A DNA stretch of 64,000 bases, taken from the NCBI RefSeq assembly GCF_000428985.1, contig NZ_AUAZ01000011.1, positions 1 to 64,000 of the forward strand, written 5' to 3'. Position 1 is the first letter of the stretch. Every line of letters starts with the position of its first letter. Positions 1 through 64,000 of the stretch are shown in pieces. The notes beneath the pieces are model-generated. The model was not told the DNA's origin. It did no database searches and saw nothing but the letters and a program-made list of their open reading frames with translations. A program made the position numbers and the translations under genes. The stretch comes from Marinobacterium litorale DSM 23545 (GTDB lineage: Bacteria > Pseudomonadota > Gammaproteobacteria > Pseudomonadales > Balneatricaceae).

Positions 1-339
1 AAGCGTGACGAAGTTGAGCGTGGTCAGGTCCTGGCTAAGCCGGGTTCCATCACTCCGCACACTCAGTTCGAAGGCGAAGTCTACGTACTGAGCAAGGAAG
101 AAGGTGGTCGTCACACTCCGTTCTTCAAGGGCTACCGTCCGCAGTTCTACTTCCGTACCACCGATATCACCGGTGCGGTTGAGCTGCCGGAAGGCGTTGA
201 GATGGTCATGCCGGGTGACAACATCCAGATGGCTGTTACCCTGATCAACCCGATCGCCATGGAAGAAGGTCTGCGCTTCGCGATTCGCGAAGGTGGCCGT
301 ACCGTGGGTGCCGGTGTTGTATCCAAGATCACTGCCTGA
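1..339 (+). CDS. tuf: Elongation factor Tu, C-terminal part (5' end outside window)
   Basis: EF-Tu carries aminoacyl-tRNA to the ribosome as a GTP complex. Only the last 112 codons are present, in frame from base 1. They hold the end of domain 2 and the beta-barrel domain 3, with the conserved stretches [38 protein letters not shown] and a C-terminal [13 protein letters not shown]. The GTPase domain lies upstream of the window. Position directly before the S10 operon matches the tuf copy at the end of the str operon (rpsL-rpsG-fusA-tuf). A strong terminator follows 18 bp after the stop. Confidence 0.97.
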
Positions 340-357
340 TCCCGTGATCTGATCTGG

Positions 358-390
358 AAAGGCCCTCCCTGTGAGGGCCTTTTTGCTTTT
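358..390 (+). terminator. Rho-independent terminator after tuf
   Basis: A 7-bp GC-rich stem (GGCCCTC, five-base loop, GAGGGCC), extended by AAA/TTT pairs, is followed by a T-rich tract. It separates the str operon from the S10 promoter. Confidence 0.9.
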
Positions 391-445
391 AAGTGACCTC
401 CCGCCGGCGGTTTTCTTTCGCTGGTTGTTTTTTATACCTTTCGTG

Positions 446-474
446 TTGACCCTTTTCCCTCCGCGGAGTAAGAT
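446..474 (+). promoter_or_regulatory. Sigma-70 promoter of the S10 operon
   Basis: TTGACC (446-451) and TAAGAT (469-474) are separated by exactly 17 bp. Transcription would start near 481, about 65 nt before rpsJ. The bases after the -10 box read TTGCGTCCCC, a GC-rich discriminator as in stringently controlled ribosomal promoters. The short leader does not look like the long enterobacterial S10 leader. Confidence 0.7.
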
Positions 475-545
475 TTGCGTCCCCTTTTATCCAAGGGGAG
501 GTCGGCTATTGCCGTAAAGAAACTTACAGGAAATGCGTGATCAGA

Positions 546-857
546 ATGCAGAACCAAAAAATCAGAATTCGTCTGAAGGCTTTTGATCATCGCCTGATCG
601 ATTCTTCCGCTCAGGAGATTGTTGATACAGCCAAGCGGACAGGTGCTCAGGTGTGTGGTCCGATCCCACTTCCTACCCGCAAAGAGCGTTACACCGTTCT
701 GATCTCTCCGCACGTCAACAAAGACGCGCGTGATCAGTATGAGATCCGTACGCACAAGCGAGTCCTCGACATCGTTGAGCCGACAGAAAAAACTGTCGAC
801 GCACTGATGAAGCTGGATCTGGCAGCGGGTGTCGAAGTGCAGATCAGCCTCGGCTAA
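546..857 (+). CDS. rpsJ: 30S ribosomal protein S10
   Basis: S10 (NusE) belongs to the 30S head and also acts with NusB in antitermination. The ATG at 546 gives 103 residues starting [19 protein letters not shown], the exact length and start of the family. An in-frame GTG at 537 is possible but adds three residues not seen in homologues. The only SD-like sequence, AGGAAA at 528-533, is 3 nt from the GTG and 12 nt from the ATG, so it does not decide the matter. First gene of the S10 operon. Confidence 0.97.
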
Positions 858-898
858 TCAGCACCGCGCAGAATTATTAACTTAATGAAGCGCTATTT

Positions 899-950
899 GT
901 GGAATGCGCCTGAAAAGGGCAGCCATAGTGGGTGACAGCCCCGTACACAA
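899..950 (+). promoter_or_regulatory. 23S rRNA domain I-like element (candidate L4 binding site) before rplC
   Basis: The 111-bp rpsJ-rplC spacer contains a segment that reads like 23S rRNA around E. coli nt 294-345. GTGGAA is followed by a hairpin resembling the rRNA one, then GCCATAGTGGGTGACAGCCC and CCGTACACAA. From 930 to 950 it is identical to the E. coli 23S sequence as I recall it. This rRNA region is known as a target of protein L4, and L4 is the second gene downstream. The element ends 6 nt before the rplC Shine-Dalgarno (AAGAGG, 956-961). I infer an autoregulatory rRNA mimic; a chance rDNA fragment is the alternative. Confidence 0.6.
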
Positions 951-968
951 CTGGCAAGAGGTAAAAAA

Positions 969-1607
969 ATGTCTGTAGGACTTATCGGACGTAAAGCGGG
1001 TATGACTCGCATCTTCACAGATGAGGGCGTGTCCGTGCCAGTCACCGTCATCGAGGTGGAACCGAACCGCGTTACTGGCGTTAAAACTGTCGATACCGAT
1101 GGTTATGCCGCCGTGCAGGTGACAACCGGTACTAAAAAGGCTAATCGCCTTTCCAAGCCGCTCGCCGGGCAGTATGCCAAGGCAGGCGTCGAGGCCGGTC
1201 GCGGTTTGTGGGAGTTCCGCGTGAATGGTGATGAGGGAATCAACGTCGGCGACGCGCTGACAGTTGAGCGCTTCGAAGCAGGTCAGAAAGTAGACGTGAC
1301 AGGTCAATCCAAAGGTAAGGGCTTCCAGGGCGGCGTTAAGCGCTGGAACTTCCGTACTCAGGATATGACTCACGGTAACTCTCTTTCTCACCGTGCTCCG
1401 GGTTCCATTGGTCAGTGCCAGACCCCGGGCCGCGTATTCAAGGGTAAGAAGATGGCAGGTCACATGGGCGCCGAGCGCTGCACAATCCAGACTCTGGAAG
1501 TTGTGCGCGTTGACGCCGAGCGTAATCTGCTGATCGTCAAGGGTGCCATTCCTGGCGCAACCGGCGGCGACGTCATCGTTAAACCTGCTGTTAAAGCACG
1601 CGCCTGA
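969..1607 (+). CDS. rplC: 50S ribosomal protein L3
   Basis: L3 is an early-assembling 50S protein whose long loop reaches towards the peptidyl transferase centre. The 212-residue product has the family signatures [13 protein letters not shown] and [20 protein letters not shown]; the latter holds the glutamine that PrmB methylates in relatives. AAGAGG lies 7 nt before the ATG. The spacer before this gene is unusually long and carries a 23S rRNA-like segment, suggesting that translation of rplC and rplD may be controlled here. Confidence 0.98.
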
Positions 1608-1618
1608 GGGAGGTTTCC

Positions 1619-2224
1619 ATGAATCTGAATCTGACTGGAGCCAACGGTTCGGTTGAAGTATCCGAACTGGCTTTTGGTAAAGAGTTCAATGAGGCGCTGG
1701 TACACCAGGTTGTAACTGCTTACATGGCAGCGGGCCGTCAGGGTACCAAAGCGCAGAAAAATCGTTCCGCCGTCTCCGGTGGTGGTGCGAAGCCCTTCCG
1801 TCAGAAGGGTACCGGTCGTGCACGTCAGGGTACTACCCGTTCGCCGATCTGGCGTACCGGTGGTGTGACCTTCGCTGCACAGCCTCGCGATTACGCTCAG
1901 AAAGTGAACAAGAAAATGTATCGCGCAGCGATGCGTTGCATCCTGTCTGAGCTGGTGCGTCAGGAGCGTCTGGTTGTTGTAGAAGACTTCTCTGTTGATG
2001 CACCGAAGACCAAGCCGTTTATCGCCAAGCTGAAAGAGCTTGAGCTGGATAACGCGCTGCTGATTACTGAAGACGTCGAACAGAACCTGTTCCTGGCTGC
2101 GCGCAATGTTCCTCATGTGGACGTTCGTGATGCCGCCGGTATCGACCCGGTAAGCCTGGTCGGTTTTGAGAAGGTTCTGGTCACCGTGCCGGCGCTCAAG
2201 AAGATCGAGGAGGTGTACGCATGA
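1619..2224 (+). CDS. rplD: 50S ribosomal protein L4
   Basis: L4 binds domain I of 23S rRNA and lines the exit tunnel; in enterobacteria it also represses its own operon. The 201 residues match the E. coli length. The long basic tunnel loop is visible at about residues 45-90 ([20 protein letters not shown]). Its stop overlaps the rplW start as ATGA, so the two are translationally coupled. The 23S-like element before rplC would be a natural target for this protein. Confidence 0.98.
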
Positions 2225-2517
2225 ACCAGGAACGCATCTATAAAGTGCTGCTCGGTCCGCACATCTCTGAGAAGGCCACTATCGTTGCTGAGGGTACCCA
2301 GCAGGTAGTGTTCCGCGTAGCTTCAGACGCGACCAAGCCGGAAATCAAAAAAGCGGTTGAAGAACTGTTCAACGTAAAAGTTGAGGGCGTCAACGTGCTG
2401 AACATCAAGGGCAAGACCAAGCGCACCATGCGCGGCATGGGCAAGCGCACTGATGTTCGTAAGGCGTACGTTCGACTGGCTGACGGTTCCGAGATCGATT
2501 TCCTGGCTGGCGAATAA
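2221..2517 (+). CDS. rplW: 50S ribosomal protein L23
   Basis: L23 sits at the tunnel exit and is the docking point for trigger factor and SRP. The 98-residue product carries the conserved [15 protein letters not shown] start, a [20 protein letters not shown] core and the basic [14 protein letters not shown] loop. It starts inside the rplD stop codon (ATGA). Confidence 0.97.
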
Positions 2518-2531
2518 GAGGGGTTTGAATA

Positions 2532-3359
2532 ATGGCAATCGTTAAAGCAAAGCCGACCTCTGCCGGACGTCGTCACGTCGTTAAGGTAAGCAGCGCCGAC
2601 CTGTACAAAGGCAAGCCGCACGCTGCTCTGGTCGAGAAAAAGTCGAAGTCCGGTGGTCGTAACAATAATGGTCGCATCACCACTCGCCACGTAGGCGGTG
2701 GTCATAAGCACCATTATCGTATGATCGACTTCCGTCGCAACAAGGATGGTATTCCTGCGATCATTGAACGCATCGAATACGATCCTAACCGTTCTGCACA
2801 CATCGCTCTGCTGAAATACGCCGATGGTGAGCGTCGTTACATCATCGCTCCGAAAGGTCTGCAAGCAGGTGCTCAGGTTCAGTCTGGTGAAGTGGCTGAC
2901 ATTAAGCCGGGTAACGCGATGCCGCTGCGCAACGTGCCGCTGGGTAGCACTGTGCATTGTGTTGAGCTTAAGCCTGGTAAAGGCGCTCAGATGGCTCGTT
3001 CCGCTGGAACGTCTGCTCAGCTGGTTGCTCGTGAAGGTGCATACGCGACGCTGCGTCTGCGCTCTGGTGAAATGCGCAAGGTCCTGGCGGAATGCCGCGC
3101 GACCCTGGGCGAGGTCAGCAACTCCGAGCATAGCCTGCGTCAACTGGGTAAAGCTGGTGCCAAGCGCTGGCGTGGTGTTCGTCCGACCGTTCGCGGTGTG
3201 GCGATGAACCCGGTTGATCACCCCCATGGTGGTGGTGAGGGTCGTACCTCCGGTGGTCGTCACCCGGTTACTCCGTGGGGCGTGCCGACCAAGGGTCACA
3301 AGACTCGCAAGAACAAGCGTACCGATAATCTGATCGTACGCCGTCGTCAGGCTAAATAA
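2532..3359 (+). CDS. rplB: 50S ribosomal protein L2
   Basis: L2 is needed for subunit association and lies close to the peptidyl transferase centre. The product has 275 residues, near the usual 273-276. It contains the [20 protein letters not shown] region and the hallmark [18 protein letters not shown] near the C-terminus, including the histidine implicated in peptidyl transferase function. It ends in a basic tail. Confidence 0.98.
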
Positions 3360-3371
3360 GAGGAATCAGCT

Positions 3372-3650
3372 GTGCCACGTTCACTGAAGAAAGGTCCCTT
3401 TATCGACCTTCACCTGCTGAAAAAGGTAGAGGCTGCAATCGAGGCTAACGAACGTCGTCCGATCAAAACCTGGTCACGTCGTTCTACCGTCTTCCCGAAC
3501 TTTGTCGGGCTGACAATTGCAGTACATAACGGCCGTCAGCATGTCCCGGTGTACATCACCGAAGATATGGTCGGTCATAAACTAGGTGAGTTCGCTGCTA
3601 CTCGTACATACCGCGGTCATGCAGCCGACAAGAAGGCCAAGAAGAAGTAA
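3372..3650 (+). CDS. rpsS: 30S ribosomal protein S19
   Basis: S19 lies in the 30S head and forms a complex with S13. The product has 92 residues, starts with GTG ([18 protein letters not shown]) and keeps the conserved [20 protein letters not shown] segment. GAGGAATC lies at good distance before the GTG. Only 10 bp separate it from rplV. Confidence 0.97.
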
Positions 3651-3660
3651 GGGGTAGATG

Positions 3661-3990
3661 ATGGAAGTTATCGCCAAGCATAAAGGCGCCCGCATCTCCG
3701 CCCAGAAGGCCCGTCTGGTCGCAGATCAGATCCGTGGTAAGTCTGTGGGCGAAGCTCTGAATATCCTGGCGTTCAGCACTAAGAAAGGTGCTGACCTCGT
3801 CAAGAAGGTGCTGGAGTCTGCAATTGCGAATGCAGAGCACAACGAAGGTGCCGACGTCGATGAACTGCGCGTGTCCGCGGTCTTCGTTGATGAGGGTATG
3901 ACTATGAAGCGTATCATGCCACGTGCCAAAGGCCGTGCTGACCGCATTCTGAAGCGTACCTCCCACATCACCGTCAAGGTCGCAGACTAA
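3661..3990 (+). CDS. rplV: 50S ribosomal protein L22
   Basis: L22 lines the exit tunnel with a beta-hairpin, seen here as [20 protein letters not shown]. Two consecutive ATG codons occur at 3658 and 3661. AAGGGG at 3649-3654 is 3 nt from the first and 6 nt from the second, and homologues start MEV, so 3661 is preferred (109 residues). The sequence is close to the Pseudomonas protein. Confidence 0.95.
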
Positions 3991-4015
3991 GAGCTGAAAG
4001 CCAGGAGAGTTTGAT

Positions 4016-4696
4016 ATGGGTCAGAAAGTAAACCCAACCGGTATCCGGCTTGGAGTCATCAAGGATCACACGTCTGTGTGGTACGCGGACAAAGCCGACT
4101 ATGCCAACAAACTGCTGAATGATCTTCAGGTACGTAGCTACCTGGAAGGACAGCTGAAAAACGCGTCTGTGAGCCGCATCGAGATCGAGCGTCCGGCGCA
4201 GAATGCAAAGATTACAATCCATACTGCCCGCCCCGGTATCGTTATCGGTAAGAAGGGTGAGGATGTCGAGAAGCTGCGTGCTGCCGTTTCCGAGATGATG
4301 GGTGTGCCCGTTCACATCAATATCGAAGAAGTACGTAAGCCGGATCTGGATGCCAAGCTGGTCGCCCAGGGCGTTGCCAGCCAGCTCGAGCGCCGTGTGA
4401 TGTTCCGTCGCGCCATGAAGCGTGCGGTGCAGAACGCCATGCGTATCGGTGCCAAGGGTATCAAGATTCAGCTCGGCGGACGTCTGGGCGGTGCCGAAAT
4501 TGCGCGTACCGAGTGGTATCGTGAAGGTCGTGTTCCTCTGCACACTCTGCGTGCAGATATCGACTACGCCACCTATGAAGCGCACACCACCTACGGTGTG
4601 ATCGGCGTCAAAGTATGGATCTTCAAGGGTGAGATTCTCGGCGGCCTGGAGCAGGTTCGCGCTGAGAAGAAAGCACCCGCGAAGAAAGCTAAGTGA
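4016..4696 (+). CDS. rpsC: 30S ribosomal protein S3
   Basis: S3 helps form the mRNA entry channel and contributes to helicase activity. The 226-residue product starts [18 protein letters not shown], has a KH domain with the GxxG loop [15 protein letters not shown] near residues 75-90, and a conserved C-terminal domain ([19 protein letters not shown]). The C-terminus is a lysine/alanine-rich tail. Confidence 0.98.
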
Positions 4697-4707
4697 GGTA
4701 GACGTCA

Positions 4708-5121
4708 ATGCTGCAACCAAAACGTCTCAAATACCGCAAGGTAATGAAGGGTCGCAACCGTGGCCTGGCTCAGCGCGGCAGCAAGGTCAGCTTTGGTGAG
4801 TATGCACTCAAAGCGACTGATCGCGGTCGTATTACAGCGCGCCAGATCGAAGCGGCTCGTCGTACCATGACTCGTCACGTAAAACGTGGCGGTAAGATCT
4901 GGATCCGGATTTTCCCGGACAAGCCGATCACTACCAAGCCTCTTGAAGTTCGTATGGGTAAGGGTAAGGGTAGCGTCGAGTACTGGGTTGCTCAGATCCA
5001 GCCGGGTAAAGTGCTGTTCGAAATGAGCGGTGTGCCTGAAGATCTCGCGCAGGAAGCCTTCGCCCTGGCGGCAGCCAAGCTGCCGGTTCAGACAACTTTC
5101 GTTAAGCGGACGGTGATGTGA
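4708..5121 (+). CDS. rplP: 50S ribosomal protein L16
   Basis: L16 binds near the A site and is required for late 50S assembly. The product has 137 residues (136 in E. coli), starts [19 protein letters not shown] and contains [20 protein letters not shown]. An arginine lies in the PrmB/YcfD-type region [14 protein letters not shown]. The stop overlaps the rpmC start by one base (TGATG). Confidence 0.98.
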
Positions 5122-5315
5122 TGAAAGCACAAGAACTGCGTGACAAGTCCGTAGAAGAGCTGCAGCAGTCTCTGCTGGGTCTTCTGAAGGATCAGTTCAA
5201 CCTGCGTATGCAGAAGGCAACTGGGCAACTGGCTCAGACCCACCTGCTGGGTCAGGTTCGTCGCGATATTGCTCGCGTTAAGACAGTACTCAATGAAAAG
5301 CAGGTGACTAAATGA
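5121..5315 (+). CDS. rpmC: 50S ribosomal protein L29
   Basis: L29 is a small alpha-helical protein at the tunnel exit beside L23. ATG at 5121 gives 64 residues starting [16 protein letters not shown], matching the family. An in-frame GTG one codon upstream is less likely. Both ends overlap neighbours: TGATG with rplP and ATGA with rpsQ. Confidence 0.96.
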
Positions 5316-5575
5316 GCGCTGAAAAACGTACTCGTACTGTGACCGGCAAGGTCGTCAGTGACAAGATGGACAAGACCATCACCGTTCTGGTCGAGCGTCG
5401 TGAGAAGCATCCGCTCTACGGCAAGTACATCAAACGCTCCACCAAACTGCACGCTCACGATGAGAAGAATGAGTGTCAGATGGGTGATCTGGTGACTATC
5501 GCCGAGTCTCGCCCGCTGTCCAAGACCAAAACTTGGTCTCTGGTTCGCATTGAAGAGCGCGCAGCGAAGGTGTAA
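5312..5575 (+). CDS. rpsQ: 30S ribosomal protein S17
   Basis: S17 is a primary 16S rRNA-binding protein with an OB fold. The 87-residue product has [19 protein letters not shown] and [19 protein letters not shown], both family hallmarks. It is the last gene of the S10 operon in the E. coli arrangement; an 80-bp spacer containing a hairpin follows. Confidence 0.97.
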
Positions 5576-5603
5576 TATAACGCGCCTTTGCTGCTCCAGT
5601 TGC

Positions 5604-5633
5604 CGGTTCGCCTGCTAAAGAGGCAGGCGACCG
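5604..5633 (+). promoter_or_regulatory. Strong hairpin between rpsQ and rplN
   Basis: TCGCCTGC (5608-5615) pairs with GCAGGCGA (5623-5630) around a 7-nt loop, with CGG/CCG pairs outside one bulged T. There is no T-tract, so it is not a standard terminator. It sits at the S10-spc operon junction, where processing or regulation would make sense. Confidence 0.5.
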
Positions 5634-5655
5634 TTAAAAGTTTGTGGAGTAGACC

Positions 5656-6024
5656 ATGATTCAGACTGAAACGATGCTTGATGTGGCTGACAACAGCGGC
5701 GCCAAGCGTGTGCAGTGTATTAAGGTCCTGGGTGGTTCTCACCGCCGCTACGCCTCTGTTGGCGACATCATCAAGGTGACCGTCAAGGAAGCGATTCCGC
5801 GCGGTAAGGTGAAAAAAGGTCAGGTTCTTAAGGCTGTCGTAGTGCGTACCCGTAAAGGTGTTCGTCGTCCGGACGGTTCACTGATCCGCTTTGATACTAA
5901 CTCAGCGGTTCTGTTGAACAACAACGACGCACCCATCGGTACTCGTATCTTCGGGCCAGTAACGCGTGAACTTCGCTCAGAGAAGTTCATGAAGATCATT
6001 TCCCTGGCGCCTGAAGTGCTTTAA
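5656..6024 (+). CDS. rplN: 50S ribosomal protein L14
   Basis: L14 lies at the subunit interface and binds the silencing factor RsfS. The 122 residues match the family length exactly, starting [20 protein letters not shown] and containing [20 protein letters not shown] and [11 protein letters not shown]. First gene of the spc operon. TTTGTGGAGT precedes the ATG. Confidence 0.98.
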
Positions 6025-6051
6025 GACCCCTGTTCAGGCAGGGTTCTTGCG

Positions 6052-6084
6052 AAAACGCCATTCCCGGAAGGGTTTGGCGTTTTT
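6052..6084 (+). terminator. Terminator-like hairpin between rplN and rplX
   Basis: AAAACGCCA (6052-6060) pairs with TGGCGTTTT, with a run of T residues to 6084; the 14-nt loop holds CCCGGAAGGG, which could extend the stem. A smaller hairpin (CCCTG/CAGGG) lies just before it. It is placed inside the spc operon, in a 99-bp gap, so it would act as an attenuator or partial terminator. Confidence 0.55.
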
Positions 6085-6123
6085 GAGCATGAGGAAGGTA
6101 GCAGGAAACGAAGGTAAATCTAA

Positions 6124-6447
6124 ATGCGCAAGATTCGTCGCGACGATGAAATCATCGTGATCGCAGGTAAAGACAAGGGCAAGCGTGGCAAAGTCATGCG
6201 CGTCCTGGAAAACGATCGTCTGATCGTGTCCGGCATCAACATGGTTAAGAAGCACCAGAAACCGAACCCGATGGCAGGTCAGCAGGGTGGTATCGTTGAG
6301 AAGGAAGCGGCTATCGCGACTTCCAACGTTGCTATTTTTAACCCGCAGACCAACAAAGGTGATCGTGTGGGCTTCAAGCTGCTTGAAGACGGCACCAAGG
6401 TACGTTTCTTCAAGTCCACCGGCGAGCTCGTCGCCGGAGATAAGTAA
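6124..6447 (+). CDS. rplX: 50S ribosomal protein L24
   Basis: L24 is an assembly initiator that binds the 5' end of 23S rRNA. The product has 107 residues and an N-terminal KOW motif ([20 protein letters not shown]) that fixes the identity. It starts after a 99-bp gap with a terminator-like hairpin, so its output may be set separately from rplN. Confidence 0.96.
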
Positions 6448-6462
6448 GAGGGGTTGGTGCAG

Positions 6463-7002
6463 ATGTCTAGACTGAAAGCGCTCTACGAAAACGAAGTAAA
6501 AAACAAGCTGAAAGAGGAGCTTCAGGCTCCTAACGTTATGGCCGTTCCCCGTATCACCAAAATCACCCTGAACATGGGTGTTGGTGAAGCGCTGGGCGAC
6601 AAGAAACAGCTTGATTTCGCCATTGGCGATATGACCGCTATTGCCGGTCAGAAGCCGATTGTCACCAAAGCGCGCAAGTCCATCGCGGGCTTCAAAGTGC
6701 GTGAAGGCTGGCCGATCGGTTGTAAGGTGACTCTGCGTGGCGAACGCATGTGGGAGTTCCTCGACCGTCTGGTTGATATCTCCATTCCGCGTATCCGCGA
6801 CTTCCGTGGTCTCAGCGCCAAGTCCTTCGATGGACGCGGTAACTACAGCATGGGTGTGAAAGAGCAGATCATCTTCCCGGAGATCGACTACGACAAGGTC
6901 GATAAACTGCGTGGTCTCGATATTACGATCACCACAACCGCGAAGAACAACGACGAAGGTCGTGCACTGCTGTCTGCGCTGCAGTTCCCGTTCAAGAAAT
7001 AA
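6463..7002 (+). CDS. rplE: 50S ribosomal protein L5
   Basis: L5 binds 5S rRNA in the central protuberance. ATG at 6463 gives 179 residues, the E. coli length, starting [17 protein letters not shown] three codons upstream is in frame but falls next to AAGAGGGG (6446-6453), which is correctly spaced for the ATG. Conserved blocks include [32 protein letters not shown] and [20 protein letters not shown]. Confidence 0.96.
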
Positions 7003-7016
7003 GACAAGGTTGAACC

Positions 7017-7322
7017 ATGGCTAAAGTTTCTATGATCAATCGCGAGCTCAAGCGCGAAAAGCTGGCTAACAAATACGCCGCTAAGCGCGCTCAGCTCAAA
7101 GCAATTGTTGCTAGCCCGAACAGCTCAGAAGATGAGGTTTGGGACGCACAGATCGCGCTGCAGAAATTGCCGCGCGACGCGAGCCCGGTACGCAAACAGC
7201 GTCGTTGCCAGGTGACCGGTCGTCCGCATGCGGTTTACCGCAAGTTCGGACTGTGCCGTAACCAGCTGCGCGAAGCTGCCATGCGTGGCGATGTCCCGGG
7301 CCTGAAGAAGGCGAGCTGGTAA
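7017..7322 (+). CDS. rpsN: 30S ribosomal protein S14 (long, zinc-free type)
   Basis: S14 belongs to the 30S head. The 101-residue product is the long form without the two CxxC motifs; only two widely spaced cysteines are present. The C-terminal block [20 protein letters not shown]-like region ([23 protein letters not shown]) is typical. A 92-bp gap with a large hairpin follows, unusual in this compact operon. Confidence 0.97.
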
Positions 7323-7342
7323 TACAGTTCGCCAAACGGTAA

Positions 7343-7387
7343 GCACGGCGGTCTGGGCGAAACCCGTGAGGGCTTCGCTACCGCGCC
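7343..7387 (+). promoter_or_regulatory. Long hairpin in the rpsN-rpsH spacer
   Basis: CGGC-GGT (from 7346) pairs with ACC-GC-GCCG (to 7387), enclosing GCGAA/TTCGC and an inner CCC-GTGA-GGG tetraloop stem. The helix has bulges of the sort used by r-protein binding sites. It lies 27 nt before rpsH. S8 represses the spc operon in E. coli by binding an mRNA helix, so an S8 site is a reasonable guess, but I see no clear S8 consensus. Confidence 0.4.
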
Positions 7388-7414
7388 GCGCTGCACTAAG
7401 AGGATGTTAATAGC

Positions 7415-7807
7415 ATGAGTATGCAAGACACACTCGCGGATATGTTTACTCGTATCCGTAACGGGCACATGGCTGAGAAACAGGTCGTGTCCCTGCCGTC
7501 CTCCAAGCAGAAGCTGGCGATTGCCCAGGTTCTCAAAGAGGAAGGTTACATCACCGACTACAGCGTAGAAGGTGATGTTAAACCGGTTCTGACCATCGAG
7601 TTGAAGTACTTCGAAGGTAAGCCGGTTATCGAGGAGATTAAACGCGTAAGCCGCCCCAGTCTGCGTATCTATAAAGCCGCTTCCGAGCTGCCTAAGGTAT
7701 CCGATGGTCTGGGTGTTGCGATCATCTCCACCAGCAAGGGCGTCATGACTGATCGCGCTGCTCGCGAAGCGGGTATCGGCGGTGAAGTAGTCTGCACGGT
7801 ATTCTAA
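7415..7807 (+). CDS. rpsH: 30S ribosomal protein S8
   Basis: S8 binds the central domain of 16S rRNA early in 30S assembly and regulates the spc operon in E. coli. The product has 130 residues, the E. coli length, starting [18 protein letters not shown] and ending with the signature [26 protein letters not shown] stands about 9 nt before the ATG. Confidence 0.98.
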
Positions 7808-7817
7808 GAGGTCTCCA

Positions 7818-8351
7818 ATGTCACGAATTGCGAAGAAACCCGTAGTAGTACCGTCAGGCGTGGAAATCAAAATCGCTGGCCAGAACGTTGCCGTCAAGGG
7901 CAAGAACGGTCAGCTGGCGATTGATGCTCACCCGGCTGTTGCTGTAGAGCAGGCTGACGGTCAGTTGAATTTTGCACCGCGCGACGGTTCCAAGCAGTCC
8001 ATGGCGCTGGCCGGGACGATGCGTTCGCTGGTGAATAACATGGTGGTCGGTGTAAGCGAAGGCTTTAGCAAGACCTTGGCGCTGCAGGGCGTTGGTTATC
8101 GCGCCCAGGCCAAGGGTAAGGTTCTGAACCTGACTCTGGGCTTCTCTCATCCGATCGATTACGAACTGCCTGAAGGTGTTTCCGCCGAAACGCCAAACCC
8201 GACCACTATCGTTATCAGCGGTGCTGATAAGCAGCGTGTCGGTCAGGTGGCTGCAGAAGTTCGCGGTTTCCGTCCGCCTGAGCCTTATAAGGGCAAGGGT
8301 GTTCGCTATGCCGACGAATATGTACGCCGCAAAGAGGCTAAGAAGAAGTAA
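7818..8351 (+). CDS. rplF: 50S ribosomal protein L6
   Basis: L6 lies at the base of the L7/L12 stalk near the factor-binding site. The product has 177 residues in two similar domains, starting [18 protein letters not shown] and ending with the conserved [20 protein letters not shown]. It is preceded by AGAGGTCTCCA and followed 9 bp later by rplR. Confidence 0.98.
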
Positions 8352-8360
8352 GGCAGGGTC

Positions 8361-8711
8361 ATGAACGTTAAGAAAGAAGCTCGTATCCGTCGTGCGCGCC
8401 GTGCTCGCGCCAATATGCGCGAACAGGGTGCTGTACGTCTCTGCGTCAATCGCACCCCGCGTCACATCTATGCGCAAGTCATCTCTGCCGACGGCAGCAA
8501 GGTGCTGGCCAGCGCTTCAACGCTGGAAAAGGATCTGCGCGAAGGGGCTACCGGTAACATCGAAGCCGCCAAGAAGATCGGTTCTCTGATCGCTTCGCGG
8601 GCCAAAGAAGCCGGTGTTACTGAAGTCGCGTTTGACCGCTCAGGTTTCAAATACCACGGTCGCGTAGCGGCTCTCGCTGATGCTGCTCGCGAAGGCGGCC
8701 TGGAATTCTAA
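8361..8711 (+). CDS. rplR: 50S ribosomal protein L18
   Basis: L18 binds 5S rRNA together with L5. The 116-residue product has the basic N-terminus ([15 protein letters not shown]) and the C-terminal [20 protein letters not shown] that define the family. Position in the spc operon fits. Confidence 0.97.
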
Positions 8712-8722
8712 AGGTTTCGAAT

Positions 8723-9226
8723 ATGGCAAATCACGAACAGAAAGACGGTGAACTGCAGGAGAAGCTGGTTCAGGTAAACCGCGTCGCCAAAGTGGTAAAA
8801 GGCGGTCGTATTTTCGGTTTTACCGCGCTGACTGTGGTCGGTGATGGCAATGGTCGTGTCGGTTTCGGCCGCGGCAAGGCGCGTGAAGTGCCTGTTGCGA
8901 TCCAGAAAGCGATGGAACAAGCCCGTCGCAACATGGTAAGCGTGCACCTGAATGGGCACACACTGCAGTACCCGGTCAAAGCCAACCACGGCGCTGCCAA
9001 GGTTTACATGCAGCCGGCGTCTGAAGGTACTGGCGTTATCGCCGGTGGTGCGATGCGTTCCGTACTGGAACTGGCCGGTGTGCACAACGTACTGGCCAAG
9101 TGCTACGGCTCTACCAACCCGGTGAACGTTGTACGCGCGACCGTTAAAGGTCTGGCTTCCATGAAGTCTCCGGAAGATGTAGCTGCCAAGCGCGGCAAGT
9201 CTGTCGACGATATCCTGGGGAACTAA
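8723..9226 (+). CDS. rpsE: 30S ribosomal protein S5
   Basis: S5 contributes to decoding accuracy and mRNA entry. The 167 residues begin [20 protein letters not shown], contain the dsRBD-like block [20 protein letters not shown], and the [19 protein letters not shown]-like region ([20 protein letters not shown]). Followed 3 bp later by rpmD. Confidence 0.98.
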
Positions 9227-9229
9227 GAG

Positions 9230-9412
9230 ATGGCTGACAAGATCAAGGTAACACTGGTTCGCAGCACCATCGGCACCCTGCCCAAGCATAAGGCTTGTGT
9301 GCAAGGCCTGGGCCTGCGTCGCATCGGTCACGTCGTAGAAGTGGAAGACACCCCTGCGGTACGTGGCATGATCAACAAGGTTAACTACATGGTTCAGGTA
9401 GTTAGCGAGTAA
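9230..9412 (+). CDS. rpmD: 50S ribosomal protein L30
   Basis: L30 is a small two-layer alpha/beta protein of the 50S. The product has 60 residues with [20 protein letters not shown] and [20 protein letters not shown], matching the short bacterial type. It starts 3 bp after rpsE. Confidence 0.97.
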
Positions 9413-9425
9413 GAGGAGTGACCCA

Positions 9426-9860
9426 ATGCGTTTGAATTCTCTGCGCCCGGGTGCCGGCTCTAAGCACGCTCCCAAGCGTGTCGGTCGTGGCATCGGCTCC
9501 GGTCTGGGTAAAACTGGTGGCCGTGGCCACAAGGGCTTGAAATCCCGCTCCGGCGGAAGTGTAAACCCGGGTTTTGAAGGCGGTCAGATGCCGATCCAGC
9601 GTCGTCTGCCGAAATTTGGCTTCAATTCCCGTCAGGCGCGTTACGTCGCTGAGATCCGCCTCAATGAGCTGGCTGCTGCCGGCGTTGAAGTGGTCGATCT
9701 TGACGCGCTGAAACAGGCGGACATCATCAAGCAGGAAATTAAATCTGCTCGCGTGATCCTGTCTGGCGAGATCAACAAGGCAGTCACCGTTAAAGGTCTG
9801 AAAGTGACTAACGGTGCGCAGGCTGCGATCGAAGCTGCTGGCGGTAAAGTCGAGGCGTAA
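9426..9860 (+). CDS. rplO: 50S ribosomal protein L15
   Basis: L15 is a late-assembly 50S protein with an extended glycine/arginine-rich N-terminus, here [19 protein letters not shown]. The 144 residues match E. coli. Its stop codon abuts the secY start, so the two are probably coupled. Confidence 0.97.
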
Positions 9861-11186
9861 ATGGCTAAGAAAGGACAAATACCAGCGGGAATGCAGAGTG
9901 GACTGGGCGAGCTTTGGTCTCGCCTGCGCTTCGTGCTGATAGCGATCATTGTTTACCGGATCGGGGCGCATATCCCGGTGCCGGGTATTAACCCCGATCG
10001 TCTCGCTGCGCTGTTTGATCAGAATCAGGGTACGATCCTGAGCCTTTTCAACATGTTCTCGGGCGGCGCTCTGGAGCGCATGTCCATCCTGGCTCTGGGT
10101 ATCATGCCGTACATCTCTGCATCCATTATCATGCAGCTGATGACGATAGTGAGCCCCACGCTTGAGCAGTTGAAGAAAGAGGGAGAAGCCGGACGGCGCA
10201 AGATCAACCAGTATACCCGCTATGCGACAGTGGCTCTGGCTACTGTTCAGTCGCTGGGTATGGCAGTAGGTCTTGCTAACCAGGGGGTCGCGTTCGTAGC
10301 GGACTTCAGCTTCTACTTCGTGGCGGTCGTGACATTGGTCGCCGGTGCCGTATTCCTGATGTGGCTTGGCGAACAGGTCACTGAGAAGGGGATCGGTAAC
10401 GGGATCTCGATTCTGATTTTCGCGGGTATTGTGGCCGGCTTGCCCAGTGCAATCGGTCAGTCCTTTGAAGCGGCGCGCCAGGGTGATCTTAACATCCTCG
10501 CGCTGCTGGCTATCGCCGTGATGGCGGTTGCCACTGTTGGTTTTGTGGTGTTCATGGAGCGCGGTCAACGCCGCATTACCATTAATTATGCCAAACGCCA
10601 GCAGGGCCGCCGCGTATACGCCGCGCAATCCAGCCATCTCCCGCTGAAAGTGAATATGGCCGGCGTTATCCCGCCGATCTTCGCTTCCAGTATCCTCCTG
10701 TTCCCGGCCTCGATCGGTCAGTGGTTCGGGCAGGGTGACGGTATGGATTGGCTGCAGGATGTGGCTCTGGCTCTTGGGCCGGGACAGCCGCTGTACATTC
10801 TGCTGTTTGCAATTGCGATCGTATTTTTCTGCTACTTCTACACGGCGATTGTTTTCAATCCCCGAGATGTGGCGGATAACCTGAAAAAGTCAGGTGCCTT
10901 TATTCCTGGGATCCGTCCTGGTGAGCAGTCCGCACGCTATATCGATACGGTTCTGAGCCGCCTGACACTGTTCGGTGCGCTCTACATAACAGCCGTATCA
11001 CTAATGCCGCAATTCCTGGTCGTTGCCTGGAATGTGCCCTTCTACTTTGGGGGTACCTCTCTGCTGATCGTGGTAGTTGTGGTGATGGACTTCATGGCTC
11101 AGGTGCAGTCGCATCTGATGTCACATCAGTACGAATCACTGATGAAAAAATCGAATCTTAAAGGCGGCGCAGGTCTCCTGCGCTAA
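9861..11186 (+). CDS. secY: Protein translocase subunit SecY
   Basis: SecY is the channel subunit of the SecYEG translocon in the inner membrane. The 441-residue product shows the expected ten hydrophobic segments, the first at about residues 22-42. Conserved sequence includes [14 protein letters not shown] in TM2 with the following cytosolic loop, [17 protein letters not shown] and the [20 protein letters not shown] loop. The start directly follows the rplO stop (TAA ATG). Confidence 0.98.
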
Positions 11187-11203
11187 GCCGAATGAGGTGG
11201 ATC

Positions 11204-11320
11204 ATGAAAGTACGTGCATCTGTTAAAAAGATTTGCCGTCACTGCAAGATCGTACGTCGCAACGGTTCCGTGCGCGTGATCTGCAAGGTGGAGCCCCGTC
11301 ACAAGCAGCGCCAGGGCTAA
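11204..11320 (+). CDS. rpmJ: 50S ribosomal protein L36 (zinc-ribbon type)
   Basis: The 38-residue product begins [20 protein letters not shown] and ends [13 protein letters not shown]. It is the C+ form with CxxC, a third cysteine at 27 and a histidine at 33, which bind zinc in this family. GAGGTGG precedes the ATG at 11204. It sits in its usual place behind secY at the end of the spc operon. Confidence 0.96.
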
Positions 11321-11353
11321 TCCACGCAAGGCTGGTCGTGGGGCGCGCATCAC

Positions 11354-11382
11354 TTGATTTAAAAATGATCAACGTGTAGTAT
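11354..11382 (+). promoter_or_regulatory. Candidate alpha operon promoter before rpsM
   Basis: TTGATT (11354-11359) and TAGTAT (11377-11382) are spaced by 17 bp, and the discriminator reads TGCGCGCC. The same ten bases, ATTGCGCGCC, occur in the same place at the rplU promoter. The start would be near 11389, giving a leader of about 74 nt before rpsM in which an S4-regulated structure might lie; I cannot confirm one by eye. Confidence 0.6.
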
Positions 11383-11462
11383 TGCGCGCCTTCCACGGAC
11401 TAATTGATTAAAACGGTCTCCGAAGCTAACCAAGCCGGGGACGAAGATTTGGAGTACATTGA

Positions 11463-11819
11463 ATGGCCCGTATAGCTGGCGTCAATATTCCTGACAATAA
11501 GCATGCGGTAATTTCTCTGACTTACATTTACGGTATTGGCCGCACGACTGCTCAGCAGATCTGCGAAGCGACCGGCATCGAGCCGACTGTTAAAGTCGGT
11601 GATCTGTCTGAAGAACAGCTCGATAATGTTCGTGGTGAAATTGCCAAGTTGACTGTTGAAGGCGACCTGCGTCGTGAAGTCAACATGAACATCAAGCGTC
11701 TTATGGACCTCGGTTGTTTCCGTGGTCTGCGCCATCGTCGCAACCTGCCGGTTCGCGGTCAGCGCAGCAAGACCAACGCTCGCACCCGCAAGGGACCGCG
11801 TAAGCCGATCCGTAAGTAA
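11463..11819 (+). CDS. rpsM: 30S ribosomal protein S13
   Basis: S13 contacts P-site tRNA and the 50S through intersubunit bridges. The 118-residue product starts [20 protein letters not shown], contains the helix-hairpin-helix region [13 protein letters not shown] and the basic [12 protein letters not shown] tail. First gene of the alpha operon, behind a likely promoter of its own. Confidence 0.98.
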
Positions 11820-11838
11820 GCGATAGGAATTTCCGAAT

Positions 11839-12228
11839 ATGGCAAAGCCAGGTAATCGCACACGTAAAAAGGTTAAAAAGCAGGTAGCGGATGGCCTCGC
11901 GCACATCCACGCCTCTTTTAACAACACCATTATTACTATTACCGATCGCCAGGGTAACGCACTGTCCTGGGCGACCTCCGGTGGTTCAGGTTTCCGTGGC
12001 TCGCGCAAGAGCACCCCGTTTGCCGCTCAGGTGGCTGCGGAACGTGCCGGCAACGCGGCACTCGAATACGGACTGAAAAACCTGGACGTGTTTGTGAAGG
12101 GCCCGGGACCGGGTCGCGAGTCTGCAGTTCGTGCTCTGAACGGCTGCGGCTACAAAATCACAAACATCACTGACGTAACGCCGATTCCGCACAACGGTTG
12201 CCGTCCGCCGAAGAAGCGTCGCGTTTAA
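11839..12228 (+). CDS. rpsK: 30S ribosomal protein S11
   Basis: S11 forms the platform of the 30S near the E site. The product has 129 residues with [12 protein letters not shown]-type sequence ([19 protein letters not shown]), [14 protein letters not shown] and the C-terminal [18 protein letters not shown]. Confidence 0.98.
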
Positions 12229-12243
12229 TCTGGAGACAGTAAT

Positions 12244-12864
12244 ATGGCTCGTTATCTTGGACCTAAGTGCAAGCTGTCCCGTCGCGAAGGTACCGATCTC
12301 TTCCTGAAGAGCGGTGTCCGCGCACTCGATAGCAAGTGCAAAGCAGAAACAGTACCGGGTATGCACGGCGCCCGTCGTGGCCGCCTGTCCGACTACGGTC
12401 TGCAGCTGCGTGAAAAGCAAAAAGTACGTCGTACCTACGGTGTTCTGGAACGCCAGTTCCGTAGCTACTATAAAGAAGCGGCTCGTCAGAAGGGCGCAAC
12501 AGGTGAAGTCCTGCTGCAACTTCTGGAAAGTCGTCTCGACAACGTTGTCTATCGCATGGGTTACGGTTCAACCCGCGCGGAGGCTCGTCAGATCGTGTCC
12601 CACCGTCAAATCACCGTTAATGGCCAGGCAGTCAACGTACCGTCCTACCAGGTCAAAGAAGGTGATGTTGTAGCAGTGCGCGAAAAGGCCAAAAACCAGC
12701 TGCGTATCAAACACGCACTGGAACTGGCCGCTCAGCGCGCACCCGTCGAGTGGATCGAGGTAGATACTGCGAAGATGGAAGGCGTCTTCAAGGCACTGCC
12801 GGAACGCAGCGATCTGTCTGCGGATATCAACGAGCACCTGATCGTTGAGCTCTACTCGAAGTAA
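12244..12864 (+). CDS. rpsD: 30S ribosomal protein S4
   Basis: S4 starts assembly of the 30S body and represses the alpha operon in E. coli. The product has 206 residues, starting [20 protein letters not shown], with the S4 RNA-binding domain in the second half ([38 protein letters not shown]). Confidence 0.98.
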
Positions 12865-12890
12865 TCTTTGAACTCTTGACTGGTGGAACT

Positions 12891-13895
12891 ATGCAGCGTT
12901 CAGTAAACGAGTTTCTTAGCCCACGTCACATCGACGTGCAGGAGATCAGTAAGACACGCGCCAAAGTGACTCTTGAGCCGCTTGAGCGTGGATTCGGTCA
13001 CACTCTGGGCAATGCGCTGCGCCGTATTCTGCTCTCTTCCATGCCTGGCTGTGCCATCACGGAAGCGGAGATCGAGGGTGTGCTGCACGAGTACAGCAGC
13101 ATCGAAGGGGTTCAGGAGGATGTCATTGAGATCCTGTTGAACCTCAAGGGTGTGGCTATCGCGTTGCACAACGCCGACGAAGCGGTGCTGACGCTCAGCA
13201 AGTCTGAGCCCGGTCCTGTCACAGCGGGAGATATCCAGCTGACCCAGGACGTGGAACTGGCTAACCCGGATCACGTGATTGCTCACCTGAATACCGGCGC
13301 AAGCCTGAATATGCAGCTGACCGTATCGCGCGGTCGTGGCTACGTGCCTGCCGATGCGCGCATCAGCGAGGACGATGAAACTCGTTCCATTGGTCGCCTG
13401 CAGCTCGATGCCAGCTTCAGCCCGGTATTGCGTGTCTCCTACGCCGTAGAGAGCGCCCGTGTTGAGCAGCGCACCGACCTGGACAAACTCGTTATCGACA
13501 TCGAGTCCAACGGGACTATCGATCCGGAAGAGTGCATCCGTCGTGCAGCGACAATCCTTCAGCAGCAGCTGGCGGTATTTGTCGATCTCGAGGATGCGAG
13601 CGAGCAGACCAAGTCTGAGCCGAGCGAGCCGGAAATCGATCCGGTGCTGTTGCGCCCGGTAGATGACCTGGAACTGACTGTACGTTCCGCGAACTGTCTG
13701 AAAGCAGAGCAGATCTATTACATCGGTGATCTGATCCAGCGCACCGAAGTTGAGCTGCTGAAAACTCCTAACTTGGGCAAGAAGTCTCTGACCGAGATCA
13801 AGGACGTGCTGGCGTCCAAAGGGCTCTCGCTGGGTATGCGCCTGGAAAACTGGCCGCCGGCTAGCCTCAAGGGCGACGACAAAGCCGTCTCTTAA
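12891..13895 (+). CDS. rpoA: RNA polymerase alpha subunit
   Basis: Alpha dimerises to start polymerase assembly and its C-terminal domain binds UP elements and activators. ATG at 12891, behind GGTGGA, gives 334 residues starting [20 protein letters not shown]. The N-terminal domain has [20 protein letters not shown]. After an acidic linker, the C-terminal domain holds [20 protein letters not shown], including the DNA-contacting Arg, Asn and Lys. A TTG five codons upstream is rejected. Confidence 0.97.
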
Positions 13896-13934
13896 GGTCA
13901 GGCTTCAAACGCTAAGTTGTAAAGGATTTAGAAA

Positions 13935-14330
13935 ATGCGCCATCGTAAATCTGGTCGTCACTTAAATCGTACAAGTGCGCACCGCAAAGCGATGTTCAAG
14001 AACATGGCGGTGTCTTTGTTCGAGCACGAGCTGATCAAGACCACACTGCCAAAAGCTAAAGAACTGCGCCGCTTTGCCGAGCCGCTGATTACCCTGGCCA
14101 AGACTGACTCGGTTGCAAACCGTCGTCTGGCTTTCTCACGCACTCGCAGCCCTGAAGCTGTGGGCAAACTGTTTAACGAACTGGGCCCGCGTTACGCGAA
14201 TCGCCCGGGTGGTTATATCCGCATTCTGAAATGCGGATACCGCGCCGGTGATAAAGCGCCGATGGCTTACGTTGAACTGGTTGACCGTGCGCCGGGCCAG
14301 GCTGTTGTTGAAGAGTCTGCCGAAGACTAA
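13935..14330 (+). CDS. rplQ: 50S ribosomal protein L17
   Basis: L17 lies near the tunnel exit. The 131-residue product starts [20 protein letters not shown] and contains [20 protein letters not shown] and [16 protein letters not shown]. It is the last gene of the alpha operon; a strong terminator follows 18 bp later. Confidence 0.98.
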
Positions 14331-14348
14331 GAAACAGCAGAGAGATAT

Positions 14349-14376
14349 AAAAAACCCGGCTTTGCCGGGTTTTTTT
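14349..14376. terminator. Terminator between rplQ and uvrA
   Basis: AAAACCCGGC and GCCGGGTTTT form a 10-bp stem with a TTT loop, flanked by A and T runs on both sides. It can therefore stop the alpha operon and the convergent uvrA transcript. Confidence 0.92.
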
Positions 14377-14396
14377 GTGCCTGTAGAAACCGCGCC

Positions 14397-17222
14397 TTAA
14401 CGGTTAAGGAGCGGCTTGAGGAAGCGGCCGGTATGGGAGTGCTCGTTGTTGGCCACTGCCTCGGGGGTGCCTGTCGCAATGATTCGGCCGCCACCGCTCC
14501 CGCCTTCCGGTCCAAGGTCGATGATCCAGTCTGCAGTCTTGATTACATCCAGGTTGTGCTCGATTACGACAATGGTATTGCCGTGGTCTCGCAGTCGGTT
14601 CAGTACGGTCAGCAACTGTTCGATATCGTGGAAGTGCAAGCCGGTTGTCGGCTCGTCCAGGATATATAACGTCTTACCGGTATCGCGTTTGGACAGCTCA
14701 CGGGCAAGCTTGACACGTTGGGCCTCGCCCCCGGAGAGGGTTGTCGCGGCCTGCCCCAGACGGATATAGCTGAGGCCAACATCGATTAACGTCTGCAGAC
14801 GACGCGCCAGTGCCGGAATGGCGTCAAAGAAAGTACGCGCATCTTCCACCGTGAGCTCCAGTACTTCATGAATGCTCAGCCCCTTGTATTTAACTTCAAG
14901 GGTCTCACGGTTGTAACGCTTGCCTTTGCAGACATCGCAGGGGACATAGATGTCCGGCAGAAAGTGCATTTCTACCTTGATAACACCGTCCCCCTGACAG
15001 GCCTCACAACGTCCGCCTTTCACGTTAAAACTGAATCGGCCGGGTTTATAGCCGCGGGAACGCGCCTCCTGGGTACCGGAAAACAGCTCGCGTATCTGGG
15101 TAAAAATGCCGGTGTAAGTCGCCGGGTTTGAACGAGGGGTGCGGCCGATGGGGCTTTGATCGATATCGATCACCTTATCGAAGTGGTTAAGGCCCTCGAT
15201 CGATTGATAGGGTGCTGCCTCCAGTGTGGTTGCTTTATTGAGCTCAGTGGCCGCGACCGGGAACAGCGTATTGTTGATCAGTGTGGATTTGCCCGAACCG
15301 GATACGCCGGTTACACAGGTCATCAAACCGACCGGGAGTTCCAGCGTTACATCATTGAGATTGTTGCCTTTAGCGCCTTTCAGAACCAGCTGCTTGTCAG
15401 AATCAACCGGTGTTCTCTGTGTGGGGATATGGATCGCCCGGGTTCCGGTAAGAAACTGACCGGTTACGGAGGCCGAGCAAGACATGATCGCTTCGGGCGG
15501 GCCGTCTGCGATCACCTGCCCACCGTGAACACCGGCGCCCGGACCGATATCGATGACCCAGTCGGCCATCCGGATCGCATCCTCGTCATGCTCGACGACA
15601 ATCACCGTGTTGCCCAGGTTACGCAGATGCTCCAGAGTCTTCAGCAAGCGGTCATTGTCGCGCTGATGGAGGCCGATTGAGGGCTCGTCAAGGATATACA
15701 TCACACCGACCAGTCCCGCGCCGATCTGGCTGGCGAGACGAATGCGCTGAGCTTCACCGCCGGAGAGGGTTTCGGCACTGCGTTCCAGCGAAAGGTAATC
15801 CAGGCCCACGTTCACCAGAAACGAGAGACGTTCGCGAATCTCCTTAAGAATTTTCTCCGCGATCTCGCCCTGTTTCCCGGTCAGCGTCAGGCCCTCGAAA
15901 TATTCATAGGCAGCGCCAATCGGCAGACGCACCAGGTCAGGCAGTGTGCGCGCGTCGATATAGACATGACGGGCATCGCGTCTTAAGCGGGTGCCATGGC
16001 AGCTGGGGCAGGGCTGCATATTCAGATAGCGCGCCAACTCTTCGCGCACCATCTCGGATTCGGTCTCCCGGTAGCGCCGTTCGAAGTTATTGATGACGCC
16101 TTCGAACGGGTGTGACTTGGTAACCACGGTGCCGCGGTCATTCACGTACTGAAACGGGACTTCGACTTTACCGCTCCCGTGCAGGATCACCTTGCGGTGC
16201 TCGTCACTCAACTGATTGAACGGCGTGTCCATGTCAAAGCCGTAGTGCCCGCCCACTGATTTCAACTGCTGGTAGTAGTACAGGGTGCGCCTGTCCCAGC
16301 CACGGATTGCACCCTCGGAGAGGGTCAGGGACGAATCATGAACAACTTTGGTCGGATCAAAGTATTGCCGGACACCCAGACCATCGCAGCTGGGACAGGC
16401 ACCATGGGGGTTGTTGAACGAGAACATCCGGGGTTCCAGTTCATGGATGCTGTGGCCGCACTTCGGGCAGGCAAAGCGTGACGAAAAAACCATCTCCTCG
16501 GCTTCGCCGTCCATCCAGGCGACGGTGGCGATGCCATCGGTGAGGGCCAGAGCGGTCTCAAAGGATTCAGCCAGACGGGTTTGCAGATCGTCGCGGACCT
16601 TGAATCGATCAATCACCACCTCGATGTTGTGTTTCTTGTTTTTCTCCAGTGCAGGCGCTTCATCCAGGTCCACCACGATGCCATCGATTCTGGCACGGAC
16701 GAAACCTTGAGCGCGCAGGTCGGCCAGTGTGTGCAGCTGCTCACCCTTACGATCCTGCACCACGGGCGCGAGTAGCATCAGTTTGCTGCCCTCAGGCTGA
16801 GCCAGTACCTGGTCCACCATCTGGCTGATGGTTTGTGCGGCCAGTGGCAGATCGTGGTCGGGGCAGCGCGGCTCGCCGGCGCGGGCGAACAACAGGCGCA
16901 GGTAGTCGTAAATCTCGGTAATGGTGCCCACGGTGGAGCGCGGGTTGTGAGAGGTGGATTTCTGTTCAATGGAGATCGCCGGCGACAGGCCCTCGATATG
17001 GTCTACATCGGGCTTTTCCATCATTGACAGGAATTGACGCGCGTAGGTGGAAAGTGACTCCACGTAACGCCGCTGCCCCTCGGCATAGAGGGTATCAAAC
17101 GCCAGGGATGACTTGCCGGAACCGGATAATCCGGTGATAACAATCAACTTGTCGCGGGGGATTTCCAGGTCGATATTTTTCAGGTTGTGGGTGCGTGCAC
17201 CACGTACCAGAATTTTGTCCAT
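14397..17222 (-). CDS. uvrA: UvrABC system protein A
   Basis: UvrA recognises damaged DNA and loads UvrB in nucleotide excision repair. The start at 17222 gives 941 residues beginning [20 protein letters not shown], the family start and length (940 in E. coli), with GGAG at proper spacing. Two ABC modules are present: Walker [14 protein letters not shown] near the N-terminus and [13 protein letters not shown] in the middle, each with an LSGGEAQR signature. Zinc-binding CPKC...CPSC and CEAC...CDVC pairs are intact. It diverges from ssb, as in many gammaproteobacteria; I found no clear LexA box. Confidence 0.97.
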
Positions 17223-17253
17223 GAATGCTCCGGCCAGACTGCGCAAAAGGTCT

Positions 17254-17282
17254 ATTATAGGCATTCCGGCGGGGCGCCTAAA
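17254..17282 (-). promoter_or_regulatory. Candidate uvrA promoter
   Basis: On the minus strand a perfect TATAAT (17259 to 17254) lies about 32 bp before the uvrA start. The -35 region at 17 bp, TTTAGG, is weak. No CTG-N10-CAG type LexA site overlaps it. Confidence 0.4.
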
Positions 17283-17378
17283 ACCGTCCTGCTGTGTTAT
17301 TCTCAACGCACTGGGCTGAGGAGCATTCAGGGAGGCGCTCGTCGGCAGTGAACCGATCAACCGAAACTGGAGATTAAG

Positions 17379-17882
17379 ATGGCGCGTGGCATCAATAAAG
17401 TGATTCTGATTGGTAACCTGGGTGGGGATCCGGAGGTGCGGTATATGCCTTCGGGCAATGCGGTGACCAACGTGAACCTCGCGACCAGTGAGTCATGGAA
17501 GGACAAGCAGACCGGGCAGCAGCAGGAACGTACGGAATGGCATCGTGTGGTATTTTTTAACCGCCTTGCTGAGATAGCCGGTGAATATCTGCGCAAAGGC
17601 TCAAAGGTCTATATCGAGGGCTCCCTGCGTACGCGCAAATGGCAGGGACAGGATGGGCAGGATCGCTACATCACTGAGATTGTAGCCAGTGAAATGCAGA
17701 TGCTGGACGGTCGCAGTGGCGACGGCGGTGGCTATGCGCAGCCCGACCCCATGGGCTACGGGCAGCCACAGGGGCAGCAACGTTCCCCTGCACCTCAGCA
17801 GCAACGTCCGCAGCAAGCGCCTCAGCAACCCGCTGCGCCGGCACCGGATATGGATCCCTTTGACGACGATATTCCCTTCTGA
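17379..17882 (+). CDS. ssb: Single-stranded DNA-binding protein
   Basis: SSB coats single-stranded DNA in replication and repair and recruits partners through its tail. The 167-residue product has an OB fold at about residues 1-110 ([40 protein letters not shown]), a glutamine/proline-rich linker, and the acidic tip [11 protein letters not shown]. Start ATG is supported by CTGGAGATTAAG. It ends 3 bp before the next gene, which may be co-transcribed. Confidence 0.97.
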
Positions 17883-17885
17883 TCA

Positions 17886-18860
17886 ATGGTCGCGGACACC
17901 TTTACAGAGCAGGCCCGTGTTCTGGTAACCGGAGCCGAAGGACAGATCGGCCAGGAGCTGACCGGGCTCCTGGCCCGGGAACCCGGCTTTACCTTGGTTG
18001 CGCGCTCAAAAGGCAGCCTGGATATTACCCATCGCGCGGAGCTCGAGCGGGAGCTGGCGGAGGAACTGCCTGACGTGGTGGTTAACTGTGCCGGCTTCAA
18101 CCGTGTGGATCCGGCTGAGAGTGATCCCGGCCAGGCTTATGCCGTGAATTCGGAAGCGGTTCGAGGGCTGGCCGAGGTTTGCGCGGAACTCGGCATTATC
18201 CTTATCCATCTGTCTTCGGACTATGTATTCGATGGCCACTATGCCAGTGGCTACAGCGAGTCGGACGAGGTCGCTCCGTTAGGCGTTTATGGTGACAGCA
18301 AGTGGCAGGGAGAGGAGCATATTCGTCGCCTGCTCCCCCATCACATCATTCTGCGTGTGAGCTGGATTTTCAGCGAACACGGTACCAACTTCCTGTTACG
18401 TCTGCTGGATCAGGCACGCCGTGAAAAGCGGGTGTTGGCCGTGGATGATCGTCGTGGCTGTCCCACCTCGGCAGGCGATGTGGCTCGGGTTCTGGTTGCT
18501 ATACTGAAACAGGTGGCCAGCGGAGCCGAGGCTTGGGGAACCTATCATTACTGTGGCGCGGAGGCGACAACGCGTTACGGTTTCAGTGAAGCGATTCTGG
18601 CCGCAGCTCGCCAATATGAGGAGCTTGCTGTGGTGGAGCTGGTGCCGGTGTCATCCCGTGATTTGCCTGAAGCAGCGGAACGTCCGGCATCCTCTGTACT
18701 CAAATGTAAGAAGCTGCTCAATACCTTTGGTATCCGGCAGCGGCCCTGGCGTACCGAGCTTCAGCAGTTGGTGCGCGCTCTGTATGAAGAGCGTTCAGAA
18801 CAGGCCGAGCGTGGGAGAGTGGGTCCGGGCGACGGCAAGCAGGTAGCCCAGGCTGACTAA
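17886..18860 (+). CDS. RmlD-like NAD(P)-dependent sugar-nucleotide reductase
   Basis: The 324-residue product belongs to the extended short-chain dehydrogenase family, closest in layout to dTDP-4-dehydrorhamnose reductase. It has the nucleotide-binding VLVTGAEGQIGQEL near residue 12, the DVVVNCAGFNRVDPAESDP block, SSDYVFDG, and the catalytic YxxxK in VYGDSKWQGE. No other rhamnose genes are nearby, so the actual substrate is unknown. It follows ssb by 3 bp. Its last 66 bp overlap the end of the convergent SirB2-like gene. Confidence 0.8.
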   Translation: MVADTFTEQARVLVTGAEGQIGQELTGLLAREPGFTLVARSKGSLDITHRAELERELAEELPDVVVNCAGFNRVDPAESDPGQAYAVNSEAVRGLAEVCAELGIILIHLSSDYVFDGHYASGYSESDEVAPLGVYGDSKWQGEEHIRRLLPHHIILRVSWIFSEHGTNFLLRLLDQARREKRVLAVDDRRGCPTSAGDVARVLVAILKQVASGAEAWGTYHYCGAEATTRYGFSEAILAAARQYEELAVVELVPVSSRDLPEAAERPASSVLKCKKLLNTFGIRQRPWRTELQQLVRALYEERSEQAERGRVGPGDGKQVAQAD

Positions 18861-19178
18861 AGCGCCGACCAGGCTCAGCAAGCGTATCCGCCGGCTGCGG
18901 CCACGGTGCAGTGCCAGGCTGCCCAGCAGAATATAAGCGAGAAGTGCCATCAGCTTGGCCGTGAGCCAGTGGTTGACCAGCGGGTACTGGCCAATGGTCA
19001 GCATCAGGCCGATAGCACTGGCCAGCAAGACAGTGTCGTTGATGTGGGGGACGACTCGAATCCAGCGTTTGCGCAGCTGGTTGGGCCACCATAGCATCAG
19101 CGCGGCTCGGAATAGAAAGAGCAGAATTGTTACAGCGACCGTCAACAGATGAATGTGTTTTAGCGTGGTGTATAACAT
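18795..19178 (-). CDS. SirB2-family inner-membrane protein
   Basis: The preferred start at 19178, behind AGAGG, gives 127 residues: MLYTTLKHIHLLTVAVTILL. Four hydrophobic segments are visible, with the family features KHIHLLTV in the first, a WW/R-rich loop, and VPHINDTVLLASAIGLML in the second. SirB2-type proteins are small membrane proteins of unclear function, often near regulators. An open frame extends 52 codons upstream but lacks family similarity. The 3' end overlaps the RmlD-like gene tail to tail by 66 bp. Confidence 0.75.
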   Translation of the reverse strand: MLYTTLKHIHLLTVAVTILLFLFRAALMLWWPNQLRKRWIRVVPHINDTVLLASAIGLMLTIGQYPLVNHWLTAKLMALLAYILLGSLALHRGRSRRIRLLSLVGALVSLGYLLAVARTHSPTLGLF

Positions 19179-19275
19179 CACGACAACCTCTAAGGAGCGG
19201 GGGAGTGTTGCAAACCATGCGTGAAACCGGGACTGGAAGTCAACTCGAGTCACGGTGGCTGCGCCGGAGAGAGCC

Positions 19276-20280
19276 ATGAGCGACCGTACCCTGAATACCG
19301 ATCCATTGATTGACCGCTTCGGTCGACAGGTCACCTACCTGCGGCTTTCGGTGACCGATCGCTGCGATTTTCGTTGTGTCTACTGCATGGCGGAGAAGAT
19401 GGAATTTTTGCCCCGTGCGGAAGTGCTCTCGTTGGAGGAGCTTTACGACGTGGCTGCGGCTTTTGTGAGGCGAGGTGTTCGCAAAATCCGTCTGACCGGC
19501 GGTGAACCGCTGGTCCGGCGTGACGTGATGACGCTGATTGAACGCCTGGGCCAGCTTCCTGTGGAATTGGTATTAACCACCAACGGCTCTCAACTGCCTG
19601 TTCATGCCGACGCACTGGTCAAGGCCGGTGTCAAACGCGTCAATATCAGTCTCGACTCTCTCAACCCTGAACGCTTTCATGAATTGACTCGCACCGGGCG
19701 GCTGGAAAAAGTGCTGGATGGGATCGAAGCGGCGCGGCAGGCCGGTTTTGAGCGGATTAAGCTTAACACCGTTGTACTCAAGGGGCGCAACGAAGATGAG
19801 GTGCTCGATCTGGTGGAGTTTGCCCGGCGCGGCGGACTCGATATCAGCTTTATCGAAGAGATGCCGCTGGGTCAGATCGTGGAACATGGCCGTGCCGAAA
19901 GTTTTTGTTCCAGTGATGAACTGCGAGAGCTGATCAGTAGCCGCTATCCGCTGGTCGAGAGTACTGAGAACACCGGTGGGCCTTCGCGTTATTTTCGCAT
20001 GGCGGATTCAGCGTCCCGGGTCGGTTTTATCTCCCCTCACAGCCACAATTTCTGCAGTGAATGCAATCGCGTGCGAGTGACCGTTGAGGGGCGCCTGTTG
20101 CTCTGCCTGGGGAACGAGCATTCGGTGGATCTGCGCGATGTTCTGCGCCGCTATCCCGGCGATGCGGGCAAGCTGGACCAGGCATTGGTGGACGCGATGG
20201 AGATTAAACCGGAGAAGCACGAGTTTGATCTGGACCAGGAACCCCAGATTCTACGCTTTATGAACATGACCGGCGGCTGA
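19276..20280 (+). CDS. moaA: GTP 3',8-cyclase MoaA
   Basis: MoaA is the radical-SAM enzyme that, with MoaC, turns GTP into cyclic pyranopterin monophosphate, the first step of molybdenum cofactor synthesis. ATG at 19276 behind GGAGAGAG gives 334 residues. The N-terminal cluster motif CDFRCVYC (CX3CX2C) and the C-terminal cluster [18 protein letters not shown] are intact; the protein ends in the required GG. It opens a moa/moe operon; the other MoaA partner, moaC, lies 3 kb downstream. Confidence 0.96.
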
Positions 20281-20320
20281 TATCCCCGGTTTGAGTGTTG
20301 AGTCGAGTTGAGGAGAGCAG

Positions 20321-20863
20321 ATGGCTCACGTGACGGAAAAAGAGTTTATTCCACTCAGTATTGCGGTACTGACCGTATCGGACACCCGAACCTCCGAGAA
20401 TGACACGTCGGGAGATGTGCTGGTTGAGCGTCTGAAAAACGCCGGACACCAGTTGGCTGCTCGCTGTATTGTCAAAGATGATGTCTACCGTCTGCGGGCG
20501 CAGGTGTCAGTCTGGATCGCCGATCCGGAGATTCAGGTGGTCCTGCTGACCGGCGGTACGGGCTTTTCCCACCGCGACTCGACGCCGGAAGCGATCGCCC
20601 CGTTGCTGGATAAGCAGGTCGAGGGCTTTGGCGAGCTATTCCGTCACGTTTCCTGGCAGGAGATCGGTAGCTCCACAGTGCAATCGCGGGCATTGGCCGG
20701 TTTGGCCAATGGAACCCTGATTTTTTGTCTGCCGGGCTCCACCGGCGCCTGCCGAACAGGGTGGGACTCGATCATTTCGGAGCAGCTGGACAGTCGTCAT
20801 CGGCCCTGTAATTTTGTCGATACACTGATGCGTGCCCGGGACGAGAGGCGAGCGCTGTCATGA
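20321..20863 (+). CDS. moaB: Molybdenum cofactor protein MoaB (MogA/MoaB type)
   Basis: MoaB-type proteins bind molybdopterin and, in the related MogA, adenylylate it. The 180-residue product shows the MoCF-binding fold: [19 protein letters not shown], the [18 protein letters not shown] motif and [15 protein letters not shown]. The GGTG and SDTR elements mark the binding site. Stop and moeA start overlap as ATGA. Confidence 0.92.
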
Positions 20864-22077
20864 GTTGCGAACAGCCGGGGCTGATCCCGCTGGAGAGTGC
20901 CCGAGAAGCGCTTCTGGAGCTCTGCATACCGACCCGTGAGACATGGGTTTGCCCGCTGGCGGACGCCTTGGGCCGGGTGCTGGCCGAGCCGATACGCTCT
21001 CAGATCGATGTGCCGCCAGCGGATAACAGCGCGATGGATGGCTATGCGTTGCGCACGTCAGATCTTGAGGACGCGGCTCCAACCCGGTTGCCGCTCAGCC
21101 AGCGGATAGCCGCCGGTGCACAGACCCGGCCTCTGGCTCCAGGGACCGCCGCACGTATTTTCACCGGGGCTGAGATACCGCCCGGCGCCGATGCTGTGGT
21201 GATGCAGGAGCAAGTGACCGAGGATGGCGATGCCGTGGTTTTACCGGAGGGTATCCGTCCCGGTCAGAACATACGACCGCGGGGGCAGGATATCAGCCGG
21301 GAGCAGGAGGTTATTGCTGCCGGACGGCGGCTCGACCCGGTGGCGCTGGGTGTGCTCGCTTCCATCGGGATTACCGAGGTTTGCGTCTACCGGCCGCTCA
21401 GGGTCGCTGTTTTGTCCACCGGTGATGAGCTGGTCGAACCGGGGCAACCACTGGCACCGGGCCAGATCTATAACTCCAACCGGTATCTACTGCAGGCGTT
21501 GATTCGCGAACAGGGTATGGAGCTGGTCGAGATCGGTTCTGTAGCGGATACCCGGGAGGCGACTGAAGCCGCTTTACAACGGGCGTCTGATGAGGCGGAT
21601 GTGATTTTGACCACCGGGGGCGTCTCGGTGGGGGAGGAGGATCATGTTCGGGCCGCTATCGAGCAATTGGGGCAGCTGCGGCTCTGGCGAATCAATATCA
21701 AACCGGGCAAGCCCTTCGCCGCCGGTGAGATTAACGGCGTACCGCTGTTCGGTCTGCCCGGCAATCCCGGCGGAGCCTTGATCACGTTCGCGCTGCTTGC
21801 GTTGCCCTGTCTGAAGAAACTGCAGGGTGCCGAGGTGCCCGCTGCGTTCTCGGTACCGGCAAAGTCCGGCTTTTCCCGTACCAAGGCGATCACCCGGGAT
21901 GAGTATCTGCGTGTGTATTGTGACTCTGAGGGTGTCATCCACCCGTATGCCAATCAGAGCTCCGGGATGCTCTCGGCGTTACTGCACAGTAATGGCCTGG
22001 CGCTGATTCCCGGTGGTCGTGTCGTGGCAGAGGGAACGCTGCTTGATTTCTACCCGTTAAGCAGTCTGTTGCGATGA
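20860..22077 (+). CDS. moeA: Molybdopterin molybdotransferase MoeA
   Basis: MoeA inserts molybdate into adenylylated molybdopterin. The 405-residue product has the family order: DVPPADNSAMDGYALR near residue 48, RIFTGAEIPPGADAVVMQE, a MogA-like domain with VLSTGDELVEPGQ and TTGGVSVGEEDHVR, and FGLPGNPGGALITF. The start overlaps the moaB stop by ATGA, indicating translational coupling. Confidence 0.95.
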   Translation: MSCEQPGLIPLESAREALLELCIPTRETWVCPLADALGRVLAEPIRSQIDVPPADNSAMDGYALRTSDLEDAAPTRLPLSQRIAAGAQTRPLAPGTAARIFTGAEIPPGADAVVMQEQVTEDGDAVVLPEGIRPGQNIRPRGQDISREQEVIAAGRRLDPVALGVLASIGITEVCVYRPLRVAVLSTGDELVEPGQPLAPGQIYNSNRYLLQALIREQGMELVEIGSVADTREATEAALQRASDEADVILTTGGVSVGEEDHVRAAIEQLGQLRLWRINIKPGKPFAAGEINGVPLFGLPGNPGGALITFALLALPCLKKLQGAEVPAAFSVPAKSGFSRTKAITRDEYLRVYCDSEGVIHPYANQSSGMLSALLHSNGLALIPGGRVVAEGTLLDFYPLSSLLR

Positions 22078-22114
22078 ATCCGCAGTTGAACATGAAAAGT
22101 GGTAAATAGTTGGC

Positions 22115-22120
22115 TAAAAT
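22115..22120 (+). promoter_or_regulatory. Possible -10 element before the acyltransferase gene
   Basis: TAAAAT followed by ATGCGCCC lies in the 84-bp gap after moeA. The -10 plus GC-rich discriminator resembles the rpsM and rplU promoters here, but no good -35 box sits 16-18 bp upstream. Confidence 0.3.
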
Positions 22121-22161
22121 ATGCGCCCTTTTGACGCGAAGTTCGAGGTTGCTGTCGGCGC

Positions 22162-23283
22162 ATGAGTGAACTAGATCTGGTGAACGATCCCTATCAGGCG
22201 ATTCGTCCCTATCGGGATGATGAGGTTGGGGAGATTCTGACCGGCCTGATATATAACGACGAATTCGTGCGTGCCATTACCCACTACCAGTTTCCGCGCC
22301 TGTCGGAATGGGCGGGATGGGTTGTGCGTCCCATCGTGCGTATCCTGTTGGCTGCCCGCATTGGCGACGTGTCAGACGTGCACGATTTTCAGAAGCTGGT
22401 GGCGAACTACATGGCGAAGATGATCTCTCGCACCACCACCCGTCTGACCTGCTCCGGAATTGAGCAACTCGATGAGGAGGAGGCATATCTCTTTGTTTCC
22501 AATCATCGGGATATCGCCATGGATCCGGCCTTCGTCAACTGGGTTCGCTACCAGTACGGTATGAGTACGGTGCGTATAGCGATTGGCGATAACCTGCTGC
22601 GCAAGCCTTACATCTCGGACCTGATGCGTTTGAACAAGAGTTTTATCGTCAATCGTTCAGCCCGGGGGCGTGAGATGATGACGGCGCTCAATCAGCTCTC
22701 CGCCTACATCGACCACAGCATTCAGAGTGGTCATTCAATCTGGATCGCTCAGCGTGAGGGACGAGCAAAGGATGGTAACGACCGCACCGATCCTGCGCTG
22801 TTAAAGATGTTTTACATGTCGCAGCGCAAACAGCGCAGTTTCTCCGAGGCGGTTGAGCGGCTGAATATTGTGCCGGTATCGATCTCCTACGAATATGACC
22901 CCTGTGATGCGAATAAAGCTAAGGAACTGGCGGCCAAAGCCAGTGGGGGCATCTATCAGAAGGCGGAATTCGAGGATATCGACAGTATCGTCAAAGGGAT
23001 CACCGGGGATAAAGGGCATGTGCATGTGGCGTTCGGTACGCCGCTAAAGGGGGACTTCGAAACCCCGGAACAGCTGGCGCTGGAGATCGATCGCCAGATC
23101 TATCTCAACTATCACTTGCATCCATCCAATTTGGCTGCTGCTGGAGAAACGGTTGCCGATGCAGATCTCGCTCGTTTCAACTCACATCTGGAGCGCGTAT
23201 CAGAAGGACCTGAACGCGAAATTATGAAGCAGATGTACGCCAATCCGGTCTTCAATCAGCGCCGGGCGCAGGGGGAGGTATGA
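22162..23283 (+). CDS. PlsC-like acyltransferase of unknown substrate, inside the Moco operon
   Basis: The 373-residue product shows the glycerolipid acyltransferase blocks: [15 protein letters not shown] (about residues 113-127), [30 protein letters not shown] and [13 protein letters not shown]. The spacing between the catalytic histidine and the following aspartate is HX5D rather than the usual HX4D. There is a hydrophobic segment near residues 50-66. Its stop overlaps moaC as ATGA, so it is bound into the cofactor operon. The substrate is unknown; phospholipid synthesis is the family role. Confidence 0.75.
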
Positions 23284-23762
23284 GTCGACTGACACACCTG
23301 GATGAAAGCGGTCGCGCGGCCATGGTTGATGTGTCGGAAAAGCCGGCTACAAGTCGGGAAGCCGTGGCGGAAGGGCGCGTTCGTATGCTTCCTGAAACCC
23401 TGAAACTGGTGATCGAGGGCGGGCATAAAAAGGGTGATGTACTCACTGTTGCGCGTATTGCCGGTATACAGGCCGCTAAACGGACTCATGAATTAATCCC
23501 GTTGTGTCATCCACTTATGCTGACCGGCATCCGGGTGGAGTTAACGCCCAATACCGATGAAAACTGCATCGATATACTGGCCAGCTGTCGTGTCAGTGGC
23601 CAGACCGGGGTCGAGATGGAAGCACTGACGGCCGCCTCGGTGGCCGCGCTGACGATCTACGATATGTGCAAGGCGGTGGATCGGTGGATGGAAATAGAGG
23701 GTGTTCGCCTGCGGGAGAAGCGGGGCGGAAAAAGCGGATCCTGGCAGCGGGGTGAGGAATGA
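23280..23762 (+). CDS. moaC: Cyclic pyranopterin monophosphate synthase MoaC
   Basis: MoaC converts the MoaA product to cyclic pyranopterin monophosphate. The 160-residue protein has [18 protein letters not shown], the [12 protein letters not shown] motif and [20 protein letters not shown], with the catalytic lysine in CKAVD. It overlaps the preceding acyltransferase and the following moaD, each by ATGA. Confidence 0.96.
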
Positions 23763-24010
23763 AACTGGTCTATTTCGCCAGCGTAAGAGAAGCTCTGGGA
23801 GTCGGTGAGGAACAGCTGCCCCTCCCGCAGGGGGTAGGTACGGTCGGGCAACTGTCGGACTGGCTCTGCCGTGAGCGTGGAGAGCCCTGGTGTAAGGTAC
23901 TTGGGCAGGATCGGTTGCTGAGCGCTGTGAATCAGGAGATGTGTGGGCCAGAGCAGCCTCTCAATGACAGCGATGAAGTAGCGTTTTTTCCACCAGTGAC
24001 CGGAGGTTGA
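23759..24010 (+). CDS. moaD: Molybdopterin synthase sulfur carrier subunit MoaD
   Basis: MoaD is a ubiquitin-like protein whose C-terminal thiocarboxylate supplies sulfur to molybdopterin. The 83-residue product ends in the required GG (AFFPPVTGG) and starts [14 protein letters not shown]. The large synthase subunit gene, moaE, which usually follows, is not present here; plsC follows instead. Confidence 0.93.
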
Positions 24011-24011
24011 G

Positions 24012-24749
24012 TTGAGCCAGGGATCCAGGATTCTGCCGGCTATACGTTCGGCCTGTTACTACGCCGGGTTTTATCCGGTGACCATTGTGTATGCGCTTTT
24101 CTGCTTGATTGTCGGGCCCTTGCTCCCGTTTCGACCGCGTTTCGCGGTGCTCAGTAGTATCAACTACTTTTACATCGCCTGGCTGCGCATCTGCTGCGGC
24201 GTACGTGTTGAGGTTCAGGGGCGGGAAAATCTGCCGAAAGAGGGCGCTTATGTGGTAGTGGCCAACCATCAGAGTGAATGGGAAACGCTCTACCTGCAGT
24301 TGCTGGTGCGGCCCCAAGTGGTGGTGCTGAAAAAAGAGCTGCTCAAGATTCCTTTCTTTGGCTGGGCGCTTGCCTTGCTCAAACCCATCGCACTGGATCG
24401 TTCCGCACGAAGGGGGGCACTTAAACAGCTCCTGGAGCAGGGAACAGCGCGTCTGAAAGAGGGGTTACCTGTACTGATTTTTCCGCAGGGAACTCGGGTG
24501 CCTGTCGGTGAGTTGGGGCGGATGAACAAGGGGGGCGCGATGTTGGCCGCCCGTGCTGCGGTGCCGATCGTTCCATTGGTGCATAACGCGGGCCTCTACT
24601 GGCCCGGTAAATCGTTCCTGAAGTTCCCCGGTACCGTCCAGGTCAGAGTGGGTCCGGCGATACCCGGTGATAATGCCAGTGTGGATGAACTTCACAGTCA
24701 ATCTACCCAGTGGATGGAGCATCAGATGCGTGAAATCGGTGCCATTTGA
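24012..24749 (+). CDS. plsC: 1-acyl-sn-glycerol-3-phosphate acyltransferase
   Basis: PlsC makes phosphatidic acid at the inner membrane. The 245-residue product starts with TTG at 24012, with GGAGG 5 nt upstream and no ATG alternative near the N-terminus. It has a hydrophobic anchor (about residues 17-38), the catalytic NHQSEWE (HX4-type motif I), FPQGTRVPVGEL and VPIVPLVHNAG. It begins one base after moaD, so it is translated from the Moco operon transcript. Confidence 0.9.
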   Translation: MSQGSRILPAIRSACYYAGFYPVTIVYALFCLIVGPLLPFRPRFAVLSSINYFYIAWLRICCGVRVEVQGRENLPKEGAYVVVANHQSEWETLYLQLLVRPQVVVLKKELLKIPFFGWALALLKPIALDRSARRGALKQLLEQGTARLKEGLPVLIFPQGTRVPVGELGRMNKGGAMLAARAAVPIVPLVHNAGLYWPGKSFLKFPGTVQVRVGPAIPGDNASVDELHSQSTQWMEHQMREIGAI

Positions 24750-25025
24750 CGCCGATCTGTCGTGTTGTATCGCCCTTGACTGGTGCGCTCGTGCACTTTT
24801 TTCGTGCGTTCTGTGATGTTCTCGATTGATGGAGGATGAGCGGCAATCGTTATTTCGGGCGCGTTGCTCTCTCTTGGGTCGAAGATGTAACTCACTGAAA
24901 TTAAGGTTAATTTATTTTAGATAAGGGGTAAGCCAGTAACGCCACGACAAAAGGTGGCCCGATACTTGTATCGTCTTTGGTAACCGTACTCTTGGCGATA
25001 CGGCTAACTACAATTTGGAAATAGA
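24750..25025 (+). other. Non-coding stretch before the guanidine riboswitch
   Basis: No gene is visible here. GGTGC/GCACT around 24782-24796 followed by a run of T may be a weak plsC terminator. The section 24895-24945 is A/T-rich. A sigma-54-like element lies at 24955-24970 and a TACAAT hexamer at 25009-25014 has no matching -35 box. Confidence 0.5.
24955..24970 (+). promoter_or_regulatory. Possible sigma-54 promoter of the guanidine operon
   Basis: TGGCCCGATACTTGTA matches the -24/-12 consensus (TGGCACG-N4-TTGCA) at all but two positions. One mismatch, GT for GC at -12, falls on a conserved base. Transcription would begin near 24981, about 45 nt before the riboswitch. Nitrogen control would suit guanidine as a nitrogen source. 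Confidence 0.35.
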
Positions 25026-25150
25026 GCGCTAGGGTTCCGGTCATGCAACTGTTTCAGGCATGACGACTGGTCCGAGAGCACTCGACCTCTCAGCTGGAGC
25101 AGCTTTTGCTCGGCGATGGGTTACACGGCGGGACAAAAGCCCGGGAGACT
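25026..25150 (+). promoter_or_regulatory. Guanidine-I (ykkC) riboswitch
   Basis: The conserved ykkC elements occur in order: GCTAGGGTTCCGG (from 25028), a hairpin TCATGC/GCATGA (25041-25063), CTGGTCCGAGAGC (25067-25079), then ACACGGCGGGACAAAAGCCC and GGGAGA (25123-25148). This RNA class binds guanidinium and turns on guanidine export or degradation genes. It precedes an importer plus carboxylase operon by 86 nt. I see no T-run terminator after it; small hairpins (TTGGC/GCCAA and TTCGG/CCGAA) near the ribosome binding site suggest control of translation or another mechanism. Confidence 0.9.
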
Positions 25151-25235
25151 TGTTTGGCGTATTGGCCAAGAGTACTCCGTAGCAACCGTTAATCCATAAA
25201 CGCATTCGGGAACCGAAGCTGAAGAGGTCACACAC

Positions 25236-26291
25236 ATGAAGCTTTCTAGCAAAAAAGCCGCAGCACTGGCACTTTCCACAGCCCTTCTTTCCTCTCCCAC
25301 GTTCGCAAAAGACGATTTCAAGATCTGCTGGTCGATCTATGTCGGCTGGATGCCCTGGGCCTATGGTGCCGAAGAGGGGATCGTGCAGAAGTGGGCCGAC
25401 AAGTACGATATCAACATCGACGTGGTCCAGATTAACGACTACGTGGAATCGATCAACCAGTACACCGCCGGTGGCTTTGATGCCTGCACCATGACCAATA
25501 TGGATGCACTGACTATTCCCGCGGCTGGTGGCGTGGACAGCACCGCACTTATTGTTGGTGACTTCTCCAACGGTAATGATGGTGTTGTCCTCAAGGGCAA
25601 AGACTCTCTGGCGGATATCAAAGGCCAAAACGTTAACCTGGTAGAACTCAGTGTTTCCCACTATCTGCTGGCGCGTGGTCTGGAAACCGTCGGGATGTCT
25701 GAGGCCGATGTTCAAGTGGTTAACACCTCCGATGCCGACATGGTTGCTGTTTACGGCACTGACGATGTGACGGCGGTGACCACCTGGAACCCGCTGCTGA
25801 GCGAAATCACCGCCATGCCGGACTCGCATAAGGTATTCGACTCCTCCCAGATCCCCGGTGAGATCATCGACCTGTTGGTTGTTAACACCGATACCCTCGC
25901 GGAAAACCCGAAACTCGGCAAAGCGTTGACCGGCGCCTGGTACGAGATCATGGCTACGATGAGCGGTGAAGGCGCCGATGCCCAAGCGGCCCGTACTTAC
26001 ATGGCTCAGGCGTCCGGCACCGATCTGGCCGGTTACGATGCCCAGCTGGCCAGCACTGAAATGTTCTACACCCCTCAGTCCGCACTGGCACTGACCAACA
26101 GTGAGCAGTTGATGGAGACCATGCAAAACGTTGCGGAATTCTCCTTCGATCACGGCTTGCTCGGTGAGGGTGCGCCGGACGCCGGCTTTATCGGCATTGA
26201 AACCCCGGCCGGGGTCTACGGCAGCGAGAGCAACATCAAGCTGCGTTTTGATCCGACCTATATGCAGATGGCTGCCGACGGCGAACTCTAA
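25236..26291 (+). CDS. ABC transporter substrate-binding protein (probable guanidine importer)
   Basis: The 351-residue product has a signal peptide (hydrophobic core residues 8-20, likely cut after TFA) and the fold of the nitrate/sulfonate/taurine-type (NrtA/TauA) periplasmic binding proteins. An aromatic-rich N-terminal segment, ICWSIYVGWMPWAYGAEEG, probably contributes to a cation-binding pocket. GAAGAGG precedes the start. Its place directly behind a guanidine-I riboswitch and before guanidine degradation genes indicates guanidine uptake; the ligand itself cannot be read from sequence. Confidence 0.88.
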   Translation: MKLSSKKAAALALSTALLSSPTFAKDDFKICWSIYVGWMPWAYGAEEGIVQKWADKYDINIDVVQINDYVESINQYTAGGFDACTMTNMDALTIPAAGGVDSTALIVGDFSNGNDGVVLKGKDSLADIKGQNVNLVELSVSHYLLARGLETVGMSEADVQVVNTSDADMVAVYGTDDVTAVTTWNPLLSEITAMPDSHKVFDSSQIPGEIIDLLVVNTDTLAENPKLGKALTGAWYEIMATMSGEGADAQAARTYMAQASGTDLAGYDAQLASTEMFYTPQSALALTNSEQLMETMQNVAEFSFDHGLLGEGAPDAGFIGIETPAGVYGSESNIKLRFDPTYMQMAADGEL

Positions 26292-26339
26292 TCATCAGAA
26301 GAACCGATACGGGGGCACACGCCCCCGCAGGGATCTTTC

Positions 26340-27158
26340 ATGACACGCATGATCAACAAAACGCCGGGTTCGGTATTGCGGATGTCACTGGGGCTGTTGC
26401 CTTTTGTGCTGATCCTGCTGGTCTACATGGCCGGCTCCGATGCACGGCTGGAGCTGAACCCCAATGACAAGCTGCTGCCCAGCTTTACTCAGATGGGTGA
26501 TGCGATCCACCGAATGGCGTTCGAGCCCAGCAAGCGCACCGGGGAGTACCTGTTCTGGGCCGATACCGGTAGCAGTCTGACCCGGCTGGGGCTGGGGGTG
26601 GCCATCGCGGCGGTGGTCGGTCTGCTGCTGGGGATGGTTACCGGCGCATTACCGATGATCCGCGCCGGAATTTCGCCGTTGCTGACAGTGGTTTCACTGG
26701 TACCGCCGCTGGCGTTGCTGCCGATCCTGTTTATCGTGTTCGGCCTCGGTGAGCTGTCCAAGGTGGTGCTGATCGCCATCGGCATTACACCGTTTATCGC
26801 CCGCGATATTCAGCGCCGCACCGAAGAGATTCCAACCGAGCAGCTAGTGAAAGCCCAGACGCTGGGCGCCAGTACACTGCAGATTCTGATCCGGGTGGTA
26901 CTGCCCCAGCTGATGCCCAAGCTGATCGATGCCGTGCGCCTGTCACTGGGTGCCGGCTGGCTGTTCCTGATCGCCGCTGAGGCGATCGCCTCCACCGATG
27001 GTCTGGGTTATCGCATCTTCCTGGTGCGCCGTTACCTGTCGATGGATGTGATCCTGCCCTACGTGGCCTGGATCACGCTGCTGGCGTTCCTGCTGGATAT
27101 CGCCCTTGCCTGGGTAAGTCGCCGACTTTACCCCTGGAACGTACAAGGAGGCCGCTGA
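26340..27158 (+). CDS. ABC transporter permease (probable guanidine importer)
   Basis: The 272-residue product is an inner-membrane permease of the TauC/SsuC type with about six hydrophobic segments (first at residues 14-32). The EAA-like coupling loop is at VKAQTLGASTLQILIRVVLP. A periplasmic insertion follows TM1. Its stop overlaps the ATPase start as TGATG. Confidence 0.9.
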   Translation: MTRMINKTPGSVLRMSLGLLPFVLILLVYMAGSDARLELNPNDKLLPSFTQMGDAIHRMAFEPSKRTGEYLFWADTGSSLTRLGLGVAIAAVVGLLLGMVTGALPMIRAGISPLLTVVSLVPPLALLPILFIVFGLGELSKVVLIAIGITPFIARDIQRRTEEIPTEQLVKAQTLGASTLQILIRVVLPQLMPKLIDAVRLSLGAGWLFLIAAEAIASTDGLGYRIFLVRRYLSMDVILPYVAWITLLAFLLDIALAWVSRRLYPWNVQGGR

Positions 27159-27931
27159 TGATCGAAGCCAGAAACCTGTGGAAACGCTATGGCGACAACG
27201 TGGTGCTGGAACGGATCAACATGACAGTGGCCGAGGGGGAGTTTGTCACCATGGTCGGCACCTCCGGCTGCGGTAAAAGCACCTTTCTGAAGATGCTATT
27301 GGGCACCGAGTCCCCGTCCAGTGGTGAGCTGTTGCTAGACGGTCAGCCGATCCCGGATGAGCCGGGGCCCGATCGCGGCATCGTGTTCCAGCAATACTCG
27401 GTATTTCCTCATATGACCGTGCTGGAAAACGTGATGGCAGCGAAAGCCTTCGCTCGCAAGGGGCTGACCGGTTACCTGTTTGGCGCAGCGAAGCGTGAGG
27501 CTAAAGAGGAGGCTTGCGCCATTCTGGAGCAGGTGGGTCTGACCCAGGCCTTGAGCAAATACCCTCATGAACTCTCCGGCGGCATGAAACAGCGTCTGGC
27601 GATCGCCCAGGCACTGCTCGGCAAGCCACGGATTCTTTTGCTTGATGAGCCGTTCGGCGCACTGGACCCCGGCATTCGTGCCGATATGCACGAGCTGGTA
27701 CTGAACCTCTGGCAGCAGCACAAACTTACCGTGTTCATGGTCACCCATGACCTGAAAGAGGGCTTCTACCTGGGAACCCGACTCTGGGTATTCGACAAAC
27801 TGCGTCAGGACCCTCAGGCACCTAACGCGTATGGGGCCAGCATCACCTATGACCTGCCGGTGGGGGCGCTGGATCACGCCACTTACGAAGAGATCGACGA
27901 CAACCTGAGACCGGTGGTCAAAGCCGTCTAA
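27158..27931 (+). CDS. ABC transporter ATPase (probable guanidine importer)
   Basis: This 257-residue ATPase drives the importer. Walker A is GTSGCGKST at about residue 38, the signature is LSGGMKQRLAIAQAL, and Walker B is ILLLDEPFGALDP; the switch histidine is in VFMVTHDL. It is of the TauB/SsuB type. It follows the permease with a one-base overlap. Confidence 0.93.
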   Translation: MIEARNLWKRYGDNVVLERINMTVAEGEFVTMVGTSGCGKSTFLKMLLGTESPSSGELLLDGQPIPDEPGPDRGIVFQQYSVFPHMTVLENVMAAKAFARKGLTGYLFGAAKREAKEEACAILEQVGLTQALSKYPHELSGGMKQRLAIAQALLGKPRILLLDEPFGALDPGIRADMHELVLNLWQQHKLTVFMVTHDLKEGFYLGTRLWVFDKLRQDPQAPNAYGASITYDLPVGALDHATYEEIDDNLRPVVKAV

Positions 27932-27954
27932 TCGAGGTTGGAAGGAAACGAGAG

Positions 27955-28671
27955 ATGAACGAGATCAAATACGAAACCGAGATCGCCCCCGGCGGGCACT
28001 GGTCGCTGCGGCTGCGCAAAGGCACGCTGATGCGTCTGACCGATATCGACGGCGGTGCCAATGTGGGCATGCTGTTCTATAACCCGGAAAATCTGCTCGA
28101 GCGCTACAACGCGCCGGATACGCTGAAGTGTCAGCACACCTTCAAGCTGACACGCGGTCACTGCCTTTACTCCGATATGGGGCGCATCTTTGCGTCCATT
28201 GTCGAGGACAGCCTGGGCTGGCATGAGAGTGTCTGCGGCAACAGCCACGCCGATCAGGTCGCGGCGCGCTGGGGTAAACGCGATTATCAGGGGGATCGTA
28301 ACGACTGGCACCAGAACGGGTATGACGCCTTTCTGGTTGAGCTGGCGAAGTATGGCCTCACTCGCGCGGATATGGCGGCCAATATCAACTGGTTCAGCAA
28401 GGTTGCCACCGATGCCGAAGGCAATATGGCGCTGGAGCAGGCGCACAGCGCGCCCGGAAGCCAGGTCACCCTGCGTTTTGAGATGGATACATTGGTGCTG
28501 CTGCATACCTGTCCGCATCCGCTCAATACCTCTGATCAGTACCCGCGCAAACCGGTGAAAGTGGAACTGGGTGAGGCGGAGCCGGTGACCGACGATGATT
28601 ACTGCCTGAACTTCCGCCCGGAGAACCGGCGCGGCTTCCAGAACAACGCCCTCTATCATCTGGGCAAATAA
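27955..28671 (+). CDS. Carboxyguanidine deiminase subunit (urea carboxylase-associated protein 2 type)
   Basis: The 238-residue product is the larger of two related proteins once called urea carboxylase-associated proteins (DUF1989). In characterised guanidine systems the pair (CgdA/CgdB) removes ammonia from carboxyguanidine to give allophanate. Conserved residues visible are the [14 protein letters not shown] block, the cysteine and histidine in [20 protein letters not shown], and HESVCGNS. Which letter it deserves I leave open. AAGGAAACGAG precedes the start. Confidence 0.85.
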
Positions 28672-28681
28672 GGAGAGCGCC

Positions 28682-29323
28682 ATGCTGACCGAAAGTACAC
28701 GCCAGCCGGAGCAGGCGGCTTCCCGGACAACCATTGATGCCGGCGACTATTACATCGGTATCGTCAAGGCAGGGCAGACCCTGCGTATTCTCGATCTCGA
28801 AGGTAACCAGGCCGCCGATACGCTGTTCTACAGTGCCGCTGATCCCAGTGAGCGCTACAGTGCCATGGATACCATTCGTGAGCAGGGTAACGTGTATCTG
28901 ACCACCGGCTCGGTGCTGCGCTCCAACGAGAATAACCCGATGCTGGAGATTGTCGCCGATACCTGCGGCCGACACGACACCCTCGGGGGCGCCTGCGCCA
29001 CCGAGAGCAACACCGTCCGTTACGATCTTGAAAAGCGCTGCATGCACGCCTGCCGTGACAGCTGGATGCTGGCGATCGCCGAGCACCCGGAGTACGGCAT
29101 CGAGAAGCGGGATATCGCGCACAACATCAACTTCTTCATGAATGTCCCGGTGACAGAAGCCGGGGGGCTTACCTTCGAGGACGGCATCTCTGCACCCGGC
29201 AAATACGTGGAACTCACCGCGAAGATGGATGTAGTGGTGCTGATCTCCAACTGCCCGCAGCTGAATAATCCCTGTAATGGTTATAACCCGACACCGGTTG
29301 AACTACTGGTTTGGGATAACTGA
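28682..29323 (+). CDS. Carboxyguanidine deiminase subunit (urea carboxylase-associated protein 1 type)
   Basis: The 213-residue partner of the preceding protein shares the same DUF1989 fold: [20 protein letters not shown] matches the [14 protein letters not shown] block of its neighbour, and [23 protein letters not shown] and [18 protein letters not shown] are further hallmarks. Cysteine/histidine positions suggest metal binding. The two genes are 10 bp apart and placed directly before the carboxylase, as in guanidine operons. Confidence 0.85.
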
Positions 29324-29418
29324 TGTGAACCCTGACGGTTCTCAGCTGACTTTTTACCTTCAGTGGACGACCACTGTCGTAAAAAACGAAACGGGACGAC
29401 CCGTGTCAGGTTGAAACT

Positions 29419-32400
29419 ATGTTTAGCAAAGTCCTGATTGCCAATCGCGGCGCCATAGCAACCCGTATTATCCGCACCCTCAAGCACCTGGGAATCGGCT
29501 CGGTGGCTGTGTATGCCGACTGCGATGCCGACAGCCTGCATGTGCGTCTGGCGGATGAAGCCTACTGCCTGGGCGAGGGTAGAGCTGCCGATACCTACCT
29601 GAATATGGACCGGCTGCTGGCGATTGCCACAGAGTCGGGTGCTCAGGCGATCCATCCCGGATATGGCTTCCTGAGCGAAAACGCCACCTTCGTAGGTCGC
29701 TGCGAGCAGGCCGGTATCGCCTTTGTTGGCCCAACCGCGGAGCAGATGCAGGCGTTTGGTCTGAAACACCGTGCCCGTGAGTTGGCCCAACAAGCCAAGG
29801 TGCCCCTGCTGCCGGGGTCTGAGCTGCTCACCGATCTGGCTGCTGCCAAGTCGGAAGCCGGGCGGATCGGTTATCCGGTGATGCTCAAGAGCACGGCGGG
29901 CGGTGGCGGTATCGGTATGCAGTTATGCCACTCTGAGGATGAGCTCGCTGGCGCCTTCGACAGTGTAAAGCGCCTGGGTGCCAACAACTTCGCCGACGAT
30001 GGTGTGTTTCTGGAAAAGTTCATCCAGCGGGCCCGTCATATCGAGGTGCAGGTATTCGGTGACGGTCAGGGCGGGGCGCTGGCGCTCGGTGAGCGCGACT
30101 GCTCAAGCCAGCGTCGTAACCAGAAAGTGGTGGAAGAGTGCCCGGCGCCCAATCTCACCGATGCGGTGCGTACCGAGCTGCATTCCACGGCCGAGAAACT
30201 GCTCGCCAGCGTCTGCTATCGCAACGCCGGTACCGTGGAGTTTATCTACGATGCCGATACCGATGCGTTTTACTTTCTCGAAGTGAATACCCGCCTGCAG
30301 GTGGAGCATGGTGTCACCGAAGAGGTCTATGGCGTGGACCTGGTGGAGTGGATGCTGCGTCAGGCGGCGGGCGAGCCGCTGTACCTGGATCACAAGCGCG
30401 CATCGCTGTCACCGAACGGTCATGCGATCCAGGTACGGCTTTACGCTGAAGATCCGTTTCGTAACTTCCAGCCCAGTGCGGGTTTGCTGACCAAGGTCGA
30501 GTTTCCACAGGGAGAGGGCATCCGCATTGATCACTGGATTGAGTCCGGTATTGATGTACCCCCGTTCTTCGATCCGATGCTCGCCAAGGTCATCGTTCAT
30601 GCCGATGATCGCCCGGCTGCGTTGGCGAAGCTTCAGGAAACCTTGGATGCCACCGAACTTTACGGCAGCGAAACCAACCTGGGTTACCTGCGCGCGCTCA
30701 GCCAGGACAGGGTGCTGGCACGCGGTGAAGTGACCACGCGCTATCTGAACAGCTTTGCCTATCAACCGGCGCGTATCGACGTCATTCAGGGCGGTACCCA
30801 AACCACGATCCAGGATTATCCCGGACGCCGGGGGTACTGGGATGTGGGCGTGCCACCATCGGGCGCCTTCGATAACTACGCCCTGCGTCTGGCGAACCGG
30901 CTGCTGGATAATCCAGAGGATGCCGCGGCGCTGGAAATCACGCTGCAGGGGCCGGTGCTGAGTTTCGCCAGCGATACCCAGATAGTGATCACCGGTGCGG
31001 ATATCGAGGCGCGCCTTATCGATGAAAATCGGGGTGATCAGCCGCTGGCGCTTTGGCAGGTGGTCCAGGTGAAAGCGGGTCAGCAACTGAGTCTCGGCCG
31101 GATCAAGGAGGCCGGAGCACGCGCCTATCTGGCAGTGAACGGCGGCTTCCAGTGCCCTGATTACCTGGGCTCCAGGTCCACCTTTACGCTGGGACAGTTT
31201 GGTGGCCATAACGGTCGTGCATTGCGCGCCGGTGACGTGCTGAAGCTGGATCCTTCGGCGACGCCGGTGCAACAACAGTCACTGCCGGAGGCGCTAAAAC
31301 CCGAGGTGGTTAACGCTTGGGAGCTGCGTGTTATCTATGGTCCCCACGGGGCGCCCGATTTCTTCACCGATGAAGATATCCACACCTTCTTCGCCACCGA
31401 CTGGGAGATCCACTACAACTCCAGCCGAACCGGTGTCCGTCTGATCGGGCCCAAGCCGCAATGGGCGCGCAAGGATGGCGGGGAGGCCGGGCTGCATCCC
31501 TCCAATATCCACGATAATGCCTACGCCTTCGGAACTGTGGATTTTACCGGTGACATGCCGGTGATCCTGGGGCCGGACGGACCTTCATTGGGCGGCTTTG
31601 TCTGCCCGGCAACGGTGATTACGGCGGATCTCTGGAAGCTCGGCCAGTTGCGGGCCGGGGATAGGGTGCGTTTTGTGCCTGTATCCATTGATCAGGCCGT
31701 CGCGCTGGAGCAGGCGCAGACAGCACAGATCGCTGCGCTCTCCGAACAGCCGGTGCAGTGGCAGCCGGTTGAGCCGGTGACTCCCATTCTTAAAACTCTG
31801 GATGCCTCGCGCTTTGGCGATGAGATCGTCTACCGGGCGGCAGGCGATCATTTTCTGCTGGTGGAGTATGGCGAGCAGGCGCTGGATATCCGGCTGCGCT
31901 TTCGTGCCCACGCGTTGATGCAGTGGCTGCAGAAGAATCCTGTCGAAGGGCTGCGGGAGCTGACACCCGGTATCCGTTCTCTGCAGATCCATTTCGATTC
32001 GCAAACACTTGGCCATGCCGAGCTGCTGGCCCATCTGGAGGCCGCCGAGAAATCGCTGGCCGAGCAACTGACTGAATTGAGCGTGCCTTCTCGCATCGTT
32101 CATATTCCGTTGTCCTGGGATGACGTGGCCTGTCGGTTAGCGATCGAAAAATACGATCAGTCGGTGCGCAAGAATGCGCCCTGGAGCCCGAGTAACCTGG
32201 AATTTATTAGACGCATCAACGGTCTGGAAAGCATCGATGAGGTGAAGCAGGTGGTGTTCGATGCGTCCTACCTGGTGATGGGGCTGGGAGATGTCTATCT
32301 CGGTGCGCCGGTGGCCACGCCCATCGATCCGCGCCACCGCCTGGTCACCACCAAGTACAACCCGGCCCGCACCTGGACAGCGGAAAACTCGGTCGGTATT

Positions 32401-33048
32401 GGCGGCTCCTACCTCTGTGTCTATGGCATGGAGGGCCCGGGCGGGTATCAGTTTGTGGGGCGTACGCTGCAGATGTGGAACCGCTATCGCAAGACCGCTG
32501 AGTTCGAGAACCCCTGGTTACTGCGCTTTTTTGATCAGATCCGCTTCTACGAGGTCAGCCACGAGGAGCTGCAAAGGATTCGGCGTGATTTCCCCCAGGG
32601 GCGCTACTCGCTGAAGATCGAGCAGTCTACTTTCTCCCTGGCCGAGTATGAGCAGTTTATTGGCGATCACGCCACCGATATAGAAACCTTCAAGGCCAGG
32701 CGCAACCAGGCGTTCGAAGAGGAGCTGGCTCGCTGGCACGCCAATGGCCAGTTCAACTTCGAATCCGAGGAGCCCGAGACGGCTGATGAGGGTGTCGATT
32801 GGCCTGAGGATGCCACGGTGGTGGACAGCCCGGTATCGGGCAGTGTCTGGCAGACGGAGGTGAATCCGGGCGACACCGTGGAGGCCGGGCAGGTATTGAT
32901 GATCCTGGAGTCGATGAAGATGGAAATCCCGATTCATGCGCCTTGCGCCGGCGTGGTCAGCCGACTGCTGCTCAGTGCGGGAAATCGTGTAAATGCAGGT
33001 CAGGCACTGATCATTATCGAAGAGTCGGTGTTGGAAGAGCAGGTTTAA
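29419..33048 (+). CDS. Guanidine/urea carboxylase, biotin-dependent
   Basis: This 1209-residue single-chain enzyme carboxylates guanidine (or urea) with ATP and bicarbonate. Residues 1-450 form the biotin carboxylase with an ATP-grasp fold (STAGGGGIGMQ, FLEVNTRLQVEHGVTEE). About 455-1100 is the carboxyltransferase, made of KipA/KipI-like parts (QDYPGRRGYWDVGVPPSGAF; NPARTWTAENSVGIGGSYLC). The last 70 residues are a biotinyl domain with ESMKMEI, biotin on Lys1167. Older databases name it urea carboxylase; the riboswitch and deiminase genes favour guanidine. Confidence 0.92.
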   Translation: MFSKVLIANRGAIATRIIRTLKHLGIGSVAVYADCDADSLHVRLADEAYCLGEGRAADTYLNMDRLLAIATESGAQAIHPGYGFLSENATFVGRCEQAGIAFVGPTAEQMQAFGLKHRARELAQQAKVPLLPGSELLTDLAAAKSEAGRIGYPVMLKSTAGGGGIGMQLCHSEDELAGAFDSVKRLGANNFADDGVFLEKFIQRARHIEVQVFGDGQGGALALGERDCSSQRRNQKVVEECPAPNLTDAVRTELHSTAEKLLASVCYRNAGTVEFIYDADTDAFYFLEVNTRLQVEHGVTEEVYGVDLVEWMLRQAAGEPLYLDHKRASLSPNGHAIQVRLYAEDPFRNFQPSAGLLTKVEFPQGEGIRIDHWIESGIDVPPFFDPMLAKVIVHADDRPAALAKLQETLDATELYGSETNLGYLRALSQDRVLARGEVTTRYLNSFAYQPARIDVIQGGTQTTIQDYPGRRGYWDVGVPPSGAFDNYALRLANRLLDNPEDAAALEITLQGPVLSFASDTQIVITGADIEARLIDENRGDQPLALWQVVQVKAGQQLSLGRIKEAGARAYLAVNGGFQCPDYLGSRSTFTLGQFGGHNGRALRAGDVLKLDPSATPVQQQSLPEALKPEVVNAWELRVIYGPHGAPDFFTDEDIHTFFATDWEIHYNSSRTGVRLIGPKPQWARKDGGEAGLHPSNIHDNAYAFGTVDFTGDMPVILGPDGPSLGGFVCPATVITADLWKLGQLRAGDRVRFVPVSIDQAVALEQAQTAQIAALSEQPVQWQPVEPVTPILKTLDASRFGDEIVYRAAGDHFLLVEYGEQALDIRLRFRAHALMQWLQKNPVEGLRELTPGIRSLQIHFDSQTLGHAELLAHLEAAEKSLAEQLTELSVPSRIVHIPLSWDDVACRLAIEKYDQSVRKNAPWSPSNLEFIRRINGLESIDEVKQVVFDASYLVMGLGDVYLGAPVATPIDPRHRLVTTKYNPARTWTAENSVGIGGSYLCVYGMEGPGGYQFVGRTLQMWNRYRKTAEFENPWLLRFFDQIRFYEVSHEELQRIRRDFPQGRYSLKIEQSTFSLAEYEQFIGDHATDIETFKARRNQAFEEELARWHANGQFNFESEEPETADEGVDWPEDATVVDSPVSGSVWQTEVNPGDTVEAGQVLMILESMKMEIPIHAPCAGVVSRLLLSAGNRVNAGQALIIIEESVLEEQV

Positions 33049-33058
33049 GGAGATAACG

Positions 33059-34870
33059 ATGAGCAACAGTATGACCATTGCGCGGCTGCGTGCCGCCTAC
33101 CGGGCGGGCGAGCTGACACCGGCTCAGTTGATGGCGCAGATCCGTGAGCGCTCGACTCAGTACAGTGACCGTAATATCTGGATCCACCAGCTGACTGAGA
33201 CTGAGCTGCAGCCTTACCTGGACGCGCTTGCCGAAAAGTCGCTGGACAGTCATCCGCTCTGGGGTGTGCCCTTCGCGATCAAGGATAATATCGACCTGGC
33301 CGGTATACCCACCACGGCCGGCTGTCCTGAATTTGCCTATACGCCGACCGAGAATGCGCAGGTTGTTCAGCAACTGATTGATGCGGGCGCCATCCCGGTG
33401 GGCAAGACCAATCTGGACCAGTTTGCCACCGGTTTGAACGGTACGCGCTCGCCCTTCGGCCCCGGTCGTAACGCCTTTGACCCCCAGTACATCAGTGGCG
33501 GTTCCAGCGCAGGGTCGGCGGTATCGGTCGCCTTGGGGCTTGCGAGCTTCAGCCTGGGGACCGATACCGCCGGTTCAGGCCGGGTGCCCGCCTGCTTCAA
33601 CAACCTGGTTGGTTTGAAGCCCACTCGAGGCCTGTTGTCCAGCACGGGCTTGGTACCCGCCTGTCGCAGCCTGGATTGCATCAGTATCTTTGCCTTGACG
33701 GCGGATGACGCAAACACCGCACTGGCGTGTGCAGAAGGATTTGATGAACGTGATGGTTACAGTCGTGCCAATCCATACTCGAATCAAAGCCGTCAATACG
33801 GGTACCGGGACGGCCGGTTAAGCGTTGGGATTATTCCGGACGATCAGCTGAAGTTTTTCGGTGATCAGGCCTACGAAAGCGCCTACCGGGGAACGCTTAA
33901 AAAGCTGAGTGGTCTGGGGTTTGAATTTGTGGAGATCGACTACGAACCCTTTAATGAGGCGGCCCTGTTACTCTATGAGGGGCCCTGGGTATCGGAGCGC
34001 TACATCGCCTGCCAGCCGCTGATTGATGACAATCCTGAGGTGATTCATCCGGTGGTCCGGGCGATCATCGAGCCGGGGGGCAAACCTCGCGCCACGGACC
34101 TGTTCAAGGCTCAGTACCGGTTAGAGGCGCTGAGGCTGAAGTGCCTGAAGCAGATGGAGGGGCTGGATTGCCTTCTGACCCCTACCGCCGGGCGGCTGTT
34201 CACGGTCGATGAACTGCATGAGGAGCCGATCCTTTATAACTCCCAGCTTGGCTACTACACCAATTTTATGAACCTGCTCGATATGACATCGGTGGCGGTG
34301 CCCACGGCGTTTACGGACGCGGATCTCCCCTTTGGTATCACGTTAGTCGGTAATCACTTCAGCGATCGGGCCCTGCTGTCGATCGCAAATCGTATCCAAC
34401 AGGGGCTGAAGTTACCGCTGGGCGTTGAGAACGAAGCACCCTGTGAGACGGTGATGAATAACCAGCCGGTGGATAATCCCGAGCGGATCGACGTGCTGGT
34501 TTGTGGGGCTCACCTGGAAGGGCTGCCGCTGAACTGGCAGTTGACTGAGCGCGGCGCGCGGTTGAAGCAGAAGACGACAACCGCGCCAGTCTACCGCATG
34601 TATGCGTTGGCCGGGGGCCCGCCCCATCGTCCCGGACTGGTGCTGGATGAGCAGCAGGGAGGCGCCATTGAAGTGGAAATATGGTCTGTTTCCACTGCGG
34701 AGTTTGGCAGTTTCGTGGCGGGTATTCCGGCGCCTTTGGGGATCGGTAAAGTGCGATTGAGCGATGGCTCCAGCGTCAGTGGATTTATCTGTGAGCCCTA
34801 CGGACTGGAGGGGGCCGAGGAGATTACGGCATTGGGGGGGTGGCGAGCCCACCTGGCCGGTCAGCAGTAA
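33059..34870 (+). CDS. atzF: Allophanate hydrolase
   Basis: It splits allophanate into two ammonia and CO2, the last step of the pathway. The 603-residue product has an amidase-signature domain with catalytic Lys75 (IKDNIDLAG), the cis-serine in ISGGSSAGS (149-150) and nucleophile Ser173 (TDTAGSGRVP). A C-terminal domain from about residue 480 (VLVCGAHLEGLPLNWQLTER) is the type found in AtzF and Dur1. It starts 10 bp after the carboxylase behind AAGGAGATAACG. Confidence 0.94.
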   Translation: MSNSMTIARLRAAYRAGELTPAQLMAQIRERSTQYSDRNIWIHQLTETELQPYLDALAEKSLDSHPLWGVPFAIKDNIDLAGIPTTAGCPEFAYTPTENAQVVQQLIDAGAIPVGKTNLDQFATGLNGTRSPFGPGRNAFDPQYISGGSSAGSAVSVALGLASFSLGTDTAGSGRVPACFNNLVGLKPTRGLLSSTGLVPACRSLDCISIFALTADDANTALACAEGFDERDGYSRANPYSNQSRQYGYRDGRLSVGIIPDDQLKFFGDQAYESAYRGTLKKLSGLGFEFVEIDYEPFNEAALLLYEGPWVSERYIACQPLIDDNPEVIHPVVRAIIEPGGKPRATDLFKAQYRLEALRLKCLKQMEGLDCLLTPTAGRLFTVDELHEEPILYNSQLGYYTNFMNLLDMTSVAVPTAFTDADLPFGITLVGNHFSDRALLSIANRIQQGLKLPLGVENEAPCETVMNNQPVDNPERIDVLVCGAHLEGLPLNWQLTERGARLKQKTTTAPVYRMYALAGGPPHRPGLVLDEQQGGAIEVEIWSVSTAEFGSFVAGIPAPLGIGKVRLSDGSSVSGFICEPYGLEGAEEITALGGWRAHLAGQQ

Positions 34871-34877
34871 ACAGAAA

Positions 34878-34908
34878 CAAAAAACCCGTCTCGAAAGACG
34901 GGTTTTTT
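34878..34908. terminator. Terminator after the guanidine operon
   Basis: AAAACCCGTCT and AGACGGGTTTT form an 11-bp stem with a CGAA loop, flanked by A and T runs, so it can end both the guanidine operon and the convergent fabB transcript. Confidence 0.93.
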
Positions 34909-34927
34909 ATGCAGTCTATGCCAGGGG

Positions 34928-36145
34928 TCAGTCGCTGTATTTCTGGAACACCAACGTGGAGTTAGTGCCACCAAAACCGAAGCTGTTGGACATGACGCGC
35001 TCCAGGTTGACGCCATCCTGACGTTCGGTCACCACCGGCAGGCCCTCGGCCTCTGGGTCCAGGTCCTGGATGTTGGCGGACGCGCAGATGAAGTCGTTCT
35101 GCTGCATCAGCAGGCTGTAGATCGCTTCCTGAGCGCCCGTGGCGCCGAGGGAGTGGCCGGTCAGCGACTTGGTTGAACTCACCGACGGCATGTCGTCGCC
35201 GAAGGTGGTCTTCATCGCTTTCAGCTCCTGGATATCGCCGGCCGGGGTCGATGTGCCGTGGGAGTTGATATAGTCGATCTTGCCGTCCACGGTGGACATC
35301 GCCTGCTGCATGCAGCGTACAGCGCCTTCTCCGGACGGAGCGACCATGTCGTAGCCGTCGGAGGTCGCGCCGTAACCCACCAGCTCAGCGTAGATCTTGG
35401 CACCACGCGCCTTGGCGTGTTCCAGGTCTTCCAGAACCAGCATGCCGGCGCCACCGGCGATGACGAAACCGTCGCGGTTGGCATCGTAGGCACGGGAGGC
35501 CAGCTCCGGTGTGTCATTGTACTTGCTGGACAGCGCGCCCATGGCGTCGAACATGCAGGTCAGGGACCAGTGCAGCTCCTCACCGCCGCCGGCAAAGATA
35601 ACATCCTGCTTACCCAGCTGGATCTGCTCCATGGCGGCACCGATACAGTGCGCGCTGGTGGCGCAGGCTGAAGTGATCGAGTAGTTAACACCCTTGATCT
35701 TGAACGGAGTAGCCAGGCAGGCAGAGACGGTTGAGCCCATGGTGCGGGTTACACGATAAGGACCTACACGGCGTACACCCTTGTCGCGCAAAATATCGGC
35801 TGCTTCCACGATATCGGCGGAGGAGGCCCCGCCAGAGCCGGCAATCAGACCGGTACGGACATTGGATACCTGATCTTCGCTCAGACCGGAGTCCTCAACT
35901 GCCTGATTCATGGCGACATAAGCATAGGCCGCCGCATTACCCATGAAACGGCGTAGTTTGCGATCGATCAGGCTGTCCAGGTCGATATCGACACTGCCTG
36001 CCACTTGGCTGCGAAAGCCCAGATCAGCGTACTCCGGTTGATACTTGATGCCGGAGCGCCCCTCTTTCAGCGAATTAAGAACCGCTTCCTTGTCATTGCC
36101 CAGACAGGAAACAATCCCCATACCGGTCACCACGACGCGTCGCAT
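34928..36145 (-). CDS. fabB: 3-oxoacyl-ACP synthase I (FabB)
   Basis: FabB elongates the cis-3-decenoyl-ACP made by FabA and is needed for unsaturated fatty acids. The 405-residue product starts [18 protein letters not shown], with active-site Cys161 in [10 protein letters not shown] and the two histidines in [10 protein letters not shown] and [10 protein letters not shown]. It follows fabA by about 100 bp on the same strand, the usual pairing. Confidence 0.97.
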
Positions 36146-36253
36146 GTGTAGCCTCTCTCAATTATTGTGAACTCTGTTAATTGGATGTGCGGTCCGGGTT
36201 CGAGTTCGCCCTCAAGCGTGATCTTTATTCAACCTTGACCGCGCTGCACTGAC

Positions 36254-36769
36254 TTAAAAATTATCCGTCTGCTTGAAAAGCCCAACCCGCAGGTCCTTGG
36301 CAGTGTAGATCTCACGGCCATCGACGGAAAGTGAACCATCGGCTATACCCATCACCAGTTTGCGCTCGATGACGCGCTTCAGGTTGATATGATAGGTAAC
36401 TTTCTGCGCGCTCGGCAGCACCTGGCCGGTGAATTTAACTTCGCCGGAGCCCAGCGCGCGGCCGCGGCCTTCGTTTCCGCGCCAACCCAGGAAAAAGCCC
36501 ACCAGCTGCCACATGGCGTCCAGGCCAAGGCAGCCTGGCATCACTGGATCGCCCGGAAAGTGGCAATCGAAAAACCACAGGTCGGGGCGGATATCCAGCT
36601 CCGCGATGATTTCACCCTTGCCATACTCGCCACCTTCGGCGGTAATCAGGGTGATGCGGTCCATCATCAGCATATTGTCGACTGGCAGCTGGGCGTTACC
36701 CGGGCCAAACATCTCGCCGTGACCGCATTTGAGCAGGTCTTCGCGTTCAAAGGAGGAAGGTCTGGTCAT
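36254..36769 (-). CDS. fabA: 3-hydroxydecanoyl-ACP dehydratase/isomerase (FabA)
   Basis: FabA introduces the double bond into fatty acids at the C10 stage. ATG at 36769 gives 171 residues ([20 protein letters not shown]), the family length. An upstream ATG at 36811 would add 14 residues, but a TATAAT box lies at 36814-36819 and would place the RNA start after it. Neither start has a good Shine-Dalgarno. Catalytic histidine and aspartate are in [13 protein letters not shown] and LGLDAMWQ. Confidence 0.93.
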
Positions 36770-36813
36770 GAGAAACTGTTTATCCACATCCGTTTTGTTC
36801 AGAATAGCCATAT

Positions 36814-36819
36814 ATTATA
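36814..36819 (-). promoter_or_regulatory. -10 element of the fabA promoter
   Basis: A perfect TATAAT on the minus strand, with a predicted start near 36807. The -35 region is poor, so an activator may be needed; FadR or FabR-type control is known in other gammaproteobacteria but I see no clear operator. Confidence 0.4.
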
Positions 36820-36891
36820 CCGGTTAGGTCCGGCTAGAGCACGGACTGTGTCGGCAAAATTGGTTTCTCGGTGATCGGGGGCATAATAAAA

Positions 36892-37521
36892 ATGGAAAAA
36901 GCGTTCTGGCATCAGCGCTGGCAAGAGGGGCGGATCGGTTTTCATCAGGATCAGGTTAACGTCTGGCTTGAGCGTTTCTGGGACCGATTGAGGGTGGCAC
37001 CTGATACACGGGTACTGGTTCCTCTATGCGGCAAATCCGTGGATATGCTCTGGCTGCGGGAGCAGGGGCTGGAGGTGCTGGGGATCGATCTTAGCGATAT
37101 CGCCTGCCGTGACTTCTTCCATGATCAGGGCATCGATGTGGCACCGGTCACCATCGATAACTATCACCGCCGTGAACGGGACGGTATCGTGCTGATTACC
37201 GCGGATATGTTCGAATTGCCCTGGGAGGTATTTCGTGGCGTCGGCGCCGTCTATGATCGCGCCGCTTTGATTGCACTGCCTCCGGCGATGCGTAAGCGTT
37301 ATGCCGAACGCCTCGTGCAGCGTACGCCGTCGGGTTCGCCGATGCTGCTGGTCACGATGGAGTTTGGCGGTGACGCCGGCCCTCCCTTCGCGGTTTACGA
37401 AAACGAGGTGCGCGAGCTGTTTGAACCCGCCTTTACCGTCATTCGATTAGAGGCGGGGGAGCCGGAGGAGACGCACCGGGGGACTCAGCGGGAGGTGGCT
37501 TATCTGCTCCATCGGCAGTAA
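36892..37521 (+). CDS. tpm: Thiopurine S-methyltransferase
   Basis: Bacterial TPMT methylates thiopurines and selenium or tellurium compounds with S-adenosylmethionine. ATG at 36892 gives 209 residues starting MEKAFWHQRWQEGRIGFHQD, the family start; a GTG seven codons upstream is less likely. SAM-binding features are VLVPLCGKSVDMLWL and GAVYDRAALIALPP. The gene diverges from fabA and converges on ispB with 15 bp between stops. Confidence 0.92.
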   Translation: MEKAFWHQRWQEGRIGFHQDQVNVWLERFWDRLRVAPDTRVLVPLCGKSVDMLWLREQGLEVLGIDLSDIACRDFFHDQGIDVAPVTIDNYHRRERDGIVLITADMFELPWEVFRGVGAVYDRAALIALPPAMRKRYAERLVQRTPSGSPMLLVTMEFGGDAGPPFAVYENEVRELFEPAFTVIRLEAGEPEETHRGTQREVAYLLHRQ

Positions 37522-37536
37522 ACCACGCATGCGCGG

Positions 37537-38505
37537 TTAGCGGGTACGCTCGACCGCTTTCTCGGCGATCTTGGTCAGTGTGTCGGTGAAGCTTGTGCCA
37601 GGCAGCTTGGCCAGCTCTGCCAGGGCTTTATCGACCTGGGCCTGGGCCTGGGCTTTGGTGTAGTCGATGGCGCCGGTACGGCGCACCACATCCATCACCG
37701 GTGCCAGATCATCCAGTCCGCCTTTGCGGATCGCTTCGCGCACCAAAGCGCGTTCTTCATCGTTACCTTCGCGCATGGCATAGATGAGCGGCAACGTGGC
37801 TTTGCCTTCGGCGAGGTCGTCGCCCACGTTCTTGCCCATCTCTTCGCTGCTTGAGAGGTAGTCCATGACATCGTCCACCAGCTGGAAGGCGATACCCAGA
37901 TGGCGGCCATACAGACGCAGGGCCTCACGGGCCTGCGCATCGCTGCCAGCGAGGATCGCTCCACACTCGGTCGCCGCCTCAAACAGCATGGCGGTCTTGC
38001 CGAGAATCACGTTCATATAGGACTCTTCGGTGGTATCCGGGTTGCGCTGGTTAAGCAGCTGGAGTACTTCGCCCTCAGCGATAACCGTGGTCGCGTTGGA
38101 GATCACTTCCATGATCGGCATGCTGCCTATCTCCACCATGATCTGGAACGACCGGGAGTAAAGGAAGTCGCCAACCAGAACGCTTGGGGCGTTACCCCAC
38201 TTGGCGTTGGCCGTGGCGTTGCCGCGCCTGAGTTCGGAATTATCAACCACGTCGTCATGCAGCAGTGTGGCGGTATGGATAAACTCAATCACGGCGGCCA
38301 GCGGGATATGCTGTTTGCCTTCATAGCCACAGGCGTTGGCCGCCAACAACACCAGCAGCGGGCGCAAGCGTTTGCCGCCACTCTCTACGATGTAGTGACC
38401 GATGTTTTCGACCAGCGGGACGTTGGAGCCCAGATGGTTGAGAATGTAGTCAGTAACCGCATCGAATTGCGGTTCTATCAGCGGGTTGATCTGGTGTGGC
38501 TGCAT
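37537..38505 (-). CDS. ispB: Octaprenyl (polyprenyl) diphosphate synthase
   Basis: It makes the polyprenyl side chain of ubiquinone from FPP and IPP. The 322 residues match IspB. The first aspartate-rich motif is LLHDDVVDNSELRRG and the second is AFQLVDDVMDY; SGGKRLRPLL binds IPP. It diverges from rplU-rpmA, the order common in gammaproteobacteria. Chain length cannot be read from the sequence. Confidence 0.95.
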   Translation of the reverse strand: MQPHQINPLIEPQFDAVTDYILNHLGSNVPLVENIGHYIVESGGKRLRPLLVLLAANACGYEGKQHIPLAAVIEFIHTATLLHDDVVDNSELRRGNATANAKWGNAPSVLVGDFLYSRSFQIMVEIGSMPIMEVISNATTVIAEGEVLQLLNQRNPDTTEESYMNVILGKTAMLFEAATECGAILAGSDAQAREALRLYGRHLGIAFQLVDDVMDYLSSSEEMGKNVGDDLAEGKATLPLIYAMREGNDEERALVREAIRKGGLDDLAPVMDVVRRTGAIDYTKAQAQAQVDKALAELAKLPGTSFTDTLTKIAEKAVERTR

Positions 38506-38610
38506 GGCTGGGGCATGGCTGTCGACAGAATAGTTCGCGAAATGCTAGGGAGATGGTCGGAGAGTGTCAAGAAAAGGCGACGACACGCCGGGATAAAAAC
38601 GGGATTGTGC

Positions 38611-38639
38611 TTGAGCTTTGTAGGCGCTTTCTGTATTAT
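38611..38639 (+). promoter_or_regulatory. Sigma-70 promoter of rplU-rpmA
   Basis: TTGAGC (38611-38616) and TATTAT (38634-38639) are 17 bp apart. The discriminator TGCGCGCC is the same as at rpsM. Transcription would begin near 38646, leaving a leader of about 129 nt that contains several short inverted repeats. Confidence 0.75.
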
Positions 38640-38774
38640 TGCGCGCCCTAAGCCTGTCCAACTTTGCTCCCTACCATAGGGTGTCAGCGCCCAAGCGGTT
38701 TTGGCCGTTAAGCGGGGCCCTTAGAAGTAGGTTTTCTGACTAGTAGCCGGGCAGGCGTAATACTGGAGAAAAAC

Positions 38775-39086
38775 ATGTTTGCAGTTATTGTGAGCGGCGG
38801 TAAGCAGTACCGCGTTCAGGAAGGCCAGACGCTGAAGCTGGAAAAGCTGTCGGCTGAAGCGGGTTCCAATGTTGAGTTTGATCGTGTGCTGCTGGTCGGC
38901 AACGGTGATGACGTTAAAGTCGGTGCGCCGGTTGTTGAAGGTGCCAAGGTTGCGGCTGAAGTCGTTTCCCATGGTCGTGGCGAGAAAGTGAACATCATCA
39001 AGTTCCGTCGTCGTAAGCATCACATGAAGCGTCAGGGCCACCGTCAGTGGTTCACTGAGGTCAAAATCACTGGTATCAGTGGCTAA
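38775..39086 (+). CDS. rplU: 50S ribosomal protein L21
   Basis: L21 binds 23S rRNA in the presence of L20. The 103-residue product, E. coli length, starts [20 protein letters not shown] and ends with the basic [32 protein letters not shown] precedes the start. Confidence 0.98.
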
Positions 39087-39105
39087 TCAGACAGGAGATT
39101 GAATA

Positions 39106-39363
39106 ATGGCTCATAAGAAGGCTGGTGGTTCCACGCGTAACGGACGCGACTCACAGTCCAAGCGCCTTGGTGTTAAGCGCTTCGGTGGTCAGAACGTTAT
39201 CGCTGGCAATATCCTGATCCGTCAGCGTGGTACCAAGTTCCACGCAGGTGAAAACGTTGGTCAGGGTAAAGACTTCACCCTGTTCGCCAAGGCGGATGGT
39301 GTGGTCAAGTTCGAGGTTAAAGGCCCGAACAACCGTAAGTACGTCAGCGTCGTTTCTGCCTGA
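39106..39363 (+). CDS. rpmA: 50S ribosomal protein L27
   Basis: L27 reaches the peptidyl transferase centre with its N-terminus. The 85-residue product starts [20 protein letters not shown], without the Firmicutes-type cleavable leader, and has the [19 protein letters not shown] signature. A terminator follows. Confidence 0.98.
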
Positions 39364-39381
39364 GCGGCACGCTGAAGTCGA

Positions 39382-39411
39382 AAAAAGCTCCGCTAAGGCG
39401 GGGCTTTTTTT
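39382..39411 (+). terminator. Terminator after rpmA
   Basis: AAGCTCCGC and GCGGGGCTT pair (one T-G) around a short loop and are followed by seven T residues. It would separate rplU-rpmA from obgE, at least in part. Confidence 0.88.
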
Positions 39412-39455
39412 GTTTATAACCCGACTGTTCGGGGTCAATACCTTTCGGGAGGTGA

Positions 39456-40661
<1,206 letters not shown>

Positions 40662-40732
40662 TAGCGCCTCCCGCCTTGATGATCGCGTTGAAAGCGTTGG
40701 GTTTAATAGGATTAAGGGCGGAGTAAGAATAC

Positions 40733-41857
40733 GTGGTAGCGGGTCGTGAAGGATTGGCGCAGCCCGGGCGCTGGGTTGTCAAGATTGGCAGTGCGCTGTT
40801 AACCAATGATGGGCAGGGGCTTGATCTGACTGCCATTGGTCACTGGGTTGATCAGGTGGCTCAGCTGCGTAAACAGGGTGTCGAGGTCGTGCTGGTTTCC
40901 TCGGGTTCAATTGCCGCGGGTATGCAGCGTCTCGGCTGGAGCGATCGTCCTACCGAGGTACATCGGCAGCAAGCCGCTGCGGCTGTTGGTCAGATGGGGC
41001 TGGTTCAGGCGTACGAATCGAGCTTTGCGCGCCATGGACTGCATACCGCCCAGGTTTTGCTGACCCATGATGACCTGTCCAACCGTAAGCGCTATCTGAA
41101 TGCGCGTTCTGCGCTTTCCACCCTGATTGAGCTGGGTGTTATCGCCGTTGTGAATGAAAACGACACGGTGGTGACCAGTGAAATTCGGTTTGGCGATAAC
41201 GATACGTTGGGGGCGTTGGTCGCTAACGCAATTGAAGCGGATGCGCTGATTCTGCTGACCGATCAGAGTGGTCTGTATGAGTCGGATCCGCGCAACAACC
41301 CGGGTGCGCCCTTTGTGCATGAAGCGAGGGCGGAGGATGATCGTCTTATCTCCATGGCGGGGGGTGGCGGTAAGCTCGGGCGCGGCGGCATGGCCACAAA
41401 GGTGCGTGCGGCGCGTCTGGCGGCGCGCTCTGGTGCGCAGACGGTGATCGCCAGCGGGCGTGAGCAGAACGTCTTGCTGAGGCTTGCAGCGGGCGAGCAG
41501 CTGGGAACGTTGCTTGTTCCTGAGAAAGAGCCGGTGGCGGCGCGCAAGCAGTGGATCGCGGGTCACCTGCAGGCTCGGGGTTCCCTGGTCCTGGATGCCG
41601 GGGCGGTGCGGGCGCTGGTATCCGGTGGCAAAAGCCTGTTGCCCGCCGGTGTGGTGTCGGTGTCCGGTGAGTTCTCCCGGGGTGAGATGGTACTGATGCT
41701 GGATGAGGCGGGTGCCATCGTGGCGCGAGGGCTGGTGAACTACGGTATCGAGGATGCGCGTCGAATTATCGGCTTTCCCAGTGCGGAGATTGTAGGGCGG
41801 CTCGGCTTTATGGGTGAGCCGGAGCTGGTGCATCGGGATAATCTGGTTCTGGCCTGA
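40733..41857 (+). CDS. proB: Glutamate 5-kinase
   Basis: ProB phosphorylates glutamate in the first step of proline synthesis. The 374-residue product starts with GTG and has [50 protein letters not shown] and [19 protein letters not shown] domain covers about 280-370. It lies 71 bp after obgE, the usual arrangement in this group. Confidence 0.96.
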
Positions 41858-41885
41858 GCGCTTCTGATAGTGTGAAATTTAAAAA

Positions 41886-41917
41886 GCGAAAGCGCCGGCC
41901 GATGTCGGCGTTTTTTT
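41886..41917 (+). terminator. Terminator after proB
   Basis: CGCCG (41893-41897) pairs with CGGCG (41906-41910), extended by A-T pairs, and is followed by seven T residues. Confidence 0.85.
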
Positions 41918-41973
41918 ATGGCGGTTCTTTTTGAATAAGGAGCTGGGGTCTGTGTCCGGCATCGCGCGGACGC

Positions 41974-41998
41974 AAAAAAACCGGCCTGGGCCGGTTCT
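41974..41998 (-). terminator. Terminator after rpsT
   Basis: On the minus strand AACCGGC and GCCGGTT form a stem with a four-base loop followed by seven T residues, just past the rpsT stop. It faces the proB terminator. Confidence 0.88.
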
Positions 41999-42019
41999 TT
42001 TGGAGCTTCGATCCAGCGC

Positions 42020-42283
42020 TTATGCCAGCGCTTTGATCTTGGCGTTCAGGCGGCTCTTGGTGCGGGCTACCTTGTTTTTCTTGAAGATGCCCTTGTTTAC
42101 CGCGCTATCCAGCAGCGGCTGAGCAGTCTTGAAAGCTTCCTGAGCTGCAGCCTGGTCGCCGCTGGCAATTGCTTTCAGAACTTTCTTGAAGTATGTGCGC
42201 ACCATGGAGCGCAGGCTAGCGTTGTGCTTACGACGCTTCTCCGCCTGGCGAGCACGTTTACGGGATCCTGCGGAATTCGCCAC
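42020..42283 (-). CDS. rpsT: 30S ribosomal protein S20
   Basis: S20 is a primary 16S rRNA-binding protein. The 87-residue product starts with GTG (ANSAGSRKRARQAEKRRKHN) behind AGGAG. Non-ATG starts are also found in other bacteria for rpsT, where they limit expression. The basic, helical sequence and length fit the family. It diverges from murJ. Confidence 0.96.
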   Translation of the reverse strand: MANSAGSRKRARQAEKRRKHNASLRSMVRTYFKKVLKAIASGDQAAAQEAFKTAQPLLDSAVNKGIFKKNKVARTKSRLNAKIKALA

Positions 42284-42350
42284 GATCTGGCTCCTTAAAA
42301 TTTGGGTTGATCAGAATACGTCGGTACGTGTGCCGAAAATTAGACGCGAG

Positions 42351-42379
42351 ATTATTCATGTTTGACAGAGGTATGTCAA
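42351..42379 (-). promoter_or_regulatory. rpsT promoter
   Basis: On the minus strand TTGACA (42379-42374) and AATAAT (42356-42351) are 17 bp apart, giving a leader of about 60 nt. The -35 box is one arm of an inverted repeat, TTGACA-GAGGTA-TGTCAA (42362-42379). Confidence 0.75.
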
Positions 42380-42473
42380 GCGTCTGAATCTGTTCTGGCG
42401 GGATTTTCAGTTTCGTCAGCGTCCGGCGCGCTGTATGATTCGCCGAGCATATCAAGCTTGTGCCTCTCAGGGA

Positions 42474-44036
42474 ATGGCCATCGTGTCCGAGTCTCAGTCA
42501 AAATCACCCGGTCTGCTTCGCTCCAGCGGTGTCGTGGGCGTTATGACCATGCTCTCTCGCGTGTTGGGCTTAATCCGTGATGTGGTGATCGCGGGTTATT
42601 TCGGCGCCAGCGGCAGCGCAGATGCCTTCTTTGTGGCCTTCAAAGTGCCCAACTTTCTACGCCGTCTGTTTGCTGAGGGTGCGTTCTCGCAGGCGTTTGT
42701 GCCCGTGCTTTCGGAATATCGCAGCCAGCGCGACCTGAGTGCTGTGCAGGAACTTGTAAACCGGGTCGCCGGTTCTCTGGGGTCGGTATTGTTGCTGGTA
42801 ACCTTGGCAGGTGTACTTGGAGCTCCGCTGCTGGCCGTCCTGTTCGCGCCCGGTTTTTATCTGGATGGCGGTGAAAAGTATGATCAGGCGGCGCAGATGC
42901 TGCGGATCACCTTCCCCTACCTGATGCTGATCTCGCTGACCGCATTTTGCGGTGCGATCCTGAACGCCTATGAGCGGTTCGCGATACCGGCGTTTACGCC
43001 GGTACTGCTCAATATGTCGCTGATCGGATCAGCGGTTCTGCTCAGTCCGCAACTGGAAACGCCGGTGATGGCGCTGGCCTGGGGAGTGCTGATGGCGGGT
43101 GCTGTCCAGCTCATGTTTCAGCTGCCGTTTTTGGCTCGATTGCGGCTCCTGCCAGTGCCGGCGTCCGGTTGGAAGGATGAGGGCGTTCGTCGCATATTGC
43201 GCTTGATGGTACCGGCGCTGTTCGGTGTGTCGGTAGCACAGATAAACCTGCTGCTCGATACGGTGCTTGCTTCTTTCCTGCAAACCGGCAGTGTGTCCTG
43301 GCTGTATTATTCCGATCGTCTTTCCGAGCTCCCGCTGGGTGTGTTCGGGATCGCTATTGCTACCGTGATTCTGCCCAGTCTTTCCCGGCGCCATGCGGAA
43401 AAATCAGCCGATCAGTTTTCGCGCACGCTGGACTGGGCGATCCGTATGGTGCTTCTGATTGGCGTACCGGCGGCGCTGGCACTGGTGATACTGGCTGAGC
43501 CTCTGTTAACCACGCTGTTTCACTACGGTGCTATGAGTGACCGCGATGTGGTTATGTCGGCGATGAGCCTGAGGGCTTACGGCATCGGACTGGTTGCCTT
43601 TATGCTGATCAAAGTGCTCGCGACCGGGTATTTCTCGCGCCAGGATACGGCAACGCCGGTTAAGATCGCGGCCTGGGCCATGGCGGCCAACATGGTTTTT
43701 AATCTGATTCTGGTCTGGCCGCTTGATCACGCGGGGCTGGCGCTGGCAACCAGTCTGTCGGCGTTTATTAACGCCGGTTTCCTGTTTCGTGGGTTGTTAA
43801 AAGCGGGCGTTTTTCAGCGTCAGCCCGGTTGGGGGCGTTTTACGCTTCGGCTGGTGCTGGCCAACGGTTCCATGGCGCTGTTTCTGCTCGGGCTGGCGCA
43901 GGCGCCTGGGCAATGGCTGGAAGCGGATCTCTGGTTGCGCGTGCAGTGGATGGCGCTACTGGTCAGTGGTGGTGTGTTGATTTATGGGGCGGTCCTCTTT
44001 CTCTGTGGTGTTCGATTGCGCCATCTGAGAGGTTGA
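42474..44036 (+). CDS. murJ: Lipid II flippase MurJ
   Basis: MurJ moves lipid II across the inner membrane for cell-wall synthesis. The product of about 520 residues has some 14 hydrophobic segments and the family blocks TMLSRVLGLIRDVVIAGYFG, FKVPNFLRRLFAEGAFSQAF and SDRLSELPLGVFGIAIATVI. The start is uncertain: ATG 42435 lies in a TATGAT sequence that may be a -10 box, ATG 42474 directly follows AGGGA, and GTG 42483 has the best spacing. Confidence 0.93.
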   Translation: MAIVSESQSKSPGLLRSSGVVGVMTMLSRVLGLIRDVVIAGYFGASGSADAFFVAFKVPNFLRRLFAEGAFSQAFVPVLSEYRSQRDLSAVQELVNRVAGSLGSVLLLVTLAGVLGAPLLAVLFAPGFYLDGGEKYDQAAQMLRITFPYLMLISLTAFCGAILNAYERFAIPAFTPVLLNMSLIGSAVLLSPQLETPVMALAWGVLMAGAVQLMFQLPFLARLRLLPVPASGWKDEGVRRILRLMVPALFGVSVAQINLLLDTVLASFLQTGSVSWLYYSDRLSELPLGVFGIAIATVILPSLSRRHAEKSADQFSRTLDWAIRMVLLIGVPAALALVILAEPLLTTLFHYGAMSDRDVVMSAMSLRAYGIGLVAFMLIKVLATGYFSRQDTATPVKIAAWAMAANMVFNLILVWPLDHAGLALATSLSAFINAGFLFRGLLKAGVFQRQPGWGRFTLRLVLANGSMALFLLGLAQAPGQWLEADLWLRVQWMALLVSGGVLIYGAVLFLCGVRLRHLRG

Positions 44037-44043
44037 TCAGGAC

Positions 44044-44073
44044 TTAATCACCCCGGCGGTTCTGCGGTATACT
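44044..44073 (+). promoter_or_regulatory. Possible ribF-ileS promoter
   Basis: TATACT (44068-44073) is preceded at 18 bp by TTAATC. The start would fall near 44080, 67 nt before ribF. A weak match. Confidence 0.4.
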
Positions 44074-44146
44074 CCGGCGTTTGCACGGCGCGGATATGGG
44101 CGCACGTGGGCAAAGGCATGTTTCTCCGGGTGGTCGATTCATAAAT

Positions 44147-45085
44147 ATGGAACTGATTCGCGGTTTACACAATCTGCGCGAACGTCATCAGGGCTGTGTG
44201 GCCACGATCGGTAATTTCGATGGTGTTCATCGCGGTCATCAGGCGGTGTTAGCGCAGGTTCACGCTAAAGCGGCGGAGCTGGGGCTGCCCAGTGTGGTGA
44301 TTATTTTTGAGCCCCAGCCACGCGAATTTTTCACACCCGAGCAGGCGCCTCCGCGTCTGACCCGCTTTGGTGAAAAAGTAAGATTGCTGGAGTTCGCCGG
44401 GGTCGAACGCGTGCTCTGCCTGATGTTTAACACGCGGCTGCGGAGCATGTCGGCTGACGATTTTATCCGTCAGCTGCTGGTTGAGCGGCTCCACGTCAGT
44501 CATTTCGTGGTCGGGGATGATTTCCGTTTCGGTTGTGACCGTCGGGGAGATTTCGCGCTGTTACGCGAAGCCGGCACGCAGTATGGCTTCAGTGTGGAAG
44601 AAACAGCCACCTTTGAAGTTGATCAGGAACGTGTCAGCAGTACCCGGGTCAGAGCCGCGCTGCAGGCCCACCAGTTTGACCTGGCCGAGCGGCTGCTGGG
44701 ACGTCCATACCGGGTTGCCGGGCGCGTTATGCATGGCCAGAAGCTGGGGCGGGAGCTGGGAGCGCCTACGGCCAATGTGCGTATGCACCGTTTCGCCTGC
44801 CCGTTACGGGGCGTCTACGTGGTCGACTGCCTGGTACGGGGTAAGCGCGTGCCCGGCGTTTGTAACGTGGGCATGCGACCGACGGTGCACGGTCGCCAGC
44901 CGGTATTGGAGGCTCATCTGCTGGACTTTCAGGGCAACCTCTACGGCGAGTTGGTGCAGGTGGAGTTCAGGCACTTTTTGCGTGAGGAGCGCCGGTTCGA
45001 CGGGCTGGATGCACTCAAGACACAGATTAGTAGCGATATCGAAGCCGCCCGCCAGTGGCTGGTATCGAGTCGCTCGCACGATTAA
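44147..45085 (+). CDS. ribF: Bifunctional riboflavin kinase/FAD synthetase
   Basis: RibF makes FMN and FAD. ATG at 44147 gives 312 residues starting [20 protein letters not shown], near the E. coli 313. The adenylyltransferase domain has [15 protein letters not shown] and [15 protein letters not shown]; the kinase domain has [13 protein letters not shown] and [13 protein letters not shown]. It belongs to the ribF-ileS-lspA-fkpB operon and ends 17 bp before ileS. Confidence 0.96.
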
Positions 45086-45102
45086 CGCTGGGACATATTG
45101 TT

Positions 45103-47919
45103 ATGACCGATTACAAACCGACTTTGAATTTGCCTGAAACGGCCTTCCCGATGCGCGGGAACCTGCCCAACCGTGAACCTTCACGTCTGGAGCGTTGGGC
45201 TGAGATCGACCTCTATGCCAAGTTGCGCGCGGAGGGTAAGGGACGCCCGCAATTCATCCTTCATGATGGCCCTCCCTATGCCAACGGCAATATTCATATC
45301 GGTCACGCGGTCAACAAGGTGATCAAGGATATGATCGTCAAGTCGAAGACGCTGAGCGGCTTCGATGCGCCCTATGTGCCGGGTTGGGACTGTCACGGTT
45401 TGCCGATTGAGCACAAGGTGGAAACCATGATCGGTAAGGCCGGCGAAAAGGTGCCCTACCGTGAGTTCCGTCAGAAATGTCGCGAATACGCCGCCGAGCA
45501 GGTTGAAGGTCAGAAGAAAGACTTTATCCGCCTGGGTGTGATCGGTGACTGGGAAAACCCCTACCTGACCATGAACTTCGATACCGAGGCCAATATCGTT
45601 CGCGCCCTGGGCAAAATCATCGCCAACGGTCATCTGGTCAAGGGCTACAAACCGGTTTACTGGAGCGTCGTGGGCCAGTCAGCCCTGGCTGAAGCGGAAG
45701 TGGAGTACCAGGACAAAACCTCCACTGCCATCGATGTGCGTTTCACCTTCGTGGATCAGGACAAGGTGCTGAAGCTGTTCGGGGCGGAGGCGATCGCCAC
45801 GCCGGTATCCGTGGTTATCTGGACCACCACGCCCTGGACTATCCCGGCTAACCAGGCGGTTTCACTCAACGGTGCGCTGGATTATGCGCTGGTGGAAGCG
45901 CATACCGAGCAGGGGCTGGACCGTCTGGTGCTGGCTGCCGAGATGGTTGACGACATCATGGCGCGCTGGGGTGTGGATAAGTTCGAAGTGCTCTCTACCT
46001 GCAATGGCGCAGCACTGGAGCTGCTCCAGCTTAAGCATCCGATCTACGACAAGCAGGTGCCGGTAATTCTTGGCGATCATGTCACCACCGATGCTGGTAC
46101 CGGTGCCGTACACACCGCCCCCGATCACGGTATGGAGGATTTTGTGGTCGGTCAGCAGTACGGTCTGGAGACCCTTAATCTGGTGCAGGCTAACGGTACC
46201 TATACCGATGCGGCGGGCGAGTTTGCCGGTATTCATGTTTACAAGGCCGATGAGCCAGTCTGTGATGCGCTGTCCCGTGAAGGCAAGCTGGTTCATCTCA
46301 AGCGCTTCCAGCACAGCTACCCGCACTGCTGGCGCACCAAGACACCGCTGATCTACCGGGCGACGCCGCAGTGGTTTGTCTCCATGGAGGAGAAGGGACT
46401 CAAGAAGCATGCGCTGGAAGCGATTCAGGGGGTGCAGTGGTTCCCGGACTGGGGCCAGAATCGCATCGAGGCGATGGTCGATCAGAGTCCGGACTGGTGT
46501 GTCTCCCGTCAGCGCACCTGGGGTGTGCCGATCACACTGTTTACCCACAAGCAGACCGGTGAGCTGCATCCGCGTACCCAGGAGTTGATCGAACAGGTGG
46601 CGCAGAAGATCGAAGCGGGCGGTATGGATGCCTGGTTCGAACTGGATGCCAAAGAACTGCTGGGTAATGAAGCGGACGACTACGATAAGGTTACCGATAC
46701 GCTGGATGTCTGGTTCGATTCCGGTGTGACCCACTACTCGGTACTGGCTCAGCGCGACGGCCTGCGTTTCCCGGCGGATATGTATCTGGAGGGCTCGGAT
46801 CAGCATCGAGGCTGGTTCCAATCCTCGCTGAAAACCTCCATTGCTATCAACGAGTGCGCGCCCTATAAGCAGGTGCTGACCCACGGCTTTACCGTCGATG
46901 AGAAGGGCTACAAGATGTCCAAGTCGCTCGGTAACGTGATCGCGCCGCAGGAGGTAACCGACTCTCTGGGTGCCGATATCCTGCGTTTGTGGGTGGCCTC
47001 CACCGACTACTCCGGCGAGATGGCCGTGTCCAAGCAAATCCTGCAGCGCACGGCAGACTCCTATCGCCGTATCCGTAATACAGCGCGCTTCCTGCTGGCC
47101 AACCTGAACGGCTTCGATCCGGCCACCGACATGGTGCAGCCCGAGGAGATGCTGGCGCTGGACCGCTGGGCCGTTGATGCGACTGCACGTCTGCAGAAAA
47201 AGGTGACCGACGCCTACGATGGCTACCGCTTCCTGGATGTTTATCAGCAGGTGCATAACTTCTGCGTCCGTGAGCTGGGCGGCTTTTATCTGGATATCAT
47301 CAAGGACCGCCAGTACACCACCAAACCAGACAGTCTCGCGCGCCGCTCCTGCCAGAGTGCGCTTTACCACATCGCGGAAGCGCTGACCCGCTGGATCGCA
47401 CCGGTCCTGACGTTCACCGCCGAGGAGATCTACGAAGTGCTGCCGGGGCAGCGTCGTGAATCTGTGCTGCTGACCACCTGGTACGACGGTCTGAGCACGG
47501 CAGCCTTCGATGATGAATTTGGCCCTGATTTCTGGCAGCAGGTGATGGCCGTCAAGGACGCGGTTAACAAGTGCCTGGAAGACGCCCGTAACGAGAAGCT
47601 GGTCAAGGCCTCCCTGGCTGCTGAAGTCACCTTGTACGTGGATGAGACGCTGCAGGCATTGCTGTCCAAACTGGGTGATGAACTGCGCTTTGTCTTGATT
47701 ACATCCGTGGCGCGCCTGGAGCCGCTGGCCGATGCAGCTGACGCCCGTGACACCGACGTGAACGGGCTGAAGGTGGCGATTAAGGCATCGGAGCAGGCCA
47801 AGTGTGGCCGCTGCTGGCACCATCGCGAAGATGTGGGGCAGCACAGTGAAGATCCGGAGCTGTGTGGGCGTTGCATTGATAACGTGAAAGGAGCGGGCGA
47901 GCAGCGTCAGTACGCCTGA
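45103..47919 (+). CDS. ileS: Isoleucyl-tRNA synthetase
   Basis: IleRS charges isoleucine tRNA and edits valine. ATG at 45103 gives 938 residues, the E. coli length, starting [24 protein letters not shown] is in [20 protein letters not shown] in [10 protein letters not shown], and the editing domain has [16 protein letters not shown]-terminal zinc ligands are CGRC and CGRC. The stop overlaps lspA (TGATG). Confidence 0.98.
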
Positions 47920-48419
47920 TGGATACACTGCAGAATAAAGCCAGCGCTCTGCGCTGGCTCTGGCTGACGCTCGTAGTTTTGGTAGCGGACTGGGTCACCA
48001 AATATCTGGCTGATACCCGGCTCGACTATGCTGACCCCGTGCCGATACTGCCGGTGTTTGACCTTACCTTGCTCTACAACCGAGGGGCTGCCTTCAGCTT
48101 TCTCGCCGGTGGTGATGGTTGGCAGCGCTGGTTTTTTATTCTGGTCGCCGTGGCTGTGAGTCTGCTGCTGCTGGTCTGGATGAAGCGCTCACCCTTAAAG
48201 CCCTGGTGGTTAGGCTGCGGTCTGGCACTGCTGCTCGGCGGTGCTCTGGGCAACCTGTATGACCGTATTATCCATGGGCATGTGGTCGATTTCATTTCGC
48301 TGCATTATAGCGGGTGGTACTTCCCCGCGTTTAATCTGGCCGATACCGCGATCACACTGGGTGCCGGACTGCTGATCATCGATATGTTGATTGGCGATAA
48401 ACAATCTTCACAGAGGTAA
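47919..48419 (+). CDS. lspA: Lipoprotein signal peptidase
   Basis: LspA cuts prolipoprotein signal peptides after lipid attachment. The 166-residue membrane protein has four hydrophobic segments. The catalytic aspartates lie in GNLYDRIIHGHVVDFI and FNLADTAIT; LYNRGAAFSFL is a family block. It starts in the ileS stop codon. Confidence 0.97.
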   Translation: MDTLQNKASALRWLWLTLVVLVADWVTKYLADTRLDYADPVPILPVFDLTLLYNRGAAFSFLAGGDGWQRWFFILVAVAVSLLLLVWMKRSPLKPWWLGCGLALLLGGALGNLYDRIIHGHVVDFISLHYSGWYFPAFNLADTAITLGAGLLIIDMLIGDKQSSQR

Positions 48420-48423
48420 CAAC

Positions 48424-48852
48424 ATGAGTGAACTGGCTGTGGGGCCGGGTCGGACCGTCACCCTGCATTTTGCGATCAAACTGCAGGACGGGCAGATTGT
48501 CGATTCCAACTTTGAAGCAAACCCTGCGACCTTTACTTTTGGTGACGGTAATATCCCGGAAGGGTTCGAACAGGCGATGCTGGGCCTGAAGGCGGGCGAA
48601 CATGCCGAACTCACCATCGCACCGGAACGTGGTTTTGGGCAGCATAACCCCTCCAATGTGCAGGTTATGGCACGCAGTGAGTTCAAGGATATGGATCTGG
48701 AACCGGGGTTGGTGGTCTCTTTTCAGGAGCCAGGTGGCGAAATACCGGGCATCGTGACCGAGTTTAACGATGACAAAGTTTCAGTGGATTTTAACCATCC
48801 GCTGGCCGGAAAAACCCTGTTGTTCGAGGTCAATATTCTCGACATCAGCTAG
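48424..48852 (+). CDS. fkpB: FKBP-type peptidyl-prolyl isomerase (SlpA/FkpB)
   Basis: This SlyD-like isomerase helps protein folding. ATG at 48424 behind AGAGG gives 142 residues. The FKBP core (VTLHFAIKLQDGQIVDSN, EGFEQAMLGLKAGEHAELTI) is interrupted by the IF domain (PERGFGQHNPSNVQVMARSE), and it ends with the FNHPLAGKTLLFEVNI block. In Pseudomonas ispH follows; here a prepilin gene does. Confidence 0.95.
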   Translation: MSELAVGPGRTVTLHFAIKLQDGQIVDSNFEANPATFTFGDGNIPEGFEQAMLGLKAGEHAELTIAPERGFGQHNPSNVQVMARSEFKDMDLEPGLVVSFQEPGGEIPGIVTEFNDDKVSVDFNHPLAGKTLLFEVNILDIS

Positions 48853-48912
48853 CTATTTTTGGGGACCCAGTCTGCTATAGTTCAAAGGACGAACGAATGT
48901 TTGGACAGGGAT

Positions 48913-49518
48913 ATGCGGCGACAAATCGGATTTACCCTCATCGAGCTCATGATCGCGCTGGTGGTCCTGGCTGTTTTGGCTGTGGTCGGCGCCCCTGCCA
49001 TGAGCTCTTTCTTCGAAAAACGGCGCGTCACCGATGCCGCCATGGCCGTGTACAGCCAGCTGCAGCTGGCCCGGTCCACAGCGATTGCAAATTCCACGGA
49101 TATCACCGTTGTGGTTTCTGGCTCGGGCAGCTCCTGGGTTATTGGGCTGACCGATGACGACGACAACAGCTGCGATCTATCTATCACCGCAGAAAATGTT
49201 CAGACTAATTTTGATAACGGGGATGCAGATCCCTTCGGCGATGCCTGTGCGATAGATACGGATCTGGATGATGCTGATCCCAAAAAGCAGGAACTACATC
49301 GTTTGTCTGCTGATCAATTTTCCGGTGTGACATTCAGTGCGCCCGACGATGGCTGGACTCTTATTTTCGATTCGATGCGCGGAACGGCCCCTGCCAGAAA
49401 CGTGACATTCACCAGTGATGGTGATGCGGCCTATAACCTGTCTGTGTATGTCCTTCCTCTGGGACAGGTGAAAGTCTGCTCGTCAAATATGCCAGGATAT
49501 GGAAGTTGCCCATCATGA
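48913..49518 (+). CDS. GspH/FimT-type minor prepilin, first set
   Basis: The 201-residue product has a six-residue leader and a type III signal cut before F: MRRQIG/FTLIELMIALVVLA. The GspH-like body (SQLQLARSTAIANSTDITVV) is followed by an unusually acidic insertion (DDDDNSCDLS, DTDLDDADPKK) with two cysteines, and a C-terminal cysteine pair. It would sit at the pilus tip complex in the inner membrane. ATG 48913 is chosen for the leader; TTG 48901 is possible. The stop overlaps the next gene by ATGA. Confidence 0.85.
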   Translation: MRRQIGFTLIELMIALVVLAVLAVVGAPAMSSFFEKRRVTDAAMAVYSQLQLARSTAIANSTDITVVVSGSGSSWVIGLTDDDDNSCDLSITAENVQTNFDNGDADPFGDACAIDTDLDDADPKKQELHRLSADQFSGVTFSAPDDGWTLIFDSMRGTAPARNVTFTSDGDAAYNLSVYVLPLGQVKVCSSNMPGYGSCPS

Positions 49519-50360
49519 AGAAGAATATCAGACAAGCGGGCATGTCCCTGATCGAACTCATGATTGCCATCTTCGTCGGTCTTATTGTTGTGGCTGGCGC
49601 GCTTACCGTTTACGTCAACACAGTCTCCAGCAGCTCCAGTACGTTGAAGATGTCGATGCTTAATCAGGAGCTCAGTACTTTAATGAGCGTGATGGCCATG
49701 GATATTCGCCGTGCGGGTTACAGCGGGCTGATTACGACCAGCCCAGTTTTGGATAACGGGTTTCAGGTGGATGCGACACCTGAAGATCCAAGTGATCCGA
49801 GTGATCCCGACATCGGTAAGCAGATGATTACGCGAGTCATTGATACCTATGGTGATGATGGCAGTGATATTACCGACGTGGTGAGCGCTCCGGGCGCAAA
49901 CTCACCCGGTGAATGTATCTTATATGCCTATGATGCAAACCTCGACGGTAATGCCGATAACTCTGAGTTTATTGGCTTCAGGCTGGTTTCTGGAGCTGTA
50001 GATATGAGAAATAGCGTCACGGATGCTTCAGCCATAGTGGATAACAATGATGGAGGCGGCGCTAATTACCCGGATAGCTGTGCAGATGCGAGTGGAAGTT
50101 GGGAAACGGTAACCGACGATGAGCTAATAGAAATCACCGAGCTGACTTTCAATCTCGATAAATCCACGTGCCTCAACACGACCGACAGCGCTAAGGCTGA
50201 TTGCTATGATGCCGCTAACACCCCTGCGACTGGCGATATCACCATAGAAAACTACGTGGTTACCATTCGGATAGCGGGGCAACTGAAAAACGACCCCATT
50301 GTCAGGGCTGAGCTGGAGCAGGATGTCCAGATCCGCAACGCCATAGTGAGGGAGAGATGA
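49515..50360 (+). CDS. PilW-like minor prepilin, first set
   Basis: The 281-residue product has the leader MKKNIRQAG followed by [22 protein letters not shown] cleavage, with Glu at +5 kept. The MAMDIRRAGYSG block is typical of PilW/GspJ. The body is acidic (EDPSDPSDPDIG) with several cysteines near the C-terminus. It starts in the preceding stop codon, and the next gene begins one base after its own stop. Confidence 0.85.
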   Translation: MKKNIRQAGMSLIELMIAIFVGLIVVAGALTVYVNTVSSSSSTLKMSMLNQELSTLMSVMAMDIRRAGYSGLITTSPVLDNGFQVDATPEDPSDPSDPDIGKQMITRVIDTYGDDGSDITDVVSAPGANSPGECILYAYDANLDGNADNSEFIGFRLVSGAVDMRNSVTDASAIVDNNDGGGANYPDSCADASGSWETVTDDELIEITELTFNLDKSTCLNTTDSAKADCYDAANTPATGDITIENYVVTIRIAGQLKNDPIVRAELEQDVQIRNAIVRER

Positions 50361-50361
50361 A

Positions 50362-51657
50362 ATGATTAACTCAACCCATTCTCCCAGGCGGGAAAAAGGC
50401 GCCGTTACCCTCTTTATGGCGGTGATCGTCTTGGCCCTGATTACCATCGTTGCCTTCTACACCACCCGTACAGTCCTTTTCGAAACCAAGGTTCAGGCGA
50501 ATAATCTGCGAGCCAAGCAGGCGTTTGAGGCGTCGGAAGCCGCGCACTCCTATGTTCTGAATGTGCTGAATGACACGGCTGATAACAAAGAGCAGTTGGC
50601 TGATATCGATCTAAATGATGACTGTTACCGATCCGTTAACGGTGAAGATTGGTACGACCTGAAGTGCAGAGCTAACGTCTTGGGGTGGCCTGACTTTACG
50701 TACTCAGCCAACGTAAGGCTAGATACGGTAACTGTCTCGGGCGGATCGGACGAGGTAGACCGGGTCAATATCATCGGCTTCAGCGAGGATACCCGGGCCA
50801 AGCATTATATTTTCCAGACTCTTGTCCAGGAGCGGCCGCTACCCAATGCTCCGTTGACCCCCATCACGGCGAAAGGTGGCTTCATCGTGCAGGGCTCCGC
50901 GACAGTTTATAACCCTGAAGGTGTCTCTACGATCTGGAGCGGTGGCGATGTGGATCTGACTCAAAACGCTTCCAGCTCGACCTTCGTGGCAGACCCCAGC
51001 TATAACGTTAACGCGGCAGATGGCTATCCTGCCTGCCTTGATGAATCCATGACCTGCCACATGGTGACGACATCCACTCAAATAGCTGCTGGCCCGGATA
51101 TTATCGAGTTCGATAACAACCTGAAAAACTTAAGCGATGAAGAGCTGTTTGAGCACTTTTTCGGATTTCCCATGGATGAGTATGTGGATCGCTTCGCAAC
51201 GATAGAATTGGATGTCGATGCTGGCGATGAAGTCAGCAGCATTAACAATGCGACGGGTGAAGTGGTCTATATCGATGCCGGTAGTGGAATTGATATAGGT
51301 TCAAGTGACTTGAAAACCGTTGGTTGTAGCTACGATATTACCGGTGTTAATGCAGACAATAATGGTGGATACCTACCAAGCGAAACCTGTGCAGATAGCC
51401 CGCTAAAACCGACAATCGTTATTATTGATGGTGATGTTTCTTTCAAAGGGTTACCGGTTTTCTACGGCATTCTTTTTGTTAAAGGGGAGCTCTCGGGCAA
51501 CGGTACCCCGGCGGTGGAGGGGGCGATGATAATGACAGGCGCAAGTGGTTCAACCGGTAGTGTCGATGTCTGGTATAACTCCAATATGTTGCAGGCTCTG
51601 AATGATCAGGGTGATTTCTTCGGCCTTTCCGGGGGCTGGCGGGATTGGGCGAATTAA
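50362..51657 (+). CDS. PilX-like minor prepilin with large C-terminal domain, first set
   Basis: The 431-residue product begins with a PilX/GspK-type signal, RREKGAVTLFMAVIVLALIT, which lacks Glu at +5, and the helix ANNLRAKQAFEASEAAHSYV. The rest, over 350 residues, is much longer than PilX (about 150-200). It includes repeated short beta-rich stretches (GGFIVQGSATVYNPEGV, TIVIIDGDVSFKGLPVFYG, LFVKGELSGNGTPAVEGAMI) that look like a beta-helix or bactofilin-like fold. I infer a surface-exposed tip domain. Confidence 0.75.
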   Translation: MINSTHSPRREKGAVTLFMAVIVLALITIVAFYTTRTVLFETKVQANNLRAKQAFEASEAAHSYVLNVLNDTADNKEQLADIDLNDDCYRSVNGEDWYDLKCRANVLGWPDFTYSANVRLDTVTVSGGSDEVDRVNIIGFSEDTRAKHYIFQTLVQERPLPNAPLTPITAKGGFIVQGSATVYNPEGVSTIWSGGDVDLTQNASSSTFVADPSYNVNAADGYPACLDESMTCHMVTTSTQIAAGPDIIEFDNNLKNLSDEELFEHFFGFPMDEYVDRFATIELDVDAGDEVSSINNATGEVVYIDAGSGIDIGSSDLKTVGCSYDITGVNADNNGGYLPSETCADSPLKPTIVIIDGDVSFKGLPVFYGILFVKGELSGNGTPAVEGAMIMTGASGSTGSVDVWYNSNMLQALNDQGDFFGLSGGWRDWAN

Positions 51658-51693
51658 AGCCTCATCGATAGATTGGCCTGGGAGGCATGAGCA

Positions 51694-53637
51694 ATGAAGA
51701 ACCTTAATATGAGAAAAGCCAGAGACCAGGGCTTTACAATGGTTGAGGTGTTAATCGCCTTTGTCATTGTTACCGTGGGGCTTTTGGCAATAGGCGTATT
51801 GCAGTCTGATATTATTGGAACAAGCGCTGAGTCAAAATCCCGAACCGAGGCGCTGACAATAGCGGAAGGGCAGCTTGAGAACTTTCGTTCAATCCATTTT
51901 AACTCTGAAGTCACTGATCAAGAAACTTGGTGTGATGATATAGCCGGAGAGGTCAAATCACCGGATCAGCCCACAGGTGAATATATAAACGACTATGCGC
52001 TATCAGCTGAGCTTACCTTGAGCTACGTGTCGGGGCCGGGCAGTGATGGTAAATATGGTACGGGCGATGACGTGGTTGCAACAGCGACCGTCAACAGTGA
52101 TACCAGTGATGTTAACTCCGTTTGCGACGCGTATGGGGCGAGCCTACGCCCAATGGGAGGAGAGCTGGTACTTGAATTGAGCTGGGATGGCAGTGATCAG
52201 CCTATCGCGTTAAATACTAGGCTCTCCTATCTCGATCCCAAAACGCTGGTCGCCAACGTCGGCGCCTTGACAGATGGTGCGATTGATTCACCGGCAGGTC
52301 GTGCGGTTATTGGTGAGGGCTATAAGCAGGTAGAGAGTAACGATGCCCTTGATAAAAACGACGACGGCACAGCAACGGTGGAAGATGGCAACGACCTTTT
52401 GCTGGTTGATCAGCAAGGTAAAAGCGGCGATGTGGATGACCTTAACAAGAAAGTCTATCTGACGCTGGAAGAAGCCTGTGTATCGGGTAACTGTACACAA
52501 TTTGTTTCAATTTCTGGTCGAATTTATGTGGATCGTGATGCGCTCAAGATAAATAGTAACGCATCCTTCGATTTCTCTAATTTCTTTATAAAGGCTTCGG
52601 ACGCCTCATATTGCCGGCTTTGGAAGGAGGGTGTTGGGGATATACCATCCACGTCCGATGTTTCTCAGCCCTATAAAACGCCGAATGAAGATTACGATTT
52701 TGTCAGCTACACCTGTTATCTTGGTGGTGGCTGGTATGGCAATATCGGGATGATCTTAAACGGCGGGGTCACCAAGAAAGATAAGTTATGTATGGGCGAT
52801 CCTAACTCTAACGATCCTGATGAGGAGCTAGCCATAGAATACCGAAGGGCGTACCGGGGTATGCTTCAGAATGCAAGTTTGACCACGGGGGTAAGTTCAA
52901 TCGGTATCCTGGATGGCGCTCAACTTACCGGCCATGATTTCGTTTATTCACAGATGAACGGTAATGACATCGAGGGTGAGAAGTGTCGTGATAACTTTAC
53001 GGTGGTTCGAGAGGATTCAAAGTACACACGGGATAATCTTTTAGTTGCATCGGCGAATGCCAGCCCCGATGATCCGGGGGACAATAATCTGACGGGAAAA
53101 GCCTTTGAGGGTAACCCCACGGATTTCTTTTGTCTGAATGAGGCGACAACGGTCCGTGATATTGATGGCAATAATGTCACCGTGCCACTGATAGACGGTG
53201 GCCTAGATGGCAGCGGCAATTATGTGGTCGATGATAACGGCAACTATATCGATATTACTGGCAGTGTGACGGCGGCCACTGTTCCCGGCAGTTGTCCCTA
53301 CGATCCCACCGGTGCTGCTGTCGATAAGCTGTTTGTTGAAGTGCAAGTCGAGTTCCCCGCCTCCGTGGCCGACGCTGATTTCACCCTTAACATCGTCGAT
53401 AACGAGACAACCTGTGATATCGCCAGTGGTGCCGGAACGGCTTTACATGTCTATCGCTGTATGGTGTTTGAAGAGGGGGACAACGGCTGGTCAGGAACCA
53501 TCGAGATTGAAACGAAGCCGGATACCCAGGAATGCGCGCCAGTTTCACTGCCTTATTCGGGGTTGACCGGCGATAATGGCAGTGTTGTCGATGAGGGGGA
53601 TACCGATATTATCTGCACAGCGATTGAGGAAGCATGA
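51694..53637 (+). CDS. PilV-like prepilin with very large C-terminal domain, first set
   Basis: The 647-residue product starts [33 protein letters not shown], a clear prepilin signal, followed by a PilV/GspI-like helix. PilV is usually 150-200 residues, so some 450-500 residues are extra. The added part is acidic, rich in Asp/Asn/Gly ([20 protein letters not shown]) and has many cysteines, fitting a secreted disulfide-bonded adhesin-like domain. I recognise no family in it. The DNA is visibly more A/T-rich than its surroundings. The stop overlaps the next gene by ATGA. Confidence 0.75.
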
Positions 53638-54158
53638 TCGTGGCTATTTTCGCGTTAACAAAAGCGCCGCATAAAGCGAGAGGGAGTAAAGGCTTTACCC
53701 TGATCGAGGTGATGATCGTGGTCGTCGTCATCGGCATACTCGCGGCCATCGCCTATCCCAGCTATACGGACTACGTGCGTAAGTCACGTCGTGCGGATGG
53801 TATGAATACACTGATGGCATTGCAGTTGGCGCAGGAGAAGATGCGGGCGAACTGTAAATATTATGCTTATGCGCTTGCGGGAGCCGATGTTTGCAATAGT
53901 GCCGGTACTGTTGATGCTCATACAACTACCGTGGATTTCGACTCTGCGAGCCCTGAAGGCTATTACACGATAGCAATCCTCATTACTGATGACGACGGTA
54001 ATGATGTGAGAGCCAATAGCGTACGGTACGTTGCTAAGGCCACGGCTCAAGGAGATCAGGCTCAGGATGACGAAGAGGGACAGAGTTGTGCGACGTTGAC
54101 GCTGACAGTCAACGCGGCAAACCCTCAAGGGGATAGAGCACCAGAGGAATGCTGGTGA
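53634..54158 (+). CDS. PilE-like minor pilin, first set
   Basis: The 174-residue product has the signal [21 protein letters not shown] and the PilE block [20 protein letters not shown]. The leader before the cut is 20 residues, longer than usual (6-10). There are two cysteines near the middle and two at the C-terminus, forming the usual D-loop pair. ATGA overlap with the PilV-like gene makes it the last member of the first set; 70 bp then separate it from fimT. Confidence 0.85.
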
Positions 54159-54228
54159 TGTTCAGCCGTTATGAGGCCAAGGTGGTCTAAGGCTGGTTAG
54201 TCGAAAAGAAAATTAAAAGGAGCTGGTT

Positions 54229-54783
54229 GTGTCCAAGGATCGGACAGAAACCGGCAGCTTCAAGAAATGCTGTTACCGGAGAAACGGATTTTCTCTGGTC
54301 GAGCTGCTGGTCGTTGTTTCTATATTAGTGATTCTCGTTTTCGTGGGTGTGCCCTCGGTCAACGGCTTTTTCGCCAGCGCCAAGCGGCAGGGAGCCCTGT
54401 CTGAATTACGTTCAATGCTTTCGCTGGCGCGTAGCGAGTCGATTTCCCGTTGGGAGCGAGTCACGGTTTGTCGCTCCATCGATGGCGCGGTCTGTGCCGG
54501 TACCGGAAAAATGGGGACGATTCCCTGGCAGGGGGCGATCACCTTTGTTGATCTGGACAAGGACCGTCAGTATCAGGCTGGTACTGAAGCCCTGGTATCG
54601 TCAATGGAGCCGGGCGATGGTGTTGCGTTTACCTGGAACCGGGGCGATTCCCTGAGTTACCAGCCGGACGGTACGGTCACCGGCGGTTCAAACGGTACTT
54701 TTCAGTTCAGTTTTGCTCATGACGGCTCATCCTGTCGTGTTGTGCTGTCCATGTCAGGACGCAGCCGTCAGAGTTGTCCTTGA
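54229..54783 (+). CDS. fimT: FimT-like minor pilin, second set
   Basis: The 184-residue product starts with GTG behind AAGGAG. The leader ends KKCCYRRNG and is followed by FSLVELLVVVSILVILVFVG. The GspH-type body has LRSMLSLARSESISRWERVT. FimT proteins in relatives help DNA uptake and pilus assembly. The C-terminal cysteine pair (SSCRVVLSMSGRSRQSC) is in the usual place. First gene of the canonical minor-pilin cluster. Confidence 0.85.
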   Translation: MSKDRTETGSFKKCCYRRNGFSLVELLVVVSILVILVFVGVPSVNGFFASAKRQGALSELRSMLSLARSESISRWERVTVCRSIDGAVCAGTGKMGTIPWQGAITFVDLDKDRQYQAGTEALVSSMEPGDGVAFTWNRGDSLSYQPDGTVTGGSNGTFQFSFAHDGSSCRVVLSMSGRSRQSCP

Positions 54784-54851
54784 GCTGTTTTGCAGGATTC
54801 TAACGCCATTGCACGGTGTTGAGCCTGATCATGAAATATACTGATTAGACT

Positions 54852-54879
54852 TTTACTGACCGGATGATCTGGTTATAGT
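54852..54879 (+). promoter_or_regulatory. Possible promoter before fimU
   Basis: TTTACT (54852-54857) and TATAGT (54874-54879) are 16 bp apart in the 145-bp gap between the fimT- and fimU-like genes. In Pseudomonas this operon is under AlgR; I did not find a clear AlgR box. Confidence 0.4.
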
Positions 54880-54928
54880 TTTAGTACTACAGGTCCCTGC
54901 TCAGGGGGATAGAAAAGGTGTGCTGATC

Positions 54929-55402
54929 ATGGCCTCGTCTAAAGGCTTTTCGCTTATCGAGCTAATGATAACGATTAGTATCTTGGCTATCGTTGTTTTT
55001 ATAGGGGTTCCCGGCTTTCAAAATATGCTGGGTGCCAGCCGTGAGAGCGCCTCCAGAGAAAGTCTCTTTTCAGCCCTGCAACTGGCCCGTGCCGAAGCCG
55101 TTACCCGTGGAACTCAAGTGACTGTCTGCCAGCGTAATGCGGGTGCGACGGCATGTGATAATGACTCCAGCTGGGGGCAGGGCTGGATGGTTGTGACGGC
55201 AGGGGGCGAAGTGCTTCAAGCCTGGGATCCGCTCAATGGGGGCGCAGCACTGGCTGTAGCCGGGGGGGCGGACAGTGTGGTGTATCAGCCGGATGGTGGA
55301 ATCCAGGGAGTGGCCCGGACCTTCACACTGAGTGTGAACGGTAACGATGCCTGTTTCCGGCTTGGGCTTACCGGTTCTATGTCATCGGTAGGCTGTCCAT
55401 GA
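54929..55402 (+). CDS. fimU: FimU-like minor pilin, second set
   Basis: The 157-residue product has the leader MASSKG and then [40 protein letters not shown] is the GspH-type core, with a CQRN...C pair and a C-terminal pair (ACFRLGLTGSMSSVGC). In Pseudomonas FimU joins PilV, PilW, PilX and PilY1 in the pilus tip complex. ATG 54929 is preferred over a GTG three codons upstream because AAGG then has proper spacing. fimT and fimU are hard to tell apart; order decided. Confidence 0.82.
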   Translation: MASSKGFSLIELMITISILAIVVFIGVPGFQNMLGASRESASRESLFSALQLARAEAVTRGTQVTVCQRNAGATACDNDSSWGQGWMVVTAGGEVLQAWDPLNGGAALAVAGGADSVVYQPDGGIQGVARTFTLSVNGNDACFRLGLTGSMSSVGCP

Positions 55403-55421
55403 TGATGGAAAGGAGTGTGTA

Positions 55422-55883
55422 ATGAACAGTCATGGCATTAAGCAGGGCGGTTCGACGTTGATCGAGGTCCTGGTCGCAATGCTGGTGATTTCGGTCGGCC
55501 TGTTAGGGGTTGCCGGCACACTTTCCTTTTCTGTCAAAAGTAACCAAAGCGCCTACCAGCGCTCGCAGGCTGCAATTCTGGCTTACGATCTGGCCGACAA
55601 TATGCGTGCTTCGCGCCCGGCAGCGATTAATGGTGAGTTCAACGATGACTGTGATCCCAATACATCGCTTGCTTGTCAGTACCGGCAAGCCTGGGATCAG
55701 CGTCTGGCTGCTGAAATCAATGCGGCAACGGCTACGGTTGCTCAGGCTGCGGGTGATGCAGCGGATATTACAATCACAGTAACCTGGAACGACTCCAGGG
55801 GGGCGGTGACAGATGGACAGGGAAATGGCTCAGCGGATACGAGCCCGGAAAACCAGACATTCCTGCTCGATACCCGGCTCTGA
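55422..55883 (+). CDS. pilV: PilV minor pilin, second set
   Basis: The 153-residue product has MNSHGIKQGG/STLIEVLVAMLVISVGLLGV, the PilV-type signal with Ser at +1. The GLLGVAGTLSFSVKSNQSAY block and the YDLADNMRASRPAAINGEF segment fit PilV/GspI. Its normal length contrasts with the 647-residue version in the first set. Confidence 0.88.
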   Translation: MNSHGIKQGGSTLIEVLVAMLVISVGLLGVAGTLSFSVKSNQSAYQRSQAAILAYDLADNMRASRPAAINGEFNDDCDPNTSLACQYRQAWDQRLAAEINAATATVAQAAGDAADITITVTWNDSRGAVTDGQGNGSADTSPENQTFLLDTRL

Positions 55884-55887
55884 GCGG

Positions 55888-56910
55888 ATGACGATGAGCA
55901 GGCGAGAAGTCGGTTTCAGTCTGGTTGAGCTGATGATAGCCATGCTCATCGGGCTTTTCATCGTGCTCGGCGTTGTGCTGGTATACGCGAGTGCGGTTCG
56001 TACCCAGGTGCTTAACGAGTCGCTTTCGCGAGTCCAGGAAAACGGTCGCTTCGCCGTCTCCTTCCTTTCCCGCGATATTCGAATGGCCGGCTTCAGTGGA
56101 GGGTGTCCGAAAGCTCCAAAAGTCCTTCTTGACGTGGATGCTACCAATGCAAACTATGACTTATTGAGTCTAGATCAGTCGGTGATGGGTTGGGATAATA
56201 GCTCTGGGCCACATTCCGCCTTTCTTACAGGCTATCAGGCGGGAACGGATGTGATTTCTTTACAGTATGGGGCGAGTGGGCGGACGCTCATTGCTCGTAA
56301 TAACCAATCGCACGAGACTTCACTTAACGTAACAACAGCAACTGATGTTCCGAAAGATAGCGTGGTCTTAGTGACCGATTATCAGTCGTGTGATTTGTTT
56401 CGAAACAGAAGTGCTAGTAACGCGACTACGCTGAATCGCGCGCCGGGCTCTCCTAATCCATCGCCCCCAAACAAGAGCCCAGCAAGTTCGAATCCCTACA
56501 GCACTGCATATAATGGGGAAATCTTCGTCTCTATATTTGAAAGTGTTATTTACTACATAGGTACTGGAGCCAATGGGCGACCAGCACTCCGCCGAGTCCG
56601 CTTTTCACAGGGTATCGGTGCCAGCAACGCTTCCGAAGAGCTGGTCAGTGATATCGCCGATATGCAGATCGAGTACGGTGTCGACGCCGATCGTGACAGG
56701 GACCCCGAAAACTTTGTGAATGCCGGGGCTGTTGGCGACTGGGGTGATGTCATTGCCGTCCGTCTCTGGCTGTTGACTGAAGGTCAGAACGGCAATGTCT
56801 TGGAGACACCGCAGCAGCTGCCCGCTCCGTTCAATGGACTGGATGTCTCCGACCGGAGGCTGCGTCGCGTGTTTACCGCTACCAGTGCGATCAGGAACCG
56901 ACTGCCATGA
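55888..56910 (+). CDS. pilW: PilW minor pilin, second set
   Basis: The 340-residue product begins MTMSRREVG/FSLVELMIAMLIGLFIVLGV, followed by RVQENGRFAVSFLSRDIRMA, the PilW signature. The ATG at 55888 and another at 55894 are equally good. The stop overlaps pilX (ATGA). It is a component of the pilus tip priming complex. Confidence 0.88.
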   Translation: MTMSRREVGFSLVELMIAMLIGLFIVLGVVLVYASAVRTQVLNESLSRVQENGRFAVSFLSRDIRMAGFSGGCPKAPKVLLDVDATNANYDLLSLDQSVMGWDNSSGPHSAFLTGYQAGTDVISLQYGASGRTLIARNNQSHETSLNVTTATDVPKDSVVLVTDYQSCDLFRNRSASNATTLNRAPGSPNPSPPNKSPASSNPYSTAYNGEIFVSIFESVIYYIGTGANGRPALRRVRFSQGIGASNASEELVSDIADMQIEYGVDADRDRDPENFVNAGAVGDWGDVIAVRLWLLTEGQNGNVLETPQQLPAPFNGLDVSDRRLRRVFTATSAIRNRLP

Positions 56911-57347
56911 AACCGACCTATTACCGACGTAACGAAAGCGGTGCTGTGCTGATTGTCTCATTGATCATGCTGGTCGTTATCTCCATCGTAGGCTTCAGTA
57001 CGGTCAAGCTTTCTGTGATGGAAGAGCGGATGGCGGGTAACCTGATGGACTCCGAGCGTGCTTTTCAGGCTGCGGAAGCGGCTCTTCGGGCGGGAGAGGC
57101 TGCCGCTCAGGCAGCCTACCCTGATACTGACAACATCCCTGATGGGACTGTCACCCTGGCAGGCCCAAACGGCGATACGTTCAATGCGCAGTACCAGGTG
57201 GAAGAGGTTATAAGCTATGAGGTGTCGTTGAAGGCAGGGGAGCCTGTCGACACTAGCGGAACGATCGTCCGGGTTACAGCCCAGGCTAATGGTCTAACGG
57301 GAGTCAGAGCGATTTCGCTGGAGTCGACCTACCAGGTAACGGAATAA
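56907..57347 (+). CDS. pilX: PilX minor pilin, second set
   Basis: The 146-residue product has MKPTYYRRNESG/AVLIVSLIMLVVISIVGFST, lacking Glu at +5 as PilX/GspK proteins do, and the VMEERMAGNLMDSERAFQAA block. It begins in the pilW stop and precedes pilY1 by 15 bp. Confidence 0.9.
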   Translation: MKPTYYRRNESGAVLIVSLIMLVVISIVGFSTVKLSVMEERMAGNLMDSERAFQAAEAALRAGEAAAQAAYPDTDNIPDGTVTLAGPNGDTFNAQYQVEEVISYEVSLKAGEPVDTSGTIVRVTAQANGLTGVRAISLESTYQVTE

Positions 57348-57362
57348 GTACAGGTGACTATT

Positions 57363-60300
57363 ATGCAACGTTACAAACTCACTATGCTGAGCGTGGGCTT
57401 TCTGGCTTTCGCAGTATCGGCTAACGCAGAAGTCGCCCAGGAGCCTCTGTTTCTTGGCGGGGGAAACGTCCCCGGTAACCTTGCCATCGTCCCGTCAGTC
57501 GAGTTTCCGACCGTTAATAGTGTAGCCAACCTCGATAGCAGCTATAACCCGGACAAGGCCTACATCGGCTATTTTGATTCCAATAAGTGCTACGACTACG
57601 AGGGTAGCAACACCGAAAGCGAGCGCCATTTTTATCCTGTTACTGTCACCAATAACATGCGCTGCCCCGGCCCGGTCTGGAGCGGTAACTATCTGAACTG
57701 GGCGACGACCCAGACCATCGACCCTTTCCGCTGGGCCTTGACTGGCGGGTTGCGCGTTAAGGATACACCCACCGAAACCTGGGTCGAGAAGGCGCGCCAC
57801 GATGGACAGGGCAGCTACTTTCCTCAGCGCACCGTCAGTGGTTCTTCACTCGTTGCTGACGTGACACCGTTCAGCGCAGATTGGGTCAGAACCGATATCG
57901 ACGGCCTGGATAAACAGATGCGCTTTGAACTGCCCGGTGATGCTACCTTGCAAGCCGGGGGTGGCGATGCGCCGACGACTCGCGTCGTGTTTGAAGACTC
58001 GGGAGCCGGGAACGGTAACAACTTGGCTTACTGGACGGATTACCGAAGCGGTGATCTTGACCGAAATAGAGATTCCGACGGGTATAGAAGCGCGCCGGCC
58101 TCCATCGAAAAAGACAATAATAATGATCCCGATGGCGGTTATGCCAGCATCGGCGAAACGTTGAACACCCGTACCTTTACTTTGCATGGCTGGTTCCGCT
58201 ATGAGGGCGGCGGCGGATCTCTGGTACGGTTGGCTGTATCGGATAACAATGCTGACGGCTATGGTTTCAGCATCGGCCCCAATGATATCCGTGTGGAAAA
58301 GCGCAATAACGGGGGCGCTTCGAATATGGGCGGCTCCGCGGGCTGGAATCGTTCGGACGATACCTGGTATCGATTTGAGTTCATTGGCCAGGCCGATAAT
58401 CGATTCGAACTTAAGGTCTATAGCGAGTCGGGCAATCTGCTCCAGTCCGTGACCAGCTCGTCTGACAGCTCCTACAGTGATTTCTCAAGGATCTATATTC
58501 ATGGTGGTCATCGATTTTATATCGACGACCTTCGCCTGGAAGTGACTGAAGGGGGGGGCGGTGCCGGCAACTGGCCTTACGTTGATCAGGGTAGCAATCA
58601 CTATGACGCCGCTGTTCGGGTCAAAGTCTGCGACGACAGCGTCGGCGTTGAAGCCAACTGTGTTCAGTACTCACAGGGCTGGAAACCGGAAGGTTTGATG
58701 CAGGAGTACTCGGATCGGATTCGTTATAGCGTTTTCGGGTATCTGAATGACAGTGATAAAGGGCGTGATGGCGGCGTACTTCGCGCCAGTCAGAAGTTTA
58801 TCGGGCTGCGCGCCCGTGATCCAAATTCCGGCTGGGGCGTGAACAGTGCGGCGGAATGGAGTGAAGTAACGGGCCAGCAGGTCCGCAACCCGGACTCATC
58901 AGCCGCGTCGAGTACGGCCAGTTATTTCGGAATCACTGTCGAAGACAGCGGTGCGATGAACTACATCAACAAATTCGGCGAGCTGAACTCAAACAACTTC
59001 AAGTCGAACGATCCTGTGAGTGAGCTCTATTACACGGCAACCCGGTATTTCCGGGGCCTGTCGGCCGTGCCTGAATATTCGACACGCTCACCGGCACATG
59101 ATTCAAATCCGAGTTCGTCTACTAAAGCGCGCTGGGTGGATGGTTTCCCGGTGGTTAGAAGTTGGGACGATCCTATTCAGTACAGCTGCCAGAAAAACGT
59201 GATCCTGGGGATTGGCGACGTCTACACGCACAACGACCAAAACCTGCCGGGCCGCACCGGTACTTCTGGAGAGCCATCGCGCCCATCGGCGGTCTCGTCA
59301 GACAATGAAGTCGATGTCGAAGCGCTGAATGCGGCCGTTGGCGCGCTGGAAGGGATGAATCTTAACGACGAAGGTCGCTTTGGTTCGACGCGTAACGCCG
59401 GTTATATGATCGGTCTGGCCTTTGATGCGAGGACTCGCGATATACGGGATGATATCGATGGCAAGCAGACAATCAAAACCTACTGGGTGGATGTTCTTGA
59501 GAACCAACGGCTGGAAGGGATCGGGCGCAACCAGTATTGGTTAACTGCGAAGTACGGCGGTTTCGAGCCCCGTTGCCCAGCCAATAATGCAAACTGCACT
59601 TTGCCGGAAATTGATGGCCCTTATGACGGAGATATCCCGGATCCCTTGCCTGAAAACTGGTGGTTTACCAACGGTGAAGTGCTTACCCAGTCCAACGCCA
59701 ACCTCAAGCGCACCGATAACTACTATCCTGCCGGTCAGGCGGACACGATGGTGGACGGGCTGAAAAAGGCGTTTGCCGATATCGCCGCCAATCTGAAAAG
59801 TACCGCAACCTCGCTTTCGTTTAACAGTAGCCGTTTGAAGACCGGTTCGCTGCTGTATCAGGCGCTACTGGATACCACATACTGGAGTGGGGACCTTCAG
59901 GGCAGTGTTATCGCCTCCGATGCCACCGTTGCCGACACGCCGTCATGGAGTGCGGCTGACAAACTGGACGCGCTCAACGCTGCTGCCCTTGCTACGCGTA
60001 AGATCGTCACCGGCTCGGACCTTGCGTCCGATGGTGATGGCGGTATGCAGACTGGCGGTGGGCGTGCGTTCCTCTGGAGCAGCCTGACCGCATCTCAGCA
60101 GTCCGCACTGGAAAAGGATGATGAAAACGGCGCCGTCGTGAATTCGAGCACTGCTGAACGCCGTCTTGAATATTTGCGTGGTAACCGGAGCCATGAGCAG
60201 ACCTACAACATGCGGGCCCGGGGAAGCCGTTTGGGTGATATCGTCAATTCAGACCCACAATATATCCATCACGATAACTTTGGCTACGCGGCGCTCTCCT

Positions 60301-61802
60301 CAGAAAACGGTTTCACTGATGCGATCGGTGATGCATATACGAGCTACCGCACCAGTGCGAACTACCAAAATAAGACCCCGGTGGTTGTTGCCGGGGCTAA
60401 CGATGGCATGTTCCACATTTTTGATGCAGCCGATGATGGGGGCGACGAGCTCTTTGCCTACGTGCCGGTGAGTATCTTTGATCAGCTCTATAAGCTGACC
60501 AAGCCTGACTACATCCACCAGTATTACGTGGATGGTACCGCGCGCCTGGGCGATGCCTGGCTCGGTGATGTGACAGGCTGGAGAACGCTGGCTGTGGCGA
60601 CCACCGGGGCCGGGGGTTCCGGTGTCTTTGCGCTGGATATTACCGAGCCTGAGTTGATGAGCGCGACCAGCCTGTTGTGGGAGTATTCGAATCCCAAGAT
60701 GGGGCTTCTGGTGCAGCAGCCCTCTTTGGTGGCGTTGGCGACTGGACGGTTCGGTGTCGTTGTGACCAGTGGTTATGATGCTCCACAGTCTGAAGGTTAT
60801 GTCTGGATTCTCGATGCCGAGGACGGCAGCCTGATCAAAGAGTTCGAATTGCCTTCTGGAGAGCTTGGTGCCCCGCTGGTGATCGATCTTGAGCGAGATC
60901 GGGTTGCGGATCGTATCTACGTGGGTGATACGGAAGGTAATATCTGGCGGTTGGATATCGAGGGTTCCAACGTGAATCAGTGGGGGGCTATTGGCGATCT
61001 GAAGCAGGGTAATACCGTGCTGCCTCTTTATACCGCCCTGGATCCTGCAGGCAATCCGCAGCCGATTACCGCACCGCTGACAGCGGCATACAGTGAAACG
61101 GATGATCCGATGCTGTTTTTCGGTACTGGCAGCTATCACCAGGTGAATGATATCTCCGTAGGGCAGTCCCCACAGGTACAGACGTTCTATGGAATTATTG
61201 ATAAGAGTGAGAGCAGCAGCGGCCGGGGCGACCTGACCATGCAGGAGATACAGCTCGAAACCCAGACCGGCGATTTTGCGGCTCGCGTCGTGAGCCAGAA
61301 TACACCGCTCAGCGATAGCGATGGCTGGTACCTGGATTTGCAATGGGCAGCGGCAAACGGTGGCCCTGGCCCCAATGGGGAGCGTGTGGTATCTGAGGCG
61401 AGCTTTGCCGGGCACCAGGTGGTGTTCAGTACCCTGATTCCCTCCAGTGATCCCTGCGAAGCCGGCGGCGACAGCTGGATTATGGCGCTGAATATGTACC
61501 ACGGTGGACGTGGTGACGATTTCTTCGACTATAACCAGGACGGAGTCGTGGACGGCAACGACAGTGTCACCATTACGGTTCAGGACGAAGAGGGTAACGA
61601 TGTTGAGGTCGAAGTGCCCGGTTCAGGTATTAAGGAAGAACCCTCCAACGGTATTATCAAGTCACCATCGGTACTGACGGCTGATGATGGGACCCGGTAT
61701 GTTTGTTATGCAGGCTCCGGCGATACCGAAAAGCGCTGTGTTTTGGTACAGGGTTCAATGGAACAGGGACGTCAGTCCTGGCGTGAAATTATCCCCAACT
61801 AG
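57363..61802 (+). CDS. pilY1: PilY1 pilus tip protein with LamG-like insertion
   Basis: PilY1 caps the type IV pilus and acts in adhesion, surface sensing and twitching. The start at 57363 (CAGGTG upstream) gives 1479 residues with a signal peptide ending SANA. The C-terminal half is the PilY1 beta-propeller (VVVAGANDGMFHIFDA, IYVGDTEGNIWRLDI). A calcium-type loop, DYNQDGVVDGND, lies near residue 1390. Residues about 220-395 form a LamG/concanavalin-like insertion (TFTLHGWFRYEGGGG ... RFYIDDLRLEV). No DxSxS MIDAS motif is seen near the N-terminus. Confidence 0.92.
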   Translation: MQRYKLTMLSVGFLAFAVSANAEVAQEPLFLGGGNVPGNLAIVPSVEFPTVNSVANLDSSYNPDKAYIGYFDSNKCYDYEGSNTESERHFYPVTVTNNMRCPGPVWSGNYLNWATTQTIDPFRWALTGGLRVKDTPTETWVEKARHDGQGSYFPQRTVSGSSLVADVTPFSADWVRTDIDGLDKQMRFELPGDATLQAGGGDAPTTRVVFEDSGAGNGNNLAYWTDYRSGDLDRNRDSDGYRSAPASIEKDNNNDPDGGYASIGETLNTRTFTLHGWFRYEGGGGSLVRLAVSDNNADGYGFSIGPNDIRVEKRNNGGASNMGGSAGWNRSDDTWYRFEFIGQADNRFELKVYSESGNLLQSVTSSSDSSYSDFSRIYIHGGHRFYIDDLRLEVTEGGGGAGNWPYVDQGSNHYDAAVRVKVCDDSVGVEANCVQYSQGWKPEGLMQEYSDRIRYSVFGYLNDSDKGRDGGVLRASQKFIGLRARDPNSGWGVNSAAEWSEVTGQQVRNPDSSAASSTASYFGITVEDSGAMNYINKFGELNSNNFKSNDPVSELYYTATRYFRGLSAVPEYSTRSPAHDSNPSSSTKARWVDGFPVVRSWDDPIQYSCQKNVILGIGDVYTHNDQNLPGRTGTSGEPSRPSAVSSDNEVDVEALNAAVGALEGMNLNDEGRFGSTRNAGYMIGLAFDARTRDIRDDIDGKQTIKTYWVDVLENQRLEGIGRNQYWLTAKYGGFEPRCPANNANCTLPEIDGPYDGDIPDPLPENWWFTNGEVLTQSNANLKRTDNYYPAGQADTMVDGLKKAFADIAANLKSTATSLSFNSSRLKTGSLLYQALLDTTYWSGDLQGSVIASDATVADTPSWSAADKLDALNAAALATRKIVTGSDLASDGDGGMQTGGGRAFLWSSLTASQQSALEKDDENGAVVNSSTAERRLEYLRGNRSHEQTYNMRARGSRLGDIVNSDPQYIHHDNFGYAALSSENGFTDAIGDAYTSYRTSANYQNKTPVVVAGANDGMFHIFDAADDGGDELFAYVPVSIFDQLYKLTKPDYIHQYYVDGTARLGDAWLGDVTGWRTLAVATTGAGGSGVFALDITEPELMSATSLLWEYSNPKMGLLVQQPSLVALATGRFGVVVTSGYDAPQSEGYVWILDAEDGSLIKEFELPSGELGAPLVIDLERDRVADRIYVGDTEGNIWRLDIEGSNVNQWGAIGDLKQGNTVLPLYTALDPAGNPQPITAPLTAAYSETDDPMLFFGTGSYHQVNDISVGQSPQVQTFYGIIDKSESSSGRGDLTMQEIQLETQTGDFAARVVSQNTPLSDSDGWYLDLQWAAANGGPGPNGERVVSEASFAGHQVVFSTLIPSSDPCEAGGDSWIMALNMYHGGRGDDFFDYNQDGVVDGNDSVTITVQDEEGNDVEVEVPGSGIKEEPSNGIIKSPSVLTADDGTRYVCYAGSGDTEKRCVLVQGSMEQGRQSWREIIPN

Positions 61803-61817
61803 GAAGTTGTAGCTTAA

Positions 61818-62258
61818 ATGAGTAAACAGCAACATGGCTTTTCCCTGATTGAACTGATGATTGCAGTCGCGATCGTGGGAATTTTAGCGGCGGTGGCCTA
61901 TCCGGCCTATACGGAGCACATCCGCGAAGCGCGGCGCTCCGATGCCCGGGTTAGTCTGTTGGAGCTGACCCAGTTTATGGAGCGCTACTACACCAGCAAT
62001 GGGCGCTACACGGAAACCGCCGCTGCGGACTCAGGAGGGCCCGCCCTGCCTTTTACGGAATCTCCTCGGGATGGCAGTGACAAGTATTATGACCTTTCGT
62101 TACTGGACGTGAATCCCAACGACCTGACCGCTACTGCCTATACCATCCGCGCGGTGCCCAAGGGAGCTATGGCCGGTGATACCTGTGGCACCTTGACGAT
62201 TAATCAGGCGGGCGTCAAAGGTGCCGGTGGCGACCTGGACGACTGCTGGGGGCTTTAA
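61818..62258 (+). CDS. pilE: PilE minor pilin, second set
   Basis: The 146-residue product has [27 protein letters not shown] and [20 protein letters not shown], followed by [18 protein letters not shown], all PilE hallmarks. Two cysteines near the C-terminus form the D-loop. It follows pilY1 by 15 bp; pilY2, present in Pseudomonas, is absent. Confidence 0.9.
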
Positions 62259-62282
62259 GTCAGCTGCATTGCGCCCCCTCAA

Positions 62283-62334
62283 CCCCGCGACCCGACCGAT
62301 GTGTTAACCTACGTTCCTTCGTAGTCTTGCGGGG
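62283..62334 (+). promoter_or_regulatory. Structured spacer between pilE and thiO
   Basis: CCCCGC (62283-62288) pairs with GCGGGG (62329-62334) and encloses CTACG/CGTAG with a six-base loop (62309-62324). There is no T-run. It ends 9 nt before the thiO GTG. I see no TPP riboswitch motif. Function unknown. Confidence 0.35.
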
Positions 62335-62343
62335 ATCTGTTCA

Positions 62344-63453
62344 GTGAGTATCCGTTCTGTCGTAGTAGTAGGTGCCGGCGTTATCGGCCTGATGACCGCC
62401 CGAGAGCTGGCGCGGGCCGGCATCGATGTAACTCTGATCGACCGTGGTTCCTGTGCCCGGGAGGCATCCTGGGCCGGTGGCGGTATCGTTTCTCCCTTAT
62501 ATCCCTGGCGTCATGGTGAAGCAGTGACCCGCCTCGCGCTCTGGTCGCAGAGCAGTTATATCCTGCTGGCGCAGGAGCTAAAAGATGAAACCGGCTGTGA
62601 TCCTGAGCTGCGCCAGAAAGGGATACTGATGGTTGACGTCCACGACGAGGCCGAAGCGCTGAGTTGGGGCCACCACCACTATCGGCCACTAACGCGTGTA
62701 GACCGTGCTTTCATTCAGGAGAAAGAGCCGCACATCAACAGCGCGTTTGAATCGGCCATGTGGATGCCGGAAGTGGCCAGTATCCGTAACCCCCGGTTGG
62801 GGCGTGCGTTGCGCTTGAGCGTCGAACTTAATCCGCGTATTCGTCTGCTGGAGAATTGTGCTGTTGAAGCCTTCCAGTTGGAAGGTGAACGGGTCAGCGG
62901 TGTAAAAACGGCATCAGGCGAGGTGTTGTCGGCCGATGCGACGGTGATAGCCGGAGGAGCCTGGAGCGGTGAGCTGATGGCCACACTGGGGTTCAAGCTC
63001 CCGGTAGAGCCGGTCCGCGGCCAGATGATGGTATTTAAGGCACCTGTGGGTTTGATTGACCGCATTGTCATGCTTGATGGACGTTACCTGATACCGCGTA
63101 GTGATGGCCGGATACTGGTGGGTAGTACGCTTGAGCATGTGGGGTTCGACAAGCAAACCACCGAGCACGCTCGCCAGTCACTGTATGAAACTGCTCTGAC
63201 AATCTTGCCTGATCTGGCACAATATCCGGTTGAACATCACTGGGCGGGACTCAGGCCCGGCTCCCCCGACGGCATTCCCTTTATCGGCGCGGTGCCCGGT
63301 TGCGATGGCCTGTATCTTAACTGCGGCCATTTCCGAAACGGTCTGGTTCTGGCGCCGGCTTCGACCCGCCTGCTGGGTGATCTTCTGCTGGAGCGCACGC
63401 CGATTATCGACCCGGCGCCTTACAGTGTCTCCGGCCGTCTCGAACAGGACTGA
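62344..63453 (+). CDS. thiO: Glycine oxidase ThiO
   Basis: ThiO is an FAD enzyme that oxidises glycine to the imine used for the thiazole ring of thiamine. The 369-residue product starts with GTG and has the dinucleotide motif VVVGAGVIGLMTARELARAG, a substrate-domain segment GQMMVFKAP, and HHWAGLRPGSPDGIPFIGAV near the C-terminus with CGHFRNGLVLAPAS. Its place after pilE is the same as in Pseudomonas. Confidence 0.92.
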   Translation: MSIRSVVVVGAGVIGLMTARELARAGIDVTLIDRGSCAREASWAGGGIVSPLYPWRHGEAVTRLALWSQSSYILLAQELKDETGCDPELRQKGILMVDVHDEAEALSWGHHHYRPLTRVDRAFIQEKEPHINSAFESAMWMPEVASIRNPRLGRALRLSVELNPRIRLLENCAVEAFQLEGERVSGVKTASGEVLSADATVIAGGAWSGELMATLGFKLPVEPVRGQMMVFKAPVGLIDRIVMLDGRYLIPRSDGRILVGSTLEHVGFDKQTTEHARQSLYETALTILPDLAQYPVEHHWAGLRPGSPDGIPFIGAVPGCDGLYLNCGHFRNGLVLAPASTRLLGDLLLERTPIIDPAPYSVSGRLEQD

Positions 63454-63471
63454 CAGGTATCTTGAGCAGCA

Positions 63472-64000
63472 ATGAGTAAAACGATTCGGGTCGCCATGGC
63501 CCAACTGAACCTGGTGGTGGGCGATATTCCGGGTAATACGCGGCGTATTATCGATACTGCCCACCAGGCGCGAGACCAGCATCAAGCGGACCTGGTTCTT
63601 TTCCCCGAGCTGGCGGTTAGCGGTTATCCACCGGAGGATCTGTTGCTGCGTCCCAGTCTGGAGCTTCGGGTTGAACAGGCAATCAGACAGCTTTGCGAAG
63701 AGATCAAGGGTATCACCGCCGTCGTGGGGTATCCGCGCTACCGCAAAGGCGCACTCTATAATATGGCCGGTGTGATTCGTGATGGCGAGATCATCGCCGA
63801 GTATGCCAAGCAGTGCCTGCCGAACTACCAGGTGTTTGATGAGGAGCGCTATTTTGTTTCCGGAGCACAACCGGGGGTGTTCGACTTTGAAGGCTTCCCG
63901 ATCGGGTTGAGCATTTGTGAGGATATCTGGCACGCGACTCCGATTCAGCAGCTTAAAGCGGCCGGTGTCCGGCTGATCCTTAACATCAACGCCTCGCCTT
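63472..64000 (+). CDS. nadE: Glutamine-dependent NAD+ synthetase, N-terminal part (3' end outside window)
   Basis: It makes NAD from deamido-NAD using glutamine. The visible 176 codons form the nitrilase-type glutaminase domain: Glu46 in LVLFPELAVSGYPPEDLL, a lysine in AEYAKQCLPNYQVFDEERYF, and the cysteine in GLSICEDIW. The synthetase domain lies beyond the window. The GAGCAGCA sequence before the ATG is a weak ribosome binding site. Confidence 0.9.
   Translation, partial: MSKTIRVAMAQLNLVVGDIPGNTRRIIDTAHQARDQHQADLVLFPELAVSGYPPEDLLLRPSLELRVEQAIRQLCEEIKGITAVVGYPRYRKGALYNMAGVIRDGEIIAEYAKQCLPNYQVFDEERYFVSGAQPGVFDFEGFPIGLSICEDIWHATPIQQLKAAGVRLILNINASP

Follow-up and report, generated by a model that had tools for sequence, protein, structure and literature searches.

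A near-literal copy of a 23S rRNA domain I junction precedes rplC in Marinobacterium litorale and its relatives and is a candidate L4 operator within the S10 operon

Sequence comparison shows that the mRNA upstream of the rplC ribosome binding site in Marinobacterium litorale can form the same junction as a part of 23S rRNA domain I, the H19-H20 part. We propose, with a probability of roughly three in four, that this element is a cis-acting ribosomal protein leader within the S10 operon, namely a translational operator that L4 would bind as an rRNA mimic and by which it would repress rplC, rplD and the genes beyond while sparing rpsJ. A first-pass annotation of the window, by which we mean the whole 64,000-nt stretch of DNA that was analysed, had suggested that a near-literal 23S mimic ahead of rplC might be regulatory. 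Our analysis supports this reading; that L4 is the ligand we infer.

The element lies on the forward strand between rpsJ (S10, 546..857; NCBIfam equivalog match 546-854), which is upstream of it, and rplC (L3, 969..1607; TIGR03625), the first gene 3' of it. The gap between the rpsJ stop codon (855-857) and the rplC ATG at 969 extends from 858 to 968 and has the 111 nt that had been annotated; equally, rplD (L4, 1619..2224; TIGR03953), which would encode the repressor, is indeed the second gene downstream. Overall, the flanking genes were assigned by NCBIfam to S10, L3, L4 and L23. A search of the whole draft genome with the covariance model of bacterial large-subunit rRNA (RF02541) gave one match, at 899-950 of the window (E 1.3e-6, 28.5 bits), aligned to model positions 332-382, which correspond to E. 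coli 23S nt 294-344. This bears out the annotation, which had read about 50 nt of the gap as 23S-like near nt 294-345. In the same search the match stopped at 899 and 950, with no further 23S sequence flanking the element. A local Rfam scan returned the identical interval (E 1.7e-5) with 23.2 bits, less than the gathering score of 50 that RF02541 sets for the whole gene. The cmscan alignment displayed the same junction as 23S rRNA: a short closing stem, GAA, the hairpin H19, CCATAG, the hairpin H20 and GUA. The sequence and fold of the junction are thus common to the element and to LSU_rRNA_bacteria (RF02541, 332-382), from which the element differs in being a short copy within mRNA instead of an rRNA gene, and in the length and pairs of H19. 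By blastn, bases 1-57 of the 62-base query matched E. coli 23S at 82.5%, and both E. coli hits listed were annotated 23S. Identity from 930 to 950, as the annotation had it, was complete, 21 of 21 bases being those of E. coli 23S nt 324-344. Element-like places occurred in 5,375 of 5,426 E. coli genomes at a median of 7 per genome, which fits the seven rRNA operons of E. coli. Because the RF02541 search of the assembly found no 23S gene in the draft genome of M. litorale itself, the comparison was made with E. coli and 30 relatives.

A model built from the element (R1) matched 899-948 (E 5.3e-15), its only match in the M. litorale genome. Based on the RF02541 and R1 matches, we delimit an rRNA-like element at 899..948 on the forward strand. 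It is equivalent to E. coli 23S nt 294-342 in domain I, a region that we take to be the junction of helices H19 and H20. Its closing stem P1 pairs GTGG (899..902) with ACAC (945-948), the innermost pair in the window being a non-standard G-A. Within P1 follow the hairpin H19 (905..921), variable in length and with covarying pairs, the junction block GCCATAGT (922..929), the counterpart of 23S nt 316-323, the hairpin H20 GGGTGACAGCCCC (930..942), whose GGGT was found in 122 of 122 sequences, and GTAC together with the remaining P1 3' strand (943..948; GTAC in 103 of 122). The junction block covers four of the six bases, 320-325, at which L4 presumably cross-links to 23S rRNA. Upstream of P1, a hairpin termed P0 (866..893) pairs GCGC at 866-869 with 890-893; it is present in the minimum-energy fold, and its sequence is not conserved. 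A stem adjoining P1 with a score of at least 8 was found in 53 of 116 flanks, compared with 14.7 expected from mononucleotide-shuffled 40-nt flanks. On the other side, the rplC Shine-Dalgarno sequence AAGAGG (956..961) begins 5 nt after the end of the 23S match, so that the close apposition that had been annotated stands, while the spacing itself, given there as 6 nt, is one less. The distance from the end of P1 to the Shine-Dalgarno sequence has a median of 3 nt (n = 121) and that to the rplC ATG a median of 15 nt with a standard deviation of 2.3 (n = 119), whereas the distance to the rpsJ stop drifts (standard deviation 13.4, n = 107). The element is tied to the start of rplC and not to rpsJ.

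The annotation had made its reading depend on retention of the element in close relatives. In a first set of 19 genomes, L3 was found in 16, including M. litorale, and the element preceded rplC in all 16; hence, every one of the 15 relatives whose rplC could be read has kept it. A strict pattern, in which GGGT, CC[CT]GT[AG]C and finally the start of rplC had to fall in defined windows, was present in 162 of the order's 244 genomes. Among good genomes the count was 149 of 218, and by genus 71 of 113; a reversed-pattern control gave 0 in every row. Thirty of the 82 pattern-negative genomes were examined, and L3 was readable in 25 of them. Nine of these carry a variant element, in which a hairpin is lengthened or the motif reads CCCATAC, CCCTTAC, CCCGTAT or CCCTTGC; the other 16 have no element, which is therefore dispensable. 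In G017, which is pattern-negative, the element is present with a long insert in H20. Across a class-wide sample, the pattern was restricted to three of 274 genomes, M. litorale and two others of its order. R1 with strict filters matched in 61 of these 274 genomes, 58 of them outside the order, and the 27 out-of-order matches that were fetched from the 58 genomes (L199-L225) all lay inside 23S genes. A search for relocated copies with R1 covered 24 genomes, among them the 16 without the element. Five of the 16 gave matches; the six fetched (L187, L190-L193, L196) were all inside 23S genes, and one further match was in G312. The other 11 gave no R1 match at all, not even in 23S. When presence and absence were mapped on an L3 tree of 63 rows (15 absent; L051, L053, L054 and L075 left out), nine changes were needed compared with 13.6 after shuffling, on a tree with 32 of its 60 inner branches open. 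The L3 of family f9 is closest to PDB chain 7unr_D; for the L3 of family f8, in which the element was absent from the one genome read, the nearest entry is 8rd8, followed by 6v39. We take these structures to come from Pseudomonas aeruginosa, Psychrobacter and Acinetobacter, respectively, and on that ground we infer that the order is GTDB Pseudomonadales, including Pseudomonas and Halomonas. Two side observations were made in these genomes. In Halomonas olivaria (L018, 4940-4980), the rplC start region seems to be one base short compared with relatives, which leads to an early stop and is perhaps a sequencing error. In L187 (490-810), 5' of the 23S gene of an order genome without the element, a tRNA-like sequence precedes two degenerate copies of itself, in which the middle part has, by eye, been replaced or lengthened.

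For the analysis of covariation, 152 upstream regions were reduced to 137 distinct ones; after removal of 15 that have no element, 122 spacers with 96 distinct elements remained. The rRNA junction is kept across all 122 spacers, with P1, a covarying H19, GCC[A/G]TAG and H20. H19 ranges in length from 7 to 51 nt and occurs in 83 distinct sequences. With its pairs anchored on the conserved blocks and not on a fold, pairs 1 to 5 were complementary in 100, 93, 85, 87 and 96% of the 83 distinct sequences, against shuffled means of 85, 77, 72, 61 and 86%, and for each of the five pairs 0 of 2000 shuffles was as high, a comparison in which the shuffles overstate independence because the H19 sequences are related. 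Over 27 gapless sequences, 97.6% of cells were paired (89.2% after shuffling), 28 cells were doubly changed (5.0 after shuffling) and in eight pairs both partners had changed, against a mean of 3.2 after shuffling; the covariation score was 0.303, compared with at most 0.073 for slid structures. Compensatory changes in the fold, which the annotation had named as a check, are therefore found both in the 27 sequences and in the H19 test over 83. P1 has four standard pairs in 80 of 122 sequences and three or more in 118, non-standard pairs numbering 10, 1, 4 and 31 of 122 from the outermost to the innermost, which is then G-A; the second pair underwent a compensatory change from U-A to A-U in alignment A2. 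The H20 stem is neutral as evidence, neither for nor against, because its GGG/CCC never varies in alignment A2; the last six bases of H20 are AGCCCC in 112, AGTCCC in 6 and CCCCCT in 4 of the 122 sequences.

The unpaired bases are nearly fixed as well, with AA in 120 of 122 sequences and the CC and AG of GCC[A/G]TAG in 122 of 122. One contact within the junction, between 922 and 939 (23S 316-333 by alignment), deviates from G-C in six of the 122 sequences, and in six out of six both sides have changed, giving A-U; these exceptions fall in families f1, f7, f189 and f214. A-U at 316-333 also occurs in two of 30 host 23S genes (L183, L185), in hosts whose mimic does not have A-U. The contact is supported by this joint change but not proven, because RNAalifold offers an alternative in which its second base (939) is paired inside H20. 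Given no structure, RNAalifold recovered H19 and H20 but not P1, and minimum-energy folds of the 122 elements contained P1 in 59, H19 in 105 and H20 in 115. Folded alone, the element of the window was no more stable than shuffled sequences (z -0.35 and -0.47). The structural evidence is comparative; the ordinary stability of the isolated element and the incomplete recovery of P1 count against our proposal.

Several variants of the element were seen. A long insert occupies the H20 loop at L016, L057 and L155, with the junction kept, and at the first two loci it looks by eye like a hairpin. In family f186 (L106, L107, L134, L156), a divergent subtype, the element has GTATAAC, its H19 is very short and its 3' side reads CCCCCTGTGCAGG; P1 pairs 1 and 3 are non-standard in the register used. 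At L051, L053-L056, L067 and L070, the normally fixed CCCGTAC is replaced by CCCATAC, CCCTTAC or CCCTTGC in an otherwise preserved element, and the 23S read in three hosts of such variants (G346, G519, G329) has CCCGTA.

In the mechanism that we propose, L4 exceeding the free 23S rRNA would bind the mRNA copy. The bound copy would be fixed beside the Shine-Dalgarno sequence, so that the 30S subunit could not start on rplC, and the genes from rplD on would fall as well by translational coupling. Once 23S rRNA is synthesised, it would draw L4 away and rplC would open. Judging from its position next to the Shine-Dalgarno sequence, a repressor sitting on the junction would occupy the landing place of the 30S subunit, and S10 would escape L4 control because rpsJ lies upstream of the element. 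Given a ribosomal protein operator, L4 is the strong favourite as its ligand, because of what is known from E. coli and because of its presumed cross-links at 23S 320-325, which would lie inside the most constant stretch, 316-327; 23S nt 294-344 is, we assume, the L4 site. In E. coli, L4 represses the S10 operon via a leader that is outcompeted by the 23S site, according to the accessible parts of two sources (PMC10931766; PMC7186457).

An operator of the same type could have another ribosomal protein as its repressor, uL24 before L3, but we consider this unlikely given that the constant stretch 316-327 contains the presumed L4 cross-links, while those of uL24 presumably lie at about 23S 99-107. 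In favour of uL24, rplX (6124-6447) belongs to the same gene cluster as the element, and the accessible part of PMC2672003 describes uL24 as an assembly initiator that binds near the 23S 5' end; the same part places L3 at the 23S 3' end, and L4 is the known regulator of the S10 operon in E. coli (PMC10931766, accessible part). Less likely still is a structured spacer that has no protein ligand and serves as an RNase processing site, a translational enhancer or an mRNA stabiliser: the extra hairpin P0 often found upstream would suit such a role, but the constraint on the unpaired junction bases and on the contact 922-939 would be needless for a plain stem. A transcription attenuator of the sort that makes up one part of the S10 leader in E. 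coli seems very improbable, since the element abuts the Shine-Dalgarno sequence and, by eye, neither a T-run nor a terminator hairpin stands between it and the ATG, even though L4 of E. coli also acts on transcription (PMC10931766, accessible part).

The annotation had itself offered a stray rDNA fragment as the alternative. A stray or recently transposed fragment without function would explain the near-literal 23S sequence and its identity to E. coli over 930-950, yet it is contradicted by conservation at one position across the order, by covariation and by the tight, fixed spacing to the start codon, and also by the relation of the mimic to host rRNA. The host's own 23S was readable beside the mimic in 30 genomes, 15 of which have the standard 49-nt element; in these 15, the mimic is on average 78.6% identical to its own 23S and 77.1% to that of other hosts, with 22 of 5000 permutations as high. 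We have rejected the stray fragment and give it the least weight of all the readings, hardly any. Tracking of host 23S by gene conversion, which was also considered, would leave at most a faint signal in this comparison. The mimic is not bound to follow peculiarities of its host: G338 has GCGATACAGGG in the 23S but GCCATAGCGGG in the mimic, and the closing strands of G375 and G403, ACAG and TATGT in the 23S, are GTGT and ACAC in the mimic. From this weak tracking we conclude that the element is ancient and has been passed down independently, being linked to host rRNA faintly at most. As a tentative scenario, which we consider possible but less likely than not, a piece of 23S domain I may have been copied into the rpsJ-rplC gap in an ancestor of the order and become an L4-sensing operator by rRNA capture, not convergence; the junction and the 316-333 contact would have been kept while the stems diverged from host rRNA, S10 (NusE) would have stayed outside L4 feedback, and the element would have been lost several times.

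The S10 leader of E. coli and other enterobacteria imitates the L4 site of 23S loosely, whereas the copy described here is near literal. That leader precedes rpsJ, a placement that the element does not share, as it sits in the rpsJ-rplC gap and does not include rpsJ in its reach. Common to the two would be control by L4, for which a 5' mRNA structure and 23S domain I compete (accessible parts of PMC10931766 and PMC7186457). In the accessible part of PMC10931766, the E. coli leader acts on transcription and translation, whereas we propose a translational operator, and conservation of the E. coli type is shown there for enterobacteria, Haemophilus and Vibrio but not Pseudomonas. A survey of 20 leaders (PMC7247131, accessible part) has an L4 candidate for Archaeoglobi only, predicted ahead of rplC, rplD, rplW and rplB, for which L4 is considered the likeliest ligand; it belongs to an archaeal lineage and is likened to our element by description only. 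L4 is not among the best rRNA-mimic leaders named in that part, which are those for L20, eL15, S15 and S4. In L1 leaders, the S8/spc operator and S15 three-way junction leaders, the mRNA likewise resembles the regulator's rRNA site (PMC10931766, accessible part), although other proteins and other rRNA sites are involved. Like ribosomal protein leaders, the element is a conserved structured RNA 5' of a ribosomal protein gene, and its resemblance to rRNA is seen for 23S nt 294-344; it would work like a leader of the rRNA-mimic kind and probably is one. Both in the window and at 11 positive loci, no cis-regulatory family of Rfam 15 exceeded its gathering score at the element. An overlap with the glycine riboswitch was discarded, its 14.1 bits being at chance level against a gathering score of 110. 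We found no description of the element in the literature searched, from which most subscription papers were absent, nor in the accessible parts of the papers cited above and of PMC2704228, PMC2864571 and PMC8545117; for Pseudomonas, no other feedback element of the S10 operon was found described in the literature searched.

The element is thus a candidate for L4 feedback in an order that probably includes Pseudomonas and Halomonas, and if the proposal is true, this feedback switch would curb overproduction of ribosomal proteins. The rRNA mimicry is unusually literal, with the junction contact preserved by paired changes, and recognition of 23S by L4 becomes testable on about 50 nt. If the proposal holds, S10 should be uncoupled from the other genes of the operon. 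The 122 distinct spacers, some with a longer H19 or H20, form a natural series in which the needs of the ligand could be mapped.

Elsewhere in the window, the alpha operon ribosome binding site (RF00140) was detected at 11427-11495 with 38.3 bits, compared with a gathering score of 38. A Guanidine-I riboswitch (82.9 bits) was detected at 25018-25149, just 5' of an ABC-transporter-like gene set (25236-27931), after which a urea-amidolyase-associated-like gene begins at 27955; we presume these gene names from the translations.
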